64,000 bases of DNA from Synechococcus sp. MVIR-18-1 (GTDB taxonomy: Bacteria; Cyanobacteriota; Cyanobacteriia; PCC-6307; Cyanobiaceae), in assembly GCF_014279835.1 (NCBI RefSeq), contig NZ_CP047942.1, positions 1,860,001 to 1,924,000 of the forward strand. The letters run 5' to 3'. Both the position numbers and the translations under genes were made by a program. The notes under the pieces were generated by a model that searched no databases, had not been told where the DNA came from, and saw only the letters and a program-made list of their open reading frames with translations. Positions within the stretch are counted from its first letter, which is position 1; every line of letters begins with the position of its first letter. This document shows positions 1 to 64,000 of this stretch, in pieces.

Positions 1-1
1 T

Positions 2-571
2 CTGGATTGGAACCTTCCCGATTTCTCCGGTGTGGACATATGCCAGCGAATTCGTAGTAGTGGAGTGACGACTCCAATCTTAATGTTGACGGGTCACGAT
101 GATATTGCTGATCGCGTTAAAGCTCTTGATGCTGGTGTTGATGATTATTTGGTGAAACCTTTTTCGATTGAAGAATTAATGGCTCGGTTGAGAGCGATGC
201 AGCGAAGAGCACAAGGCTTTTCGGGCTCAGGGCAGGGGAAGGATGCCGAGTTAACTTTTTTGGCGGTTGGAGGTTTAACAATCAATACCCAAACAAGGGA
301 TGTTCATCGTTCTGGGCAAAGAATTCAGCTTTCGGTGAAGGAGTATGAGCTGCTTTGCTTCTTGATGCGTGGAAGCGGAAAAGTCTTGGAACGATCAGAG
401 ATTATGAAGGGTGTCTGGGGTGAAGACTTTTACGGAGACGATAACTTGCTTGATGTTTATATCCGCTACTTAAGGCAAAAAGTGGAAAGCAAGGATCTTC
501 CACCTTTAATCCATACCGTTCGTGGCGTTGGATTCATCTTGAGGGATGAAAGTGTTTCCTCCGGCTCTTAA
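2..571 (+). CDS. OmpR/PhoB-family response regulator (5' truncated)
   Basis: This is the C-terminal part of a two-component response regulator; the gene begins before the window. The first visible residues, LDWNLPDFSG, contain the usual phospho-acceptor Asp context. The conserved Thr (MLTGHD) and Lys (LVKPFS) of the receiver domain follow. A winged-helix DNA-binding domain covers roughly the last 100 residues, with the typical LLDVYIRYLRQKVE and VRGVGF segments. It should bind DNA as a phosphorylation-controlled transcription factor. The partner kinase is not in the window and the paralogue (for example NblR- or RppA-like) cannot be decided, so no symbol is given. It ends 5 bp before the convergent M23 peptidase gene. 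Confidence 0.93.
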   Translation: MDWNLPDFSGVDICQRIRSSGVTTPILMLTGHDDIADRVKALDAGVDDYLVKPFSIEELMARLRAMQRRAQGFSGSGQGKDAELTFLAVGGLTINTQTRDVHRSGQRIQLSVKEYELLCFLMRGSGKVLERSEIMKGVWGEDFYGDDNLLDVYIRYLRQKVESKDLPPLIHTVRGVGFILRDESVSSGS

Positions 572-576
572 GCAGG

Positions 577-1524
577 TCAGGCTTTGTCTCTCTCGAGACT
601 GTTCATGAGTTGACCAACAAGCAGAGATACGGCATCAGTGCCAGATGCTGTGATCGGGTTGAGATCCAGTTCGCCAGGATCTTTTGCCACCCACCCGTTG
701 CCCTGCTTTGTTCTCAGTTCAAAATGAAGATGGGGTCCCGTGCTGAGGCCGGTGCTTCCGACTCTTCCGATCACCTCACCTTGTTGGACCTTCTGTCCAG
801 ATTTCACGTAGATCTCTGAGAGATGTCCATAGAGCGTCCGCCGCCTGGGGGACTTGTGCTCTAACTCCACAGCGATGCCATAGCCCCCGGCGAGTCCACT
901 ACTCATGACCGTGCCTGAGAGTGCCGCAATGACAGGCGTTCCTTCTGGGGCAGCCAGGTCTTTTCCTGCATGCATCAACCAACGGCCGATCACGGGATGC
1001 TGGCGCATCCCGAATTCACTGGTGGTGATGGCAGAGCCAATGATGGGGAAGAGCAAGCGCTGATCACCATTGCCTGCGATCGCAAGAGGTCTGGGTGAAA
1101 CGGAGAAAACGGACTCCAAACGAAAGCCATGTCCGGCTCCGGCAAGAAGCGCAGAAACGGGGACCGAGATCGGAGCGAGACGCCGCTGTCTTTGGCTGAA
1201 CGTTGCACGATTGGAGCGCCCGCGAAAGGCAATGCCAGTGGCGCATTCACGCTTGGAGAGAGCGCCACTTCGACAAGCTTGTTGAAAGCGCGGCACATTG
1301 ATGGGCTTGGCAACCGCTCCTCTTTCGAGCGTTCGACGCTCTTGCGGAGTGATGATTTGATTGCGTTCGAGGGACTCCAACGAGCGATCGAAGCGCTGGG
1401 GTGGCTTGACGCGAAGTTCAGCGGGAGGAAGTAGGGGCGCCTGAGGCGCAGGAAGGCCTTGAGGACTCTGAGGAGCAGAGGGAAGGGTCAGCACCAAGGG
1501 AGCAGCAAGCCAGCGCAGGACCAC
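577..1524 (-). CDS. M23-family metallopeptidase (LytM/NlpD-like), exported
   Basis: A predicted exported peptidoglycan endopeptidase of 315 residues. The first ~20 residues are hydrophobic and signal-like. A low-complexity Pro-rich linker follows, and the M23 domain lies at about 165-285. The zinc ligands are visible as HxxxD (His185, Asp189) and the final HxH in GPHLHFEL (His265, His267). With intact ligands it is likely an active cell-wall hydrolase rather than an EnvC/NlpD-type activator, although substrate is not readable from sequence. It precedes and is co-oriented with the biotin ligase and aminotransferase genes, but no functional link is apparent. Confidence 0.9.
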   Translation of the reverse strand: MVLRWLAAPLVLTLPSAPQSPQGLPAPQAPLLPPAELRVKPPQRFDRSLESLERNQIITPQERRTLERGAVAKPINVPRFQQACRSGALSKRECATGIAFRGRSNRATFSQRQRRLAPISVPVSALLAGAGHGFRLESVFSVSPRPLAIAGNGDQRLLFPIIGSAITTSEFGMRQHPVIGRWLMHAGKDLAAPEGTPVIAALSGTVMSSGLAGGYGIAVELEHKSPRRRTLYGHLSEIYVKSGQKVQQGEVIGRVGSTGLSTGPHLHFELRTKQGNGWVAKDPGELDLNPITASGTDAVSLLVGQLMNSLERDKA

Positions 1525-1542
1525 TTCGTTTCAATAGGGTTC

Positions 1543-2340
1543 TTAAGCGAGATTGTAGAGATTGTCATGGTTGCCATCCGGCCAGCGGGTCCAGCTAGCG
1601 CTCCGGGCTCCTTGGCAAAGCTGAAGCGCTCCATTCAGGGCCAATCCTTGGATCTCCCAGATCTCTCCGCTCTGAGGATCCTTAACCTGATTGGCCCAAA
1701 GCCGCTTCTCTATCTCACGACGCACAAGCTCTGGACGGTTTGCCAGGGTCTGGATTCTCTCTAAGGCTCTTAATACCTCCACCGTCCAAACGTCTCGACG
1801 GGCGCATCCACGTGGCAAGAGGTCGCGAAGGGCAATGGCCCCAACGGGAACCGGGTTGGCCACATTCATCCCAACGCCAATGCGCACCATGCGTAAACGA
1901 CCACCACGAAAAACCAGTCGAGGAAGCAATCCAGCCAATTTTCGGGAATCGATGAGGAGATCGTTGGGCCATTTGATCCGCACGGGTAGACCCTTCCGTT
2001 CCAAGCGTTCACTTAGGGCTAGCGCCACCATCAGGCCGAGCATGTCGGCATGACCGCTGCTCGAATCCCAGGGAAGAGCAGCGCTGATCCAGACCCCTCC
2101 GCGGGCTGCCTCCCAGCGGCGGCCACGCTGGCCCTGTCCTTTGGTTTGGTGATCGGCCAGAACAGCTCGAGGACGTTCTCCGCGCCAGGGCACTGACTGA
2201 AGCCATTGGCTCAGTTCAAGTTCAGTGCTTGCACAAACTGGTTTGCATTTCAGCCTCCAACCATCAGCTTGTTGTCTGCGCAGGCGATGGATGACTCCTC
2301 CTGCCCGTTGGTGATGGTTCAGCACTGCTGTTGCCACCAA
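1543..2340 (-). CDS. birA: Biotin--[acetyl-CoA-carboxylase] ligase
   Basis: Attaches biotin to the carboxyl-carrier protein of acetyl-CoA carboxylase through a biotinyl-5'-AMP intermediate. The 265-residue protein has the biotin/ATP-binding loop with the GQGQRGRRW segment and the KWPNDL motif, both diagnostic of BirA/LplA-type ligases. There is no N-terminal winged helix, so it is a monofunctional ligase that should not act as a repressor of biotin synthesis. The chosen ATG overlaps the end of the upstream aminotransferase gene by 22 bp, which suggests cotranscription. Confidence 0.93.
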   Translation of the reverse strand: MVATAVLNHHQRAGGVIHRLRRQQADGWRLKCKPVCASTELELSQWLQSVPWRGERPRAVLADHQTKGQGQRGRRWEAARGGVWISAALPWDSSSGHADMLGLMVALALSERLERKGLPVRIKWPNDLLIDSRKLAGLLPRLVFRGGRLRMVRIGVGMNVANPVPVGAIALRDLLPRGCARRDVWTVEVLRALERIQTLANRPELVRREIEKRLWANQVKDPQSGEIWEIQGLALNGALQLCQGARSASWTRWPDGNHDNLYNLA

Positions 2341-3512
2341 GGCGTCAGCCGTGCAACTGCAGCCTCAAGTTCGGCGACTGGACGGACTAAGGCAAGGCGT
2401 AGCCAATCACGCCCAGCCTCTCCAAACCCGGAGCCCGGTGTGACCACAACCCCGCAATGCTCGAGAAGCTGAGCGGCCATCTGCTCGTCTCCCCATCCTT
2501 GGGCGCGGGCCCAGGCAGGAAGAGGCATCCAGAGATAAAGGGCCATCGATGGCGATGGGACCGACCATCCAAGTCCTGTCAGTGCCGCAAGGGTGCGATC
2601 ACGCCGTTCGCGGTAGATCGGCAAGAGATTGGCTGGCCAATCGGCGTGATCCGAGAGGGCCACCACAGCGCCCTGCTGAAGCGCCTGACATTGATTGAAA
2701 TCGATCACGCTTTTGATCTGCCTCAAGGCCGTAATCAGGGGTTCGGCTCCGATTGCGAATGCCAGACGAAAGCCACCAAGGCACCACCCCTTGGAGAGAG
2801 AAAAGAACTCGATCCCGCGTTCGCGCCATTGAGGACAACGCAGAAGGGAAGGGGCCTCTCCCTCAAGCGCTAGATCTAGATAAGGGTTGTCGTGGGCGAC
2901 CACCAGGTCATGGTGTTGGGCCTGACTCATCGCTTCGTCAAGCCAGGATTGTTGACCAACACAGGCTGTGGGGTTATGGGGAAAACCCAGCATCAAGAGT
3001 CGCAGTTGATCCCACTGACTGGCTGTGATCGCTTGGAAGTCCGGTGCCCAACCTTGTTCTGGGGTGAGGGGCAGGGTCTGGATGGAAGCATCTGCTAGTT
3101 CAAGCCCTCCGCGATGGGAGGGGTAAGACGGATCAAGAATGAGGGCTTGGTCACCTGGGTCTAAGACCGTCAGTGGGAAATGGGCGGTCCCCTCTTGAGA
3201 TCCAACCAGGAGAAGGACCTCACGCTCAGGATCCACCTTCACATCCAGACGCTGCTCGCACCAGGCTGCTGCGGCCTCTCGAAACGAGGCTGTTGCGGCG
3301 TGCAGGCAGTAGGCCGCGCTCCTTGGCTCCTGGAGGTGATCCCCCATGGCCTGCACTGCAGCAGGCGGGGGAAGCAAATCGGTGCATCCCAGGGAGAGGT
3401 CGATCAGCGGTTGCTGTTGGTGTGTTGCTCCGAGCTTGTAAGAGCGTTTGCGCTGATCATTCCGATCAAAAACTCCGCTCCCAAGGCGAGCCAGTCGCTT
3501 AGAGGTGAGCAT
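2319..3512 (-). CDS. Class I/II (fold-type I) PLP-dependent aminotransferase
   Basis: A 397-residue PLP enzyme of the aspartate aminotransferase fold, closest in general appearance to the diaminopimelate/N-succinyl-diaminopimelate aminotransferase-like group; the substrate cannot be assigned from motifs alone. The Schiff-base lysine lies in SLSKGWCLGGFR, and the substrate-carboxylate Arg is in the C-terminal WLRLAL segment. The longer reading frame starts at 3563, but the ATG at 3512 (MLTSKRLARLG) is preferred because family members begin near SKRL. It then overlaps the thioredoxin gene by only 14 bp. It is probably cotranscribed with trx upstream and birA downstream. Confidence 0.85.
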   Translation of the reverse strand: MLTSKRLARLGSGVFDRNDQRKRSYKLGATHQQQPLIDLSLGCTDLLPPPAAVQAMGDHLQEPRSAAYCLHAATASFREAAAAWCEQRLDVKVDPEREVLLLVGSQEGTAHFPLTVLDPGDQALILDPSYPSHRGGLELADASIQTLPLTPEQGWAPDFQAITASQWDQLRLLMLGFPHNPTACVGQQSWLDEAMSQAQHHDLVVAHDNPYLDLALEGEAPSLLRCPQWRERGIEFFSLSKGWCLGGFRLAFAIGAEPLITALRQIKSVIDFNQCQALQQGAVVALSDHADWPANLLPIYRERRDRTLAALTGLGWSVPSPSMALYLWMPLPAWARAQGWGDEQMAAQLLEHCGVVVTPGSGFGEAGRDWLRLALVRPVAELEAAVARLTPWWQQQC

Positions 3513-3825
3513 CCACAAAGGCTTGTAACTGGGGGCGGGCAATGGCCCCTTCGTGTCGAGCAATTTCCTGGCCGTTCCGGAACAGGATCAGGGTTGGAAT
3601 GCCTTGAACTTTGAAACCATCGCGGGTGATCGGGTTGCCATCGACTTCGAGCTTGCCCACCAAAAGGCGGCCGGCATAGGTCTCAGAGGCCCAGTCCATC
3701 AACGGCGCCATCAACCGGCATGGGCCACACCATGGGGCCCAGAAGTCAACCAAAACGGTCGTGGACGCCTTCAATACCTCCTGCTCGAACGCTGCATCTG
3801 TGAAGTCGGAAACAGCTGAAGACAC
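3499..3825 (-). CDS. trxA: Thioredoxin
   Basis: A single-domain thioredoxin of 108 residues. The active site is W32-C33-G-P-C36, and the cis-proline loop is GIPTLILF. It reduces target disulfides using electrons from ferredoxin-thioredoxin reductase (ftrV is at 54791 in this window) or NADPH-thioredoxin reductase. The usual KxNVD motif appears as KLEVD, so it is a somewhat divergent isoform rather than the canonical m-type. It overlaps the aminotransferase start by 14 bp. Such overlaps are common in compact marine cyanobacterial genomes. Confidence 0.93.
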   Translation of the reverse strand: MSSAVSDFTDAAFEQEVLKASTTVLVDFWAPWCGPCRLMAPLMDWASETYAGRLLVGKLEVDGNPITRDGFKVQGIPTLILFRNGQEIARHEGAIARPQLQAFVDAHL

Positions 3826-3882
3826 GGGCGGTAGTTGAACTGAATGAATCCTATGAACTCGGCTGCTGAAGGCGCTGATTCA

Positions 3883-4650
3883 TCACAGTTTGTCGATAGA
3901 TCGACGCAGCTCTTCTAAATCGGCATCCACCTCTTCCACCTTGACCGGTTTCACCTCGGAGTCGGCTGCTGGGAGAGCTGCAGCCTCCGAGCCTCCTTTG
4001 ACCTGCTTTCGTAAGGCTGCCAATTCATCATCTACATCGTCGCCGCCTTCCAGAGCCGCGAACTGACTATCGAGGTCAGCACCAGCGAGCTCAGCGGCTG
4101 CTTGGCTACTGGCTTCGAGAGATTGAACCTTGTCTTCCATGCGCTCGAAGGCAGCCATGGCTGAATTGGTTCCCATGCTGCCAACGGCGCTCTGGAGCTG
4201 CTGTTGGGCCTGGGCGGCTTGAGCCCGGGCTTTGAGCATGTCTTTTTTCGTTCGAGCCTCGGCAATCTTTCCCTCTAAAGCGACCAAGCTTTTTTTGAGC
4301 GTTTCAACTTGAGCGCTTTGAGCCTGAACTTGTGTGCCAAGAGATGTGGCTGTCTCTTGGAAGGTTTTGCGACGGGTCAGGGCCTCACGCGCTAGTTCAT
4401 CCTCATTTTTCTTGAGAGCAAGTTCGGCGCGCTCATACCAGGTACGGGCTTGAGACTCGGCCTGCTCTGCCTGGTTTTTGAGCCGTTTTTGACTGGCGAT
4501 CGCCATGGCAACAGCCTGTCGGAGCTTGACCAGGTCGTCTTGCATATCAGAGACGGCTTGGTCGAGGATCTTGACGGGATCCTCAGCTTTGCTAACGAGA
4601 TCATTCAGGTTGGCGCGCAGCAGACGGCTGAGCCGGTCGAAGAAACCCAT
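3883..4650 (-). CDS. PspA/IM30 (Vipp1) family membrane-associated protein
   Basis: Membrane-remodelling protein of the ESCRT-III-like PspA/Vipp1 family, needed in cyanobacteria for thylakoid maintenance and envelope stress. The start at 4650 gives the standard amphipathic N-terminus MGFFDRLSRLLRANLNDLV and a 255-residue product; an upstream in-frame start at 4692 would add 14 atypical residues. The body is almost entirely helical and coiled coil (about 25-215), followed by an acidic linker. The C-terminal tail ends in DLEELRRSIDKL, resembling the Vipp1 C-terminal helix. Whether this is the thylakoid Vipp1 or a PspA paralogue is not certain, so no symbol is assigned. Confidence 0.93.
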   Translation of the reverse strand: MGFFDRLSRLLRANLNDLVSKAEDPVKILDQAVSDMQDDLVKLRQAVAMAIASQKRLKNQAEQAESQARTWYERAELALKKNEDELAREALTRRKTFQETATSLGTQVQAQSAQVETLKKSLVALEGKIAEARTKKDMLKARAQAAQAQQQLQSAVGSMGTNSAMAAFERMEDKVQSLEASSQAAAELAGADLDSQFAALEGGDDVDDELAALRKQVKGGSEAAALPAADSEVKPVKVEEVDADLEELRRSIDKL

Positions 4651-4717
4651 GAATCGTTGCGAGCACTGCCAGAGATTAGCGAGCTGGACCACCTATCCCC
4701 ACTAAGGTCCAATTTCA

Positions 4718-5266
4718 TTGGATGACGTTATGGGGCGAGCCCCTCGATCCCAACGGCGCCGTTTTGGTCGTGGAGAGGTGTTGGTGCCGCCGCCACCGCC
4801 GCCGGTTCAACCTCTTCAGGAGTGCCTGGAGTTTTTGCGGAGCAAATGGAGACGAGAGGGATCACTGGCTGCGCTTTGGCAGGACTGGCCCCAATTGGCG
4901 GGGCGTCCCTTGGCGGATCACTGCAAGCCTTTGAATTTGAGCCACGGCGTCCTCACGGTGGGAGCGCGTCACCCGCAATGGCGACAAGCTCTTCAGTACA
5001 GCAAACCTCAACTTTTGGCAGCAGTGCGAAGCGCTGGCCATGCCGTGCGCGATCTGAGGATTCAGCAACATCACCCTTCCCCTACGGCAGAGTTAGAGAC
5101 AGAAGAGAGTGTTTGGGCTCGCCATCCGAGCCGGATCGATGTGCACGGAATGGCGTCATGCCCTTGCTGTGACAGCCCAGCTCCTGCAGGCGAGATGGCG
5201 CTCTGGGGCCACTGCGGGTTCTGCCGAAGACTGAAGCTTTCAGAGTCGCTCGGAAGCAGTCAGTAA
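4718..5266 (+). CDS. DUF721 (DciA-like) protein with C-terminal zinc-ribbon-like cysteines
   Basis: A 182-residue protein whose central part (about 35-115) matches the DUF721/DciA fold: LxxxWxxLAGxxLADHCxPL, then HPQWRQALQY. In other bacteria DciA loads or activates the replicative helicase DnaB. The N-terminus is basic and followed by seven consecutive prolines. The C-terminus adds a CxCC...CxxC cluster (C148, C150, C151, C166, C169) that could bind zinc. An alternative ATG lies four codons downstream (4730). The gene is divergent from the Vipp1/PspA gene. Family assignment is by motif; the helicase role is inferred from distant relatives. Confidence 0.8.
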   Translation: MDDVMGRAPRSQRRRFGRGEVLVPPPPPPVQPLQECLEFLRSKWRREGSLAALWQDWPQLAGRPLADHCKPLNLSHGVLTVGARHPQWRQALQYSKPQLLAAVRSAGHAVRDLRIQQHHPSPTAELETEESVWARHPSRIDVHGMASCPCCDSPAPAGEMALWGHCGFCRRLKLSESLGSSQ

Positions 5267-7107
5267 CGTTCAGCCCGAGGCCGTTCCCATGTTGAATGAG
5301 CCCCTCTGGAATGGAGCTTTAAAGCTCTTTTATCCAATTCCCTCCTGTCGAATCGAAGAACTTGATAAATTCCAAATTGTCCGAGGGGCTCTGGATTGAG
5401 ACCCTTCCAATGTTTCTTTTTCATTGTCAGTGAATCAATAACAATTATCGCCGTCTGTGACCCTCCTTTCTTGCTGGTTGGAAACCCTTGCCATCCCTTT
5501 CTTTTCTCCTTGCTGAAGCGATCCGCAACATTGATAAAGGCGTTCTTAGATGTTCCTTCGTAGACAACAACCTGATCTGTGTAGAAGTGCAAAGAGGGTT
5601 TCATCACCCCAACCATCGCCAAAGGTTCATCAGGACCTTGATGTTCCAACACAGTGGCGGCTACTTCACGGATTGGAAGTTGGCGTACACGATCGCCGAG
5701 GTCAACCATCGGGATGAGAGCAATGAGCTGGAACATCACCAGCGGTCCCTGAACGGCTAGCAAGCGACCAGAGGCCTTTCGCCTGATCATCCAGAGGCCC
5801 AAAACGCCAGCGATCGAGAAGCACACCGCTGCTCTTAAAACCAAGCGGCTTGCCAGCAGTTCGGCTGGCAGCGTTGGCATTTCGGGGTCATCGATGAGAG
5901 GAACCCAGATCGAAGAACTCCAGAACCCCACTGCCAACACAAACGTGAGCAGGATTGTTGTGCCCCAGGCCCAATCCAAAGGAGGTCGGTTCCTTCGTTC
6001 GGAAGGCCTTGCTGCAAGGGCGATGAGAATGGCAGCAGCAGGCGTTGCAGGAATCCAGTAGCTCGGAAGCTTCGTGGCCGCGGTGGTGAACAGCAGCAAT
6101 ACAGAAAGAAGCCAGCAACTGGCAAAACTCTGAAGAGACAAGTTTGCGCTGGATTGGACAGATGAAAAGGCACGCTTCAGGTTTGAAGGGTGCAGGGTTT
6201 GCCCCAGCCCAAGCAGCAATAGGGGGGTGAAGGGCAGGGATGCCACAACCAAAATCACCCCGAAAAACCACCAGGGTTGGAGGTGGCTGTTCACGACCGA
6301 TGTGAAGCGTTGCAGGTTGTGATAACCAAAAAAGCTATCCCAAAAAGGCTGGCCTTCGACCAGCAGTTCTGCGACATACCAAGGCAGGCTGATCAAGGCG
6401 GTGAGTGCAAGGCCGCGAAGCGGTTTGATGCATTGCGAGATGCCCTTCAGATCCCAGCGCACCAGAGCAAACAGCACCAGGGTCATGCCACTGAGGACCA
6501 CGGCCACAGGCCCTTTCGTGAGCACGGCTGAGGCGAGCAGAACCCAGGCGAGCCACCATCGTCGAGACGTTCCACTGGCATAACAACGCCACTGGCAGAG
6601 GAGGCTCAGAGCGAGGGTGCCGCTGAGTAAGGGATCACTGACGGCCGTCCGACTCCAGAGCTGTACTAATGGAGAGAGCGCGAAGGCCAGTGCTGCTGCG
6701 ACTGCGGTGCGGCGAGGGTGATTGTCATTTTCGGCCGGATGCACCATCAAGGTGTCCCCAAGCATCAGCATGGTTGCCACACTCGCCAGGGCTGAGGGAA
6801 GCCTCCCAGCCCAGGTGCCGAGTGGGTCCCAGAGCTCATTGGCAGGAATCGAGTACCCCAACCCCATAAGCCAGTACACCAGGGGCGGTTTGTCGAATCT
6901 TGGCAATCCATTAACCCGAGGGGTTAACCAGTCACCGGTGCGAGCCATGGCACGACCGGCAGCTGCAAAGAGCGGTGGGGTTTCATCGACCAGGCCAGTG
7001 GAACCCAGTTGCCAGCAGCACATCGCAAGGCCAAGCGCCAAGATCAGCAGCAGACCTCGGCTGCGCTGTCGTGGCGAGATCCGTGGGTCGGCAGGGGCGT
7101 TGATCAT
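5260..7107 (-). CDS. ArnT-like family 39 glycosyltransferase, integral membrane
   Basis: A polytopic membrane protein of about 615 residues. The N-terminal loop contains GLVDETPP and GDWLTPRVNGLPRFDKPPLVYW, the signature of ArnT/PMT-type (GT39/GT83) lipid-linked-sugar transferases. The Asp-Glu pair is the expected catalytic or metal-binding site. About a dozen hydrophobic helices follow, then a soluble C-terminal domain. Such enzymes move a sugar from a polyprenyl-phosphate donor to lipid A, protein or another acceptor on the outer face of the membrane. The start at 7107 makes an ATGA overlap with the preceding GT4 gene; ATGs at 7113 and 7158 are alternatives. Acceptor unknown. Confidence 0.88.
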   Translation of the reverse strand: MINAPADPRISPRQRSRGLLLILALGLAMCCWQLGSTGLVDETPPLFAAAGRAMARTGDWLTPRVNGLPRFDKPPLVYWLMGLGYSIPANELWDPLGTWAGRLPSALASVATMLMLGDTLMVHPAENDNHPRRTAVAAALAFALSPLVQLWSRTAVSDPLLSGTLALSLLCQWRCYASGTSRRWWLAWVLLASAVLTKGPVAVVLSGMTLVLFALVRWDLKGISQCIKPLRGLALTALISLPWYVAELLVEGQPFWDSFFGYHNLQRFTSVVNSHLQPWWFFGVILVVASLPFTPLLLLGLGQTLHPSNLKRAFSSVQSSANLSLQSFASCWLLSVLLLFTTAATKLPSYWIPATPAAAILIALAARPSERRNRPPLDWAWGTTILLTFVLAVGFWSSSIWVPLIDDPEMPTLPAELLASRLVLRAAVCFSIAGVLGLWMIRRKASGRLLAVQGPLVMFQLIALIPMVDLGDRVRQLPIREVAATVLEHQGPDEPLAMVGVMKPSLHFYTDQVVVYEGTSKNAFINVADRFSKEKRKGWQGFPTSKKGGSQTAIIVIDSLTMKKKHWKGLNPEPLGQFGIYQVLRFDRRELDKRALKLHSRGAHSTWERPRAERY

Positions 7108-8216
7108 CGACATGGGGCGATCGTGCCATCCCTTGCAGAGAGTCCCTGCCTGATCCAAGCCTCAACGCGTTGTGCAAACACCGTATGGCTGGCGTTCTGT
7201 TCCACCCAACGGCGACAAGCTTGTCGATCGATTTGATCGACTTTGCTGCTTGCCATTTTTAGGGCCTCGAGATCATCGGGATGCACAAGCCATCCCGTGA
7301 CTCCGTTTTGAATCAGTTCGCCCGGACCACCGCGGTCGTAGGCCACAACAGGGACACCGCAGGCCATGGCTTCCACCACCACATTGCCGTAGGCCTCATT
7401 CCATTTGGGCGTATTCAGGAGAGCGCGGCAGCAGCCAAGCTCTTTCTGAAGTTGGTGTGTCGGCTGAAAACCGCGCCAATTAATGGTTCCTGGAGGCACG
7501 GCGGCTTCCACCGATTGTGCATAGTCAGCATCTTCGACCAAGCCCCAAACCAGAAGCGTTTCTCCCAGAGCAGCGGCAACAGCTGCAGCATCTTCGAGGC
7601 CTTTTTCAGGCGCGATGCGTCCGGCCCATCCGAGTGGGCCATGGAGGGACAACTGCAACTGATAACGCGTGAGGTCAAAGCCATTCCCCACAATTGAAGG
7701 TGGCATGGGCAATGAAAAATCCCCTGCCTGTCGTTGGGTATGGAATGACATTCGCCTTTGGTCCCAGCGCGCGAGTTGAGAGATGACTTCATCCATCGCC
7801 TGCGAGACCGACCCCATGCTCACCAAATGAAATAACGAGCACTTCGCATGGGGAGTGAGCCAGAGCGGTAACCAGTCGTAGCTGAAGTTGATCACTGCAT
7901 CGGCGTCCTCGCCCAAGGACAAAGCAAGGTCCCACAAATGTGGAAGCACACCATCAAAGGGAATTTGAACGGAAGCGTCTTTTGCGGCATGTTGCCAGCT
8001 GGGTTGATCGCTGCCCCCAGCGGTGTGTAGTGAGAGTTCAGGGCAGTCGTCAGGCGCAACCGATCCGTTAGGGGCGACCAGGGTGATCCGATGCCCTCTT
8101 GCGGCTAGACCGCGCAATAACGAGGTCAGCGTTAGTTCCACACCACCACCGCGTCCACTGCCTAAATGTCCGATGGGTGTACTGACCAGTACCAAATGCA
8201 GAGGGGTGATGCTCAT
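7104..8216 (-). CDS. GT4-type glycosyltransferase
   Basis: A 370-residue GT-B fold glycosyltransferase. The N-terminal half has the glycine-rich loop GHLGSGRGGGVE and LAARGHRITLVAP. The C-terminal half has the GT4 nucleotide-sugar motif EAYGNVVVEAMACGVPVVAYDRGGPGELI with the EX7E pattern. The start at 8216 (MSITPLHLVL) forms an ATGA overlap with the stop of the EamA transporter gene and removes an implausible 37-residue extension. It also overlaps the GT39 gene by ATGA, so the three genes are probably translated as one coupled unit acting on an envelope glycan or glycolipid. Donor and acceptor are not identifiable. Confidence 0.9.
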   Translation of the reverse strand: MSITPLHLVLVSTPIGHLGSGRGGGVELTLTSLLRGLAARGHRITLVAPNGSVAPDDCPELSLHTAGGSDQPSWQHAAKDASVQIPFDGVLPHLWDLALSLGEDADAVINFSYDWLPLWLTPHAKCSLFHLVSMGSVSQAMDEVISQLARWDQRRMSFHTQRQAGDFSLPMPPSIVGNGFDLTRYQLQLSLHGPLGWAGRIAPEKGLEDAAAVAAALGETLLVWGLVEDADYAQSVEAAVPPGTINWRGFQPTHQLQKELGCCRALLNTPKWNEAYGNVVVEAMACGVPVVAYDRGGPGELIQNGVTGWLVHPDDLEALKMASSKVDQIDRQACRRWVEQNASHTVFAQRVEAWIRQGLSARDGTIAPCR

Positions 8217-9175
8217 GCTCCGAGATCGCCCTGCTGGGTTTCGTTTATGAGAGCAACCGGTTCCCAGAAACGTTTGCGTTGGCTCACCAATACCACCGAA
8301 ATTAGAACCAAAAGCACTGCCAACCATTGAAGGTTGTTGAGTCGTTCTTGCAACAACAGCCCGCCGGAAGCAAGTGCAAAAACGGGTGTGAGAAATCCAA
8401 GTGTGGTGAACCCTGTCAGGTCCTCACGACTGGCAAACCAGAAAAATAGGGCGTAGGCCACGGCGCCCCCCATCAGAGATGCATAGGCCATTTGCGTCCA
8501 AGCAGAGACGGACCAAGGAGGTATTAGCGGGAAGGCTCCGTCGAGCCCATGCCAAACCAGCAAGGGCAGTCCACCCAGCAGCATGTGCCATCCCGTGACG
8601 GCTACAGGATCACTATTTCGGCAGGCAAATCGACTCAGAACGGTGCCGACAGCCATCGCAATGGCAGCCGCCAACATCCAGCCCGTTCCAGCCTGCCAAC
8701 CCGATTGAAACGACACTCCCTCACCCAATAGCCACCAGTGCCGTAGAAGCGGTTGGGGAACACCTAGACAGATAATTCCCACCAGGCCAAGAACCAATCC
8801 CACCCAACCGATGGGATTGATTGTTTCTGCAAAAAGCCAGCGGGCGAGCAGGGCAACCATCAACGGCTGAGAATCAATCAACACTGACCCGAGGCCGGCG
8901 CCAGTGCCTTCGAGTCCGCGTGCCAGGCAGATCTGAAACAGCACGGCATCAATCAGGGTGAATAGGAGAAACCAGCCCCGATCCCCAGGATCAATCGCTA
9001 ACGAACGCCCGAGCAGCGGAACAAAGGCGATCACGACGATTCCAGCCGGGAGCAGCCTCAGGCAGGACACCAGAATCGGCCCTCCTGTGCTGACCAGGGG
9101 AGCCATTGCTGTCATCGCCGTTCCCCAGAGGACGAACGGCAGGACCATCAGCAGCCCTCGGCGGAGAGATCCCAT
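8213..9175 (-). CDS. EamA/DMT-superfamily transporter
   Basis: A 320-residue inner-membrane protein with about ten hydrophobic helices arranged as two EamA repeats (roughly 10-145 and 165-300), typical of drug/metabolite exporters. The second repeat includes AVAYALFFWFASREDLT and LTPVFALASGGLLLQERL, matching the family's conserved Glu-Arg-Leu end. It is first in a minus-strand cassette with two glycosyltransferases linked by 4-bp overlaps. That context may hint at export of a small metabolite or lipid-linked sugar, but DMT substrates cannot be predicted. Confidence 0.9.
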   Translation of the reverse strand: MGSLRRGLLMVLPFVLWGTAMTAMAPLVSTGGPILVSCLRLLPAGIVVIAFVPLLGRSLAIDPGDRGWFLLFTLIDAVLFQICLARGLEGTGAGLGSVLIDSQPLMVALLARWLFAETINPIGWVGLVLGLVGIICLGVPQPLLRHWWLLGEGVSFQSGWQAGTGWMLAAAIAMAVGTVLSRFACRNSDPVAVTGWHMLLGGLPLLVWHGLDGAFPLIPPWSVSAWTQMAYASLMGGAVAYALFFWFASREDLTGFTTLGFLTPVFALASGGLLLQERLNNLQWLAVLLVLISVVLVSQRKRFWEPVALINETQQGDLGA

Positions 9176-9220
9176 GGGGTGCTGCGAACAGGCTCCTTTT
9201 TAAGATCTAATCGTGTTTGA

Positions 9221-10042
9221 TTGACTGTCATGATCTGGCCCTGGCGCCGCAAGTCCCGGCGAACGATGGCGAGGATCGCCATTGAAGGGGCGATCACTGG
9301 CTCCACCCGCCGTCGCGTCCTTAAAGCCTTAAAGGAGGTTCAGGAGAGGGAATTCCCTGCACTGTTGCTGCGAATTGATAGTCCTGGAGGGACTGTTGGC
9401 GACAGCCAGGAGATCCATGCAGCCTTGCTGAGGCTGCGCGAAAAAGGCTGTCATGTTGTTGCCAGCTTTGGAAATATTTCTGCATCTGGTGGGGTTTATG
9501 TCGGTGTTGCCGCAGACAGGATCGTGTCCAATCCAGGCACGATTACCGGTTCCATCGGCGTGATTCTTCGCGGCAACAACCTGTCCAAATTGCTGGATCG
9601 TGTTGGGGTCAAATTTGAAACGGTCAAAAGTGGAGCCTTTAAAGACATCCTTTCTCCAGATCGTGCCCTTGGCTCAGAAGAACGTGAGCTGCTTCAAGCT
9701 CTGATTGACAGCAGCTATGAGCAATTTGTGGCGGCCGTTGCAGAAGGACGAAAGCTTGATCCAAGCTGTGTTCGCGAGTTTGCTGACGGACGGGTGTTCA
9801 GTGGTGCGCAGGCCAAAGATCTTGGGCTCGTGGATGAACTGGGTGACGAAGAGTGCGCAAGGGTGCTTGCGGCACAGTTGGCTGATCTGGATGAGGAGCG
9901 CTGCCGCGTGGTGACACTTGGAAAACCCCGAAAGCCATTGCTGCAAGGGTTGTCAGGGTCCAATCTGCTCGCCCGAATTCAGGAGCTCGTCACGGTTGAA
10001 ATGGAGCTCAGCGGTCAACCTTTGTGGTTGTTTCGGCCATGA
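9221..10042 (+). CDS. sppA: Signal peptide peptidase SppA (short, 36K-type)
   Basis: A 273-residue serine protease of family S49 that degrades leftover signal peptides or other membrane peptides. The nucleophile lies in SASGGVYVGVAAD and the general-base Lys is likely in VKSGAFKD. There is also an RIDSPGGTVG segment typical of the ClpP-like fold. It is the short single-domain form. An ATG nine bases downstream (9230, MIWPWRRK) is an equally possible start. The N-terminus is basic with little hydrophobicity, so membrane attachment is uncertain. Its stop overlaps the chorismate mutase start by ATGA. Confidence 0.92.
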   Translation: MTVMIWPWRRKSRRTMARIAIEGAITGSTRRRVLKALKEVQEREFPALLLRIDSPGGTVGDSQEIHAALLRLREKGCHVVASFGNISASGGVYVGVAADRIVSNPGTITGSIGVILRGNNLSKLLDRVGVKFETVKSGAFKDILSPDRALGSEERELLQALIDSSYEQFVAAVAEGRKLDPSCVREFADGRVFSGAQAKDLGLVDELGDEECARVLAAQLADLDEERCRVVTLGKPRKPLLQGLSGSNLLARIQELVTVEMELSGQPLWLFRP

Positions 10043-10425
10043 CCATGGGGAGCGGATTGACCTTGCGCGGTTTACGTGGTGCGACCACCTGCAGCACCAA
10101 CACAGTTGTTGCGATTGAGCAGGCGGTCTCTGAACTGATGGACGCCCTGGTGAAACACAACGCTCTGAAGCCGGACTGCATCGTGTCGATCACGTTCTCT
10201 GTGACGACCGATCTGGATGCGTGTTTCCCGGCTGCTGTTGCAAGGCGCCGCGAAGGTTGGGATGGGGTGGCCCTCCTCGACTGTCAGCAGATGGCTGTTG
10301 AGGGCGATCTGGATAGGTGCATTCGTCTTCTGGCCCACACCTGGATGCCAGCAGATCAAGAGCTTCGCCACGTCTATCTGGGGGAAGCCAGCCGCCTCAG
10401 GCCAGATAGATCCAGTCACAACTGA
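10039..10425 (+). CDS. aroH: Chorismate mutase, AroH class
   Basis: Converts chorismate to prephenate, the first committed step to phenylalanine and tyrosine. The 128-residue product (MTMGSGLTLRGLRG...) has the AroH-class trimeric fold features: LRGLRGATT at the N-terminus with the substrate-binding Arg, SITFSVTTDLDACFPA, and RHVYLGEASRLRPD near the C-terminus. The ATG at 10039 overlaps the sppA stop by 4 bp and is preferred over an upstream in-frame GTG at 10024. Translational coupling to sppA is likely, although the functions are unrelated. Confidence 0.93.
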   Translation: MTMGSGLTLRGLRGATTCSTNTVVAIEQAVSELMDALVKHNALKPDCIVSITFSVTTDLDACFPAAVARRREGWDGVALLDCQQMAVEGDLDRCIRLLAHTWMPADQELRHVYLGEASRLRPDRSSHN

Positions 10426-10524
10426 CAGATGCCACGCCGGCCCTTCGAACCCCTTGCCGCTGCCTGTCCTTAGGACAATCATGGGACATAACCACTGCGG
10501 TGATTGTTTTCACCAGCTGAATTA

Positions 10525-11115
10525 ATGGACTTTTTGCCCACGACCCCGATCCGCCGCCTCGCTGTTGTTGCAGGGGTGATCGGTTGCGGAGTCGTTGCTT
10601 CTGCTTCGGTGGTCGAGATGCTCCAACCCGTTGCAGTTCAAGCTCAGAACACTCCCTCTTTGATGGAGTTTCGCTGGGAAAGCGATAGAAATTATCGCAA
10701 GTTGTACTACGTCCAAACGAGCACTCGTACGCGCGAGCGTTCGGAATACTTCCTGGTGCTTCGGCCGAAAGATCGCAAAACCGCGATCCTCAAACTCACC
10801 ATCACTATTCCTGATTACTTCAACGCAAAGATCCGCCCCAACAAATTGAAGCTCTGCAAGATGAAGAAGGGCGGCATGCTCAGCAGAAGCCGTTGTGAAG
10901 AGGTCATCCCTGCTGTTTTTGAGGTCAGCGAGAACCAAACGGCAATTGAGGTTTTCCCTGAAACTCCGATTCCCACTGAAGACACCTATGCCGTGTCGAT
11001 GACGATCTTCAATCCCAATAAATCTGGGATGTTTCAGTTGAATGCTCTGGCACAGGCGCCTGGAGACGTTCCAGTGGCGGGCTACTTAGGGAGTTGGAAC
11101 TTCAGTATCGACTAA
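10525..11115 (+). CDS. DUF2808 family secreted protein
   Basis: A 196-residue protein with an N-terminal hydrophobic segment (RRLAVVAGVIGCGVVASASV) that ends in a signal-peptidase-like QPVAVQAQ. The mature part matches the cyanobacterial DUF2808 family: YYVQTSTRTRERSEYFLVLRPKDRK, a conserved Cys pair (CKMKK...RCEEV), and a late segment with APGDVPVAGYLGSW. Function is unknown; members are predicted to be periplasmic or outer-membrane associated. A second DUF2808-like protein occurs at 25732. It sits between aroH and rpmH on the same strand, with a 99-bp gap upstream. Confidence 0.85.
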   Translation: MDFLPTTPIRRLAVVAGVIGCGVVASASVVEMLQPVAVQAQNTPSLMEFRWESDRNYRKLYYVQTSTRTRERSEYFLVLRPKDRKTAILKLTITIPDYFNAKIRPNKLKLCKMKKGGMLSRSRCEEVIPAVFEVSENQTAIEVFPETPIPTEDTYAVSMTIFNPNKSGMFQLNALAQAPGDVPVAGYLGSWNFSID

Positions 11116-11169
11116 GCATTGGCTGATAAGCTCTTCTACTGATGAAAGGCTGGGCGCCGGAGTGAATCC

Positions 11170-11307
11170 ATGACCAAACGAACTTTTGGTGGCACCAGCC
11201 GTAAGCGCAAACGCGTTTCGGGTTTCCGTGTTCGCATGCGTTCTCACACCGGCCGTCGCGTGATTCGTACGCGTCGTAAGCGTGGACGTTCACGCTTGGC
11301 TGCTTGA
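11170..11307 (+). CDS. rpmH: 50S ribosomal protein L34
   Basis: A 45-residue, highly basic protein of the large ribosomal subunit ([15 protein letters not shown]..., ending RGRSRLAA). The length and the core [17 protein letters not shown] are diagnostic. It is followed by rnpA, the PH-domain gene and yidC, the conserved bacterial rpmH-rnpA-yidC arrangement. The usual dnaA/oriC neighbour is absent here, as is common in cyanobacteria. Confidence 0.97.
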
Positions 11308-11360
11308 GCCTGATCAGCAACGCCTAGCCCCTTGAAGGGGTGACGTTTGAAAGAATTTCG

Positions 11361-11750
11361 ATGGTGCTTCCCACGTCAATGCGATTGCGGGGTCATCGCT
11401 GTTTCGATTATCTGCATCGCAGGGGTCAGCGCTTCCACGGATCGCTGATGACTCTGCGTAAAGCCTCGGCGATGCCGAGGCTTCTGCGTTGGGAGTGCCG
11501 CCCTGTTGGGGAGAGTGGCGAAACGGCTGTTTGCCGATGCGCTGTGGTGATCAGTAGCAAGGTCAGTAAACGGGCTGTCATCCGCAATCGGCTCAGACGC
11601 TTGTTGCACGACCACTTACGTGAGCATTTTGAGCAGTCGTTTCAGCACTCCAATACCTGGGTTCTGATCAGCCTTAAACCCGGTGCAGAGGCCAAAGATG
11701 CTCCTGTCCTGGAAGAATGCGACAGATTGCTCCAACAAGCAGGGTATTAG
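11361..11750 (+). CDS. rnpA: Ribonuclease P protein component
   Basis: Protein subunit of RNase P, which helps the catalytic RNA remove the 5' leader of tRNA precursors. The 129-residue product has the family motif VSKRAVIRNRLRRLLHDHLR, corresponding to the RNR box that contacts the leader and the P RNA. The ATG at 11361 (MVLPTSMRLRGHRCF) is chosen; an in-frame GTG at 11340 would place the start only 33 bases after rpmH. It is separated by two bases from the next gene. Confidence 0.95.
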   Translation: MVLPTSMRLRGHRCFDYLHRRGQRFHGSLMTLRKASAMPRLLRWECRPVGESGETAVCRCAVVISSKVSKRAVIRNRLRRLLHDHLREHFEQSFQHSNTWVLISLKPGAEAKDAPVLEECDRLLQQAGY

Positions 11751-11752
11751 CC

Positions 11753-12169
11753 ATGCCAACTTCCATCCAAGAAGAGACCTTCTACGAAGGCGGTCCAGCT
11801 CGCGGTGACTTGATCTTCAATCTTTTGCTTGGGCTGACCTTGATCGGTCTGCCCTTTGCTGTTGGAGCGATTGTTCGTGCGGTCTGGTTGCGTTTCAACA
11901 TCACCAGTCGTCGCATTTCTGTGACCGGTGGCTGGATGGGACGGGATCGCAGTCAGGTGGCCTTTAGCCAGGTGCGTGAAGTCCGCAGCGTGTCGCGCGG
12001 TTTTGGCGCCTGGGGCGACATGGTTCTTGTCTTGACAGACGGATCACGCCTGGAGTTGCGCTCGGTCCCACGCTTCCGGGAGCTCGAGGCTTTCATCGAA
12101 GAGCGCATCCGTGTCCGACGTGAAAACGCGAGTGAGAAAGATGCAGACAGCAAGGGCTTCGCTGCCTGA
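11753..12169 (+). CDS. PH-domain (bPH2-like) membrane protein
   Basis: A 138-residue protein with one or two hydrophobic helices near the N-terminus (about 18-48) and a bacterial PH-like domain at 50-125 (FNITSRRISVTGGWMGRDRSQVAF...). It begins two bases after rnpA and lies just upstream of yidC. In cyanobacteria this small protein is a regular member of the rpmH-rnpA-yidC cluster, so a link with membrane-protein insertion is plausible but unproven. The ATG at 11753 is preferred over an in-frame start at 11717 inside rnpA. Confidence 0.85.
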   Translation: MPTSIQEETFYEGGPARGDLIFNLLLGLTLIGLPFAVGAIVRAVWLRFNITSRRISVTGGWMGRDRSQVAFSQVREVRSVSRGFGAWGDMVLVLTDGSRLELRSVPRFRELEAFIEERIRVRRENASEKDADSKGFAA

Positions 12170-12259
12170 GTTAGGTGTTCGCCTCAAGCGAATTGCCACA
12201 GAAGCCCCTGTGCTGTTGCACACTGGCAACAACATTCACCAATCACTCGGAACGCCATC

Positions 12260-13408
12260 GTGATCGGGTACATCTCCGACAATCTGCTGCTGCCAATCCT
12301 GGATTTTTTCTACGGATTGGTCCCGAGCTATGGCCTGGCGATCGTGGCCCTCACGGTGGTAATTCGCCTGGCGTTGTTCCCTCTCAGCGCAGGGTCGATT
12401 CGTAGCGCCAGACGCATGCGCATCGCTCAGCCTGTGATGCAGAAGCGCCAGGCTGAGATCAAAGCCCGTTACGCAAGCGATCCTAAAAAGCAGCAAGCCG
12501 AACTCGGAAAGCTGATGAAGGAGTTCGGTAGCCCCCTGGCGGGCTGCTTGCCGCTCCTCGTTCAAATGCCGATTTTGTTTGCGCTGTTCGCAACTTTGAG
12601 GGGATCACCCTTTGCGGATGTGCCTTACACCCTCAATCTCAAAGTGCTTCCCGCTGATCAGATTGCGGCTGTTGAGCCCAAGCCTTTCACCAGCGCCAGT
12701 CATTCGATCTTCATTACGGAAACGAATCACGTTCCCATCATCGCGAGCCTTCCTGGCGGTACCAAGATCGGCGCTGGAGAGACTGTTCCGATTCAGCTCG
12801 AGACCCGTGGTGGAGAAAGTTTCCGCGATGTGATTTCTGGCGTCGATAACGGCCAAAGGTTTCTTCCAACTTGGACGGTTACCAAGGGAGAGGGAATTGT
12901 CAGCGTGAGTGAGACGGGAACGATTACAGCCCTCACGACTGGCGATGCAACCGTTGAAGGGAAAATTACAGGTTTGGCCGCTCGCAGCGGCTTCTTGTTC
13001 ATCAAAGCCCTAGGTCAGGTTGGCTTTTACACCGAGGGTGCGATCAATTGGGACATCGCAATTCTCATTGGCGCATTCGGTCTGAGTTTGTTTGCTTCTC
13101 AGCTTCTCTCCGGGATGGGGATGCCTGCCAATCCGCAGCAGTCCACCGCTAACAAGATCACTCCAGTGATGATTACTGGGATGTTCCTGTTTTTCCCACT
13201 CCCTGCCGGTGTTTTGCTTTACATGGTGATTGCCAATATTTTCCAGGCACTGCAAACGTTTTTGCTCACGCGCGAGGCTTTGCCGGAAAATCTTCAGTCG
13301 ATTCTTGATGACCAAAGGCTGCAAAATTCTCAGCCTGCAGCGGCCTCCGCAGGTGGCGGATCCACGTCTGGACGCATGCCGTTTGAGCCCAAAGGCGGAA
13401 ACAAATGA
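12260..13408 (+). CDS. yidC: YidC/Oxa1 membrane-protein insertase with an inserted lumenal domain
   Basis: Inserts and folds membrane proteins into plasma and thylakoid membranes, alone or with SecYEG. The 382-residue product starts at a GTG. The first helix pair carries the groove arginine ([10 protein letters not shown], Arg36), then a basic cytoplasmic hairpin (48-90) and [16 protein letters not shown]. Between helices 2 and 3, residues ~115-250 form an unusually long loop. Part of it (about 173-240, ending [19 protein letters not shown]) looks like a bacterial Ig-like group 2 (Big2) fold. The C-terminal helices [20 protein letters not shown] are standard. Its stop overlaps the DUF177 start by ATGA. 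Confidence 0.95.
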
Positions 13409-13956
13409 TTCCTGGGCTTGAGCCCGTTCCCCTTCGCGAGCTGCAAGCTCTTGGTTCCGTTCGTGAGTGGGAATTCGAAGGCCCACTTGAGGAGCTGCCC
13501 TCCCTCACCCCAGTTCGCGGAACCATTCGGGCCGAGCATCGCGGCAATATTCTTGAAGTTTCCGGTTCAGCTCAGACCATCGTTTGTTTGTGTTGCGATC
13601 GCTGTCTGAAGCATTTCAACCGCGAATTGTCCACGGGAACGAATGAGTTGATCTGGCTTGGAGATCGTGAAGATGAAGCGGAGATGGCGGAAGAGGGCCT
13701 GGATGCATCTTCAGTGGATGGACTTGTGGAGTGTCTGGATCCAAGGGGCCTTTTTGAACCAGAGCGATGGGTGTTTGAACAGTTGAGTCTTCAAATGCCA
13801 GCTGTAAATTTCTGCGGTGATGGTTGCTCAGGAATGCCTCAATCGGTCAACCCAGAGCAGACAGCTTCGGTGACGCCGTCTGCCGATCCGCGTTGGGAGG
13901 CTCTCTTGAGCCTGCGCTCTGACCCAGGCGAGGAGTCGGAGGTGACGCGTGACTGA
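13405..13956 (+). CDS. DUF177 (YceD-like) metal-binding protein
   Basis: A 183-residue YceD/DUF177 protein. In other bacteria and in plants, relatives act in 23S rRNA accumulation or L32-linked steps. The N-terminal part has the [24 protein letters not shown] region; the Cys cluster is CLCCDRC (61-67), with a later CGDGC that may complete a metal site. It overlaps yidC by 4 bp and the Ycf46 gene by 8 bp, so all three genes are probably in one transcript. Unlike the common bacterial layout, no rpmF follows it. Confidence 0.85.
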
Positions 13957-15448
13957 ACAGTGGGCACAACAACTCGATCTTCTGATTCGTGCGGGCACCC
14001 CTCTGATTTGGATTCGCAGCCACGAGGAGGAGCGCGTTGAATCTCTGCTGAGACAAGCGGCCGAACGCTTGCCTGGGCGTCGACTGGCGTCATGGGACTT
14101 TGTGAGTGGCCTGTCCGGCGTGCTTGGCAGCGAGGGACTTGGTGCGCGCCAGCCCATGCTGGTTTTGCAGTGGTTGCAGGATCTCGATGGCAACAGCCCC
14201 ACGCTGCTGTTGCTCAAAGATGTGCATCGCTTCTGCGATGACCCGGGCATCGCCCGCATGCTTCGCAATCTCACAAGCTTGTTGCGTGGCCGCCCTCATA
14301 CGCTCGTGCTCGGTTGTGGTAGCTGGACGCCGCCACCCGATTTAGAAGAGGCCCTCACCCTGCTCGACTTGCCGCTTCCGCAAGAGCAGGAATTGATGAC
14401 CTTGCTTGGCAATATTTCCAAGGCAACAGGATCGCCTCTCAATAGCGAGGTGCTTGAGGAGCTCACCCATGCCTGCTGCGGATTAAGTGAATCACGGGTT
14501 CGTCACGTTGCAGCGAAGGCGCTGGCTCAGCGCGGTGAGCTCGGACGCCAGGACCTTGCTGACGTGCTGGAGGAGAAGCGCCTCGCGCTGGCTCGCAGCG
14601 AAGTGCTGGAGTTCTGCCGTACCGATGCCACCCCTGCAGATATTGGTGGGCTGGAGGCTCTCAAGCAGTGGTTAGAACAGCGCCATCGTGCCTTCAGTGA
14701 TGAAGCCCGGCGCTTCGGCTTGCCCCTCCCTCGTGGTGTTTTATTGGTCGGGCCGCAGGGAACGGGTAAATCGCTGACGGCGCGAGTGATTGCCCACAGC
14801 TGGTCCATGCCACTCCTGCGCTTGGATGTGGGGCGTCTTTTTGCTGGCCTCGTTGGAGCGAGCGAAGCACGAACACGCGAAATGATTCAAAGGGCTGAAG
14901 CGATGGCTCCTTGCGTGCTTTGGATTGATGAGATTGACAAAGGCTTTGGAAGCGACGGCCGAAGTGATGGCGGAACCAGCCAACGGGTGTTGGCCACCGT
15001 GCTGACATGGATGGCGGAGAAAACGTCTCCCGTTTTTGTTGTGGCTACAGCCAATGGAGTGGAAAGGCTTCCCGCTGAACTCCTAAGAAAGGGCCGCTTC
15101 GACGAGATTTTTCTCCTTGATATGCCAGCTCGCTCTGAACGTCAGAGCATCATGGAATTGCATATCAGTCGCAGACGCCCAGGTCTTCGCCTTCCTGTTG
15201 AAACTGTCGTGGACCGGACGGATGGTTACTCCGGTGCAGAGCTAGAGCAAACGGTGATCGAAGCCATGCACCTTGCCTTTGCAGAGAGCCGTGAATTGGC
15301 GGAGTCCGACTTAATTCAAGCCGCTGCTCAATTGGTTCCTCTCTCGCGTACCGCTAAAGAACAATTGGAAGGCCTCAAGCAATGGGCTAGTAGCGGCAGG
15401 GCGCGGCCAGCTTCATTGCGACTGGTAACGAACCCTGACAGGGCGTAA
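13949..15448 (+). CDS. ycf46: Ycf46-like AAA ATPase
   Basis: A 499-residue cytosolic AAA+ ATPase. The N-terminal half (1-220) is an inactive-looking ATPase-like domain. The C-terminal half carries Walker A GPQGTGKS (268-275), Walker B VLWIDEIDKGF (about 323-333) and the arginine-finger region LLRKGRFDEIFLLDMP. This organisation is that of the algal-plastid and cyanobacterial Ycf46 family, implicated in CO2-related photosynthesis regulation but without a defined biochemical substrate. The GTG start at 13949 lies inside the preceding gene. It has no protease domain, so it is not FtsH. Confidence 0.9.
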   Translation: MTEQWAQQLDLLIRAGTPLIWIRSHEEERVESLLRQAAERLPGRRLASWDFVSGLSGVLGSEGLGARQPMLVLQWLQDLDGNSPTLLLLKDVHRFCDDPGIARMLRNLTSLLRGRPHTLVLGCGSWTPPPDLEEALTLLDLPLPQEQELMTLLGNISKATGSPLNSEVLEELTHACCGLSESRVRHVAAKALAQRGELGRQDLADVLEEKRLALARSEVLEFCRTDATPADIGGLEALKQWLEQRHRAFSDEARRFGLPLPRGVLLVGPQGTGKSLTARVIAHSWSMPLLRLDVGRLFAGLVGASEARTREMIQRAEAMAPCVLWIDEIDKGFGSDGRSDGGTSQRVLATVLTWMAEKTSPVFVVATANGVERLPAELLRKGRFDEIFLLDMPARSERQSIMELHISRRRPGLRLPVETVVDRTDGYSGAELEQTVIEAMHLAFAESRELAESDLIQAAAQLVPLSRTAKEQLEGLKQWASSGRARPASLRLVTNPDRA

Positions 15449-15519
15449 CAAACAAGGGGCCTGCGTCCAGACAAGGCTTGGCGACCTCCGTATGTTTCGT
15501 GAATAGCGCCTTTTTGTCC

Positions 15520-15681
15520 GTGAATCGTTTTTCGGATCTCACCACCCAACTCGCTGCTGCCTGTCTTGGTGCTGGTGTCATTACAACCGTCGCGGTCGCT
15601 CAGGGGCAGAACCCAATTACCGCTCTTGGCATCACGTTGTTCTCGGCTGTTGCCGCGGTAATGGTTGGACAAGTTCTCTAA
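15520..15681 (+). CDS. Small hydrophobic protein (53 aa)
   Basis: A short protein of unknown function with one or two predicted membrane helices (TQLAAACLGAGVITTVAVA and a Gly/Ala/Val-rich end). The GTG at 15520 (MNRFSDLTTQ) is chosen because upstream in-frame starts are TTG (15478) or GTG (15499) and add unlikely residues. It occupies the space between ycf46 and serS on the same strand. Coding potential is supported by a clean amphipathic pattern and placement, but no family could be named. Confidence 0.55.
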   Translation: MNRFSDLTTQLAAACLGAGVITTVAVAQGQNPITALGITLFSAVAAVMVGQVL

Positions 15682-15745
15682 GAACCTTGATTGTTCGTTC
15701 TGAACCGAGACGTAGGCTTTTTAGCCAGTCCTCTTCAGAATTTCC

Positions 15746-17023
15746 GTGCTTGACCAGCGCCTGGTGCGTGACAACCCCGAACTGATTTCCCGTGAGTTGG
15801 GACGTAGGGGGATGGATGTTGATCTCACAGGTCTTCAGCTGATTGCACAGCAGCAACGCGATCTCGAGGAGCGTCGCAGCGGCCTTCAAGCCGATGGCAA
15901 CCGCATTGGCAAAGAGGTTGGTCAGCGCATTCAAGCCGGGGCCGATCCCAAGGGGGCTGAGGTTGCAGAGCTTCGCCTGCAAGGCAATCAAATTAAGCAG
16001 ACAGTGGCCGTTCTCGAGGATGAGGAGAAGCAGCTCACCGCGCGGCTGCGTGAAGAGCTACTTAGCTACCCCAATCTGCCTTCAAAGGCCTGTCCAGACG
16101 GTCGCAGCGAAGACGACAACAAAGAAGTGCGTCGCTGGGGTGATCCCAGGGTGGAAGACGGGCTCATGGAGCATTGGCAAATTGCAGAGCAGCTGTCTTT
16201 GCTCGACACGGAGCGTTCCGTGAGAATTGCCCAGAGTCGTTTTGTGACCCTGTTTGGGCAAGGCGCTCGGCTAGAGCGATCGCTCATCAACTTCATGCTG
16301 GACCTGCACACGGGGAAGGGGTACCGCGAGGTGCTCCCTCCGGTTTTGGTGAATAGCGCAAGCCTGAAGGGATCAGGGCAACTGCCCAAATTTGCTGAAG
16401 AGAGTTTTCGTTGTGCAGACGATGACCTCTGGTTGACCCCAACCGCTGAGGTTCCGCTGACCTCTCTGCATCGCGACGAAATTATTCCTTCGGAACAATT
16501 GCCACTGCGTTACGTGGCTTACAGCCCCTGCTTTCGCAGGGAGGCCGGTAGCTATGGACGTGACACGCGGGGCCTGATCCGACTGCATCAATTCAACAAA
16601 GTGGAGCTGTATTGGTTTGTCCATCCCGAGCACTCTGAGGAGGCTCATGCGCAGATCACCGCCGACGCCGAGGCCGTGCTTCAGGCTTTGGAGCTGCCCT
16701 ATCGCGTGCTTGAGCTCTGCACGGGTGATCTGGGCTTCTCCGCCGCCCGCACCTATGACCTCGAAGTTTGGTTGGCGGGAGCGGGTGCTTTCAGGGAGAT
16801 CTCGAGCTGCAGTGTCTGTTCTGATTTCCAGGCTCGTCGTTCCTCGATTCGCACGAAAGACGGCAAGACCACACGTTTGGTTCACACGCTCAACGGCAGT
16901 GGCCTCGCGATTGGCCGCACCATGGCTGCTCTGCTTGAGAACGGGCAACAGCCTGACGGGAGCGTGAAACTTCCCCAGGCTTTGGTTCCTTACTTCGGTT
17001 GCGATCGTCTCCAGCCAGAATGA
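15746..17023 (+). CDS. serS: Seryl-tRNA synthetase
   Basis: Class II aminoacyl-tRNA synthetase charging tRNA-Ser (and tRNA-Sec where present). The 425-residue protein starts at a GTG. The N-terminal long coiled-coil arm (about 30-100) binds tRNA. Motif 2 is visible in [25 protein letters not shown] and motif 3 in [18 protein letters not shown]. The segment [14 protein letters not shown] is typical of bacterial SerRS. Genes for rseP and rpsN follow on the same strand. Confidence 0.97.
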
Positions 17024-17042
17024 ATCGATTATTGGGTCCGAT

Positions 17043-18125
17043 ATGAACGTTCTGGCAGCACTATTGGTTCTGGGGCTGCTGATCGTGATCCATGAGGCTG
17101 GTCACTTTCTTGCAGCCAGAGTTCAGGGGATCCGTGTGAATGGATTTTCCATTGGGTTTGGACCTGCCCTCTGGAAACTTGAGCGTGGAGGCGTGACCTA
17201 TGCCCTGCGCGCTCTCCCTCTTGGCGGATTCGTGTCCTTCCCTGACGACGAAGAAGACAGTCCAATCCCTGCCGATGATCCAGATCTTCTTCGCAACCGC
17301 CCGATTCCACAGAGAGCCCTTGTTATTAGCGCAGGGGTGCTCGCCAACTTGCTGCTCGCCTGGGTGGTTCTCGTTGGACATACGGCATTGGCAGGAGTTC
17401 CAGGCGACCCTGATCCCGGGGTGATGGTGATGGCAGTTCAGCAGGGAGAGCCCGCTGAGATCGCGGGTTTGCAAGCCGGTGATCAAATTTTGAGCATCGA
17501 AGGATTGCCACTGGGTCGCGGCGAGAAGGCTGTGAAAGAGGCTGTTACGCCAGTGCGAGACAGCCCTTCCAAAGCACTGTCACTTGAAGTGCAGAGAAAT
17601 GGATTGGTGCGAGTGATCCAGCTCACTCCGGAAGACCATCAAGGGCAGGGACGCATCGGTGCTCAGCTTCAGGCCAATTTCAGTGGAACCACGCGCGCTG
17701 TCACTGGCTTGGGCGAAGCGATCGCCAGTGGATCAGAGCAGTTCGGTGGACTTTTGCAGCGCACCGTGGCCGGATATGGAGCCTTGTTCACTGATTTTGG
17801 AACGACGGCTCAGCAGGTGAGTGGCCCGGTCAAGATTGTGGAGATGGGCGCCCAGCTCTCCAGTCAGGGAGGAAGTGGTCTTGCCCTCTTCATGGCTTTG
17901 ATTTCGATCAACCTCGCGGTGCTCAATGCGCTCCCATTGCCGCTTCTTGATGGTGGTCAATTGGTGTTCATTCTTTTGGAGGGGGTCCGCGGACGGCCTA
18001 TCCCAGAGCGCTTTCAGTTGATCGTGATGCAATCCAGCTTTTTGCTCGTCGTTGGCCTGAGTGTTCTTTTGATCGTGCGCGATACAAGTCAACTCTCGGT
18101 TGTTCAGCGCTTGCTTGGTCAGTGA
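17043..18125 (+). CDS. rseP: RseP-type site-2 zinc metalloprotease
   Basis: Intramembrane protease of family M50 that cuts membrane-anchored regulators or leftover signal peptides. The 360-residue protein has HEAGH (residues 17-21) in the first helix and the third ligand in LPLPLLDGGQLVF near residue 300. One PDZ domain lies between, around 120-205 (GLQAGDQILSIEG). It begins 20 bp after serS. Substrates are unknown; no sigma-E/RseA pair is visible in the window. Confidence 0.95.
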   Translation: MNVLAALLVLGLLIVIHEAGHFLAARVQGIRVNGFSIGFGPALWKLERGGVTYALRALPLGGFVSFPDDEEDSPIPADDPDLLRNRPIPQRALVISAGVLANLLLAWVVLVGHTALAGVPGDPDPGVMVMAVQQGEPAEIAGLQAGDQILSIEGLPLGRGEKAVKEAVTPVRDSPSKALSLEVQRNGLVRVIQLTPEDHQGQGRIGAQLQANFSGTTRAVTGLGEAIASGSEQFGGLLQRTVAGYGALFTDFGTTAQQVSGPVKIVEMGAQLSSQGGSGLALFMALISINLAVLNALPLPLLDGGQLVFILLEGVRGRPIPERFQLIVMQSSFLLVVGLSVLLIVRDTSQLSVVQRLLGQ

Positions 18126-18168
18126 ACCGATAGAGTGCCTTCACTAGACGTCTGATCTAACCAGCTGC

Positions 18169-18471
18169 ATGGCCAAGAAGTCGATGATTGCCCGAGATGT
18201 GAAGCGGAAAAAGATAGTCGCGCGCTTTTCGGACAGGCGCGCAGCTCTCATGTCTGCGTTCCATGCCGCTAAGGATCCGATGGAGCGTCTTGAGATCCAT
18301 CGCAAGATCCAGGGGTTGCCTCGTAACAGCGCCCCAAACCGTGTGCGCAATCGTTGCTGGGCGACTGGAAAGCCCCGCGGCGTTTATCGCGATTTTGGGC
18401 TGTGCCGCAATCAGCTTCGTGAACGTGCTCACAAAGGTGAGCTCCCCGGTGTTGTGAAGTCCAGCTGGTGA
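18169..18471 (+). CDS. rpsN: 30S ribosomal protein S14
   Basis: A 100-residue, zinc-free (C-minus) S14 with the C-terminal signature [26 protein letters not shown]. It assembles late into the 30S head. In cyanobacteria rpsN stands apart from the main ribosomal-protein operon, as here. A strong intrinsic terminator lies about 30 bp after the stop. Confidence 0.97.
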
Positions 18472-18503
18472 TTTGAGTTCGGTCTTTTCCAATCCATCGA
18501 ATG

Positions 18504-18530
18504 AAGAGGTGATTGATCACCTCTTTTTTT
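18504..18530 (+). terminator. Intrinsic terminator after rpsN
   Basis: A perfect 10-bp stem (AAGAGGTGAT/ATCACCTCTT, with a TG loop centre) is followed directly by a run of T. It sits 33 bp downstream of the rpsN stop and before pnp. It should end the serS-rseP-rpsN transcript. Confidence 0.9.
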
Positions 18531-18645
18531 ATGTCGTTTTTTATGGCGATGGATCTGTTGGATTTTGTGGATCTAACCGGATAACCCCAACAATGGGTTC
18601 CGCTCAAATGTAAGAATCAGAATTGACAGAAAGACATAAACCAAC

Positions 18646-20811
18646 GTGCAAGGTCAGACGCAGTCGATCTCCTTTGACGGTCGGGAGATACGGCTGACCA
18701 CAGGGCGGTATGCCCCCCAAGCCGGCGGCTCGGTGATGATTGAGTGCGGAGACACCTCCGTCTTGGTCACGGCTACACGCTCCACAGGTCGAGATGGAAT
18801 TGATTTTCTCCCGCTGATCTGTGACTACGAAGAGCGCCTCTATGCAGCAGGCAGGATTCCTGGAAGTTTTATGCGGCGCGAAAGTCGTCCTCCTGAGCGC
18901 GCCACGCTGATTTGCCGTCTCATCGATCGGCCGATGCGTCCGTTGTTCCCAAGTTGGCTTCGCGACGATTTGCAGATTGTTGCGACTTGCATGTCGCTTG
19001 ATGAGCGGGTTCCGGCTGATGTGCTCGCCGTTACAGGGGCCTCCATGGCCACCCTCTTGGCAAAGATTCCCTTCTATGGGCCGATGGCCGCTGTTCGCGT
19101 CGGTTTGCTGGGTGACGATTTTGTGCTGAATCCCAGCTACCGGGAGATTGAGCGCGGCGATCTAGACCTCGTTGTTGCAGGCACCCCACAAGGTGTAGTG
19201 ATGGTGGAAGCTGGTGCGAATCAGCTCCCTGAGGGAGATGTGATTGAAGCGATCGACTTTGGCTACGAAGCTGTTTCTGAGTTGATCAAAGCTCAGCAAT
19301 CCATCCTCAAAGAGGCTGGGATCGAGCAAGTGATTCCTGAGGTTCCTGAGCAAGACAAAACGCTGCCTGTCTATCTAGAGAAAGCCTGCAGTAAATCGAT
19401 TGGCGAGGTGCTTGGCCAGTTCGAGCAAACCAAGGCTGAGCGTGACGAAAAGCTGGATGCGATTCGCAGCACAACCGCGGAAACGATCAAGGGCCTCAAG
19501 GACTCCGATCCTGTTCGCGTTGCGGTTAGTGCCAACGGCAAGGCCCTTCCAAACAGTTTTAAGGCGCTCACCAAAACCTTGATGCGCCAGCAGATCCTTA
19601 AGGACGGAAAACGGGTGGATGGTCGCACCCTGGATCAGGTGCGTCCGATTAGCGCTGCTGCAGGAGTGCTTCCGAAGCGAGTACACGGCTCAGGTTTGTT
19701 TCAACGCGGACTCACCCAGGTGTTGTCGACCGCCACTCTTGGCACCCCAAGTGACGCTCAGGAGATGGATGATCTCAATCCAAGCAACGAAAAAACCTAC
19801 CTGCACCACTACAACTTCCCGGCCTATTCCGTCGGTGAGACCCGTCCGATGCGCTCTCCGGGACGCCGTGAAATTGGTCACGGTGCTCTAGCTGAACGCG
19901 CCATCGTGCCCGTCCTCCCCGCGAAAGACACCTTCCCTTACGTGGTGCGTGTTGTCAGCGAAGTGTTGAGCTCTAATGGCTCCACTTCAATGGGCTCCGT
20001 GTGCGGCAGCACCTTGGCTCTGATGGATGCCGGTGTTCCTCTGAAGGCGCCTGTGAGTGGTGCGGCGATGGGCCTGATCAAGGAGGGGGATGAGGTCAAA
20101 ATCCTCACCGACATTCAAGGCATTGAAGACTTCCTTGGCGACATGGACTTCAAAGTGGCGGGTACCGATAAGGGGATTACCGCGCTGCAGATGGACATGA
20201 AGATCACGGGTCTGCCCGTAAGCATCATTGCTGAGGCTGTGAATCAGGCGCGTCCTGCGCGTCTACACATCCTTGAAAAGATGATGGAAGCGATCGAGAG
20301 TCCGCGTGAAGGGCTATCTCCTCATGCGCCTCGCCTGCTGAGTTTCCGCATTGATCCTGAGCTGATTGGCACGGTGATCGGACCTGGTGGGCGCACCATC
20401 AAGAACATCACGGAGCGCACCAACACCAAGATCGACATTGAGGACAGTGGCATTGTCACCATTGCTTCTCATGATGGTGCGGCGGCAGAGGAAGCCCAGA
20501 AAATCATTGAAGGCCTCACCCGCAAGGTGAATGAGGGTGAAGTGTTTACGGGTTCCATTACCCGCATCATTCCGATCGGTGCCTTTGTTGAAATTCTTCC
20601 GGGTAAAGAGGGAATGATTCACATCTCACAGCTTTCTGAGGCGAGAGTCGAGAAAGTGGAAGATGTGGTGAAGGTGGGAGATGAGGTCACAGTGCGTGTC
20701 CGTGAAATAGACAATCGCGGTCGTATCAACCTCACCCTGCGTGGCGTTCCCCAGAACGGTGAGTCGCCTGACTCCCAACCGGCTCCAACACCAGTAGCGC
20801 CTCTCTCCTGA
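18646..20811 (+). CDS. pnp: Polyribonucleotide nucleotidyltransferase (PNPase)
   Basis: Phosphorolytic 3'-5' exoribonuclease, also able to add tails to RNA, which matters in cyanobacteria where PNPase makes heteropolymeric tails. The 721-residue protein has two RNase PH domains (about 10-210 and 310-530) joined by a helical linker. A KH domain follows at about 555-620 ([15 protein letters not shown]) and an S1 domain at about 625-695 ([27 protein letters not shown]). The start is a GTG. The 3' end forms a hairpin that includes the stop codon. Confidence 0.97.
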
Positions 20812-20818
20812 GAGGCGC
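20797..20818. terminator. GC-rich hairpin spanning the pnp stop codon
   Basis: GCGCCTCTC and GAGAGGCGC form a perfect 9-bp stem around a TCCT loop; the pnp TGA is the junction of the loop and right arm. No T-run follows on the plus strand. It lies between the convergent pnp and cysQ genes, so it may end transcription or protect the mRNA 3' end. Confidence 0.5.
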
Positions 20819-20828
20819 CTAACCAGGC

Positions 20829-21746
20829 TCAGACCTGAAAACCGGGATCAATCAGTCCCATCGCCCGTGTCGCTTTTTCACATAAAGCGGCATGGGTTTT
20901 TCCATGGCTAGCGATCAAGCAACCTGCCTGGCGAACATCTCCGGTGTTGTACGTGAGCTCTGCGCCATCGGCATGGGTAAAGGCACCACCAGCAGCGAGA
21001 AGGACGGCCTCTGGTGCGGCCATATCCCAATCTTTCGGAGCACTTTTCCCAGATAGGGAAATGTACAAATCGGTTTCGCCACGAAGGATCGTGGCCACTT
21101 TGCAGCCGACACTGCCCACTGCCTTTGATTCGCCGAGTTCTAGGGCGGTGATCAACTGTTCAAGTCGTTGATCCCTGTGACTGCGGCTTGCCACCAAGAT
21201 GAGCTCATTTGTGATCGCGCGCGCACTGAAACGAACCGGTGCTCGCTCACCGGAGCGGTTTTCGCACCAGGTGCCGCTACCCACCACACCAATCCAAAGC
21301 TCTTCTCGTTCTGGAACCAGAACGACCCCAAGCACAGGGCGCTGTTGATGCACCAAGGCCAGATGGACGGCATATTCCCCTGTGCCTTGCAAGAAATCTT
21401 TGGTTCCATCGAGTGGATCCAAAATCCATAGCCACTCAGCAGCTAAGGGTTGTCCCTCAATTAGTTGCTCCTTGGCGGTTTCTTCACTGAGAAGGGTCCA
21501 ACCAGCGGTGGGGAAAGATTGTTTTAAGCCATCCAGGAGCCATTGATTGACCGCTAGATCAGCAGCGGACACTGGGCCTTCGCCGCCATTGTCAACGCTG
21601 AGGGCTTTCGGAAACCCGTGGGGTGGCTGTTCTCCACGGGCATAGGCGCGCAGGATGTCTGCAGCCCCCCAGCTGAGAGGGCGAAGAACCTTTAAAACAT
21701 CTTCCAGGTTGATACCGGCAAGAAGGGTCGGCGAGCTCGGCATCAT
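20829..21746 (-). CDS. cysQ: 3'(2'),5'-bisphosphate nucleotidase / inositol-phosphatase family protein
   Basis: A lithium-sensitive-type phosphatase of the FIG superfamily, probably hydrolysing PAP/PAPS from sulfate assimilation. The metal-binding motifs are SEET, then DPLDGTKDF, and near the C-terminus KDWDMAAPEAVLLAAGG. The start at 21746 (or 21743, one codon later) gives about 305 residues; the open frame reaches 21944, but that extension lies in the divergent rsmI region and looks non-coding. It is convergent with pnp. CysQ versus another inositol monophosphatase-like activity cannot be fully settled. Confidence 0.88.
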   Translation of the reverse strand: MMPSSPTLLAGINLEDVLKVLRPLSWGAADILRAYARGEQPPHGFPKALSVDNGGEGPVSAADLAVNQWLLDGLKQSFPTAGWTLLSEETAKEQLIEGQPLAAEWLWILDPLDGTKDFLQGTGEYAVHLALVHQQRPVLGVVLVPEREELWIGVVGSGTWCENRSGERAPVRFSARAITNELILVASRSHRDQRLEQLITALELGESKAVGSVGCKVATILRGETDLYISLSGKSAPKDWDMAAPEAVLLAAGGAFTHADGAELTYNTGDVRQAGCLIASHGKTHAALCEKATRAMGLIDPGFQV

Positions 21747-21769
21747 GGTTTGATCTGGGCGGAGCCATT

Positions 21770-22636
21770 GTGAAGCAACGCGCTGAACCTGCGGCTGGAG
21801 TGCTTTATGTCGTAGGCACTCCGATTGGCCATCTCGGTGACCTGTCGCCTCGAGCGCGTGATCTGTTGATCGCTGTGGACACGATTGCTTGTGAGGACAC
21901 GCGTCATAGCGGACAGCTGCTGAGCCGTATCGGTTCAACAGCAAGGCGGTGCTCGTTCCATCAGCACAACACCCGCACGCGAATTCCCCAGCTGTTACTG
22001 GAACTGGACGAGGGCCGCAGCGTTGCGGTGATTAGTGATGCAGGCTTGCCCGGAATTAGTGATCCTGGGCAGGAGTTGGTCGCTGCCGCGCGCCTGTCGG
22101 GTTGTGAGGTGATTTCTATTCCCGGTCCCTGTGCGGCGACGACAGCCTTGGTAAGCAGCGGGCTTCCTAGCGATCGGTTTTGTTTTGAGGGTTTTCTCCC
22201 CGCTAAGGGCAAGGAACGCCGAGAGCGGCTGGCCTTCATTGCTAGCGAGCAGCGCACCAGCGTGATTTATGAAGCCCCTCATCGTTTGTGCCAACTTCTC
22301 GACGAGCTGTTTGAGCTCTGCGGTGAGGAGCGACCATTACAAGTGGCTCGAGAACTCACGAAGCGGCATGAGCAACAGGTGGGCCCAACCGTTGGAGTAG
22401 CGCGGAATCATTTTCAAGAACACACCCCCCAGGGGGAATGCACGGTGGTGTTGGGTGGAGCCGTACCCGTCGAGATCGAAGCCTTCACTGACAAACAGTG
22501 TTGTCAGCAGTTATTAGCACTCACGGCAGAGGGGATGAGTGCCAAAGATGCGGCCAAGCTGTTGTCCAGCAAAATTGGACGTTCCAAACGCGAGCTCTAT
22601 GCGTTGCTTCACGCGGAGACCGAACAGGCAGACTGA
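21770..22636 (+). CDS. rsmI: 16S rRNA (cytidine(1402)-2'-O)-methyltransferase
   Basis: Adds the 2'-O-methyl group to C1402 in the decoding centre of 16S rRNA using SAM. The 288-residue protein has the tetrapyrrole-methylase fold signatures LYVVGTPIGHLGDLSPRA, CEDTRHSGQLL and SDRFCFEGFLPAKGKERRE. The GTG start at 21770 is used; some relatives start nearer LYVVGTPIG. It is divergent from cysQ, with starts about 23 bp apart. The stop overlaps the start of the next small gene (TGATG). Confidence 0.95.
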   Translation: MKQRAEPAAGVLYVVGTPIGHLGDLSPRARDLLIAVDTIACEDTRHSGQLLSRIGSTARRCSFHQHNTRTRIPQLLLELDEGRSVAVISDAGLPGISDPGQELVAAARLSGCEVISIPGPCAATTALVSSGLPSDRFCFEGFLPAKGKERRERLAFIASEQRTSVIYEAPHRLCQLLDELFELCGEERPLQVARELTKRHEQQVGPTVGVARNHFQEHTPQGECTVVLGGAVPVEIEAFTDKQCCQQLLALTAEGMSAKDAAKLLSSKIGRSKRELYALLHAETEQAD

Positions 22637-22890
22637 TGCTGGCAAAAGCGATTGTGATGTTCATCCGCCTGAGACTGCTCTTGTTGAGTTTGGGGAGTGG
22701 GCTAACGCTCCTGTTGGTTCTCTGCCTTGGTGCTCAGAACCTCAATGATCGCCATCGCCTCAATCTTGGCGTTGGTCAGTCTGCACCCCTTCCCTCAGGC
22801 TTCATTGTTGGAATCAGCTTGGTGCTTGGGATTGTCAGCGGCGGCAGTGTGGCGGCGGTGTTGGCTCCAGCTCCTGATCCAGATCGCTGA
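22636..22890 (+). CDS. Small membrane protein, LapA/DUF1049-like
   Basis: An 84-residue protein with two hydrophobic helices (about 10-32 and 55-77) separated by a polar segment with LGAQN, matching the general layout of the LapA/DUF1049 family (helix, QN, helix with Gly). The ATG at 22636 overlaps the rsmI stop by one base; ATG at 22657 is an alternative. Function unknown. The likeness is by layout only, so family membership is tentative. Confidence 0.6.
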   Translation: MLAKAIVMFIRLRLLLLSLGSGLTLLLVLCLGAQNLNDRHRLNLGVGQSAPLPSGFIVGISLVLGIVSGGSVAAVLAPAPDPDR

Positions 22891-22891
22891 A

Positions 22892-23623
22892 TTAGGACTT
22901 GAGTGCAAACAGGGATCCCTCAACCACCAAGTGCGTGATCCCACGGGCGAGCAGGTAAGAGGTTGTTTGCTCAAAGACCTGGGTGTGTGGCACTTTGATC
23001 ACGCGCTGATTGCGGCCGCATTGGCGTTTAGCAGCGCGTGGACTTGCGAAGAGGCATAAGGCCTGCCGTTGCTGCTCTGAAGGATCACTGAGGCCCAATT
23101 CAGGGAACTCACTGAGTGGCCGTGGATCGAGCTCCACCGTTTTGTCGACAAGCATGTACACGCTGTCTGGCAACAGTTCAGATGCAAAGGGTCGGCAAAT
23201 GACTTGTTGGGTGGTGACCTGAGGTAGGTCGACCGGCAGCACTGCTATTTCATGGAAGACATTTTCATCGTCCGTGTTGAAGGTCTCGTTGTCGTTGAGA
23301 TCGGCGCTACTGAAATCCTCGCCCTCTCCCTTGGAGCTTGGTACTTCTATTCCGGAGTCTTCGAGGCTGGTTTGTGGATTCTCGGGACGGCTGACCTCAG
23401 CAGTCTCGATTTCAGGCACGCTGCTCGCTAAGCCAGAGTTTTTGGCAGAACGCTGGGCTTTGAGCTCGGCATACTCCTCAGGGCTGAGCAGGGACCTTAC
23501 GGTTCGACTCACCGTGTTGGTGCTGCAGCCGTAGGCCGCGGCGATCTGGGCGCTTGTGTCCCCAGCGCGGTACCGCTCCACAATTTCCTGCTTGTGGCTG
23601 TCGTTGAGCCGGCTGGGGGCCAT
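22892..23623 (-). CDS. HTH (resolvase/Hin-like) DNA-binding protein with a conserved C-terminal domain
   Basis: A 243-residue protein. Residues ~1-45 (SHKQEIVERYRAGDTSAQIAAAYGCSTNTVSRTVR) form a helix-turn-helix of the resolvase/Hin-like type. A low-complexity acidic Ser/Glu/Asp-rich linker covers ~55-125. A distinct C-terminal region (~130-243) has no catalytic motifs I recognise. There is no recombinase catalytic domain, so this is more likely a transcription factor than an invertase. The stop nearly abuts the end of the convergent small membrane gene. tRNA-Arg starts 66 bp beyond its 5' end. Function unassigned. Confidence 0.75.
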   Translation of the reverse strand: MAPSRLNDSHKQEIVERYRAGDTSAQIAAAYGCSTNTVSRTVRSLLSPEEYAELKAQRSAKNSGLASSVPEIETAEVSRPENPQTSLEDSGIEVPSSKGEGEDFSSADLNDNETFNTDDENVFHEIAVLPVDLPQVTTQQVICRPFASELLPDSVYMLVDKTVELDPRPLSEFPELGLSDPSEQQRQALCLFASPRAAKRQCGRNQRVIKVPHTQVFEQTTSYLLARGITHLVVEGSLFALKS

Positions 23624-23689
23624 TGTCCGTACCGCACAGCTTTCAAGCTTAAGCGGGGTGGCGTACGTCGACTGTCAAAATGAGTGGAT

Positions 23690-23763
23690 GCTCCCTTAGC
23701 TCAGCTGGATAGAGCAACTGCCTTCTAAGCAGTCGGTCGTGTGTTCGAATCACACAGGGGGCG
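23690..23763 (+). tRNA. tRNA-Arg (UCU anticodon)
   Basis: A full cloverleaf of 74 bases. The acceptor arms GCTCCCT/AGGGGGC pair with one G-U, the anticodon stem is ACTGC/GCAGT around CTTCTAA (anticodon TCT), and the T arm is GTGTG-TTCGAAT-CACAC. The 3' CCA is not encoded. A terminator follows at once. Confidence 0.97.
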
Positions 23764-23774
23764 CTAATCACAGC

Positions 23775-23808
23775 AAAGGGTTTCAGCGAAAGCTGAGGCC
23801 CTTTTTTT
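23775..23808 (+). terminator. Intrinsic terminator after tRNA-Arg
   Basis: The arms AAGGG...TCAGC and GCTGA...CCCTT fold around a GAAA loop and are followed by seven T. It begins 12 bases after the tRNA and ends that short transcript. Confidence 0.88.
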
Positions 23809-23881
23809 ATGCTGCCGCGCATTCGAGCAACGGTTGCCTAAGTCTTTGTTAGGCGGCGATAGCCAAACTCTTTTGACTGAT

Positions 23882-24025
23882 TCAGCCGTAATTGGCCTGG
23901 CGAATCATGTCGAAATCGATCCCCACGACCTTCGTTAGAACGAAGTAAAGGCCCCATGCGGCGAGGTTGGCTCCGATGACCCAGGCAAAAGTAGTTCGTC
24001 TGGCTTTTCTGCTGTCTTCGTCCAT
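23882..24025 (-). CDS. Small single-helix membrane protein (47 aa)
   Basis: A 47-residue frame with ATG at 24025 and TGA at 23882-23884. It reads MDEDSRKARRTTFAWVIGAN, then a hydrophobic helix and a FDMIRQANYG tail. The charged N-terminus and one helix of about 20 residues are typical of small cyanobacterial membrane proteins. It fills the gap between the tRNA terminator and the pterin dehydratase gene. Start and stop are clear, but there is no family name; expression is inferred. Confidence 0.6.
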   Translation of the reverse strand: MDEDSRKARRTTFAWVIGANLAAWGLYFVLTKVVGIDFDMIRQANYG

Positions 24026-24154
24026 GCCTCACCGGCGCTTGATCTTGAGGCTACGGAAGGAGGGGACCATGGTGAGGCTGGATTTTTTAGCTTCAGTTTC
24101 CGCGTCATTGTCTTCAGTGCTGCGTCCATACTTCAAAGGCTGCTGGAGACCTCA

Positions 24155-24481
24155 ATGGATTTAGCCAAACAGACCTGTATCCCCTGCCAAGAAGGCGCTC
24201 CCAAGCTCACTGAAATGGAACTTGCTGATCTTCTGCCTCAATTGCCTGGGTGGGAGGTGGTTGATCACCATCACCTCGCTCGCTCGCTGCGATTCATCGA
24301 CTTCCAGACTGCTCTCGATTGGGTGAATGCAGCTGGAGCAATCTGTGAGGTTGAGGGACACCATGCTGAGTTTTCCCTGGGCTGGGCCCATGCGGAAGCG
24401 GTGATTTACACCCACAAGGTGGATGGCTTAACGCAAGCCGATGTGGTCTTGGCCGCAAAACTAAATGGAATTGATGTTTAG
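24155..24481 (+). CDS. phhB: Pterin-4a-carbinolamine dehydratase (PCD/DCoH)
   Basis: Dehydrates 4a-hydroxytetrahydropterins, recycling a pterin cofactor. The 108-residue protein shows the family pattern ELADLLPQLPGWEVVDHHHLARS...FxTALDWV and EGHHAEFSLGWAHAEAVIYTHKVDGLT, with the catalytic His pair and the late DxxLAAKLNGI. No aromatic amino-acid hydroxylase is next to it, so the partner enzyme or a moonlighting role is open. It marks the end of the conserved block before the accessory stretch. Confidence 0.93.
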   Translation: MDLAKQTCIPCQEGAPKLTEMELADLLPQLPGWEVVDHHHLARSLRFIDFQTALDWVNAAGAICEVEGHHAEFSLGWAHAEAVIYTHKVDGLTQADVVLAAKLNGIDV

Positions 24482-25203
24482 AAGGTTTTCTTCAGGAAGG
24501 TGATCTGAATCAAGCGGAAGGCTTCTCTTCTGCATGCCAATTTTTTCCTCCTCCAACAAAACCCTGTTCCTTGCTTTTACATGCGGGTGTTGTGACGTTC
24601 TCTCAGCTAGCAGATTTCCCAACATGCAATGAATCAACTGACAGAAGAGCAAGCTGCTCCTCCCTTAGCCCAGATTGGCTTTCGGCGCAGCCTTGGTTCC
24701 GCGGAGACCGTGATGCGAAGACGCTCCTCCTGCTCAAGGCGGGCTGCATCTGCGGGGGAATTGGCTGCGACAGTTCTTAAATTGCGATCGACTGACAAAA
24801 GGACAATCGGATAGGTGGCCTAGTTTGCCAAGCGAAAACCAGAAAGCAAGGCAATCAAGGGGCAAAAAAGCTTTTCGCTCTCAGGGCAACCACCAAAACT
24901 TCGGAGAAGCCAGTAATTTGCAGCAGATCAGGCTGATGTCTTGCACAATCGCTGGTCCATACCACTAGCCAAAACAAGAGTGTGGGCTAGAAGAGCTGAG
25001 TTCGTCACATGGTGTAGACAAAGCAGCCGATGAATTTTTTCTTGCAAGATATGAATAGAAACATTGCACTGAGGAGCTAAAAGCGCGCGTTTTTAAGCCT
25101 TCTTCATGAAATTGCGTAAAGCCATCCTCTGATGGCCGCCAGATCGATAGATTTCTAAATATTGGAGCTTCAGATTTCCTTTAGATTCTTTGGAGCGTTG
25201 CTG
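24482..25203. other. Low-coding intergenic stretch
   Basis: About 720 bp with only one weak frame: 24629-24814 on the plus strand (61 codons, ATG, polar, no motif). The rest shows no convincing gene, tRNA, strong terminator or repeat. It begins the AT-richer accessory zone. Confidence 0.6.
24629..24814 (+). CDS. Hypothetical protein (61 aa, weak)
   Basis: An ATG frame reading MNQLTEEQAAPPLAQIGFRR... and ending LRSTDKRTIG. It is basic with an Arg/Ser-rich middle and no membrane segment or recognisable domain. It is the only sizeable frame in this gap. Without homologues it could be chance. Confidence 0.3.
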   Translation: MNQLTEEQAAPPLAQIGFRRSLGSAETVMRRRSSCSRRAASAGELAATVLKLRSTDKRTIG

Positions 25204-25320
25204 ATGGGTTCGTCCCTTCTCTCTATGGCAAGTTCTAAAAAAGAGTTGGCACTGCTTGGAAGCACCTTCCTTTTTGGTTATGGGGCCCTAGAGCTCGCTC
25301 TGCGTTTTGGTGGTTATTAA
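25204..25320 (+). CDS. Small membrane protein (38 aa)
   Basis: ATG at 25204, TAA at 25318-25320, reading MGSSLLSMASSKKELALLGS then a hydrophobic, aromatic segment. It has a short charged patch followed by one membrane helix. The frame continues in register after the stop to a second ORF at 25339, so it may be the first half of a gene split by a nonsense codon. Confidence 0.45.
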   Translation: MGSSLLSMASSKKELALLGSTFLFGYGALELALRFGGY

Positions 25321-25338
25321 GAGCTCTCCGCACTGCGG

Positions 25339-25482
25339 ATGTACTGGCTTGTTGATGTGCCCTATGCCCTGTTTCTTCGTCGCCCTCCACATTGGTTCGA
25401 TACGCATCAGCGGGAAGCAGCCAAAAGGCATGATCCAAAGGGTCTCGATTTAGGTTTTAGCCGTGTGTTGGGTTATGGATAA
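25339..25482 (+). CDS. Small hypothetical protein (47 aa)
   Basis: Reads MYWLVDVPYALFLRRPPHWF..., ending GLDLGFSRVLGYG. It is in the same frame as the 38-codon ORF just upstream, separated by one TAA and six sense codons. It is rich in aromatic and basic residues and lacks a recognisable domain. It is either an independent small gene or the 3' part of a broken one. Confidence 0.45.
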   Translation: MYWLVDVPYALFLRRPPHWFDTHQREAAKRHDPKGLDLGFSRVLGYG

Positions 25483-25562
25483 GCGATGAGGCCGTTCGAA
25501 AGATCACAGGAAATGGCTCACTCGGCTTCTGATGCATTTGGGTTCTGTTAGATCTCTGCCTG

Positions 25563-25676
25563 ATGTGTGGGGTTATGTCTTGGTGGGATGCAGACTTGAT
25601 TGACAAGGAGATGACTTCCCTCCAGCGCGGTGGCCCTGTTCTGCTGCTCTATGGATGCATCTGCCCTCTCTCATGA
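25563..25676 (+). CDS. Small hypothetical protein (37 aa, weak)
   Basis: An ATG frame reading MCGVMSWWDADLIDKEMTSL, then a hydrophobic Cys-containing end. It lies between the split small ORFs and the DUF2808-like gene. Support is only the open frame and its amphipathic character. Confidence 0.3.
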   Translation: MCGVMSWWDADLIDKEMTSLQRGGPVLLLYGCICPLS

Positions 25677-25731
25677 TTATGCTCTTTGCTTCTTCCCTTA
25701 ATGGTCTACTAGAATCTAAAGAAAAGGACCT

Positions 25732-26268
25732 GTGAATAAAGCTGTCACTCTTTCTCTTCTTTTTCTTTGTGCTCAGCCATTGAGCTCGCAATCGACAGAG
25801 CTATATGGTCAGGAGTTTTTTGAAAGTCCTCCTAGAAATATTTCAATTCATAATTCATATTCTAATGCGTATCAGAGGTCTTATCCCGTTATTTCATTGG
25901 AGCTACCTGCAAATGCTGGGGCGAACCTTGAAAGAATCGCTTTGTCGCAAATTAATGGTACTGAGAGGTGGAAATGGGGAGGTAAGGATCTCACTGTTTA
26001 TTCTGGATTTTATAATATGAGAAAGCGTGGAGAAAAAGGTCTTGCAAATATACAATTCAATGATGAGAGTGGAACTACTGAAATTGTCTTCAATCCTTCT
26101 GTTAAGCCTGGTCAGATCGTTAGCGTGGTTATTCCAAGTATCAATCCAAAGCAGGGGGTTTACGAATGGTCGGCAAGTTTTTACCCTGAGTCTCCTTCCT
26201 TGCCTCCCTCCCAAACGCTTGGTCCAGTCTTGCGCTTGGATATTTATCGGTCAAACATTCGTTTTTAA
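25732..26268 (+). CDS. Secreted DUF2808-like protein
   Basis: A 178-residue protein from a GTG start with an AAAGGAC Shine-Dalgarno-like stretch just upstream. The N-terminus is a signal peptide (MNKAVTLSLLFLCAQPLSSQS). The mature part resembles DUF2808: repeated Tyr/Ser segments, IALSQINGTERWKW, FNPSVKPGQIVSVVIPSINPKQGVYEW, and a C-terminal Tyr-rich end. It is a divergent relative of the protein at 10525. Codon use looks AT-richer than the conserved block. Function unknown. Confidence 0.65.
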   Translation: MNKAVTLSLLFLCAQPLSSQSTELYGQEFFESPPRNISIHNSYSNAYQRSYPVISLELPANAGANLERIALSQINGTERWKWGGKDLTVYSGFYNMRKRGEKGLANIQFNDESGTTEIVFNPSVKPGQIVSVVIPSINPKQGVYEWSASFYPESPSLPPSQTLGPVLRLDIYRSNIRF

Positions 26269-26407
26269 TTGTCATTGAAATTAGTCCCTTTGGTTCCGCT
26301 TACTCCTGTTTTGATGGGAGTCAGTGGTGGTTTGATTGCGATGGGATCTGGCTTGGAATTGAGAGGAATCTGACCATGTCTTTGAAAGGATTGAAGATGG
26401 TTCAGGT

Positions 26408-26818
26408 GTGATACAACCAGGAGCCCCTATCACTTCCAGCCGAATCACCCAGCTCCTTTTGGCAGCTTTGGTTCTTACGCAAGTTCCCCATTTCATTAAT
26501 TTTATTGATGGTCTCAACCGCTATGAGTCGCCAGAGGCTGCACTTAGGGCATGTAATCAATGGGCAGAGAGTGCTGGTCAATACACAGTGAAGAGAACGG
26601 GGATCTGGACCAGTTACTCGCAGTCTCCAGCGCGTTTATGCCGTAAGGAAGGTGATCACTACGTGGGGTCCGAGATTCCTCTCGAGGAAGCAAAGGAGAT
26701 CGGTCAAGGCCCTGATGATCCCAATGGCTTCCATGTCGACAGTGTTCCGAAGGCTGAGGATTCGGGGAAGCGTTGGAGGTTTAGACGCAACAAGTGGTCG
26801 ATCACGATTCCCTTTTGA
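26408..26818 (+). CDS. Hypothetical protein with N-terminal hydrophobic segment (136 aa)
   Basis: Starts at a GTG. Residues ~12-32 (ITQLLLAALVLTQVPHFINFI) are hydrophobic, an anchor or signal. The remainder is polar with CNQWAESAGQY and RLCRKEGDHYVG segments that carry two cysteines, then a basic WRFRRNKWSI end. No family recognised. It follows the DUF2808-like gene on the same strand after a 140-bp gap. Confidence 0.55.
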   Translation: MIQPGAPITSSRITQLLLAALVLTQVPHFINFIDGLNRYESPEAALRACNQWAESAGQYTVKRTGIWTSYSQSPARLCRKEGDHYVGSEIPLEEAKEIGQGPDDPNGFHVDSVPKAEDSGKRWRFRRNKWSITIPF

Positions 26819-26889
26819 GGAAGCGACTCAGTGCTCTTCCTTTCAGGGCTTGTTTTAATCCTGGCGAGACAAGCGGTTGATCACATCAT

Positions 26890-27063
26890 GTGAATGTGGC
26901 CTCGTTTTGTGCTGTGCGGTTTTGCCTGAGCTTGCAACTGGCGCCGATGCTCGCCTCAGACGCTAAAACGATCCTCTTAAAAGCCGATTTGGTTCAAGAT
27001 GCCCTGCCGTTTTCCATTGTGTTTGCCATGACCTGTAGAACTGGCATTGTCTCCAAGAGTTAA
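26890..27063 (+). CDS. Small hypothetical protein (57 aa, weak)
   Basis: A GTG frame reading MNVASFCAVRFCLSLQLAPML, signal-like, then SDAKTILLKADLVQDALPFS and a short end. An internal ATG at 26947 gives a 38-residue version. There is no domain match; reported because the space is otherwise empty. Confidence 0.28.
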   Translation: MNVASFCAVRFCLSLQLAPMLASDAKTILLKADLVQDALPFSIVFAMTCRTGIVSKS

Positions 27064-27167
27064 GGACCAACCTCTTCTCCCCCTATGGCTGTGCGAATGG
27101 GAGCGCATGATGATCTTGGTAACGCCCTGAGAAGGGGCTTGACCAACTGAGGCAGCCGCCCTAGAAC

Positions 27168-27491
27168 GTGAGAAGTAGTTCAGGTGTATTAGTGAGCGTC
27201 GACCACTCTCTTCAGGGCAGGAGTCCGTTTGCGAGCAAGGATGCTCCCGCATTCCTGAGCGTTAGTTCTGGCGACTTTGTGATTGTCCAGGCGGAGCAGT
27301 TGGTTGCGCGAAAGGTTGATAGCAATTGGTGGATGGGACAGGTGGTGTTCTGTGAAGGGGGAGCTAGGGACCCGATGGTGAACACAATGTTCCAAGTCTC
27401 CAACGTCGATGATGGTGTTATCCATTGGGTCAATGGTGATGAGGTCACGCATATTGTCCGTTCGTTGGACGGCCTACAGCTGATGGCTTGA
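27168..27491 (+). CDS. DUF3104 family protein
   Basis: A 107-residue protein whose core FLSVSSGDFVIVQAEQL...SNWWMGQVVFCEGGARDP and ...VDDGVIHWVNGDEVTHIVRSL matches DUF3104, a small family largely restricted to marine picocyanobacteria. The compact beta-rich pattern (SGDFVIV, WWMGQV) resembles an SH3-like barrel. The GTG at 27168 is used; another GTG at 27192 is possible. Function unknown. Confidence 0.78.
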   Translation: MRSSSGVLVSVDHSLQGRSPFASKDAPAFLSVSSGDFVIVQAEQLVARKVDSNWWMGQVVFCEGGARDPMVNTMFQVSNVDDGVIHWVNGDEVTHIVRSLDGLQLMA

Positions 27492-27720
27492 TAGATATTT
27501 TTTCCATGCTAGTTCCATCTTTTTATGCATTTTTTCATAGAACTAACCCCATGTGATCCTTTGACTCTGTTGGTAATTGTCAATGGTTAGATGTCTTTAA
27601 TGCTAGTCGTTGTGAAAAAATAGTGCCAGGGTTTATAGGTGCTTAGGGAGTTATCTCTCTTGACCGTGTTCTCATTGTTCAGGGGTTTGTTGTTGCTCAT
27701 CCAGGTGACTTGGGTCTCAA
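27492..27720. other. Intergenic region
   Basis: About 230 bp of AT-rich sequence between convergent genes. It holds no convincing ORF and no strong hairpin with a T-run. Nothing further is seen. Confidence 0.5.
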
Positions 27721-28677
27721 TCAGTCCTTGATGCCCCAGGCTTCTTGCAGGTCAACCAACGGTTGATCAGCAACGCTGAAGTAATCGATTGCTAGTAAGT
27801 CCTGTTTGCATTGCGTCCCGCGCCGCAGTGCGTGGGCGACGCGTTCCGGGCTCCCCGCTGCTGAGATTTGGTGAGGTTGGCAACCGGCTACGACACTGTC
27901 AAAGAGTCCTCCTTCGAACATCGCCATAGCACCTAAAAACCAGAGTGTTGAGCCTGGGACACTGCTGCTACCAGCTCCAAATGCGGCGTTCTCCACCTCA
28001 CCGATGACATCCACCTTGTACCCACCCAGAACGTGTAACCAGTCGTGATGAGCAAGGGCTGCATTGGCGCCGCCCAGCTCTCCAGGTGTGGTGAAGCTAT
28101 GGCTCTGGTAATGCTGCCAAACAGCAGCGCCTAGCGTGCCTCCCGGTAGCTGAGCTAGGGAGCGCCACTGAGCTGCTAGCTCTGGATCTTCTTCCACCGT
28201 GAAGGTCCAAGCTTGCGTTCCATGCTTCTCCAGAAGAAGTTCAAAATTGGCTTTCTGAAGATCCTCTTCCCCCATCCAGAACAGTCGATAAAAATCACTC
28301 TGAGCTTGAGCCCTGGCTTGGATTGCTACATCTCTGGCCAAGACAAGGGATCGGTCGTGGACATTGAGCGCATTTGCCCAGTGTTCCAGCGACCTCTCCA
28401 GCTCGACTGGGATGGGATTGACCATCATTTCTGTGAGTACGAGCAGTTCGATCAGCTCCCGCCGCTGCAAGGGGTCCGGAAAAATCACGCTGGCCTCTGC
28501 GACGCTTAGGCCAGGGATTCGTTGAAAGTCGATCTCTACTTCCAGGAGCTCTCGGAAGATCAAAGACAGGAAATGGGGCTGGAATTGGGAACACCAACCA
28601 CTGGGGGGTCGCATGGCACCTACAACAGCTGCAGCAAGTTGGTCGGCCTGATTTGCAGAGGTATGAGCGAGAAACAT
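27721..28677 (-). CDS. COQ4-motif protein, function unassigned
   Basis: A 318-residue soluble protein. The C-terminal half has HDWLH (211-215) followed after exactly 11 residues by Glu227, reproducing the HDxxHx(11)E metal motif of the COQ4 family. The N-terminal half (1-150) is helical, with LIELLVLTEMMVNP. COQ4 acts on the benzoquinone ring in ubiquinone synthesis, but cyanobacteria make plastoquinone, so the reaction here is open. It is monocistronic and convergent with the DUF3104 gene. The motif is clear, the function is inference. Confidence 0.7.
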   Translation of the reverse strand: MFLAHTSANQADQLAAAVVGAMRPPSGWCSQFQPHFLSLIFRELLEVEIDFQRIPGLSVAEASVIFPDPLQRRELIELLVLTEMMVNPIPVELERSLEHWANALNVHDRSLVLARDVAIQARAQAQSDFYRLFWMGEEDLQKANFELLLEKHGTQAWTFTVEEDPELAAQWRSLAQLPGGTLGAAVWQHYQSHSFTTPGELGGANAALAHHDWLHVLGGYKVDVIGEVENAAFGAGSSSVPGSTLWFLGAMAMFEGGLFDSVVAGCQPHQISAAGSPERVAHALRRGTQCKQDLLAIDYFSVADQPLVDLQEAWGIKD

Positions 28678-28796
28678 TTTGCCGAAACTCCCTTACCGTT
28701 AAATATCTCTATTAAAAAGTTTAAGGCTTGTCAGCATTGAAAATTAAAATAATCCGTGAGCTGATTTGTTAATTCTTTTGATTCAGCTCAAGATGT

Positions 28797-29168
28797 TCAG
28801 CGTAGGTTTGCCATCCGGTCAACACTTGAGCCGATGCTCTCAACGACGAAAGCTTCCATCCCATCGTGATCGATGCCTGGCTTGAGTCGAAATAGGAATG
28901 CATTCACCCAGGCTGTTTCCTTGTTATTCACTTCATGCCCTCGGTCAACAAATCCGGGTTTTTGCCGAAACAGATGTAGAAGTATCTCTAATACATCTTG
29001 GGGTGAGAGATTTTCAGGATCAACGAAAGGCAGATTTTCTCTAACGTCCATCATTGAAATGGAGGCCGAATAGTCGAAGTCCTCTGGAATCACTGAAGAA
29101 TTGATGCTGTGCTTATTGACGGAGCGTAGCGATAAATTCCTCTGTGCGTTGCAATACTGCAGCTCCAT
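28797..29168 (-). CDS. Hypothetical protein (123 aa)
   Basis: ATG at 29168 gives MELQYCNAQRNLSL...; the open frame extends to 29282, but that part overlaps the neighbouring small membrane gene. The middle region PENLSPQDVLEILLHLFRQKPGF is helical, and the end FRLKPGIDHDGMEAFVVES is acidic. No family recognised. It lies directly downstream of the 63-residue membrane protein gene on the same strand and may be cotranscribed with it. Confidence 0.5.
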   Translation of the reverse strand: MELQYCNAQRNLSLRSVNKHSINSSVIPEDFDYSASISMMDVRENLPFVDPENLSPQDVLEILLHLFRQKPGFVDRGHEVNNKETAWVNAFLFRLKPGIDHDGMEAFVVESIGSSVDRMANLR

Positions 29169-29182
29169 GGACTGATCGGTAA

Positions 29183-29374
29183 TCAGCTCTGCTTTTTGTT
29201 GAGGACCTTCCAGCCCACATAGCCCGCACCGCCGAGGAACATGATTGGAAGGATTGCTTTGATGAACCCCAAGGCAACCCAAACCACCAAGATGCCAGCA
29301 CCGATTCCAATACCAGTTTTCTTAACCATCGCTTGACTTTCGTCCGTCATCGTTTCCCATTTTGGTAGTGGCAT
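29183..29374 (-). CDS. Small membrane protein (63 aa)
   Basis: Reads MPLPKWETMTDESQAMVKKT, then a long hydrophobic Gly-rich segment (GIGAGILVVWVALGFIKAI and ILPIMFLGGAGYVGWKVL) forming one or two helices, ending NKKQS. A second ATG at 29350 (MTDESQAM) is also possible. The pattern is that of a genuine small membrane protein. Partner and function are unknown. Confidence 0.7.
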   Translation of the reverse strand: MPLPKWETMTDESQAMVKKTGIGIGAGILVVWVALGFIKAILPIMFLGGAGYVGWKVLNKKQS

Positions 29375-29654
29375 GTCAGGTACTGCTGCGTCTCCTCTTT
29401 ATGGCCCAAGCTTTGGTTGTTGTCATGGAGTTCTACCGGTAAGTGTGCAGATGCCCTCAGAGTGGATGTTTGATCTAAGTCATAAACTGAATTTTAAACC
29501 CCTTAAGTCTTGACTGCTAATAACGAAAATAATGCATTTACGTTTATTCGAGAAACAAGAAAATATTTCTTGGGGTTGGTGAAGCTGTAGTTCAATCAAC
29601 GATTAAAATTATTTATTCGCAAAGAAGGGAATATGATCTATTAGCAACAGGTTC
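29375..29654. other. AT-rich intergenic region
   Basis: About 280 bp with no convincing gene, structured RNA or terminator. It contains several short A/T runs only. Confidence 0.5.
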
Positions 29655-29882
29655 TTATTGTCCAGCGGCGCGATTGAAGCCAAAGCTAGAACTTGCTTGT
29701 ACTTCTATTTCTTGACGCATTCGTGAAATGGCTTCTCTTGCAAAAGCCTTCTCATTTTCTTGAGCCGTGATGATAGCTTTAGTGATCTCGCGAAGTTTGC
29801 CAATGTCATCGCAAGCATCAATGTCTCTAAAAGCCGCCTCTAGTTGAAACTTTTGTTCAATTGATAAGCGATGGTTGGTCAT
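29655..29882 (-). CDS. Small helical protein (75 aa), possibly NblA-like
   Basis: Start at 29882 (MTNHRLSIEQKFQL), four codons inside the longest frame. The LSxEQxFxL opening and a long helix with Glu at the end of the second helical segment recall the NblA phycobilisome-degradation adaptors, but the QVQ and MxREN positions of typical NblA are not conserved. It could equally be an unrelated small coiled-coil protein. It has no membrane segment. The upstream region is a 220-bp gap to the next plus-strand gene. Confidence 0.55.
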   Translation of the reverse strand: MTNHRLSIEQKFQLEAAFRDIDACDDIGKLREITKAIITAQENEKAFAREAISRMRQEIEVQASSSFGFNRAAGQ

Positions 29883-30101
29883 TGAAGGGATCAATATTTT
29901 TTTAAAATCTATAGAGTTTTATCGGTGACTGCTGTTCGGTTGAAGGTACGGTCTCGAGATATGAGGTGCTTCGATTTCTTCCTTGGCAGAGAGCGGTAGG
30001 GGTGAGGGGTTGGTCGTAGGTGGGCTCGACGATGAGAGGGTGGATTAAACTCACCATCAATTGCATAGAGATCCTGACTGTGCGAAGAGACTCGAACTGA
30101 C

Positions 30102-30308
30102 ATGGATGTTGAGCTAAACGGGACAACGATCTATTTTGATCGCCCTAGTGATAAAGCTGTTGTTCAACGCGTAGCAGCTCATATTCAGCGTCGCATCGAT
30201 GAAGATGATTGGAGACCTTATGCCTCCAAGGCTGATGCCTTAGCGGCTTGGGTAAAACTTGGAGGAATTCGCTTGAAAGTCCTTCAAGCCTTCGACTTGG
30301 TTGAGTAA
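30102..30308 (+). CDS. Hypothetical protein (68 aa)
   Basis: Reads MDVELNGTTIYFDRPSDKAV, then VQRVAAHIQRRIDEDDWRPY and a C-terminal ALAAWVKLGGIRLKVLQAFDLVE helix. It has a regular alpha/beta appearance and a good amphipathic end. It is acidic, cytosolic, and matches no family I can name. Confidence 0.55.
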   Translation: MDVELNGTTIYFDRPSDKAVVQRVAAHIQRRIDEDDWRPYASKADALAAWVKLGGIRLKVLQAFDLVE

Positions 30309-30413
30309 GTGATCGGTCTTCTTGAACCGTTCATCGCTTTCTGCTGGATATCTCACTCTTTGCTTAGTTGGCGTCGTGAAAAAGCGAGATGATAAGAAAA
30401 ACGGAGAGAGGCC

Positions 30414-30599
30414 ATGATTTGTCCTCGCTATGGCTCTTCTGTATGCGGTCCCCATTGTTCCTTGGTAACAGCCGAAATCTTTGCTATGTACACGCAAAGT
30501 GAACCTAGCTTTATGAGCTTCTGTCCTGTTGCTTCTCGCTTGAGTGAGTGGATCGTCGATGACGAGTCTCTCAGGGATTCACCACTCGAAACTGGATGA
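30414..30599 (+). CDS. Hypothetical protein (61 aa, weak)
   Basis: An ATG frame reading MICPRYGSSVCGPHCSLVTA..., ending SLRDSPLETG. It contains three Cys near the N-terminus. No second line of evidence; it could be a chance frame. Confidence 0.28.
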   Translation: MICPRYGSSVCGPHCSLVTAEIFAMYTQSEPSFMSFCPVASRLSEWIVDDESLRDSPLETG

Positions 30600-30684
30600 T
30601 GGCCGGGATTTTTACCGCAAACCTTCGCTGCACTTATGAGTTGCTCTACCTAGGGAATATGCCAAGGTGACCACGCCATTTCCA

Positions 30685-30825
30685 ATGTCGTCGGTTTTGG
30701 TTCTGATCGCAATGCGCGATTGCACTGATGTGCTTTTTGCTCGCCTGCGCCACACTTTGTGTATCGAAATCGGAGGAGCCATGACGGCCGACACTCCACC
30801 TCAGCAGATCAAAGAAGCAGCCTGA
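30685..30825 (+). CDS. Small hypothetical protein (46 aa)
   Basis: Reads MSSVLVLIAMRDCTDVLFAR, then RLRHTLCIEIGGAMTA and an acidic QQIKEAA end. An initial beta strand or short hydrophobic segment followed by a basic helix gives it a protein-like pattern. A minus-strand frame (30646-30915) overlaps it and looks weaker. Function unknown. Confidence 0.4.
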   Translation: MSSVLVLIAMRDCTDVLFARLRHTLCIEIGGAMTADTPPQQIKEAA

Positions 30826-30915
30826 CCACTTGGCCCCTGCTCCAACAGTTTTTTCACCCAACGGCGAGTTCCGTCCTTCGGTAGGCAAGCTCTTGAGCGC
30901 CACGTCGATCGACAC

Positions 30916-31495
30916 TCCATCTGCACCGAATCAGGTGCCCTAAGGAGTTCAACCACTCACCACTTAGGAACCAGGCCCCAGGCGCCAAACGCCAGACGCT
31001 TCGCATTCCTCCTTCAGTTCACTGTTGTCGTTTCGAGGTTCACGCTTCTCCGATACAGATTCACTGGATCTTGGTTAGCGCTATGCATAAACGAGCGAGC
31101 TAGGCCGTCTCTTCCATCCGGGAGGGGCGGCCTCTCTTCTTTTCCACCACAATTCGAAGTCATAGACAAAGATTTGAGGTATTTTCACTAAGCCAGCATC
31201 AGCCTCAAAATAAAATCAACAAGCAATAATATTGATTTTTCGTGAAACAAGCAACTAAGATAGTGATCAGCAATCAATACAAGCTGATCCCCAGCCCTAG
31301 ATGCGTAGACGACCAGATGGAACTATAAAGGGCAATATAAACTCCTGAAATCACAATCCCACCCGAAGAACCCATAAAAACAAGAGCGAAATACAAATTA
31401 GCCCATAGGACGAATAAGAATTTGCCTACTTCACTCTCATCTCACTTCCTTTCAGATTGGGGGTATAAATCAATCCCTCTCCGCAGGCACATCTT
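30916..31495. other. Intergenic stretch with a terminator-like hairpin
   Basis: About 580 bp without a convincing protein gene. The only strong element is the hairpin at 31102-31145. A small RNA ending there is possible; the 31150-31490 part is very AT-rich and empty. Confidence 0.5.
31102..31145 (+). terminator. Long hairpin followed by a T-rich tract
   Basis: AGGCCGTCTCTTCC pairs with GGGAGGGGCGGCCT's arm (14 bp, three G-U) around an ATCC loop and is followed by a CTCTTCTTTTCC tract. It looks like a plus-strand terminator, but the nearest upstream plus-strand ORF ends about 280 bp earlier. Confidence 0.6.
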
Positions 31496-31750
31496 TTATT
31501 TTTTTCCCGTCAGCTCATCCCAACTAACCTCAGCCTCAATATTCTCAATGCTTTGATTCAATCGACAGCGAGGATTCTGATGACGGCCAGAAAGAGAATG
31601 CTCCTCAATCCCTTTAGGGTGGATCAACCCGAGCCTACTTAGAGGCTCCTGCTTTGCATCAATACAATCAGGCATACAACCATCTTCATCAAGAGCCATG
31701 AATTCAGCCTCAAAACAAACTTTTTCGAAAAATATTGGAATTAAAATCAT
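31496..31750 (-). CDS. Hypothetical protein (84 aa)
   Basis: Starts MILIPIFFEKVCFEAEFMAL, then a polar region with two Cys near DEDGCMPDCIDAK and an RLGLIHPKGIEE segment. Its ATG overlaps the stop of the upstream gene by ATGA (31747-31750), which supports it being a real, coupled gene. No domain recognised. Confidence 0.45.
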   Translation of the reverse strand: MILIPIFFEKVCFEAEFMALDEDGCMPDCIDAKQEPLSRLGLIHPKGIEEHSLSGRHQNPRCRLNQSIENIEAEVSWDELTGKK

Positions 31751-32133
31751 TTAGACAGCTCAATTCCATCGTGATAATCATCCAAGAGCAAAGACAACCC
31801 ATTAAAGTAAGCACACAATTCACCGCGCAATCCTGCGTAATAGCTCAAAGCTTCATTGCTATAAGCCTGGCGCATTTCCTTTTGAAGATTATCAGTGAGT
31901 CTATCCAATGCCTGGTGGGCGACAACCAAATCAACATGGATCAGATCCCTCCTTTCGTTCGAAGTGATTGGATCATTACTGCTAGAAGCACAGCGAGGAT
32001 TAGCCTCTATCAATTGCTGTCGAAATGCTTCAATTTCGCTCATCGGATCATGAACCCGTTGCTCTACAAAAATATGACATCCGTTTCTATCAACTTGGTT
32101 AATCCAGATACGCGACAACGTATTAAAAAACAC
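31747..32133 (-). CDS. Hypothetical helical protein (128 aa)
   Basis: GTG start at 32133, or ATG at 32043 (MSEIEAFRQQLIEANPRC), which may be the true start. The region HVDLVVAHQALDRLTDNLQKEM followed by YYAGLRGELCAYFNGLSLLLDDYHDGIE is helical and well structured. It is coupled by ATGA to the next small gene. Unassigned; AT-rich like its neighbours. Confidence 0.5.
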   Translation of the reverse strand: MFFNTLSRIWINQVDRNGCHIFVEQRVHDPMSEIEAFRQQLIEANPRCASSSNDPITSNERRDLIHVDLVVAHQALDRLTDNLQKEMRQAYSNEALSYYAGLRGELCAYFNGLSLLLDDYHDGIELSK

Positions 32134-32139
32134 GCATCA

Positions 32140-32346
32140 TCATTGCTTCCTTTCCATTGGAGCTCTTTTCGCAGCTATTACTACGCTGTGACTCTCACTA
32201 TTCCAGCTGGGAGCCACACGAGCTACCAGTCCAGAGCCTTGCCAAGACTGATCTAGCCAAAGCGTATCTCGCGAATTCATTAACTCTGCATCGAATCCAT
32301 CTAACGAGCTCTCAATCAGGAAAAGCAAGGGAGGTAATAGATCCAC
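32140..32346 (-). CDS. Hypothetical protein (68 aa)
   Basis: GTG start; reads MDLLPPLLFLIESSLDGFDA, then LWLDQSWQGSGLVARVAPSW and a basic end. It lies six bases upstream of the next gene of the possible minus-strand trio (32346 to 31496). It has no recognisable domain. It may be the N-terminal part of a decayed gene. Confidence 0.4.
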   Translation of the reverse strand: MDLLPPLLFLIESSLDGFDAELMNSRDTLWLDQSWQGSGLVARVAPSWNSESHSVVIAAKRAPMERKQ

Positions 32347-32537
32347 TGCACTAGACCAATCCGCTTACAAAGAGCAGAGCAAATTTTGCATCAATCATGA
32401 CAAGATCCCTGAAAGCAAAGATACTCATCCCAGCAATTCAGCATCAGATTTAACCAAAAAAGACAATCCAGGTAACAACGAATACGCCCCCTCACAACGA
32501 CTGCAGTTCATGGTGGATAGACACCAGACCGTGTCCC

Positions 32538-32636
32538 ATGGAATTGTTCGTTGGAATCTGCATCATCCCATTTCTGAGCGCTCTATTTATTCAAGCCGGT
32601 CAAGATGAAAATTCTGAAGACCATGATTTTCTCTAG
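32538..32636 (+). CDS. Small hypothetical peptide (32 aa, weak)
   Basis: Reads MELFVGICIIPFLSALFIQA, then GQDENSEDHDFL. A single hydrophobic helix with an acidic tail is a common form for small membrane peptides. There is no other support, and the surrounding 32350-32750 region is otherwise empty. Confidence 0.28.
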   Translation: MELFVGICIIPFLSALFIQAGQDENSEDHDFL

Positions 32637-32748
32637 TCTATATATTCAAGACTCTTTTCAAGTTGATCTGGACACCAAGTCCAATCCCACTAAAAACCAC
32701 ATAAAAGGTGATTACTGCGAAGCAATTCGAAGAAAGTTATTCTCCGAT

Positions 32749-35700
32749 TCATAGCGTCCGTTCCACCATTCCCCAACCACCGCCACCAGGCGTTGCAATC
32801 CAAAGTCGCTCTCCGGTTTGAACGCTCTGCTCAAAGCAACCTGGTTGCTTTCGCCAGGGGCCTCCCTCTTCACGCAAGCAAGCCATTCCCAGAGCACCAG
32901 CTTCTCCGCCAGCCAAACCAAATGGCGCGACGCGGCGCGACCCAGACAGCAAAGCCACCGTCATCGGTGCAAGAAAACGAATCTCACGCTCCAGTCCATC
33001 ACCACCTGACCAGCGTCCTTTCCCCCCACTGCCTCGGCGCAACTGGAAACGTTCCAAACGCACAGGGAATCGTTGTTCGAGGATTTCCGGATCGGTGAGC
33101 CTGGAGTTCGTCATGTGGGTCTGTACCCCAAACGAACCCTGAAACCCCGGACCTGCCCCACCGCCTCCGGCAATCGTTTCGTAATACTGAGAATGTTCAT
33201 CTCCAAAGGTGAGATTGTTCATCGTTCCCTGCGCCGCGGCCATCACCCCCATCGCAGCGAATAACAGGTTGCAGAGCGCCTGAGAGGTCTCCACATTGCC
33301 TGCCACCACAGCCGCTGGGGGGAGGGGATTCAACAGTGATCCCTGCGGGACGATCAAAGTAAGCGGCTCAAAACAGCCTGCATTGAGGGGGATTGATTCA
33401 TCCACCAAGCAGCGCAGCACATACAACACAGCGGCTTTGGTGACCGCTAGCGGAGCATGAAAGTTGTGGTCTCCTTGGGGGCTCGTCCCAGTGAAATCGA
33501 GGCAAGCCGTACGCGCTTTGTGGTCCACATGCAAAGCAAGCTGCAAACGGCCGCCATGGTCTAGCTCCACGCTGAACTGCTGATCCGCCAAACGACTGAT
33601 CACACGACGCACCGCTTCCGCCGCATGGGTTTGAACAAAGCGCATATAGCGACTGACCCGCCTTGGTCCCTCCTGCAGCATCAACGTCTCGAGCCGGTCC
33701 ACGCCGAGGAGGTTGGCCGCCACCTGAGCCTGCAGATCCGCCCAAAGCACATCGGGAGAGCGCGGCGGCTGCCGCTCCGCTCTCAAAATCGCGTTCCAGC
33801 CATCCACATCCAAGACCCCACCACGCAGAAGTGACCAGTTGCGGAGCCGTAGGCCTTCCTCTCCGATCTCACGACTGAAAGGAGGCATGGAGCCAGGCGT
33901 AAGGCCCCCGACATCAGCGTGGTGTCCGCGACAAGCAACGTAGTAACTGGGTCGTTCCCCGTCACCGAAGACGGGGGTCATCGCCGTGATGTCTGGGAGA
34001 TGGGTACCTCCGTGATACGGGTCGTTGCTCAGCACTGTTTCGCCCGGTTCCAGTGGAGGGCGTTCACCGCGTTGGATCTGGTGCAGAAGATCCAACACCG
34101 CCTCACCCATAGAGCCCAAATGCACTGGGATATGGGGAGCATTGGCAACCAATGCTCCGTCTTGATCGAACAACGCACAGGAAAAGTCCAAGCGCTCGCG
34201 GATATTCACAGAGCGGCTCGTCTGCCGAAGCCGCTCCCCCATCTGCTCAGCAATCACCATGAAGCGGTGATGAAACAGGCTCAGGTCCACCGGATCTGGA
34301 ACATCTACAACCTGATCTCGAGCTGACCTTTGAACCGGTAGCTCAGCAGCAGTGAGTAGCAAGCTTCCTTCGGAGTCGCAGCAGGCTGACCAACCAGGCT
34401 CCAGCACGGTGCAACCCGTGGCATCAAGGATTAAGGCTGGCCCCGGCAAGGGCTCACGCAACAAAGCATCACAGCGTTGCACCACCGGAACCTCCTGCCA
34501 ACCCAGCCCAGCCCAGTGAATGGTGGCTGTTGTGCTGAGAGCTCCAGACACCGGCTGCGTGGCTGATGCCATCTGGGTGTCGTGCTGAATGGGTGCTGGT
34601 GCCGTTAAAACTTCTACCTCCAACCGCTCCAACATCAAGGCAGTGGTGCGAGGAGGCTTGTAGCCAAAACGCTGACAGTGGGCTTGGTCAAAAGCACCTT
34701 CCAACTGCGAACGTTGCAAGGGTGAGGTGAGATCAGTGATCGGGATCAGCAATCCCTGTTCGGACGAAGCCTCCCGAAGTTCAAGACGAATGCGGTGCTC
34801 CCATTGGGACGCATGGCCCGCTCCAGCGGCCTGCAGCTTCGCCTCCGCAACAGCCAACTCCTGGCGAATCCTTCCAGGAAGTGACACCAACAAGTCCGTT
34901 TCAAGAGGGCGCCGCACCACCACCTGACGCCATTCGCGCAGGCGCGCCTGACCCAGACCAAAAGCCGACAACACGCCAGCAAGTGGATGGATCAACACTT
35001 GGCGAAGACCCAACACTTGCGCGACTCGGCAGGCCAATTGCCCGGCCGCTCCGCCGTAGGCCACAAGCGCCCCAGCACGAATGTCGTGACCACGAAGCAA
35101 CGACACCTGCTGAATGGCACCAGCCATCGTTTCCACGGCGAGGTCAAGCGCTCCTTCCGCAAGCGACTCCGGATCGCATCCCAATCGGCAGGCAAGCTCC
35201 CCAAAGCGCTGCTGTACCACCTCCAGATCCGGAGGCAAATCCGCCGCAGGACCAAACACGGGGGGGAAGGCTTCCACCTGTAATCGACCCAGAAAAAGAT
35301 GGGCGTCTGTGATGGTTAAGGGACCGCCATGGCGATAGCAAGCTGGTCCAGGGCTAGCGCCTGCAGAGCGAGGGCCGACCTGCAAACCATCGCCATCACT
35401 GCGAATGATCGAGCCCCCACCTGCGGCGACGGTATGGATCGGAAGTCGTGCAGCCGTCAGTTCGAGACCTGCAATTTTGGTCTCAGCGCTGCGCTCCCAG
35501 TCCTGGTCTGAGGCTCCTGCTGGCAAACAAAACACGTCGGTGCTGGTGCCACCCATGTCCACCCCTACGAGCGCCTGACCTGCCAAACCAGCAGCCTCTG
35601 CTGCAGCAACCGCCCCGACCATTCCGCCAGCAGGCCCAGACAGGATGGTGTCCTTCGCGAGCAGTTGTTCAAGACCTTGTAAGGCACCACTTGAGGACAT

Positions 35701-36417
35701 CACCCGCAGTCGTGCTTGCCCACCAAGTGACTGCCTCACCTGTTGGAGATAGCGAAAAAGCACCTGTTCCACCGCCGCCTCAACGACGCTGGTCTGCGAC
35801 CGGGGGACCAAGCGCGGCAGTGGGCTTACCTGATGGGAACAAACCACCGTGGTGAATCCGATCGTTTGCGCCAACTCAGCCAGTCGCCGCTCATGGCAAG
35901 GCTCACGCCACGCATGCATCAGGGCAATGGCGCAGGCATGAATACCAGAACTGCGATACGCGCGCAGCGTTGTCTCCAGTTCTGCATCAAGACAAAGCGG
36001 TTCTACCTCCTCCCCATCGGCATTCAATCGCCCTCTGGATTCAACAACCGCCACAGCAAGCGACTGCGGAGCAGGAATCTCCAAGGCGAATAGATCAGGG
36101 CGATGCTGATCACCGATCAACAACAAATCCGACAGACCCTGGTTCGTGATCAACAGAACAGGCTCCCCTGCACCCTCCAAAAGGGCATTGGTCGCGACTG
36201 TTGTCCCCAATCGCACCTCCTGAATCAAACCCGGCGGGATCTGGGCCGCCACAGACAAACCCATGACCTCTCGGATGGCACAAACAGCGGGATCACCACG
36301 ATCGATCGCTGGCTCTGAAAGCACTTTGCGAACCACAAGCTCACCAGTCGGGGCGCGACCCACGAGATCCGTGAAGGTTCCGCCTCGATCAATCCAAAAT
36401 TGCCATTGGGTTGTCAT
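32749..36417 (-). CDS. 5-oxoprolinase / hydantoinase A-B fusion
   Basis: A 1,222-residue fusion of a HyuA (about 5-690) and a HyuB (about 705-1215) domain. The HyuA half has DRGGTFTDLV, LGTTVATNALLEG and GVDMGGTSTDVF, an actin-like ATPase fold. The HyuB half has SNDPYHGGTHLPDI and GGGGAGPGFQGSFG. This matches eukaryote-like ATP-dependent 5-oxoprolinase, which opens 5-oxoproline to glutamate; hydantoinase activity is an alternative. The ATG at 36417 is chosen over an extension to 36558 that runs into the NagB gene. It is the last gene of a minus-strand group with nagB and spoIID-like genes. Confidence 0.93.
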   Translation of the reverse strand: MTTQWQFWIDRGGTFTDLVGRAPTGELVVRKVLSEPAIDRGDPAVCAIREVMGLSVAAQIPPGLIQEVRLGTTVATNALLEGAGEPVLLITNQGLSDLLLIGDQHRPDLFALEIPAPQSLAVAVVESRGRLNADGEEVEPLCLDAELETTLRAYRSSGIHACAIALMHAWREPCHERRLAELAQTIGFTTVVCSHQVSPLPRLVPRSQTSVVEAAVEQVLFRYLQQVRQSLGGQARLRVMSSSGALQGLEQLLAKDTILSGPAGGMVGAVAAAEAAGLAGQALVGVDMGGTSTDVFCLPAGASDQDWERSAETKIAGLELTAARLPIHTVAAGGGSIIRSDGDGLQVGPRSAGASPGPACYRHGGPLTITDAHLFLGRLQVEAFPPVFGPAADLPPDLEVVQQRFGELACRLGCDPESLAEGALDLAVETMAGAIQQVSLLRGHDIRAGALVAYGGAAGQLACRVAQVLGLRQVLIHPLAGVLSAFGLGQARLREWRQVVVRRPLETDLLVSLPGRIRQELAVAEAKLQAAGAGHASQWEHRIRLELREASSEQGLLIPITDLTSPLQRSQLEGAFDQAHCQRFGYKPPRTTALMLERLEVEVLTAPAPIQHDTQMASATQPVSGALSTTATIHWAGLGWQEVPVVQRCDALLREPLPGPALILDATGCTVLEPGWSACCDSEGSLLLTAAELPVQRSARDQVVDVPDPVDLSLFHHRFMVIAEQMGERLRQTSRSVNIRERLDFSCALFDQDGALVANAPHIPVHLGSMGEAVLDLLHQIQRGERPPLEPGETVLSNDPYHGGTHLPDITAMTPVFGDGERPSYYVACRGHHADVGGLTPGSMPPFSREIGEEGLRLRNWSLLRGGVLDVDGWNAILRAERQPPRSPDVLWADLQAQVAANLLGVDRLETLMLQEGPRRVSRYMRFVQTHAAEAVRRVISRLADQQFSVELDHGGRLQLALHVDHKARTACLDFTGTSPQGDHNFHAPLAVTKAAVLYVLRCLVDESIPLNAGCFEPLTLIVPQGSLLNPLPPAAVVAGNVETSQALCNLLFAAMGVMAAAQGTMNNLTFGDEHSQYYETIAGGGGAGPGFQGSFGVQTHMTNSRLTDPEILEQRFPVRLERFQLRRGSGGKGRWSGGDGLEREIRFLAPMTVALLSGSRRVAPFGLAGGEAGALGMACLREEGGPWRKQPGCFEQSVQTGERLWIATPGGGGWGMVERTL

Positions 36418-36421
36418 CGGT

Positions 36422-37204
36422 TCAGGGCCCTTCCTCTCCCCATGCCGCATCATCCACCCACAACCAAAGGTTTGGGTGACGCCGTAGCCAGCTGGCAGGC
36501 ACCTCCGGATCACCATCAAGATCCAACGCCTTGCGCAGAATCGCCGCCTTAGGCGCACCCGTCACGATCAGGTGCAGTTCCTTCGCCTCAAGGATCTCGC
36601 GCAAACCCAGGGTGATCGCTTGCTCCGGCACCAACGCTGGACTGCCCTGGAACGCAGGAGCATTTTGCGATCGCGTAGCGGGGCTGAGTTTCACCACACG
36701 ACAGCGCACATCTGGACCGCACGGGGGCTCGTTGAATCCCACATGACCATTGCTGCCCAATCCCAATAGCTGCGAGCCAATCCCCCCAGCGCTGCGGATC
36801 TCGGCTGCAAAGCGATCAGCCGCCACCTGAGGGTTTGCAGCAGCTCCATCTGGCAACACCACCTGCGCAGGATTAAGCCCTAAAGGCCGCACCAGGTGAT
36901 GCCCCATAAAGGCAGAGAACGAGCTGGGATGCTCCGGTGCCAAACCCACATATTCATCAAGATTGAAACTGCGCCAGCGCTGACGCAACAGCTGCAGACG
37001 ATCCGTAGGCCAAGCCCTTAAACGCGAGACCAAGGCGGCATAAAACGGCTCCATGGTGCGTCCTGTCGCCAATCCCAGGGGCCGAAATGCCTGATGTTCA
37101 AAAGAGTCCAGCAACCCTTGCTCCAGCTGATCAACAACAGAATCCATGAGCTGCAGCGGATTGCGCCTGCGCACGATGGTGATCGTGTCTGAAATCTTGA
37201 GCAC
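36422..37204 (-). CDS. nagB: Glucosamine-6-phosphate deaminase family protein
   Basis: A 260-residue NagB/RpiA/SOL-family enzyme. The active-site stretches are visible: FNLDEYVGL with the catalytic Asp, and GLGSNGHVGFNEP with the His and Glu used in ring opening. It should deaminate and isomerise glucosamine-6-phosphate to fructose-6-phosphate plus ammonia. It ends four bases before the 5-oxoprolinase start and lies just downstream of the SpoIID-like gene. A role in amino-sugar or cell-wall recycling is therefore likely but not shown. Confidence 0.9.
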   Translation of the reverse strand: MLKISDTITIVRRRNPLQLMDSVVDQLEQGLLDSFEHQAFRPLGLATGRTMEPFYAALVSRLRAWPTDRLQLLRQRWRSFNLDEYVGLAPEHPSSFSAFMGHHLVRPLGLNPAQVVLPDGAAANPQVAADRFAAEIRSAGGIGSQLLGLGSNGHVGFNEPPCGPDVRCRVVKLSPATRSQNAPAFQGSPALVPEQAITLGLREILEAKELHLIVTGAPKAAILRKALDLDGDPEVPASWLRRHPNLWLWVDDAAWGEEGP

Positions 37205-37222
37205 GATGAACTGCTACTTACA

Positions 37223-38683
37223 TCAACCCCACCAGGCTGACTCTGAACGAAGCCGCAGCGCCACCGCTGGGTCATCACTAGAGCGATAGGGGCGAATTTC
37301 TGCACCGCGGTAGTAGTGCAAAAGGATCTCGCGAAAGTCAGCACCCTGAAGCGCCAGTCCATGGGCTCCCCACTGACTCATCCCAACCCCATGTCCAAAG
37401 CCTTGACCACGCGCTTCGAGAACGATCTCACCCACCTTGAGGTCAGGACGAAGCTGATTAAAGGCTGATGGGTTGAGAAGGGGGAGCGGCGGCGGTGGTG
37501 GTGGTGGCAGTAGGGACGCCAGTCGACCTGAGCTGCGGGACGCGGTCTTGGTGGAAGTGATGTCAGGACCACTCGCAGAGTCTTGCCACAGACCGATCAA
37601 AGAAGGAGCCGCTTGAGAGGTTGCTTGAGGAGCTTTCTGGGCAGTTGCAATTGCAGAGGCAGTTGAAGAATCGGTGGAGCCATTGATCAGCTCGAATTGA
37701 ACCATCGTGCTTTTGAGGCCCAGACGCTTGCGTAGCTCCCTGCCCGTTAACACCAAAGAGCCACGTGGGCCCTGCACTCGCGCCGTACGAACCCGACCGG
37801 TTGAACTTGTCTTGAGGACCTGCAAGCGCTTGACACCTCCGGTTTCACGGAAGAGATCACGCAGCGCATCATCATCAAAACGTTTGTTCCAGCGATGCAC
37901 CGGACTGTGCTGGTCGTGATCGGCAACGCTGACCAGGTAAGGAAGTTGATTGCGCCAAACCTCACCACTGGGTTCCGTTGCACCACCAGAGCTGCTGTGA
38001 AACACAGCATTAATCAGCCGGCCAGCATGGACTAAGACCAATGAGCGCGTGCTTTCCACGGCTTCGATTGTGCTGGGGGTTTCGGATTCAACCCCGCGAT
38101 ACACCTGGCTGGACACGGTGGCCTTCACATCGAAGTCTCCAGCCTTGCCGCGCTGTCTAAGGGCATAGGTGCGCGCCGCGACAGCCTGAGCTTGCAAGGC
38201 CGGCAACGGCCACCGATGGGGCATTTCACTCCCCACAACACTGGCCAAATAGGTCTCAATCCCAAGGTGGTTCACCACCTGCACCTGGCCACCACGCACT
38301 AAAAACTGCAACCGGCCGCGATAACGCCGGGAGCCAAGCCAAATCCCGCGGGGATCCTCGCTTTGCACCTCGATCGCAGAACGAGCTGCCAGGGAGCGGA
38401 ACGACCCATCGCTCAATTGGCCACGAATCCTGAGGCGCCCCGCTCGCAGACTCACCTCCATCGAGCGCATGCCTTGATCACCACGGCCAAGACCTCGCAC
38501 CAGGAATGGCTGATCTCCATCAGCACGAAGCCGAACCACCGAGGCTTGAGACAGCAGCACCCGCATCGACGGCTCCTGCGCCGCCACCACAACCCGCTGA
38601 TCAAAGCTGACCGCCAGCACAGCGATCGGCATTGTCAAAGCAGCAGTCAGCACAGGGAAGAACGCTGACGTACGAGTGAGCAC
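37223..38683 (-). CDS. SpoIID/LytB domain protein, exported
   Basis: A 486-residue protein with an N-terminal hydrophobic segment (FFPVLTAALTMPIAVLAVSF) and a SpoIID/LytB domain at about 140-450. The family markers EMPHRWPLPALQAQAVAARTYALRQ and QGFGHGVGMSQWGAHGLA are intact. SpoIID is a lytic transglycosylase acting on denuded glycan strands; LytB-type relatives modify amidase action. Between them is a linker with eight prolines in a run-like PPPPPPPLPLL block near 390. Cyanobacterial members are widespread outside sporulation. Likely acts on periplasmic peptidoglycan. Confidence 0.9.
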   Translation of the reverse strand: MLTRTSAFFPVLTAALTMPIAVLAVSFDQRVVVAAQEPSMRVLLSQASVVRLRADGDQPFLVRGLGRGDQGMRSMEVSLRAGRLRIRGQLSDGSFRSLAARSAIEVQSEDPRGIWLGSRRYRGRLQFLVRGGQVQVVNHLGIETYLASVVGSEMPHRWPLPALQAQAVAARTYALRQRGKAGDFDVKATVSSQVYRGVESETPSTIEAVESTRSLVLVHAGRLINAVFHSSSGGATEPSGEVWRNQLPYLVSVADHDQHSPVHRWNKRFDDDALRDLFRETGGVKRLQVLKTSSTGRVRTARVQGPRGSLVLTGRELRKRLGLKSTMVQFELINGSTDSSTASAIATAQKAPQATSQAAPSLIGLWQDSASGPDITSTKTASRSSGRLASLLPPPPPPPLPLLNPSAFNQLRPDLKVGEIVLEARGQGFGHGVGMSQWGAHGLALQGADFREILLHYYRGAEIRPYRSSDDPAVALRLRSESAWWG

Positions 38684-38773
38684 TGCAAGCTGAACCAGGC
38701 AGCTCAGTGTGACCTGATGATTCGGACGCGGCTAGGTCCCCGTGGCAGATTTGATCGTTGAGCGCGTTGAGAC

Positions 38774-39721
38774 GTGCAGGTCACCTTCCTTGGAACCAGT
38801 TCAGGCGTGCCCACCCGAGGTCGCAATGTTTCGTCTGTGGCGCTGCGTTTGCCACAGCGATCGGAGCTGTGGCTGTTCGACTGCGGAGAAGGGACCCAAC
38901 ATCAGTTTTTACGCTGCGACTTGCGCCTCTCTCAACTGAGAAGGGTGTTCATCACCCATATGCATGGTGACCATGTCTTTGGCCTGCCAGGGCTGTTGGC
39001 GAGTTTGGGACTAGGCGGCACAAGCAATGGGGTGGACCTCTACGGCCCTGATCCCTTAGATGCCTATCTCCAAGGGGTTTTGCGTACGAGTTCAACTCGC
39101 ATCGGCTATCCGCTTGCGGTCCATCGCGTACGCGAAGCAGCCGAACAGAACACCGTCGTGTTCGAAGACGACGATCTGATTGTGACCGCGGCTCCCCTCA
39201 ACCATCGCGTTCCGGCCTACGCCTATCGAGCGGAACAAAAACCAAGAGCAGGTCGCTTTGACATCGACAAGGCCCGAGAGCTACAGATTCCACCAGGACC
39301 TGTTTATGCAGCTCTGAAGCGCGGCGAATCGGTCACGCTCGACGACGGTCGCACCATCGATGGCCGGACCTTGTGCGGTCCAGAACAACCTGGTGTGAGC
39401 GTTGTGTATTGCACCGATACCGTCTTCTGTGAAGCAGCAGTGCAGTTGGCTCGAGGAGCCGACCTGTTGATCCATGAATCCACCTTCTCCCATGCGGAAG
39501 CCGACATGGCTTTCAAAAGGCAACACTCCACAAGCACCATGGCGGCACAGACCGCTGCAGAGGCCGGCGTTAAGCAGTTAGCACTGACCCACCTCAGCCC
39601 TCGCTACGCCCCTGGAAACGCAGTCACCGCCGACGATTTAGTCGCCGAGGCTCGGGCCATTTTTCCGAACACAATTTTGGCCAAGGATTTCCTCAATGTG
39701 GACGTGAATCCCTCTTCATGA
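38774..39721 (+). CDS. rnz: Ribonuclease Z
   Basis: Endonuclease trimming the 3' trailer of tRNA precursors, needed here because the tRNA genes do not encode CCA. The 315-residue metallo-beta-lactamase protein starts at a GTG. It has the histidine motif [10 protein letters not shown] (HxHxDH), and later His/Asp ligands in YCTDTVF and LTHLSPRY. It carries the flexible arm region with [14 protein letters not shown]. It is divergent from the SpoIID-like gene and directly upstream of psbV. Confidence 0.95.
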
Positions 39722-39835
39722 GCGGGCGCTTGCTGCAACAGTTCGTGATCACTAGGTCCTCTAGGGCCTCATCCGCATCCCACCCCGTGATACAAGGGCT
39801 TGGTGCGCTGTCTACGTCAGTCTCTGACATCTTTC

Positions 39836-40348
39836 ATGGCCTCTTTTTTCTCCACATTGCGTCGATCTTTGAATCGACTGCTGATCGCCCTGCCAGTGCT
39901 GCTTGGACTGTTGATCAGTGCCCCCGCCCAGGCCGCCCAGTGGGATGCCGAGACCCTCACGGTGCCAGCTGACGGCGATGGCGCCCTGGTCACCTTCAGT
40001 GAGCAGGAAATCAAGACAGGACGGAAGGTGTTCAACGTCAGCTGCGGCACCTGTCACGCTGGCGGGATCACTAAAACCAACCAAAATGTTGGCCTGGATA
40101 CTGAAACGCTTGCGCTGGCCACTCCAGTCCGTGACAACGTTGCTGCTCTCGTGGATTACATCCAAGACCCAACGTCCTATGACGGGGAGTACAGCATCGC
40201 CGATCTGCATCCCAGCATGCGCAGTCGTGATCTGTACCCCGCTATGCGTGATCTCACCGATGAAGATCTTCGCCTGATGTCTGGATACATCCTGGTGGCC
40301 CCCAAAGTCTTGGGTGTCGAATGGGGCGGTGGAAAAATCTACTTCTAA
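39836..40348 (+). CDS. psbV: Cytochrome c550 (PSII extrinsic protein)
   Basis: Extrinsic lumenal subunit of photosystem II that stabilises the Mn4CaO5 cluster. The 170-residue precursor has a twin-basic signal peptide ending APAQA|AQWD and a haem-binding CGTCH motif. The C-terminal LVAPKVLGVEWGGGKIYF is the conserved tail. The ATG at 39836 (MASFFSTL) is chosen over a 12-residue longer start. A terminator follows at 40385. This is a strong marker for a cyanobacterium. Confidence 0.97.
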   Translation: MASFFSTLRRSLNRLLIALPVLLGLLISAPAQAAQWDAETLTVPADGDGALVTFSEQEIKTGRKVFNVSCGTCHAGGITKTNQNVGLDTETLALATPVRDNVAALVDYIQDPTSYDGEYSIADLHPSMRSRDLYPAMRDLTDEDLRLMSGYILVAPKVLGVEWGGGKIYF

Positions 40349-40384
40349 TTTTTGATTAGATAATCACGCCACACAAACTAGAAA

Positions 40385-40419
40385 AAGGGCCTCAGGAAAT
40401 CCTGGGGCCCTTTTTTATA
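40385..40419 (+). terminator. Intrinsic terminator after psbV
   Basis: AGGGCCTCAGG and CCTGGGGCCCT fold around AAAT and are followed by a run of six T. The stem has one G-U and lies about 40 bp after the psbV stop. Confidence 0.9.
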
Positions 40420-40648
40420 CATAGAAAACGCATCGGCCCCATGCAATGAAGTGCGTCCAGAGATGAAAGCTAACTCTCCTCAAGGTGAGATCCACCAAAG
40501 CCCAAAGAAACAAAGCAACAAACGTCTATTAACTTAATTTAAATAAGATGATGGCACCTTACGAAACAAAAAATTTCGAAAAAGCGCCTAATCCATTCAA
40601 TCAATTCAAGATAAATTATACCGAAAGAAATCTGAATCCTCCTCAACA

Positions 40649-41554
40649 ATGCTCTCCTCAACATCCGTCATCACAAGCTTTGGCGGTGAACGCGAAGCCA
40701 AACCTTCGACCTCATACAAAAGTGTACAGAATAAATCTTCTCAGTCAGCAGCACTATGTAATAGTGAATTCAAGCGAAGACAGTGCGAGGAAATGAAAAT
40801 AGCCATAGGCCCTCGTCTTCATGATCAATGCGAGAGAACAGTCACTTTCGAGGAATATCCAGACATGTCGTCGGAAGCATTAGAGAGCGCCCTAGGCAGT
40901 GCCTATAAACACGTCTATGGGAATGCACATGTCATGGATAACGAGAGATCCACTTCTCTTGAAGCACAATTAAAAGATGGGCGTATTTCGATTCAAGATT
41001 TCGTACGTGGACTCGCAAAATCTGACTTCTACAAGAAAAATTTCTACGACAAGTGTTCGCCAGAAAGAACCATTGAACTTGACTTCAAACATATCCTAGG
41101 CAGGACACCTCATGATCAACGTGAGATCACAAAATACATTGAGATCCAAGCATCAAAGGGGCATCATGCTGTGATTGATTCAATGGTGGACTCAGCCGAA
41201 TATTCAGAAACATTCGGACGCTATACAGTTCCCTTCATGAGGTCTTGGCTTTCCCAAGCAGGATCAGCTCAATCAGCATTCAATAGAACAGCTGCAGTTT
41301 GCCTTGGATATGCATATAGCGACAAAGCGATCGGAATCAACTCAAAGCTAAGTCAAGGCTTAAAAACAGGGCAAGCAGACAAAATTGTCTTCCCACACGC
41401 ATCAAAACTGAATTTCTCAGGAGCAAACCTGATCCTGAAGAAAGGAAAGCCAGCAGCATGGATCAGAAAATCAGCAACTATTCTAACAATCGCTGGTGCA
41501 ATCGAAGTCACCCGAATCATTCTCACGATTGCCTTTAGCGCCTTCGCTTCTTGA
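40649..41554 (+). CDS. Phycobilisome linker-domain protein with C-terminal hydrophobic segment
   Basis: A 301-residue protein. Residues about 75-200 form a phycobilisome linker (PBS_linker_poly) domain: RISIQDFVRGLAKSDFY, ELDFKHILGRTPHDQREITK, VIDSMVDSAEYSETFGRYTVPF. Residues ~275-300 (SATILTIAGAIEVTRIILTI) are hydrophobic and probably membrane-embedded. Rod linkers have no membrane helix; CpcL/CpcG2 linkers do, and these tie rod-only antennae to photosystem I. The first ~70 residues match no known linker. The gene lies in an AT-rich patch, monocistronic. It may be a CpcL-like or a new membrane linker. Confidence 0.75.
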   Translation: MLSSTSVITSFGGEREAKPSTSYKSVQNKSSQSAALCNSEFKRRQCEEMKIAIGPRLHDQCERTVTFEEYPDMSSEALESALGSAYKHVYGNAHVMDNERSTSLEAQLKDGRISIQDFVRGLAKSDFYKKNFYDKCSPERTIELDFKHILGRTPHDQREITKYIEIQASKGHHAVIDSMVDSAEYSETFGRYTVPFMRSWLSQAGSAQSAFNRTAAVCLGYAYSDKAIGINSKLSQGLKTGQADKIVFPHASKLNFSGANLILKKGKPAAWIRKSATILTIAGAIEVTRIILTIAFSAFAS

Positions 41555-41762
41555 CGAAACGATTCAGACGAACGCATCCTGACAACAAAATGCAGGACAC
41601 GTTCGTCTCCAAATAAGAACATCTCTTGAGAAAAAGAAAAGAGAGCAATTAAACCCTTAGGCCTCGTAGCGTATTATTATTCTTGTTATTGCATGTCGCT
41701 CAGTTCCTTTTGACACGTCGATTGGAACTGAGTATTAATTTGCTGTTCCAAGCTTTAAAATC

Positions 41763-42056
41763 ATGTCGAAAGGCTACTGGGTTGTGACTGGCAATATTCA
41801 CACTCCACTCGGAATGGTTCCGTATATCAACAAATTCACGGCTTGGCTTCCAACAGTCGGAGCACGTTTATTAATACGCGATCTTCAGAGTGAGGTACGG
41901 GAAGGGACTCCTGGTTCAGTCAATATTATTGTTGAATTTGATTCAAAAGAGAAAGCAGTCACTGCGTACGAATCAACAAAATACCAAGAATTACTCAACC
42001 TCAGGCTTCAGAATTCAGATCTCAGCCTCACCATTACGGAAGAATTGATCAACTAA
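41763..42056 (+). CDS. DUF1330 family protein
   Basis: A 97-residue dimeric alpha/beta (ferredoxin-like) protein: KGYWVVTGNIHTPLGMVPYIN..., with NIIVEFDSKEKAVTAYESTKYQELLNLR, which fits the DUF1330/dimeric alpha-beta barrel family. Function is unknown; similar proteins are stand-alone small cytosolic domains. It follows the linker-domain gene after 208 bp on the same strand. Confidence 0.8.
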   Translation: MSKGYWVVTGNIHTPLGMVPYINKFTAWLPTVGARLLIRDLQSEVREGTPGSVNIIVEFDSKEKAVTAYESTKYQELLNLRLQNSDLSLTITEELIN

Positions 42057-42189
42057 ATACCCATAGAGCATTTCTCTTCCGGCAAATCCTGACTTTTAGC
42101 CTTTACCTGAAAGCAAATATTTTGTAACCGCTAGAAGGCCAGAACTATTCCCTGCCTGCCTGCCACTGAGGCAAAATCGTAAAAATTCA

Positions 42190-42230
42190 GAATGGCAGTA
42201 TTCTTTACACCTTAAAGAATACTGCCATTC
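42190..42230. repeat. Perfect 17-bp inverted repeat
   Basis: GAATGGCAGTATTCTTT is followed after a 7-base loop by its exact complement. No T-run follows on the plus strand; on the minus strand the stem is followed by TGAATTTTTA. It sits between convergent genes and could be a bidirectional terminator. Confidence 0.75.
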
Positions 42231-42275
42231 TCAACAAGATCGATTGAAGGATTAAGCCGTCCGATCAGAATTCTT

Positions 42276-42695
42276 TCAGCACTGGTCTTCAACAAATGAC
42301 ACCGAAGGCGTGTGATTCAAAGCAACCATTGATTTCGGTAGACGGCTGTACCACCATTCCTGCAACTCAGGCGTCAAACGCATCGAAAAAAGCGTTAGGA
42401 GCGTGACCGTAGGGCGAGAGCCGGGCTGGAGCAGCTCAACGGAATAGGAAGGACAGCGCCTAGAAGCCAGATCTGGAACAAACCGGCGACCCACCCGGCG
42501 CCAACTCGGCTCCTTGCTGCGCCAAGCCAAGCGGCAGCATGGCCAGGGCAGCTCCTCACGGTCAAACAAGCGACAACAAGGCCCAATCACCCGAAAGCTG
42601 TACTGTCCGCCTGGACTGGCATGCACCGATCCATGCTCCAGCAGTGCCTGAACATCAGAACGCAAGGCAGAAACAGGTGTCACGGTGATGACCAA
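42276..42695 (-). CDS. Hypothetical cysteine-rich protein (139 aa)
   Basis: Reads MVITVTPVSALRSDVQALLE, then IGPCCRLFDREELPWPCCRLAW (two CC pairs) and a C-terminal region with SMRLTPELQEWWYSRLPKSM. The CC pairs and Trp-rich segments suggest a compact, metal-binding or disulfide protein. Not recognised as a known family. It is minus-strand, between the 17-bp hairpin and petF. Confidence 0.55.
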   Translation of the reverse strand: MVITVTPVSALRSDVQALLEHGSVHASPGGQYSFRVIGPCCRLFDREELPWPCCRLAWRSKEPSWRRVGRRFVPDLASRRCPSYSVELLQPGSRPTVTLLTLFSMRLTPELQEWWYSRLPKSMVALNHTPSVSFVEDQC

Positions 42696-42787
42696 AGCCT
42701 AAGAGCCGTATTCACATTAAAAAGCCACCCGCGAGGGTGGCAAAACGATCGCTTTGGTTTGGCGAAATCAGCTCATGGCTGAAGGGC

Positions 42788-43087
42788 TCAATACAGCTCT
42801 TCTTCAGCGTGAGTTTTGATGGTGCAATCTGAGGTGGGGTAAGCCACACAGGTCAGAACGAAACCAGCTTCGATCTGGTCGTCGTCCAGGAAGCTCTGGT
42901 CGGACTGATCAACGGTGCCGGCAGTGATTTTGCCTGCGCAGGTGGAACAAGCGCCTGCACGGCAGGAATAGGGAAGATCGATACCTTGCTCTTCAGCAGC
43001 ATCAAGGATGTACTGATCGTCAGGAACTTCGATGGTCTTGTTGAGGCCTTCGCTCTCGCTGACCAGGGTGACCTTATAAGAAGCCAT
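42788..43087 (-). CDS. petF: Plant-type [2Fe-2S] ferredoxin
   Basis: Photosynthetic electron carrier from photosystem I to FNR, FTR and nitrite reductase. The 99-residue protein has CRAGACSTC and a final Cys in [12 protein letters not shown], the four-Cys 2Fe-2S pattern. The ATG at 43087 (MASYKVTLV) is chosen over an in-frame start at 43204. The gene is preceded on the same strand by prmA, with about 140 bp between. ftrV at 54791 is a likely partner enzyme subunit. Confidence 0.96.
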
Positions 43088-43228
43088 GATTGGATGTAAT
43101 GCGCAGAGATCGAATCGATCTGAACCTGCTGGACGGAACCCTTCTACATCGGACAGACGGCTTGATACGGGATTCATCAGGGTTTTCTGTTCAAGCCCAA
43201 TCAAAGAAGAAGAATTAATAAGAAGGGC

Positions 43229-44125
43229 TTATTGAAAAATGTGCCTGATTTCGAGCAGGCCCCAGCGACCTTGTTCCCCGATTGGCCTTGCCTGCCAGCC
43301 ATATTCAGCCAAGACCTCCATCAGACGAGGCGCCTGATCCACCAAAAGACCACTGAGAAGTCCGCGACCCGTGGACTTCAGCACAGAAGCGAACTGCGGG
43401 GCTAAAGCTTCAATCACCGGAGCCAGGATGTTGCAGAGGAGCAAATCCGCTTCCTCTCCGTTCAACAAGGTCGCCAGCGTGTCGATCGATCCATGGCTGA
43501 CGCGTAGTTGCTCGGCCTTCAAACCATTGAGAGCAGCGTTATCTGTCGTGGCTCGAACCGCCAGTGAGTCGGTGTCGGCGGCCAAGACCTCACTGGCACC
43601 TAGAGCCAAAGAAGCCAGGCCCAAAACTCCACTCCCACAGCCCAAATCGGCCACCCGCTGATCGTGGGGAGGCATCTCCTCCAGAGCTTCCAGGCAGAGG
43701 CGAGTAGTGGGATGACTCCCGGTCCCAAAAGCACTTCCAGGGTCCATCTTCAAAACCAAGCGGTCAGCATGCTCTTCAGGGACCTCCAGCCATGCCGGAA
43801 GGATCAACAAGCGCTGACCCACGGGGTCGGGTTGCCAGTGTTTTTTCCAACTAAGGCTCCAGTCTTCATCGGCCAACTCCTCCCACAGCGGCTCTGCCAA
43901 AGCCAGTCCAAACGTGTCCGCCATCGGGCGAAGGCTGTACAGCAACTGATCCCGTTGATCCTGCGGCCACTCCGACGCGGGAAGCCATGCCAGCAACGTG
44001 CGCTGATCGGGCGACTCTGGGGCATGTTGAACGGCCAAGCGATGCAGTCCCAAAGACTCCAACTTCCAGAGAAGGGACTCCTCAAGGACGGGAGGCAGGG
44101 GCAGGGAGAGGCGCCACCACATCAC
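43229..44125 (-). CDS. prmA: Ribosomal protein L11 methyltransferase
   Basis: Trimethylates L11 using SAM. The 298-residue protein has the SAM motif VADLGCGSGVLGLASLALGA, the GTGSHPTTRLCLEAL preceding it, and LLCNILAPVIEAL as the post-II segment. The N-terminal domain ~1-100 is the L11-binding part. It begins inside the ATGA overlap at 44122-44125 with serA. The serA-prmA order is usual in cyanobacteria. Confidence 0.94.
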   Translation of the reverse strand: MMWWRLSLPLPPVLEESLLWKLESLGLHRLAVQHAPESPDQRTLLAWLPASEWPQDQRDQLLYSLRPMADTFGLALAEPLWEELADEDWSLSWKKHWQPDPVGQRLLILPAWLEVPEEHADRLVLKMDPGSAFGTGSHPTTRLCLEALEEMPPHDQRVADLGCGSGVLGLASLALGASEVLAADTDSLAVRATTDNAALNGLKAEQLRVSHGSIDTLATLLNGEEADLLLCNILAPVIEALAPQFASVLKSTGRGLLSGLLVDQAPRLMEVLAEYGWQARPIGEQGRWGLLEIRHIFQ

Positions 44126-45708
44126 AACGTGACGGGGTGAGCTTCCTGAATGCCGTTAATGCCGTGGATGGTGGTCAACAGAGCGGGCGGAATCGGGTCA
44201 TCAATGCTGAGCACCATCACGGCATCACCACGGACGATGCGACGCCCCACCTGCATTGATGCGATGTTGACGTTGTGCTCTCCAAGCAGAGAGCCAAGGT
44301 GGCCAATGATTCCAGGCATATCGCGATGCCTGGTGAACAGCATGTGACGGCTTGGCGGGACATTCACGGGGAACTCATCAATGCTGGTCACACGCAAATC
44401 ACCGTCTGCGAACACCGCACCGGTCACGCTGTGACCTCCCTGACCACCGCGAGTGGTGAGCTGCAGCGACCCACCTGCAAAATCGCGACTGGCATCGTCT
44501 TTAATTTCCAGCACATGAATGCCACGGCCCTTGGCCTCCAGGGACGCATTCACGTAGTTGATCCGATCTCCCAGCGCAGTGCTGAGCAAGCCTTTGAGAG
44601 CAGCCACCACAAGGGGTTGTGACGGGTGGCTAGCGAATTCACCTTGCAAGCGCACCTCCAACTCCTGAATCTGACCGCCACTGAGTTGGCTCACCAGCAA
44701 ACCGAGGGTTTCCGCAAGCTGGAGATGGGGCTTGAGGCGCTCCATGATCTCGGCACTGAGCCCTGGGATATTCACGGCGCTGCGGGCAGGCAGCCCCAGC
44801 AACACATCACGAATTTGTTCGGCGACATCAACCGCCACATTTTCCTGCGCCTCTTCCGTCGATGCTCCGAGATGAGGGGTCAAGACAAGTCCTCGCTCCA
44901 CGGCGCGCAGAGGGGAGTCCTGAGCTAACGGTTCCGACGCAAACACATCCAGACCGGCGCCAGCGATCACCCCGGATTCAATCGCTTCCGCGATCGCAGG
45001 CTCATCGACAATTCCACCGCGCGCACAATTCACAATCCGTGCCGTACTTTTCATCGTGCGCAACAGCTCGGCATTCACCAGATTTTCTGTATCAGGTGTG
45101 CGGGGAATGTGCAGGGTGATGTAATCGGCCTGCTGGAACAGAGCCTCCAGAGTGGTGAGCCGCACCTGCATCTGTTGGGCACGCTCTGCGGAGATGAACG
45201 GATCAAACGCGATCACATCCATGCCCATCGCTTTGGCGACGCGTGCGACGTGAGAGCCAATTTTGCCTAACCCCACCACGCCAAGAATTTTCTTGTAGAG
45301 CTCATTTCCCACATATTTTTTGCGATCCCACGCCCCAGACCGCATCGATCCATGGGCTTGCGGCACATGACGAGACACCGACAGCAACATCGCAAGCGCA
45401 TGCTCTGCTGCTGCGATCGTGTTGCCCTCGGGTGAGTTCACCACCAACACCCCGCGTTGCGTAGCCGCAGGGACGTCCACATTGTCGACACCCACGCCGG
45501 CACGGCCGATAATCCGCAACCGATCAGCAGCCTCAATTACATCGGCTGTGACCTGGGTCCCAGAACGGATCATTAGGGCGTCGTACTCACCAATGATCGA
45601 TTTGAGTTCTTCCGGTGACAACCCAATGCGCTCATCCACTTGAGCCACTTGGCCAAGGATGTCGAGCCCCGCCTGATCAATGGGGTCTGAAACAAGAACT
45701 TTTGTCAT
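44122..45708 (-). CDS. serA: D-3-phosphoglycerate dehydrogenase
   Basis: Oxidises 3-phosphoglycerate to 3-phosphohydroxypyruvate, first step of phosphorylated serine synthesis. The ATG at 45708 ([14 protein letters not shown]) gives 528 residues, type I long form. The NAD-binding site is [20 protein letters not shown]. The catalytic His is in [13 protein letters not shown]. An allosteric substrate-binding domain (about 315-445) and a C-terminal ACT domain ([21 protein letters not shown]) follow, so serine feedback is likely. Coupled by ATGA to prmA. Confidence 0.96.
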
Positions 45709-45854
45709 CCAGCGGCGGGAGAGAGCCACCACGAACTGTAGTGAGCAGCCCGAAGGTTCACCTCTAAGTGTCTGCCAGCCCGAACAGTTCCAAGAGAATC
45801 GGCTCCAAGGGCAACGATTCCGAGAGAGAATGATGACTCGGCTGCTGTTGTTTC

Positions 45855-46412
45855 ATGCCCGTTTGCGTTCTGGTTCTCAATGAGCGCATTGCTGCCGACC
45901 GTCTTCGCCTCTCACTCCAAGAGTTAGGCACGCCATTGCTTCGCGTTGCCCTCGTCGCCCCCGCCCCTGGGGAAGGAGCCAAACCACAGGAAGCTGAATC
46001 CATCTCTGGTTCTGATTTGCCCGCAGAAGCGATGGACGATGTCGACCTGCTCAACCCCAGCCTGGCGCGCCGTCGACGTCAGAAGTCAATGGCGCGCTGG
46101 TTGATGCCCTTCGGATTTTTTGCTGGCTGCACCTTCACCCAGATCACCACACTCGACACTTTTGCAAGCTTTGGTCCCTGGGGCGCAGCCTTTATTGGAG
46201 GACTGCTTGGCATGGGATCAGGCCTGATGGGCAGCTATGCAGCGGCTGCCAGCGTTCCATCTGAAAACGAGGACGGTGTCAGGATCCTGCGCAATCGAAA
46301 TCTAGAAGGCTGCTGGCTACTGCTCTTAGAAACGAGGCCCGGGATGGAATTGCCTTGGCAAACCGTTCAAAAGGCACGCCCCCAGCAAGTGGTTCGCCTC
46401 AGCGAACTGTGA
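45855..46412 (+). CDS. Membrane protein of unknown function (185 aa)
   Basis: An acidic N-terminal half (PGEGAKPQEAESISGSDLPA) precedes a basic RRRRQKSMARW stretch and two hydrophobic helices around 85-130 (FGFFAGCTFTQIT and WGAAFIGGLLGMGSGLMGSYAA). The C-terminal soluble end has NLEGCWLLLLETRPGMELPWQ. It is conserved-looking, but no family is identified. The stop overlaps the GTG start of the S4-domain gene, suggesting coupling. Confidence 0.65.
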   Translation: MPVCVLVLNERIAADRLRLSLQELGTPLLRVALVAPAPGEGAKPQEAESISGSDLPAEAMDDVDLLNPSLARRRRQKSMARWLMPFGFFAGCTFTQITTLDTFASFGPWGAAFIGGLLGMGSGLMGSYAAAASVPSENEDGVRILRNRNLEGCWLLLLETRPGMELPWQTVQKARPQQVVRLSEL

Positions 46413-47188
46413 GCCTTCCTCGCGAAGCGCTGCTTCGGTCTTGCGGGCATCCCACAACGATGGCCGCCTTGATCGACATTGCAGAAGACGTTCTGCGGAC
46501 CCGGCAACCGCGATGGAGTCCCTTTTTGTCCGCCTTGATGCTGGAAGATGCCAATCAGCTTGAGTCACTGGCAGAACTAAAGATCAGCCGAGATGGCGGC
46601 TACCCAGGAGCAGAGCGCAAACGGTTGCTGATCCAACACGCAACCTCCCTAGAACCGGAGCCCCCTTGCCCTCTAGCGGGTCTCAACGTGGAGGGGAACT
46701 TCCTGTTCGATCCAACCTCACCCGACGAGATGCGTCTGGCCCTGCAACGCATCGGGATCGCAGACGAGTCCCTCGGCGATCTATGGATTCGTGGAGACAG
46801 AGGTGCCCAGGCCATTTGCACAGCGGACGCCGCCGCCCTGCTGCAGGGACAACAAGGCAGCCTTCGCGAGGTGATCATCTCCTGCGAATCCTTGCCCCTC
46901 GAGGCACTGCAATGGCCTGTTCAGAGAGTCGCTCGCCGGTTGAGCAGCGTTGAGGCCTCATGCCGCCTTGATGCCATTGCCTCTGCAGGCTTTGGCATCT
47001 CCCGATCCAAAGTCGTCAAACAAATCAAAGAAGGGCGCTTGCGGCTCAACTGGGAACCCGTGCGGCTAGCGAGTCGCGATTTAAAAGTTGGAGACCGCCT
47101 GCAACTTCAAGAGAGAGGCAGCATTGAGGTCCTAAACATCGAACGCACGAAACGCGAGAGATGGCGTGTTGACATCCTCCGCCAGTGA
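46409..47188 (+). CDS. YlmH-like S4-domain RNA-binding protein
   Basis: A 259-residue protein with an S4 RNA-binding domain at about 185-245 (ISRSKVVKQIKEGRLRLNWEPV, VGDRLQLQERGSIEVL). The N-terminal part (~1-170) resembles the YlmH family, found in cyanobacteria and plastids as a 'photosystem II S4' protein. A GTG at 46409 is chosen: it overlaps the previous stop and gives MSLPREALLRSCGHP. An upstream start at 46355 lies inside the neighbouring gene. In other bacteria YlmH relatives aid stalled-ribosome rescue or division, so the role here is open. Confidence 0.85.
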   Translation: MSLPREALLRSCGHPTTMAALIDIAEDVLRTRQPRWSPFLSALMLEDANQLESLAELKISRDGGYPGAERKRLLIQHATSLEPEPPCPLAGLNVEGNFLFDPTSPDEMRLALQRIGIADESLGDLWIRGDRGAQAICTADAAALLQGQQGSLREVIISCESLPLEALQWPVQRVARRLSSVEASCRLDAIASAGFGISRSKVVKQIKEGRLRLNWEPVRLASRDLKVGDRLQLQERGSIEVLNIERTKRERWRVDILRQ

Positions 47189-47284
47189 GAGGAGTGGATT
47201 CAAACGGCACTCCAACTGCTAACTTCAGTTGCTGGTTGAGACATTCATCAACCACCCACCTCAAAGAACAAACTTGAGAACTGG

Positions 47285-47356
<72 letters not shown>

Positions 47357-47383
47357 CTTCCCTTTAGGGACAGGAGCAGGAAA

Positions 47384-48775
47384 ATGGCATGCAGCTTGAT
47401 CGTGGGGCTTGGTCGCTCCGGGGTCGGCGCAGCGCGCCTACTTCATGCCCAGGGCCATCATGTCGTCGTGCTTGAAAGAGACGATGGACCCGAACAACAA
47501 TCCAAGGCGAAACAACTAAGAACCCAAGGCATCCAAACCGAATTGGGGTGCCCTCTGGAGTTCTCCAGCTTTCAACGCTGGTTGGATCAAATTGAGCAAG
47601 TCGTGATCAGCCCAGGGATTCCCTGGGACCATCCCACCTTGATGCAGCTGCGTGATCACGGCGTCACCGTGAGAGGTGAAATGGCCGTGGCATGGCAAGC
47701 CCTCCAGCATTGCCCTTGGATTGGCATCACAGGTACTAACGGCAAAACCACGGTGACGCATTTGCTGCATCACGTGCTCAACCAAGCGGGACTGCATGCG
47801 CCGATGGCCGGAAATGTGGGCCATTCCGCCGCCGAATTAGGGCTGCAATGCATGGATCCAGCCCAGACCAAACCGGATTGGATCGTGATGGAGATGAGTA
47901 GCTACCAAATTGAATCAGCCAACGAAGTAAGACCAACCATCGGCATTTGGACCACGCTGACTCCAGACCATTTGGAGCGCCACGGCTCCATGGATGCCTA
48001 CAGAGACATCAAACAAGGCCTGCTTCAACGCTCCGAGCATGTGGTTCTCAATGCAGACGACGCTGATCTAAAGAGCAGGCAAGCTGACTGGCCAGATGCC
48101 CAGTGGGTGAGCTCTGCGCAGACGAGACCGGAGTCATCAAGTCTTGAGCTTTGGATTAATGAAAACGATTTGGTCTGCAGCAACAAAGGGGCACTCTTTG
48201 CAGCCAATGCTCTAGCCATGCCTGGCGAACACAATCGCCAAAACATGCTGCTTGTGACAGCAGCTGCGCTGCAAGCTGGGTTAGGGGCGATTGCGATTGA
48301 GCGTGGGTTGCGCAGCTTCCCGGGAGTGCCGCATCGCCTAGAGAATTTGGGGTCAATTCATGGAATGCACGTGTTCAACGACAGCAAAGCCACGAATTAC
48401 GACGCGGCTGCCGTTGCACTTCAAGCTGTACCGGGCCCGATCGCTTTACTTGCCGGTGGATTATCCAAACAAGGTGATGCCAGCGGATGGCTGCAACTGC
48501 TCCACGACAGGGTTTGTTCGATCGCTCTCTTTGGAAGCGATCGAGAGGTTTTAAGGGACCTGATTCGTAGGTCTGGCTATACAGGAAATGTGATATCTCA
48601 CCCAACCATGGCGGATGCCGTAACGGCAGCGATCGCGCAGGGAAAAAACGAGAAAGCCTCCTCTCTATTATTATCGCCAGCCTGCGCAAGCTTCGATCAA
48701 TACAAAGATTTTGAAGCTCGCGGAAATCATTTCAGAGACATCATTCAGCAACACTCACAAAACCAATCGACGTGA
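47384..48775 (+). CDS. murD: UDP-N-acetylmuramoyl-L-alanine--D-glutamate ligase
   Basis: Adds D-Glu to UDP-MurNAc-L-Ala in peptidoglycan precursor synthesis. The 463-residue Mur ligase has the ATP-binding GITGTNGKTTVTHLL, the EMSSYQIES acidic/Lys region, FNDSKATNYDAA, and the C-terminal domain with LLSPACASFDQYKDFEARG. The N-terminal region (LIVGLGRSGVGAARLL) is the UDP-binding Rossmann domain. Follows tRNA-Val, and the 48776-49049 region downstream has no gene. Confidence 0.97.
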   Translation: MACSLIVGLGRSGVGAARLLHAQGHHVVVLERDDGPEQQSKAKQLRTQGIQTELGCPLEFSSFQRWLDQIEQVVISPGIPWDHPTLMQLRDHGVTVRGEMAVAWQALQHCPWIGITGTNGKTTVTHLLHHVLNQAGLHAPMAGNVGHSAAELGLQCMDPAQTKPDWIVMEMSSYQIESANEVRPTIGIWTTLTPDHLERHGSMDAYRDIKQGLLQRSEHVVLNADDADLKSRQADWPDAQWVSSAQTRPESSSLELWINENDLVCSNKGALFAANALAMPGEHNRQNMLLVTAAALQAGLGAIAIERGLRSFPGVPHRLENLGSIHGMHVFNDSKATNYDAAAVALQAVPGPIALLAGGLSKQGDASGWLQLLHDRVCSIALFGSDREVLRDLIRRSGYTGNVISHPTMADAVTAAIAQGKNEKASSLLLSPACASFDQYKDFEARGNHFRDIIQQHSQNQST

Positions 48776-49049
48776 CCAGACCAAGCATCTGCAAGTGATT
48801 ATTTCGTAAAATTGATCAATAGTGAATTCAAATAAAAACTTCCACACAAGCGACAAAAGAAATGGTTGTCCCATCATTTGTATAACAAAAATCAGGAGAA
48901 GGAAAGCATCCAAATCCTCGCACCAAAAATATTCAAAAACACACCATTCATAACGATAGATTCTTGATCGCATGGCCAATCATTATCCTAAAGATCCAAG
49001 CGCATACCAGACGAAGTGAATATCAGGCAATATGCCCTAAATTCATCAC

Positions 49050-49268
49050 ATGAAGACATCAAAACGACGACTACTTCTCACTCTCATCGCCCTTCTAGCG
49101 TGTTGCAACTCCCAGGGAGCCAGAGATAAGCAAACCTGCGCTCTATACAACGCTGACAAAATTGATGCTGTGGAAGCACTCGAACGCTTAGGACTTAAAG
49201 CCAATGAGAACGGGCAGAGATTTGAACCAGTCGCAACCACCTGCGCTCAGACCAGACAATCTCCGTAA
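49050..49268 (+). CDS. Small putative lipoprotein (72 aa)
   Basis: Reads MKTSKRRLLLTLIALLACCNSQG, a basic start then hydrophobic core with LLAC as a possible lipobox. The mature part has a pair of well-spaced Cys (CALYNADKIDAVEALERLGL and late TTCAQ). It is small and compact. Attachment to the inner or outer membrane is predicted, not shown. No family name. Confidence 0.55.
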   Translation: MKTSKRRLLLTLIALLACCNSQGARDKQTCALYNADKIDAVEALERLGLKANENGQRFEPVATTCAQTRQSP

Positions 49269-49435
49269 AAGAGCCAAAACCTTTCTACTAACTCAAATAT
49301 GGCTTCCTTTTTCAACGAGTTAAGCTAGATCATGACGAAAGGACAAGCAAGCCATGATTGCCCACATTTAGGGGCAATCCAAGGCTGTCCTAGAACACTT
49401 CACCGCAAGAGCTTAATTCCTTAAAATCACTTGAC

Positions 49436-49906
49436 ATGACTGACACCTCATATTGGCTCATGAAAAGCGAGCCAAATGTTTACGGCATTGAGCATCTGAA
49501 GGAAGAAAAAGTTACCTTATGGGATGGAATTAGAAATTATCAAGCCCGTAACTTCATGCGAGAGATGAAGGTCGGAGATCAAGCCTTTTTCTATCACTCC
49601 AATTGCAAACCGCCGGGGATTATCGGCCTGATGGAGGTCACAGAAACCGGCCTCGTCGATCCAACGCAGTTTGATATCAACTCTAAGTATCACGATCCAG
49701 CCTCCAAGCAGGACTCTCCACGCTGGGATTGCGTGAAACTCGCCTATCGGGGTCAGTTTTCTGACATGCTGACCCTTGACGATCTTCGCGAGTCGTACCA
49801 AGCAGACCAACTGACTGTTGTTCGTCGAGGGAATCGACTGTCCATTCTTCCTGTTGACACAAAAATCGCTCTGGATTTATTAAAGAGACTTGGACCACTT
49901 CAATGA
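49436..49906 (+). CDS. EVE-domain protein
   Basis: A 156-residue single EVE domain (PUA-like): YWLMKSEPNVYGIEHL..., WDGIRNYQARNFMREMKVGDQAFFYHSNCKPPGIIGLMEV, and the closing RRGNRLSILPVDTKIALDLLKRLG. EVE domains recognise modified bases in DNA or RNA. It may act in nucleic-acid modification sensing, but no modification enzyme is nearby. The gene overlaps the next frame's TTG start. Confidence 0.93.
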   Translation: MTDTSYWLMKSEPNVYGIEHLKEEKVTLWDGIRNYQARNFMREMKVGDQAFFYHSNCKPPGIIGLMEVTETGLVDPTQFDINSKYHDPASKQDSPRWDCVKLAYRGQFSDMLTLDDLRESYQADQLTVVRRGNRLSILPVDTKIALDLLKRLGPLQ

Positions 49907-50660
49907 TCCGCTAGCAAGCATCTCTGCTGAGCGGCTGCCGATTGCCACCATTATTCCGAGGGCATGGATCGGCTTCAGGAAAGCTCCCTGGTCCTTCATC
50001 GGGCTCACAGCATTGATGCTGACCTGCTTGATGGGCTTAGGTGTGGTCGCAAGAGATCTCCAACTCAGCAGCAATCGCTTCTTTCAATACACCGGCGATC
50101 TTGTACTCGTCATGGCAGCACTTGTTCCTCTAGCCCCCCTATTGGCTCTGCTGCAACTGGCAGACGAACACCTGCCCGGGGGATTGGATCGAGACCCAGA
50201 ACAACCCGCTTCAAGACGCCGTTTCCTGTGGCTGCTGAAGCAGACCTGCGGCCTTGTGGTTTTAGAAGTCCTCATCGGCATTGGCGGAATCAGTTCGATT
50301 CGTCTTTTGAGTCAATTTTTGGCACCCCATAGCGGCGTTCTCGCCAGCTTGGTTGTCGTGTTGGGTGGTTTCGGGATCGCCATCTGGTTGGTCGGCCAAC
50401 TCCTCTCCATTCCATTGCTGATCCATCACGGCTATCGCCCCCTCCGAGCGATGGAGCACAGTCGCAAACTTGTTCAAGCCAATCGCCTCAAAGTATTGGC
50501 GTTGCTTGGACTTCTTCTAGGAATTAACTTGCTTGGCCTCATGGCTGCGAGCCTCGGACTGCTCTTCAGTGTTCCGTTTAGCGCCCTGCTGTTGATGGCC
50601 AGTTGCCGGACTCACACACCGGGGCGAAGAGAGTCGCGACGAAACATGTTACCGACATAA
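49890..50660 (+). CDS. Polytopic membrane protein of unknown function (256 aa)
   Basis: TTG start at 49890, overlapping the EVE gene by 17 bp. It has about six hydrophobic helices (for example FIGLTALMLTCLMGLGVVA, LVLVMAALVPLAPLLALL, VLASLVVVLGGFGIAIWLVG, LKVLALLGLLLGINLLGLM), a basic loop near 100-112, and no catalytic motifs. It may be a small integral membrane transporter-like or glycerophosphodiesterase-anchor-like protein. Its last 49 bp overlap the convergent DUF2811 gene. Unassigned. Confidence 0.6.
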   Translation: MDHFNDPLASISAERLPIATIIPRAWIGFRKAPWSFIGLTALMLTCLMGLGVVARDLQLSSNRFFQYTGDLVLVMAALVPLAPLLALLQLADEHLPGGLDRDPEQPASRRRFLWLLKQTCGLVVLEVLIGIGGISSIRLLSQFLAPHSGVLASLVVVLGGFGIAIWLVGQLLSIPLLIHHGYRPLRAMEHSRKLVQANRLKVLALLGLLLGINLLGLMAASLGLLFSVPFSALLLMASCRTHTPGRRESRRNMLPT

Positions 50661-50845
50661 AGGCGGGTGAGCTCTCTGGAGTCCACACCGTTCTGAACAA
50701 GAAATCCTGCCAAAGCAGCCTGAACGAGCCGGTACTGATCCCAGTTTGGACAACGCTCAATAAAGTCCGCCATGGCCTGGTGCAAAGGCAAGGGCATCTC
50801 GGCTTGAAAACTAACGATGTCCTCACCCTGGACGGGCTCCGGCAT
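50612..50845 (-). CDS. DUF2811 family protein
   Basis: A 77-residue helical protein from the ATG at 50845 (MPEPVQGEDIVSFQAEMPLPLHQAMADFIERCPNWDQ...). It has the DUF2811 pattern NWDQYRLVQAALAGFLVQNGVDSRELTRLYVGNMF, found in marine cyanobacteria and a few others. The open frame goes to 50932 with an atypical leading sequence. Its 3' end overlaps the convergent membrane-protein gene by 49 bp. Function unknown. Confidence 0.8.
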   Translation of the reverse strand: MPEPVQGEDIVSFQAEMPLPLHQAMADFIERCPNWDQYRLVQAALAGFLVQNGVDSRELTRLYVGNMFRRDSLRPGV

Positions 50846-50932
50846 TGCTTGGCCAGCAACAACAACTGGGGAAACGACAACCTGATCGGTCAACAATTGG
50901 CCCTGAACCACTCCAAACTCCTTCATCACCAC

Positions 50933-51244
50933 GCCCCGAATCTATGGCCTGTTCTCCACAAGCACAAGGGGCATTGAAGAGAGGTCGACCAAGCGGTCTC
51001 CGCCCACTCGACCGATGAAATCGAGACCACAAATGCAGTCCACACCTTGCTTTACCCCTTATCCAGGGATCCCATGCACTGCACTCGGTTGATACCACAC
51101 AAGCTCCAAAATTTATGTTTTTCCACAGGGCGAAGCCCGCAACTCAAAAAAGGCGTGTCAGCCTGTGGAAAAGCTGTGCAGTCTGCCCGCGCCAACGTGG
51201 AGAAATCAATAAAACCGGATTGATTAGACCAACTAATCCAATGT
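50933..51244. other. Intergenic region
   Basis: About 310 bp between the DUF2811 and DUF1818 genes, holding no convincing ORF, tRNA or terminator. Weak frames there look like shadow frames. Confidence 0.5.
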
Positions 51245-51613
51245 TCAATCCAAGACCGTTTTCAAAGCAGCCAAAAATGCTTGCGCCGCTGGAGCAGGCC
51301 AAGCGCCCTCTAGTCCTCGGCGTTGCATCTCATTGCCTTGAAGCACCACTTGCAGCCCCCAGCGTTCACGGGTGCCATCGAGGCACCCCCACCACTCCTG
51401 CTGTTCCAACTCCAGGGTGATGGATTCCTCCTCCATCAACTGATCACGGATTTGCGTGTGTTGGTGATCGAGCTCTACGAGAAGAGCATGCAGCCCCTCT
51501 ACCTCTATCGCGGTGAGCTCGACAGCCCAAAATTCCCCTCCAATCAGAAAGGGAAAGCCATGACGGCTTGCGTCATGGGCGAGACGCCAGCCAGGCCCCT
51601 CTTGTTGGATCAT
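51245..51613 (-). CDS. DUF1818 family protein
   Basis: A 122-residue protein with the family pattern [32 protein letters not shown]..., [18 protein letters not shown], ending [22 protein letters not shown]1818 is conserved in cyanobacteria and some plants; function unknown. It starts 4 bp into the rpoZ stop (ATGA overlap at 51610-51613), which couples it to RNA polymerase omega. Confidence 0.85.
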
Positions 51614-51837
51614 CCAGGCAGGAGATCAGGCTGATCCTGCTCATCGGAGAGCTCAACGATGGCGCGATGAACCGGCTTCACACTGGATTCCTCTAGAAGA
51701 CCGTCAAAGTCATCAAAACGACGCTGCTTGGCACGAAAAGCGATCTTGACTGTGGTCAGATAACGGTTGGTGGACTGACGAATCAAGCTTTCGCCTCGCT
51801 TCGCGAGGTCCTTTGAGTCCACACCTGCAGAAATCAT
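51610..51837 (-). CDS. rpoZ: DNA-directed RNA polymerase subunit omega
   Basis: A 75-residue cyanobacterial omega subunit with [31 protein letters not shown] and the conserved acidic C-terminal [14 protein letters not shown]. It binds beta-prime and aids core assembly. Its ATGA overlap to the DUF1818 gene is consistent with one transcript. It begins 26 bp after the end of the next gene on the same strand. Confidence 0.95.
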
Positions 51838-51863
51838 CTCTGTCCAATCAACGCCTCTTCACT

Positions 51864-52148
51864 CTAAGTGAGCAAATCGCTGTGAAAGGGAACCTGCATG
51901 GGATAAGCACGCTGGGGGCGACCTGGCACTCGCAAAACGATCTGGCGGCCCAAGCCCATCGCAAGGAGAGGACGTCTCAGATGCGTCATCAGACCACTCA
52001 CCTGTTCCAGGTGTGGGCCATCGATGCAATCAATACGAATGCATCCCCAACTACGGGACATGCGGCAATCACGCAACGGTTCCAACTCCGCTTCAATCTC
52101 TGGTTCCTCCCTGTAGAAAGAAAACACCAGGCGTCTCAACCGATCCAT
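51864..52148 (-). CDS. Conserved hypothetical protein (94 aa)
   Basis: Start ATG at 52148 (MDRLRRLVFSFYREEPEIEA). Contains PLRDCRMSRSWGCIRIDCIDGPHLEQVSGLM and a basic LRVPGRPQRAYPMQ end. The conserved-looking sequence and the 26-bp spacing from rpoZ support a real gene in the same transcript. The open frame reaches 52316, but that would lie inside the divergent Hsp70 gene. Function unknown. Confidence 0.75.
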   Translation of the reverse strand: MDRLRRLVFSFYREEPEIEAELEPLRDCRMSRSWGCIRIDCIDGPHLEQVSGLMTHLRRPLLAMGLGRQIVLRVPGRPQRAYPMQVPFHSDLLT

Positions 52149-52181
52149 CGCTAGGCCCCGTAGCCTTGACTCCTTAACAAG

Positions 52182-53819
52182 ATGGCCATGGCTGAGGTTC
52201 AGCCCCCAAAGGACGAACAAAACCTTCATCTTTCCGCTCAGGGAACTCTTGCCATCGACCTTGGGAGCACCAACACCGTGGTGGCCTTTCAGGACGGCAG
52301 CGCGTCGCCCCCTCAACTTCTAGACCTCCCACCGATCAGTCGATGCATAGGGGAAGTCCCGAGCCTTATCTGGAGCAACGCTCGAGCCGACTCTCAACCG
52401 CTTGTTGGCCGGCAAGTCCTCGATGGCGGACTCTCCGATGGATCATCCCTAGAGCTGCATCGTGACTTCAAACGCTGGATTGGAGTTTTAGATCGATCCG
52501 ACCTGCCATCCCATCCCCTGAGCCCTGAGCAAGCTGGTGAAATTCTGTTGCACCAGATCTGGAAATGCTTGCCAAAGACACTGTCGGTGAAGCGGCTGGT
52601 GCTTACAGCTCCGGTTGATCAGGCGTTTGGTTATCGCCAATGGCTGATGCAGGCCTGCACAAGCCTTCCGGTTGACGAGGTGGCGCTCGTGGATGAGCCA
52701 ACAGCGGCAGCCATGGGCGCAGGACTGCCTGCAGGCTCCAAGTTGTTGGTGGTGGACCTAGGCGGGGGCACATTGGACCTCTCCCTTGTCGCTTTAGAGG
52801 GAGGCGAGGGAAGAGCAGCTCCGTTAGCGCAGCTGTTGCGCTTTCGGGGACGTGATCTCAAAAACAGCAAGCAAACCTTGCGCTCGGCAAGGGTCTTGGG
52901 AAAAGCCGGCATCGCTCTTGGCGGAAGGGATTTGGATCACTGGATCCTGGATCACCTACTCCCCAACGATCCCGAACTGATTCTGAGAAGTCAGACGAGC
53001 CTTTTAAATGCAGCTGAACGCTTGAAATGCCGCCTCAGCAACCCCGATCTCGGAGAGGAAGAGACCCTGAGTGAGTTAGCCAGCGGCATCGACCTCACCC
53101 AACCCATCACCTTGTCGCTCAATCGCAACCAACTCCACGCACTTCTTGAACGCCGTGGATTGCTCAAGGTTCTTGAAGGACTGCTCGATCGCACGTTGGC
53201 CTCGGCCCGCCAGCAGGGCTGCACACCAGAAGACCTCAACGCCGTCGTCGCAGTTGGTGGTGGAGCCCAACTTCCACTGATGCGCCAATGGTTATCAGAG
53301 ACGATGAAGCCGGTGCCTTTGCTGACCCCACCACCTGTTCAAGCCGTGGCCACCGGTGCGCTCAATCTCACCCCTGGGGTAAGGATCAGAGATCTCCTTC
53401 AAAAAGGTGTGTATTTGCGCTGCTGGGACCGTCGGAGTAACGCCCATCACTGGCATCCCTTATTTCTGAGCGGCCAGCCATGGCCCTCTCTTCAACCTTT
53501 GATACTGAAGCTCAGCGCAAGCCGCAGCAATCAAAAAGATCTTGAACTCGTACTCGGGGAACCCCAAGGCGAACGGCGACACGAAGTGGTGTTCGTCGGA
53601 GGGCTCCCCACCGTTAGAGACAACAGCAATGTTCCAGACACCATTAGGCCTCTTTTGAGCCAGACCATTCGCCTTGAGCTCAATCCACTTGGCCAACCAG
53701 GAGAAGACTGCCTGCGCCTCGCTTTTCACCTTAATGACGACGCTCAACTCGTCATGAGCGGAGACGATTTAAGAACGGGTTTGGCCATCGAAACGAGCAC
53801 GCTGATAACGGTGCAGTGA
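52182..53819 (+). CDS. Divergent Hsp70 (DnaK-like) protein
   Basis: A 545-residue actin-ATPase protein: phosphate-1 loop AIDLGSTNTVVAFQDG near residue 25, LVDEPTAAAMGAG, VVDLGGGTLDLSLV as phosphate-2, and VVAVGGGAQLPLM as the adenosine motif. The C-terminal beta-like region is shortened and lacks the helical lid and EEVD-like end, so substrate handling should differ from DnaK. Such Hsp70 variants are seen in cyanobacteria beside DnaK1-3. A TTG-start membrane protein gene follows after 75 bp on the same strand. It is divergent from the conserved hypothetical at 51864. ATG at 52188 is an alternative start. Confidence 0.85.
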   Translation: MAMAEVQPPKDEQNLHLSAQGTLAIDLGSTNTVVAFQDGSASPPQLLDLPPISRCIGEVPSLIWSNARADSQPLVGRQVLDGGLSDGSSLELHRDFKRWIGVLDRSDLPSHPLSPEQAGEILLHQIWKCLPKTLSVKRLVLTAPVDQAFGYRQWLMQACTSLPVDEVALVDEPTAAAMGAGLPAGSKLLVVDLGGGTLDLSLVALEGGEGRAAPLAQLLRFRGRDLKNSKQTLRSARVLGKAGIALGGRDLDHWILDHLLPNDPELILRSQTSLLNAAERLKCRLSNPDLGEEETLSELASGIDLTQPITLSLNRNQLHALLERRGLLKVLEGLLDRTLASARQQGCTPEDLNAVVAVGGGAQLPLMRQWLSETMKPVPLLTPPPVQAVATGALNLTPGVRIRDLLQKGVYLRCWDRRSNAHHWHPLFLSGQPWPSLQPLILKLSASRSNQKDLELVLGEPQGERRHEVVFVGGLPTVRDNSNVPDTIRPLLSQTIRLELNPLGQPGEDCLRLAFHLNDDAQLVMSGDDLRTGLAIETSTLITVQ

Positions 53820-53894
53820 ACGGTCCGTCCACACACCGTTGAGAGTCCTTTCTCTCCTCCATAGAAAGGAGTTCATATAAAGAGGCTTTGGACT

Positions 53895-54737
53895 TTGGCG
53901 CTGCGTCGCCACCTGCCCCATTTTTGGATCATCGCGACCCTTGGAGGAGTCGCGGCACTTTGCGCTGGAGCTTATTTGTGGGAGCAACAGCTGCCGCGAA
54001 AATTAAGCCGAGCGCTCGCCACGGATGACCTCCCAGCCTGCCTGCGCTATGGAGAGCAACTAGCGGCCTTGCGTTGGCTCGGGCAAAAGGCGCCTGAAGA
54101 GCTTGCCATTTGTCGACGAAAGCTGGCTCAACAAACTTGGGACCAAGCTGATCCAGGTCAAGCTCTGCTCCTTCAAGAACAGCTCGTGAATTCAGGTGTT
54201 GGCTCTCCACAGCAAAAAGAGCAAGATCAAAAGCAGCTAAAACTCTGGCGTGATGAGCTGCGTGAACAGGCACTCTCTCAATTTCGCGCTGGACATTTAA
54301 ACGAGGCATTGACCATGCTTCGTCCGCTGGAGAAGCACGATGGTCGCCCCGGAAGCCGCTTGAGTAACAGCCTCAAGGAAAGCTGGAATCGCAATCGCCT
54401 TCAGCTTGAAAAGCTGAAAGAGCATGTGAACGAAGATCAGTGGTGGGAAGCACTCAGCGCCCTCAACCAGCTCGATCATCCCTGGTGGCAACGCCAAGCA
54501 GAACCCATCCGTCAGGAAGTAGAGCAGGCCATTGACGATTTAAGGGACCAGAAAGAACACCACAGCCATGGAGCCTTGCCGGCTCACACTGTGGCGAGAG
54601 ATCTCTTGAACGACGTGGTCGAAGCCCATATCCGCGAAGGGATGCCTCCTTGGGAAGCATTTATGGCCGGTTGCAGTGATCTAGGCGGCACCATCATTGA
54701 GGATGGCCCTGAGACCCTGTGTCAGGCCAAGAACTAA
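53895..54737 (+). CDS. Membrane-anchored hypothetical protein (280 aa)
   Basis: TTG start at 53895. One N-terminal transmembrane helix (WIIATLGGVAALCAGAYLW) and a helical soluble body with TPR-like amphipathic segments (LARYGEQLAAL-type, LNEALTMLRPLEKHDG), ending EAFMAGCSDLGGTIIEDGPETLCQ. A single Cys pair lies near the C-terminus. It follows the Hsp70-like gene and may be coexpressed. The start codon is uncertain, because an upstream AAGGAG lies at ~53866 and the frame is open further up. Confidence 0.6.
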   Translation: MALRRHLPHFWIIATLGGVAALCAGAYLWEQQLPRKLSRALATDDLPACLRYGEQLAALRWLGQKAPEELAICRRKLAQQTWDQADPGQALLLQEQLVNSGVGSPQQKEQDQKQLKLWRDELREQALSQFRAGHLNEALTMLRPLEKHDGRPGSRLSNSLKESWNRNRLQLEKLKEHVNEDQWWEALSALNQLDHPWWQRQAEPIRQEVEQAIDDLRDQKEHHSHGALPAHTVARDLLNDVVEAHIREGMPPWEAFMAGCSDLGGTIIEDGPETLCQAKN

Positions 54738-54790
54738 AGGGTCTTGGCCTGACTCTCCGTGAGACAATCGCCTGACTTGAACGGACGTCC

Positions 54791-55012
54791 ATGCAGCCGG
54801 GTGACAAGGTTGTCGTCTCCACCAGTGTTGTTGTTTTCAACCACCCCCAACATCGTGGAGAAAGTTTCGATATGGAAGGAAGTGAGGGAGAGGTTTTCAA
54901 GGTGCTCGACGATTGGAAGGGACGTCCAATCAGCCCAACGCTTCCTGTCGTTGTGGCTTTTGGCCGTTACAAGGCCCACTTCCGAGCTGACGAGCTGACC
55001 CCGGCGAGTTAA
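54791..55012 (+). CDS. ftrV: Ferredoxin-thioredoxin reductase, variable subunit
   Basis: The 73-residue SH3-like subunit of ferredoxin-thioredoxin reductase, shaping the docking site for ferredoxin and thioredoxin. Its motifs are VVVFNHPQHRGESFDMEGSEGEVFKV and GRPISPTLPVVVAFGRYKAHFRADEL. The catalytic 4Fe-4S subunit (ftrC) is elsewhere. It links petF and trxA of this window into one reduction chain. Its stop overlaps the end of the convergent pyrR gene by 4 bp. Confidence 0.94.
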   Translation: MQPGDKVVVSTSVVVFNHPQHRGESFDMEGSEGEVFKVLDDWKGRPISPTLPVVVAFGRYKAHFRADELTPAS

Positions 55013-55593
55013 GGCAAGCCTGAGGCTTCAGGGTTGTTTTCATTGACGCGTCGAAGGAAAACGCCCTCCTCCCCATCCAAGCCAAGCAGGCGCAGTTCAA
55101 TGCTTTCCGATCGACGCGTCGGTACCACCCTCCCGCAAAAATCCGGCTGAATTGGCAATTCACGATGGCCTCGGTCCACCATGACGAGCAGGGAAACTCG
55201 GCGTGGTCTGCCCCAGGCTTGAATCGCCTCCAAGGCAGCTCTCACGGTTCGCCCCGTGAAGACAACGTCATCCACGAGCACAACATCCCTTCCCTCCACA
55301 CTCACGGGGAGATCGGTGGCCTGGACCATGCGCACACCCACTCGACCTAAATCGTCGCGGTGGAAGGTGGGGTCGAGGGTGCCAGTGGCCACAGCCTGAC
55401 CGCTCTGATCTTTCAATGAGCTAGCAATAACACCAGCCAATTGAACGCCGCGGGTTGGGATCCCCAAAAGCACCAGAGATTCAACGGTTGGCACAGACTC
55501 CAAAACCTGAGATGCCAAGCGGGTCACAGTTTTTCGCAATTCATCGGCAGAGAGAATTTCAATCCGATTATCCCCAGCCTCTCGATCTGCCAT
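55009..55593 (-). CDS. pyrR: Pyr operon attenuator / uracil phosphoribosyltransferase PyrR
   Basis: A 194-residue PyrR. It converts uracil plus PRPP to UMP and, in Gram-positive bacteria, binds pyr-operon mRNA. The PRPP site is DVVLVDDVVFTGRTVRAALEAI; the N-terminal LGIPTRGVQLAGVI is also conserved. Whether it attenuates pyr genes here is unknown; no pyr genes are in the window. It is divergent from gpmI. Confidence 0.94.
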   Translation of the reverse strand: MADREAGDNRIEILSADELRKTVTRLASQVLESVPTVESLVLLGIPTRGVQLAGVIASSLKDQSGQAVATGTLDPTFHRDDLGRVGVRMVQATDLPVSVEGRDVVLVDDVVFTGRTVRAALEAIQAWGRPRRVSLLVMVDRGHRELPIQPDFCGRVVPTRRSESIELRLLGLDGEEGVFLRRVNENNPEASGLP

Positions 55594-55700
55594 CGCTTCC
55601 TTTCGAGGGAATCAGTGTATGAACGATTTTCCCCAACACGATCAGCTTTTGCAAACCTGAACGGTACGAATCAAAACCTTTTGGGCATCAAGGAAGTAAC

Positions 55701-57371
55701 TTGCTCCTGAAGAGGGACTTAAGAACTGAGATTGACGGAGTGAACGTACCGAACAACCTCGAAACAAATCTTCCCCGCAACGTTTCCGTTGCACCTGTGG
55801 TTCTTGCGATCCTTGATGGTTGGGGAATTTGTGACTCGACTGAGCACAACGCCATCCGCAGTGCTTCCACTCCTGTCATCGATGCGCTCTGGCATGCCTA
55901 TCCCCACGCCCTTATTGAAGCGAGCGGATCTCACGTGGGTCTCCCCGACGGTCAGATGGGGAATTCAGAAGTTGGCCATCTCACGATTGGAGCCGGTCGG
56001 ATCATCCGTCAGGAATTGGTGCGTATCAGTGAAACCGTGCGCGAGAAGCGGCTTGGCAGGACCTCAGCTCTTCAATCGGTCGCCGAACGTCTACGCAGCA
56101 CCAGTGGCACCCTCCATCTGCTCGGTCTCTGCTCCGATGGTGGCGTGCACAGCCATGTCGATCACGTTTGTGGATTACTCGAATGGGCAGAAGAAGAGGG
56201 TCTGAAGAACGTCGCCATCCATGCAATCACCGACGGACGAGACACGCCGACCCAAAGTGCACCAACACACCTGAGCAAAATCCAAGACGCGATTAGCCGT
56301 CATGGGATTGGCCGCATTTCAAGTCTCTGTGGGCGCTACTGGGCGATGGATCGAGACCATCGCTGGGAGAGAACAGAGCGGGCTTATGCCCTACTGACCG
56401 ATCCTGATGTGGAGCTCCACAACGATGAACCGTCGTCTGTCTTAGCCAGCAGCTACGCCAACGGAATCACCGACGAATTCTTAGAGCCCGTTCGCCTCTG
56501 CGGCGATCCACTGCGAGATGGTGATGCGTTGCTGATGTTTAACTTCCGACCAGATCGGGCCAGACAGATTGTTCAGGCTCTTTCATTGCCAGAGTTTGAA
56601 GGTTTCAAGCGCGTTCATCAGCCAACACTCGACTTGGTGACGTTTACCCAATATGAAACTGACCTTCCTGTCTCAGTGGTCTTTCCACCCGAATCACTCG
56701 ATCAGCTTTTGGGGCAGGTGGTCGCTGATGCCGGCCTGAAGCAGTACCGCACAGCAGAAACGGAGAAATATCCCCATGTCACCTACTTCATGAATGGGGG
56801 AATCGAACAGCCCCTTCCAGGAGAAAAGAGGCACCTCGTTCCCTCTCCCCGAGTCGCCACCTACGACCAAGCTCCAGAGATGTCAGCCGACACTCTCACT
56901 GAAAGCTGTGTTGCGGCAATCCAGCAGGGCGAACACTCCCTTGTTGTGATCAACTATGCCAACCCCGACATGGTGGGACATACCGGGATGATGGAAGCGG
57001 CGACGCAAGCGATTGAAACAGTTGATCGCTGTATCGGAAAACTTCTGGATGCAGTGGGTCGAATGGGTGGAACGTTGCTGATCACCGCAGACCACGGAAA
57101 TGCCGAACGTATGCAAGGTCCGGATGGTCAAGCCTGGACCGCACACACCACCAATCCTGTACCCGTCATTTTGATCGAAGGAGAACAACGCAAGGTTCCA
57201 GGGTTGGGGAATTCAATTCGCCTCCGTGAAAATGGTGGGCTTGCCGATATTGCGCCAACGCTTCTTCAGCTGCTCAATTTAGACAAACCGGAGGCCATGA
57301 CTGGCATCTCCTTGATTGAACCGATCGAAGCCTCAGCTCCATCTGTGACCAAGCTGCCTCAACCCGTTTAA
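55701..57371 (+). CDS. gpmI: 2,3-bisphosphoglycerate-independent phosphoglycerate mutase
   Basis: Interconverts 3- and 2-phosphoglycerate without bisphosphoglycerate. The 556-residue iPGM has LAILDGWG near the N-terminus, the Ser nucleophile in [23 protein letters not shown] and the metal sites in TADHGNAE. The start is not settled: TTG at 55701 and GTG at 55740 are the in-frame choices, and the first ~28 residues look atypical. It is followed by secG 13 bp downstream. Confidence 0.95.
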
Positions 57372-57384
57372 GTAAGATCAAGCC

Positions 57385-57615
57385 ATGCTTACGACTGTTC
57401 TCTCTTGGGTTTGGATCGGCAGTGGTGCCGTTCTGATTCTTCTTGTTCTCTTGCATAGTCCCAAAGGTGATGGGATGGGAGGGATAGCAGCAAGTGGAAG
57501 TTCATCGTTCACCAGCTCTAGTAGTGCAGAGGCAACCCTGAATCGCATTACCTGGACAATGCTTTCATTTTTCTTGGCACTAGCTGTGATTCTGAGCGCT
57601 GGCTGGCTGAACTAA
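57385..57615 (+). CDS. secG: Preprotein translocase subunit SecG
   Basis: A 76-residue membrane protein of the SecYEG channel. Two helices (VWIGSGAVLILLVLLH and LNRITWTMLSFFLALAVILSA) flank a Gly/Ser-rich GMGGIAASGSSSFTSSSSAE loop, typical of SecG. It lies 13 bp after gpmI, the conserved cyanobacterial order. Confidence 0.93.
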   Translation: MLTTVLSWVWIGSGAVLILLVLLHSPKGDGMGGIAASGSSSFTSSSSAEATLNRITWTMLSFFLALAVILSAGWLN

Positions 57616-57935
57616 ATCAAGTTCATCCGACCAATTATCTTTCACAAACGCTTGAATGAAGGCTTATAAAAAGCCCTAGAGACAACAAAAGCAGCTGATA
57701 TCGTTTTGATGGGAATCAAGAAGACTTACCCATTCGGCGTAGGCCTTTTTTTCTCCATGGGACTGCACGTTAATTCCCAGGTTTTCCGCTTCTTCTTCGA
57801 CCCGGAGTTTCAGACCCAGTCTTTGAGTTCTGTTCATTGCCTTCAAAAGCAAACACAGATGGATTGCTGGCAACCCATCCCATTAAAAAAGCCCCCGCGT
57901 AAACGGAGGCTAAAAACACAGTTCGGAAACTTGTT
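57616..57935. other. Intergenic region with groL terminator
   Basis: About 320 bp between convergent secG and groL. Its weak frames look like shadow frames. It contains the minus-strand terminator of groL at 57886-57913. Confidence 0.6.
57886..57913 (-). terminator. Intrinsic terminator after groL
   Basis: Read on the minus strand, GCCTCCGT/ACGCGGGGGC-type arms with a short loop are followed by a run of six T. It lies about 23 bp past the groL stop. The stem has one or two mismatches. Confidence 0.75.
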
Positions 57936-59564
57936 TTAGTAGTCGAAGTCGCCGCCCATACCGCCACCAGCAGCAGCTTCTTTCTTCTCTGGCATATCAG
58001 CCACGATGCATTCGGTGGTTAGCACCATGCCGGCAATCGAAGCAGCATTTTGTAAACCAGAGCGAGTCACCTTGGCAGGATCAACAATGCCTGCAGCGAG
58101 CATGTCGACATACTCACCATTGGCAGCGTTGTAGCCCTCGTTAAAGGACTTGGACTTGACGTTTTCAGCAACGACAGCGCCATTCACGCCAGCATTTTCA
58201 GCGATGCGCATCAAGGGAGCAGTCAGCGCTGAGGCCACAATGTTGGCACCGATCAACTCTTCGCCGGAAAGGTTGGCGGCTGCCCACTCTTCCAAGATTG
58301 GTGCCATATGAGCCAAGGTTGTACCGCCACCAGGAACGATGCCCTCCTCAACAGCTGCCTTTGTGGCGTTGATGGCATCTTCCAAACGAAGTTTCTTGTC
58401 CTTCATCTCTGTTTCGGTTGCTGCTCCCACCTTCACAACAGCAACGCCACCGGCCAACTTGGCTAAGCGCTCTTGGAGCTTCTCCTTGTCGTAGGTGGAG
58501 TCGGTCTCGTCCATCTGCTTCTTGATCTGCTCGCAACGCGTTTTCACAGCCACCTCATTGCCTTCGGCAACAATCGTGGTGGTGTCTTTGTTGATGGTCA
58601 CGCGGCGGGCAGTGCCCAACATCTCCAGCTTGGCGTTTTCAAGCTTCAGACCTTGGTCTTCCGTAATCAACTGGCCGTTGGTCAACACCGCCATGTCTTC
58701 GATCATCGCTTTGCGACGATCACCGAAACCAGGAGCCTTGACTGCAGCCACATTGAGTACGCCGCGCAAGCGGTTCACCACCAAGGTGGCAAGAGCTTCT
58801 TTCTCAATGTCCTCAGCAATAATCAGGAGAGGCTTACCAGTGCGAGCAATTTGCTCAAGGACAGGTACCAAGTCTTGTACCAAGCCGATCTTCTTATCAG
58901 TTAAGAGGATGTAGGGCTCGTCCAGAACCGCTTCCATCCGCTCAGTATCTGTTGCGAAGTAAGGGGAGATATAACCCTTATCGAAACGCATACCCTCGGT
59001 GACTTCAAGCTCGGTCTCCATAGATTTCCCTTCTTCAAGAGAAATCACACCTTCTTTACCAACTTTATCCATAGCGTCGGCAATCATTTTGCCAACTTCT
59101 TCGTCGTTACCAGCAGAGATCGTGCCAACCTGAGCGATGGCATTGCTGTCTGCAATCGGCTTAGCGTTTTCTTGGATCTTCCCAACCAAGAAATCGGAAG
59201 CCTTATCAATACCCTTCTTCAGAGTGATTGCGTTGGCGCCGGCTGCCACGTTACGAAGGCCAGCTTTCACCATGGCATGAGCCAAAACGGTGGCTGTTGT
59301 GGTGCCATCACCAGCAGCATCGTTGGTTTTGGATGCGGCCTGACGAATGAGAGCAACACCGGTGTTTTCGATGTGATCCTCAAGCTCGATCTCTTTGGCA
59401 ATCGTGACTCCATCATTAATGATCTGAGGAGCGCCAAATTTCTTCTCAAGAACCACATTGCGGCCTTTAGGACCGAGGGTTACTGCTACAGCTTCGGTGA
59501 GAATGTCGATGCCTTTTTCGAGAGCACGGCGAGCATTCTCGCTATAAATAATTCGCTTAGCCAT
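57936..59564 (-). CDS. groL: 60-kDa chaperonin GroEL
   Basis: ATP-driven folding chaperonin of 542 residues. It starts [18 protein letters not shown], holds the ATP site ([30 protein letters not shown]), and ends with the Gly/Met-rich tail [10 protein letters not shown]. The start 59564 is preferred over 59573. It follows groS on the same strand with 70 bp between, both controlled by the CIRCE element upstream. The second GroEL paralogue common in cyanobacteria is not in this window. Confidence 0.97.
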
Positions 59565-59634
59565 AGGAGGCAATTAAAAAAAGTTAAGAGGAAAATTCAG
59601 TCGTTTCTGAGATAAATCTCAGAGGAAATTGCGG

Positions 59635-59946
59635 TTAGCCCACAACAGCGAGAATGTCTTTCTCAGACAGAAGCACGTACTCGTCGCTACCAAGCTTGAT
59701 GTCTGTACCGGCGTACTTGCTGTACAGAACCTTGTCGCCAATTCCGACTTCAGGAGCCTGACGACTTCCATCGTCGTTGGACTTACCAGGACCAACCTGG
59801 ACGACTTCGCCAACTTGGGGCTTTTCTTTGGCTGTATCTGGAAGAAGGATGCCGCCTGCAGTCTTTTCCTCGGATTCAGAGATTTTTACGAAGACGCGAT
59901 CTCCAAGAGGCTTAACGGTGGAAACGCTGAGGGAAACAGCTGCCAT
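59635..59946 (-). CDS. groS: 10-kDa co-chaperonin GroES
   Basis: Lid for GroEL, 103 residues, starting [20 protein letters not shown]. The mobile loop [19 protein letters not shown] and the conserved [16 protein letters not shown] are intact. The ATG at 59946 is preferred over an in-frame start at 59988 close to the CIRCE element. First gene of the groS-groL operon. Confidence 0.97.
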
Positions 59947-59998
59947 GAGTATTTGAAGAGCAAGAACAGGGCGCTCGGCGCCGCACAAACGATGCGAG

Positions 59999-60025
59999 TT
60001 AGCACTCGAGGTCGTTGAGTGCCAA
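59999..60025. promoter_or_regulatory. CIRCE operator (HrcA binding site)
   Basis: TTAGCACTC, a 9-base spacer, then GAGTGCCAA; consensus is TTAGCACTC-N9-GAGTGCTAA, so one base differs. It sits 53 bp upstream of groS. In cyanobacteria CIRCE binds HrcA and represses groESL at normal temperature. Confidence 0.92.
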
Positions 60026-60061
60026 AGCTAGGTCCGTTGGTGGGCGAAGCACCAGCCGTGA

Positions 60062-61630
<1,569 letters not shown>

Positions 61631-61701
61631 TCGTCATCGGAGCGCTTGCGCTCCGATCATGACCAGCATTTCGCTTTCCCATTCTTCGCAGCCTCCCTTT
61701 C

Positions 61702-62109
61702 ATGTCACTCACCCTCCGCGTTCTGGCACCAGACCAGAGTGTGTTCGATGGCTCGGCTGATGAGGTCATCCTCCCCAGCACCACCGGCCAAGTCGGCATC
61801 CTTCCAGGTCATGTCTCTCTGCTTGCTGCTCTCGACGTTGGGGTCCTCAGAGTGCGTACCAATAGCGATTGGCAATCCATTGCCTTGATGGGTGGCTTCG
61901 CAGAGATCGAATCCGATGACGTCACCGTTCTGGTGAATTCAGCTGAACTCGGCGTCAACATTGATTCCACATCAGCTGAAAGCGATCTTTCAGCTGCACG
62001 CACTGCCGTCACGAAGTTAGATGGCCAGCCTTCCTCTCCTGAAAAAGTAAAAGCCCAGCAACTTTTCGAACGGGCTAGGGCGCGTGCCCAAGCGAGCCAA
62101 CCAACTTAA
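61702..62109 (+). CDS. atpC: ATP synthase F1 epsilon subunit
   Basis: Inhibitory and coupling subunit of F1, 135 residues: MSLTLRVLAPDQSVFDGSADEVILPSTTGQVGILPGHVSLL and a helical C-terminal part with KLDGQPSSPEKVKAQQLFERARARAQ. Cotranscribed with atpD. The helical hairpin can block rotation, limiting ATP hydrolysis in the dark. A strong terminator follows. Confidence 0.97.
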   Translation: MSLTLRVLAPDQSVFDGSADEVILPSTTGQVGILPGHVSLLAALDVGVLRVRTNSDWQSIALMGGFAEIESDDVTVLVNSAELGVNIDSTSAESDLSAARTAVTKLDGQPSSPEKVKAQQLFERARARAQASQPT

Positions 62110-62136
62110 GTTGTAGAAAACAACGATCGATTTCAT

Positions 62137-62165
62137 AAAAGCACCCCTTTAAGGGTGCTTTTTTG
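62137..62165 (+). terminator. Intrinsic terminator after atpC
   Basis: The stem AAAAGCACCC/GGGTGCTTTT (ten pairs) with a CTTTAA loop is followed by further T. It lies 27 bp past the atpC stop. Confidence 0.9.
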
Positions 62166-62223
62166 TGAATTAGGTTTTACTTTCGAAGCTGTTTTTGCAA
62201 TATGCAACATCAAAAACAGCATT

Positions 62224-62246
62224 AAAAAGCCCCGTCGAAACGGGGC
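62224..62246 (-). terminator. Intrinsic terminator after the PSRP-3 gene
   Basis: On the minus strand GCCCCGT pairs with ACGGGGC around a TTCG loop, followed by five T. It lies 53 bp past the stop of the PSRP-3/Ycf65 gene. Confidence 0.85.
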
Positions 62247-62298
62247 GCGGGGCTAAGGCTAAAACCTGGATCACGGAACAACGAAAACAATCGTTGGA

Positions 62299-63743
<1,445 letters not shown>

Positions 63744-63744
<1 letters not shown>

Positions 63745-64000
63745 TGCGCAAAGAGTGGCCCGTGCTTCTTGGAGCGGTCGTCCTAATCGGCCTCCAAACC
63801 ACCCATCTTCTGGATTGGCTCTTGCTGCAGTCGGCAACGCTCGTCTTGGGGGGATTAGGAGGACTCAGTCTTTTGATTTTGCTGCTGGCGAGGCGCATTG
63901 CCAGCCAAGCCGATCATCTCGCCGAAATGCTCGGTGAGCCGATTGGCACGCTTGTGCTGACAGGCTCCGTGATCCTGATTGAGCTGGCTCTGGTCACCAG
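63744..64000 (+). CDS. ChaA/CAX-like cation:proton antiporter (3' truncated)
   Basis: The first 85 residues of a polytopic protein that runs past the window end. The start is MRKEWPVLLGAVVLIGLQTT, followed by hydrophobic helices and LAEMLGEPIGTLVLTGSVILIELALVT. The GEPxGTLxLTxxxxxIE stretch is the first repeat of the Ca2+/H+ antiporter (ChaA/CaCA) family. It starts in the TGATG overlap with the HAD gene. Ion preference is not decidable. Confidence 0.8.

Follow-up and report, generated by a model that had tools for sequence, protein, structure and literature searches.

MpeF of Synechococcus sp. MVIR-18-1, a PEII-type linker with a putative CpcGII-type membrane anchor

The mpeF locus

The window that we analysed is a stretch of 64,000 nucleotides from the genome of Synechococcus sp. 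MVIR-18-1 (G000), which is a single contig of 2.45 Mb. It holds an intact open reading frame (Table 1) whose product, judged by sequence similarity, is an orthologue of MpeF, an extra phycoerythrin-II (PEII) linker whose gene was named in 2007. All 31 genus genomes have linkers and match MpeF somewhere, and 16 of the 31 matches reach its C terminus: in nine genomes the whole protein matches at 55-100%, and in seven, where part of the N terminus is missing, residues 75-300 match at 59-62%. The MpeF of G001 is 87% identical to the one described here, and the match in G005 stands at 42% over residues 8-292. The start codon is kept, with MLSS opening all 16 MpeF rows of a 17-row alignment. None of the 16 genus genomes holding mpeF has an internal stop in it, and comparison with five relatives indicates purifying selection in all four regions of the gene.

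Table 1. Features in the window and related features elsewhere (G, genome; L, locus).
Feature	Position	Strand	Evidence or remark
psbV (cytochrome c-550), upstream neighbour of mpeF	39800..40348	+	Pfam and other database matches
Terminator-like hairpin with T-run between psbV and mpeF	40381-40416		Strong, z -6.7
mpeF, PEII-type linker, predicted to be membrane-anchored	40649..41554	+	301 aa plus stop; Pfam, predicted orthologue of MpeF
N-terminal PEII-linker region, residues 1-73	40649..40867	+	Common to MpeD/MpeC/MpeE
Cys46, first conserved cysteine of the phycourobilin site in PEII linkers	40784..40786	+	By-eye alignment with MpeD Cys44
Cys61, second conserved cysteine	40829..40831	+	Aligned with MpeD Cys59
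PBS_linker_poly domain (PF00427), residues 74-198	40868..41242	+	Pfam E 1.9e-44
CpcGII-type anchor module (putative), residues 260-301	41426..41551	+	Profile and hhalign comparisons
Predicted C-terminal helix, residues 270-300	41456..41548	+	AlphaFold; contains Glu286, Arg289
DUF1330 gene, downstream neighbour of mpeF	41763..42056	+	Pfam
CpcGII, CpcL-like linker with hydrophobic tail	G000:C1:507024-507782 (L101)		Tail KD 1.94
CpcGIII-like linker ending in hydrophobic helix	G000:C1:924074-924559 (L012)		KD 2.22
mpeF and CpcGIII-like pair	L063 (G010) 6919-7815 and 13066-13857; also G029 contig 20		
Stand-alone ~59-residue anchor protein	L165:2930-3106, L164:2995-3171, L166, L169-L182		
77-92-residue anchor-bearing proteins	L183:1481-1756 and L184:1432-1662		

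The original prediction, made from the sequence alone, had placed a phycobilisome linker in an A+T-rich patch away from the phycobilisome genes, and both points hold. The G+C content of mpeF is 44.1%, against 54.3% in the window. The gene begins at G000:C1:1900649 (1.90 Mb), and most of the rod linker genes are found near 0.49-0.51 Mb, about 1.4 Mb off; the genome has 13 PBS_linker_poly domains in 10 proteins. We rejected an obligatory single operon of psbV and mpeF because the strong hairpin with its T-run, which is missing from the output of a simple consensus scan, separates the two genes. Of 11 loci examined, six share the psbV-mpeF neighbourhood and five do not, so psbV is a neighbour of mpeF and not a shown partner. 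In one otherwise different locus (L063), a 45% relative of the DUF1330 gene follows mpeF after about 1.2 kb. Searches of Rfam and PHROGs returned no matches, and a scan of viral contigs gave 300 pattern matches and no MpeF relatives.

Six et al. (2007, PMC2246261) reported mpeF in CC9311, CC9902 and BL107, which are chromatic-acclimating strains, and listed mpeG in RS9916 and RCC307 (their Table 2; their text calls the RS9916 gene mpeF). They described both genes as unlinked to other phycobilisome genes and as related to the N terminus of MpeD. The gene described here agrees with their mpeF in its position outside the phycobilisome region, in its relation to the MpeD N terminus and in its occurrence in a strain whose genes predict chromatic acclimation. 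The main text of the 2007 paper does not use the word 'hydrophobic', its lone 'transmembrane' passage concerns unk3, and a membrane tail goes unmentioned there. Nor do the passages on mpeF or mpeG that we found by searching open-licence PMC full texts mention a membrane tail of MpeF. The MpeF family has been known since 2007, whereas neither its anchor nor its chimeric make-up came up in this literature; a preprint or subscription paper may report them.

N-terminal region and linker domain

The N-terminal region, which the original prediction had called unknown, turned out to be that of a PEII linker. Aligned by eye, it matches MpeD, MpeC and MpeE of the same genome through the motif C ... G-P-R-x-H-x-x-C, and its two cysteines are spaced by 15 residues, as are Cys44 and Cys59 in this genome's MpeD. 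In MpeD of WH8102, region 43-59 holds two phycourobilin cysteines (Six et al., PMC2246261). By this pair of cysteines, MpeF has a predicted phycourobilin site like that of other PEII linkers. Ten of 17 aligned relatives have both cysteines, and residues ~36-76 are missing in the other seven, all of them MpeF (L026-L032). Because these seven lack the two-cysteine stretch, a pigment carried by the linker itself seems dispensable. Outside MpeF and MpeG, the best match in the genus set is the N-terminal half of MpeD (43-47% over ~230-250 residues), which has the same cysteines; MpeD, however, runs on into a second linker domain where MpeF has its putative anchor.

The predicted PBS_linker_poly domain was borne out. 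With 151 bits, PF00427 clears its cut-off of 28.7, and it is the only Pfam domain of the protein. An AlphaFold model built on 119 rows (the window protein plus 118 of 146 references prepared; pLDDT 75) replaced an earlier one on the 17-row alignment (pLDDT 37), and gives 10-residue pLDDT means of 80-96 over the domain. The modelled protein has the rod-linker fold, with Z 28.0 to 7sc8_BL. Five comparisons with relatives put dN/dS in the domain at 0.045-0.134.

We placed the domain in a linker-domain tree of 127 columns, in which 96 of 207 domains were left after thinning at 85% identity. MpeF falls inside a PEII-linker group of 29 of the 96 rows (support 97/85; MpeD_N 9, MpeG 8, MpeF 6, MpeE 5, MpeC 1), and its six rows form a single clade (100/98). 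One MpeD_N row (L042) falls outside the group. The CpcG/CpcL group of 50 rows (100/99) stands apart from it. A single clade of MpeF and marine CpcGII was rejected (dlnL 95, p-AU 1.8e-4), as was one of MpeF, MpeG and marine CpcGII (129 log units, p-AU 1.15e-5). Joining MpeF basally to all CpcG/CpcL rows was not rejected (dlnL 3.3, p 0.34), so that a root of MpeF beside that group fits as well. A row labelled otherCpcG (L093 473-1277) sits among rod linkers and was omitted from the CpcG/CpcL side in the first AU test. Likewise, a single clade of MpeF and MpeG linker domains was not rejected (p 0.41), and one or two fusion origins both fit. NCBIfam CpcG models score MpeF at 82-95 bits, against cut-offs of 420-440. 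MpeF thus lacks the CpcG-type linker domain that characterizes CpcL.

The C-terminal tail and its relatives

The hydrophobic C-terminal segment that had been claimed is real. The best 19-residue window lies at residues 278-296 (KD 1.92), and the best outside the tail reaches 0.53; among 20000 whole-protein shuffles, 71 attained 1.92 within the last 45 residues and 606 anywhere. The tail is conserved in 16 of 16 MpeF and is under purifying selection in five of five comparisons (dN/dS 0.14-0.48), less constrained than the linker domain. It was also said to be unlike the ends of rod linkers, and this stands for the C-terminal 40 residues of MpeD, MpeC, MpeE, CpeC and CpeE of this genome (KD ≤0.66), so that MpeF does not end as soluble rod linkers of the MpeC/D/E kind do. 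To this we add that CpcGII and the CpcGIII-like linker also end in hydrophobic stretches; all other linkers of the genome have C-terminal KD ≤0.66, the ApcE frame being cut by the locus end.

Whether the tail crosses a membrane is a finer matter. AlphaFold models a single helix here, with a mean pLDDT of 81 over residues 281-300. In this model MpeF resembles CpcL, in which one PF00427 domain is likewise followed by a hydrophobic helix at the C terminus. Fold comparison barely tests the tail, because only two of 40 rows reach residue 301 (rmsd 9-12) and the others stop at ≤259. On the octanol scale, its minimum is -2.6 kcal/mol, compared with -5.8 for CpcGII of this genome, -1.9 for MpeG of G005 and, for four CpcL-type tails of other cyanobacteria (by our own cut, tail KD ≥1.9), -10 to -12.1 in three and -5.3 in one. 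The MpeF tail is thus a marginal membrane span, weaker than most CpcL helices. Its charged pair, Glu286 and Arg289, is nearly invariant in the family alignment, and its 11-residue hydrophobic moment is high (0.50). Because of these two features, the helix might instead lie on a protein or membrane surface, and a helix of this kind, or one that binds a membrane protein, would fit the octanol values as well.

Profile comparisons point to an origin for the tail that differs from that of the linker domain. The putative anchor module has the pattern W-x-x-G-x-P-P ... K ... G-x-x-E-x-x-R ... I-A-x-S. We selected 28 CpcGII sequences by an E-x-x-R pattern within the last 30 residues, so that this motif is present in them by construction, and built a profile from the tails of 23, omitting near-duplicates, MpeF and this genome's own sequences. 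Run against the whole genome, the profile found CpcGII (1.1e-20) and MpeF (1.2e-7); the next match, at 0.58, was noise. Across the 31 genus genomes, it matched the tail of every one of the 16 MpeF and of the one MpeG, as well as CpcGII in 30 genomes, largely by construction since most of these sequences had built the profile. Up to E 0.05, the same search gave two other, chance-like matches and three short ORFs. Direct hhalign comparison of the MpeF tail with CpcGII tails gave E 4.4e-11 for the single sequence and 3.5e-13 profile to profile. With the 28-sequence profile, the 16 MpeF scored 22.4-32.4 bits, four further MpeF initially labelled 'other' 22.2-26.5 bits, and nine of nine MpeG 15.6-25.3 bits, against 10.8 for the best of 5000 composition shuffles and 8.5 for the best of 4425 unrelated ORFs; L098, a CpcL-type linker of another cyanobacterium, also beat the shuffles (13.7 bits). 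The reverse profile, made from MpeF tails, discriminates less clearly: CpcGII reached a median of 17.9 bits (worst 3.1) and MpeG ≤9.1, with one shuffle at 17.4, and in a second run MpeG reached 13.5 bits with the best shuffle at 9.8. On these comparisons, the C-terminal modules of MpeF and of marine Synechococcus CpcGII are homologous, and CpcGII differs in having a CpcG-type linker domain and no PEII N terminus. The MpeF domain does not derive from marine CpcGII, yet the tail belongs with CpcGII; by its sequence, MpeF is therefore a chimera of a PEII rod domain and a CpcGII-type anchor module.

The same anchor family ends MpeG, which has a PEII-type linker domain and a two-cysteine N terminus; the G005 protein is 41% identical to MpeF. 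MpeG differs in lacking the E..R pair and in carrying an extra terminal stretch (GIHGLDRIPAMFLGL in G005), and its tails are less hydrophobic (KD 1.25-1.71 in nine). The three short ORFs, in G005, G010 and G029, encode a protein of ~59 residues that is essentially an anchor of the MpeG type and is conserved to its last residues, with differing flanks. Stand-alone copies occur in 25 of 400 family genomes, one of which has two, and none turned up in this genome with E values up to 0.001. Searching the 400 genomes with the stand-alone protein also recovered the tails of 16 of 16 MpeG and CpcGII tails; MpeF tails were not among the matches, and the link between the MpeF tail and the small protein runs via CpcGII. 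Compared profile to profile with MpeG plus the stand-alone protein, the MpeF tail gave E 4.9e-5. The small protein has no significant match in Pfam, NCBIfam or the PDB, where it gave one weak chain (E 0.39) and the anchor profile none.

Two small genomes (1.3-1.4 Mb) encode 77-92-residue proteins with a distant copy of the anchor (E 1.0e-5 and 2.2e-5). We take these genomes, as a guess, to be Prochlorococcus-like, and such cells presumably lack phycobilisomes; if they do, the anchor there could hint at a photosystem partner. A high-light-inducible protein (HLIP) is encoded in both loci (L183 and L184), where translation shows that it only lies near the anchor protein. The idea that the anchor is a degenerate HLIP was rejected by profile scores: a profile of 42 HLIP sequences gives no anchor family more than 0 bits, and the anchor profiles score HLIPs at ≤5.5 bits, inside the shuffle range. 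The tail of the CpcGIII-like linker was not matched by the CpcGII-tail profile at E up to 10 and is perhaps a second kind of anchor. In two genomes, G010 and G029, mpeF and the gene for a CpcGIII-like anchored linker lie ~5 kb apart.

Distribution, proposed role and comparison with known systems

In this genome, a tandem AraC-type pair, fciA and fciB, is followed by a lyase-like gene that its position suggests to be mpeZ-like; the three genes lie at G000:C1:1766765-1770645 (L067). The order is that described for the CA4-A island, fciA-fciB plus mpeZ (Humily et al. 2013, PMC3877281). Of the 400 family genomes, 62 carry a match to PEII-type linkers, and we found MpeF in 20 and MpeG in 16; because at most five candidates were scored per genome, under strict E limits (1e-62 and 1e-60), these presence counts are lower bounds, and they include an MpeG with an in-frame stop (G403). 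An intact CA4-A-type FciA is present in 18 of the 62, all with MpeF (14) or MpeG (4), as opposed to 18 of the 44 other PEII genomes. Identity alone separated the types, with 70-100% to the FciA of this genome taken as CA4-A; a distant FciA (55-57%), probably that of CA4-B, occurs in nine PEII genomes, of which five have MpeG and none MpeF. PEII genomes without intact FciA have MpeF or MpeG in 13 of 35 cases, including G403. When only the 42 genomes of ≥90% completeness are considered, the counts are 14 of 14 with CA4-A-type FciA and 10 of 28 without. Fisher p-values for the association (2e-4 and 7e-6) overstate independence because the genomes are related. The link of MpeF and MpeG with CA4-A-type FciA is thus strong, not exclusive, and drawn from genomes that are not independent. 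Two genomes with a broken fciA, one with an in-frame stop (G006:C1:1246566-1247597) and one with a remnant (G022:C1:2255910-2256164), were counted as lacking FciA, and neither MpeF nor MpeG was found in them.

The reading that we favour, at a probability of about 0.55, is that MpeF is a membrane-tethered PEII rod linker working like CpcL. Its MpeD-type linker domain would organise PEII discs and sit in the membrane-proximal PEII hexamer, and its C-terminal helix would span or enter the thylakoid membrane and tie the discs there. Such a core-less rod may then hand energy to a photosystem, and the analogy with CpcL makes photosystem I the likeliest one; alternatively, the anchored disc might feed an adjacent phycocyanin rod. 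PEII emits near 565 nm, where chlorophyll absorption is weak, and because of this poor overlap, transfer from PEII to chlorophyll would need close contact. Mass spectrometry in 2007 covered WH7803, RCC307 and RS9916 and identified every PEII linker predicted for them except the mpeF/mpeG-type product of RS9916 and RCC307 (PMC2246261). An anchor of the same kind would explain why MpeG was missing from isolated soluble phycobilisomes, and CpcGII likewise went undetected in that study, though seen earlier in WH8102. Because MpeF of the CC9311 type was absent from the strains analysed, this evidence bears on MpeG strains, which lowers our confidence in a membrane-tethered MpeF.

A less probable account, to which we give perhaps a chance in five, makes MpeF a soluble or peripheral rod linker of core-based phycobilisomes whose tail packs against another protein and is hidden there, for instance at the end of the rod. 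The linker domain is that of an ordinary PEII rod linker, the weakly hydrophobic tail contains Glu286 and Arg289 and has a high local moment, and Six et al. (PMC2246261) allow that mpeF and mpeG replace another PEII linker under particular light. This account has to contend, however, with a tail homologous to that of CpcGII, with a relative of the tail that exists as a small stand-alone hydrophobic protein, which a rod-end contact would not predict, and with the failure to see the related MpeG in phycobilisome preparations (PMC2246261). We think it very unlikely that mpeF is cryptic, little expressed and carried along with the chromatic-acclimation lifestyle with no real antenna role. Its A+T-rich composition and the absence of related products from phycobilisomes in standard culture (PMC2246261) would suit such a gene, but the purifying selection and the lack of internal stops noted above, and a single conserved chromosomal place in six relatives, argue otherwise.

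Even if MpeF does anchor PEII rods, these might serve as an antenna of photosystem II or as a PEII store, and not as an antenna of photosystem I, a reading of modest probability. Here and in 6 of 11 loci, mpeF lies downstream of psbV, which belongs to photosystem II, and the evidence presented here points to neither photosystem. Against this, psbV has its own strong hairpin with a T-run, the neighbourhood is not kept in the other five loci, and the published partners of CpcL are photosystem I complexes (PMC11165356, PMC10322944). We raise, only as a conjecture of modest likelihood, a third kind of antenna in chromatic-acclimating marine Synechococcus: short core-less PEII rods, with no phycocyanin or allophycocyanin base, seated directly on photosystem I through an interchangeable membrane helix. 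If this is true, CpcGII, a linker of the phycocyanin type, and MpeF and MpeG, linkers of the PEII type, have all acquired one helix by fusion, and this helix also exists as a small protein on its own. With a rod-membrane linker for PEII, blue and green light caught by PEII would reach a photosystem without a phycobilisome core, and type IV chromatic acclimation would be tied to the sharing of light between photosystems. Such a linker would also explain a gap left in 2007, when the additional PEII linker that RS9916 and RCC307 encode did not turn up in isolated phycobilisomes.

One of the known systems close to MpeF is CpcL (CpcG2 of Synechocystis, CpcG3 of Anabaena), a rod-membrane linker (PMC10322944, PMC11165356, PMC9415938) that, like MpeF, joins one PF00427 domain to a hydrophobic helix at the C terminus. 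The CpcL rod of Synechocystis has this domain in the hexamer nearest the membrane, with the helix, which was not resolved, as the predicted rod anchor (PMC10322944); in Anabaena heterocysts, CpcL was found bound to photosystem I (PMC11165356). The original prediction, an antenna linker that is tethered to the membrane as CpcL is, in a marine strain, is supported by the sequence evidence. The hydrophobic tail, homologous to that of CpcGII, speaks for it, although marginal as a membrane span, while phylogeny puts the linker domain with PEII linkers and not with the CpcL family. A linker domain inside the soluble rod linkers, together with a non-helical C terminus, had been named as counting against it; the domain does lie among PEII rod linkers, and the C terminus is modelled as a helix. 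The prediction was thus right in direction, with MpeF as a PEII linker bearing a CpcL-like anchor and, by its linker domain, no member of the CpcL family. CpcL differs in that its CpcG-type linker domain holds phycocyanin, and the CpcL-type tails of other cyanobacteria in our comparison are more hydrophobic than the MpeF tail. The rod-membrane linkers that we met in the literature consulted carry phycocyanin, and MpeF would be their PEII version.
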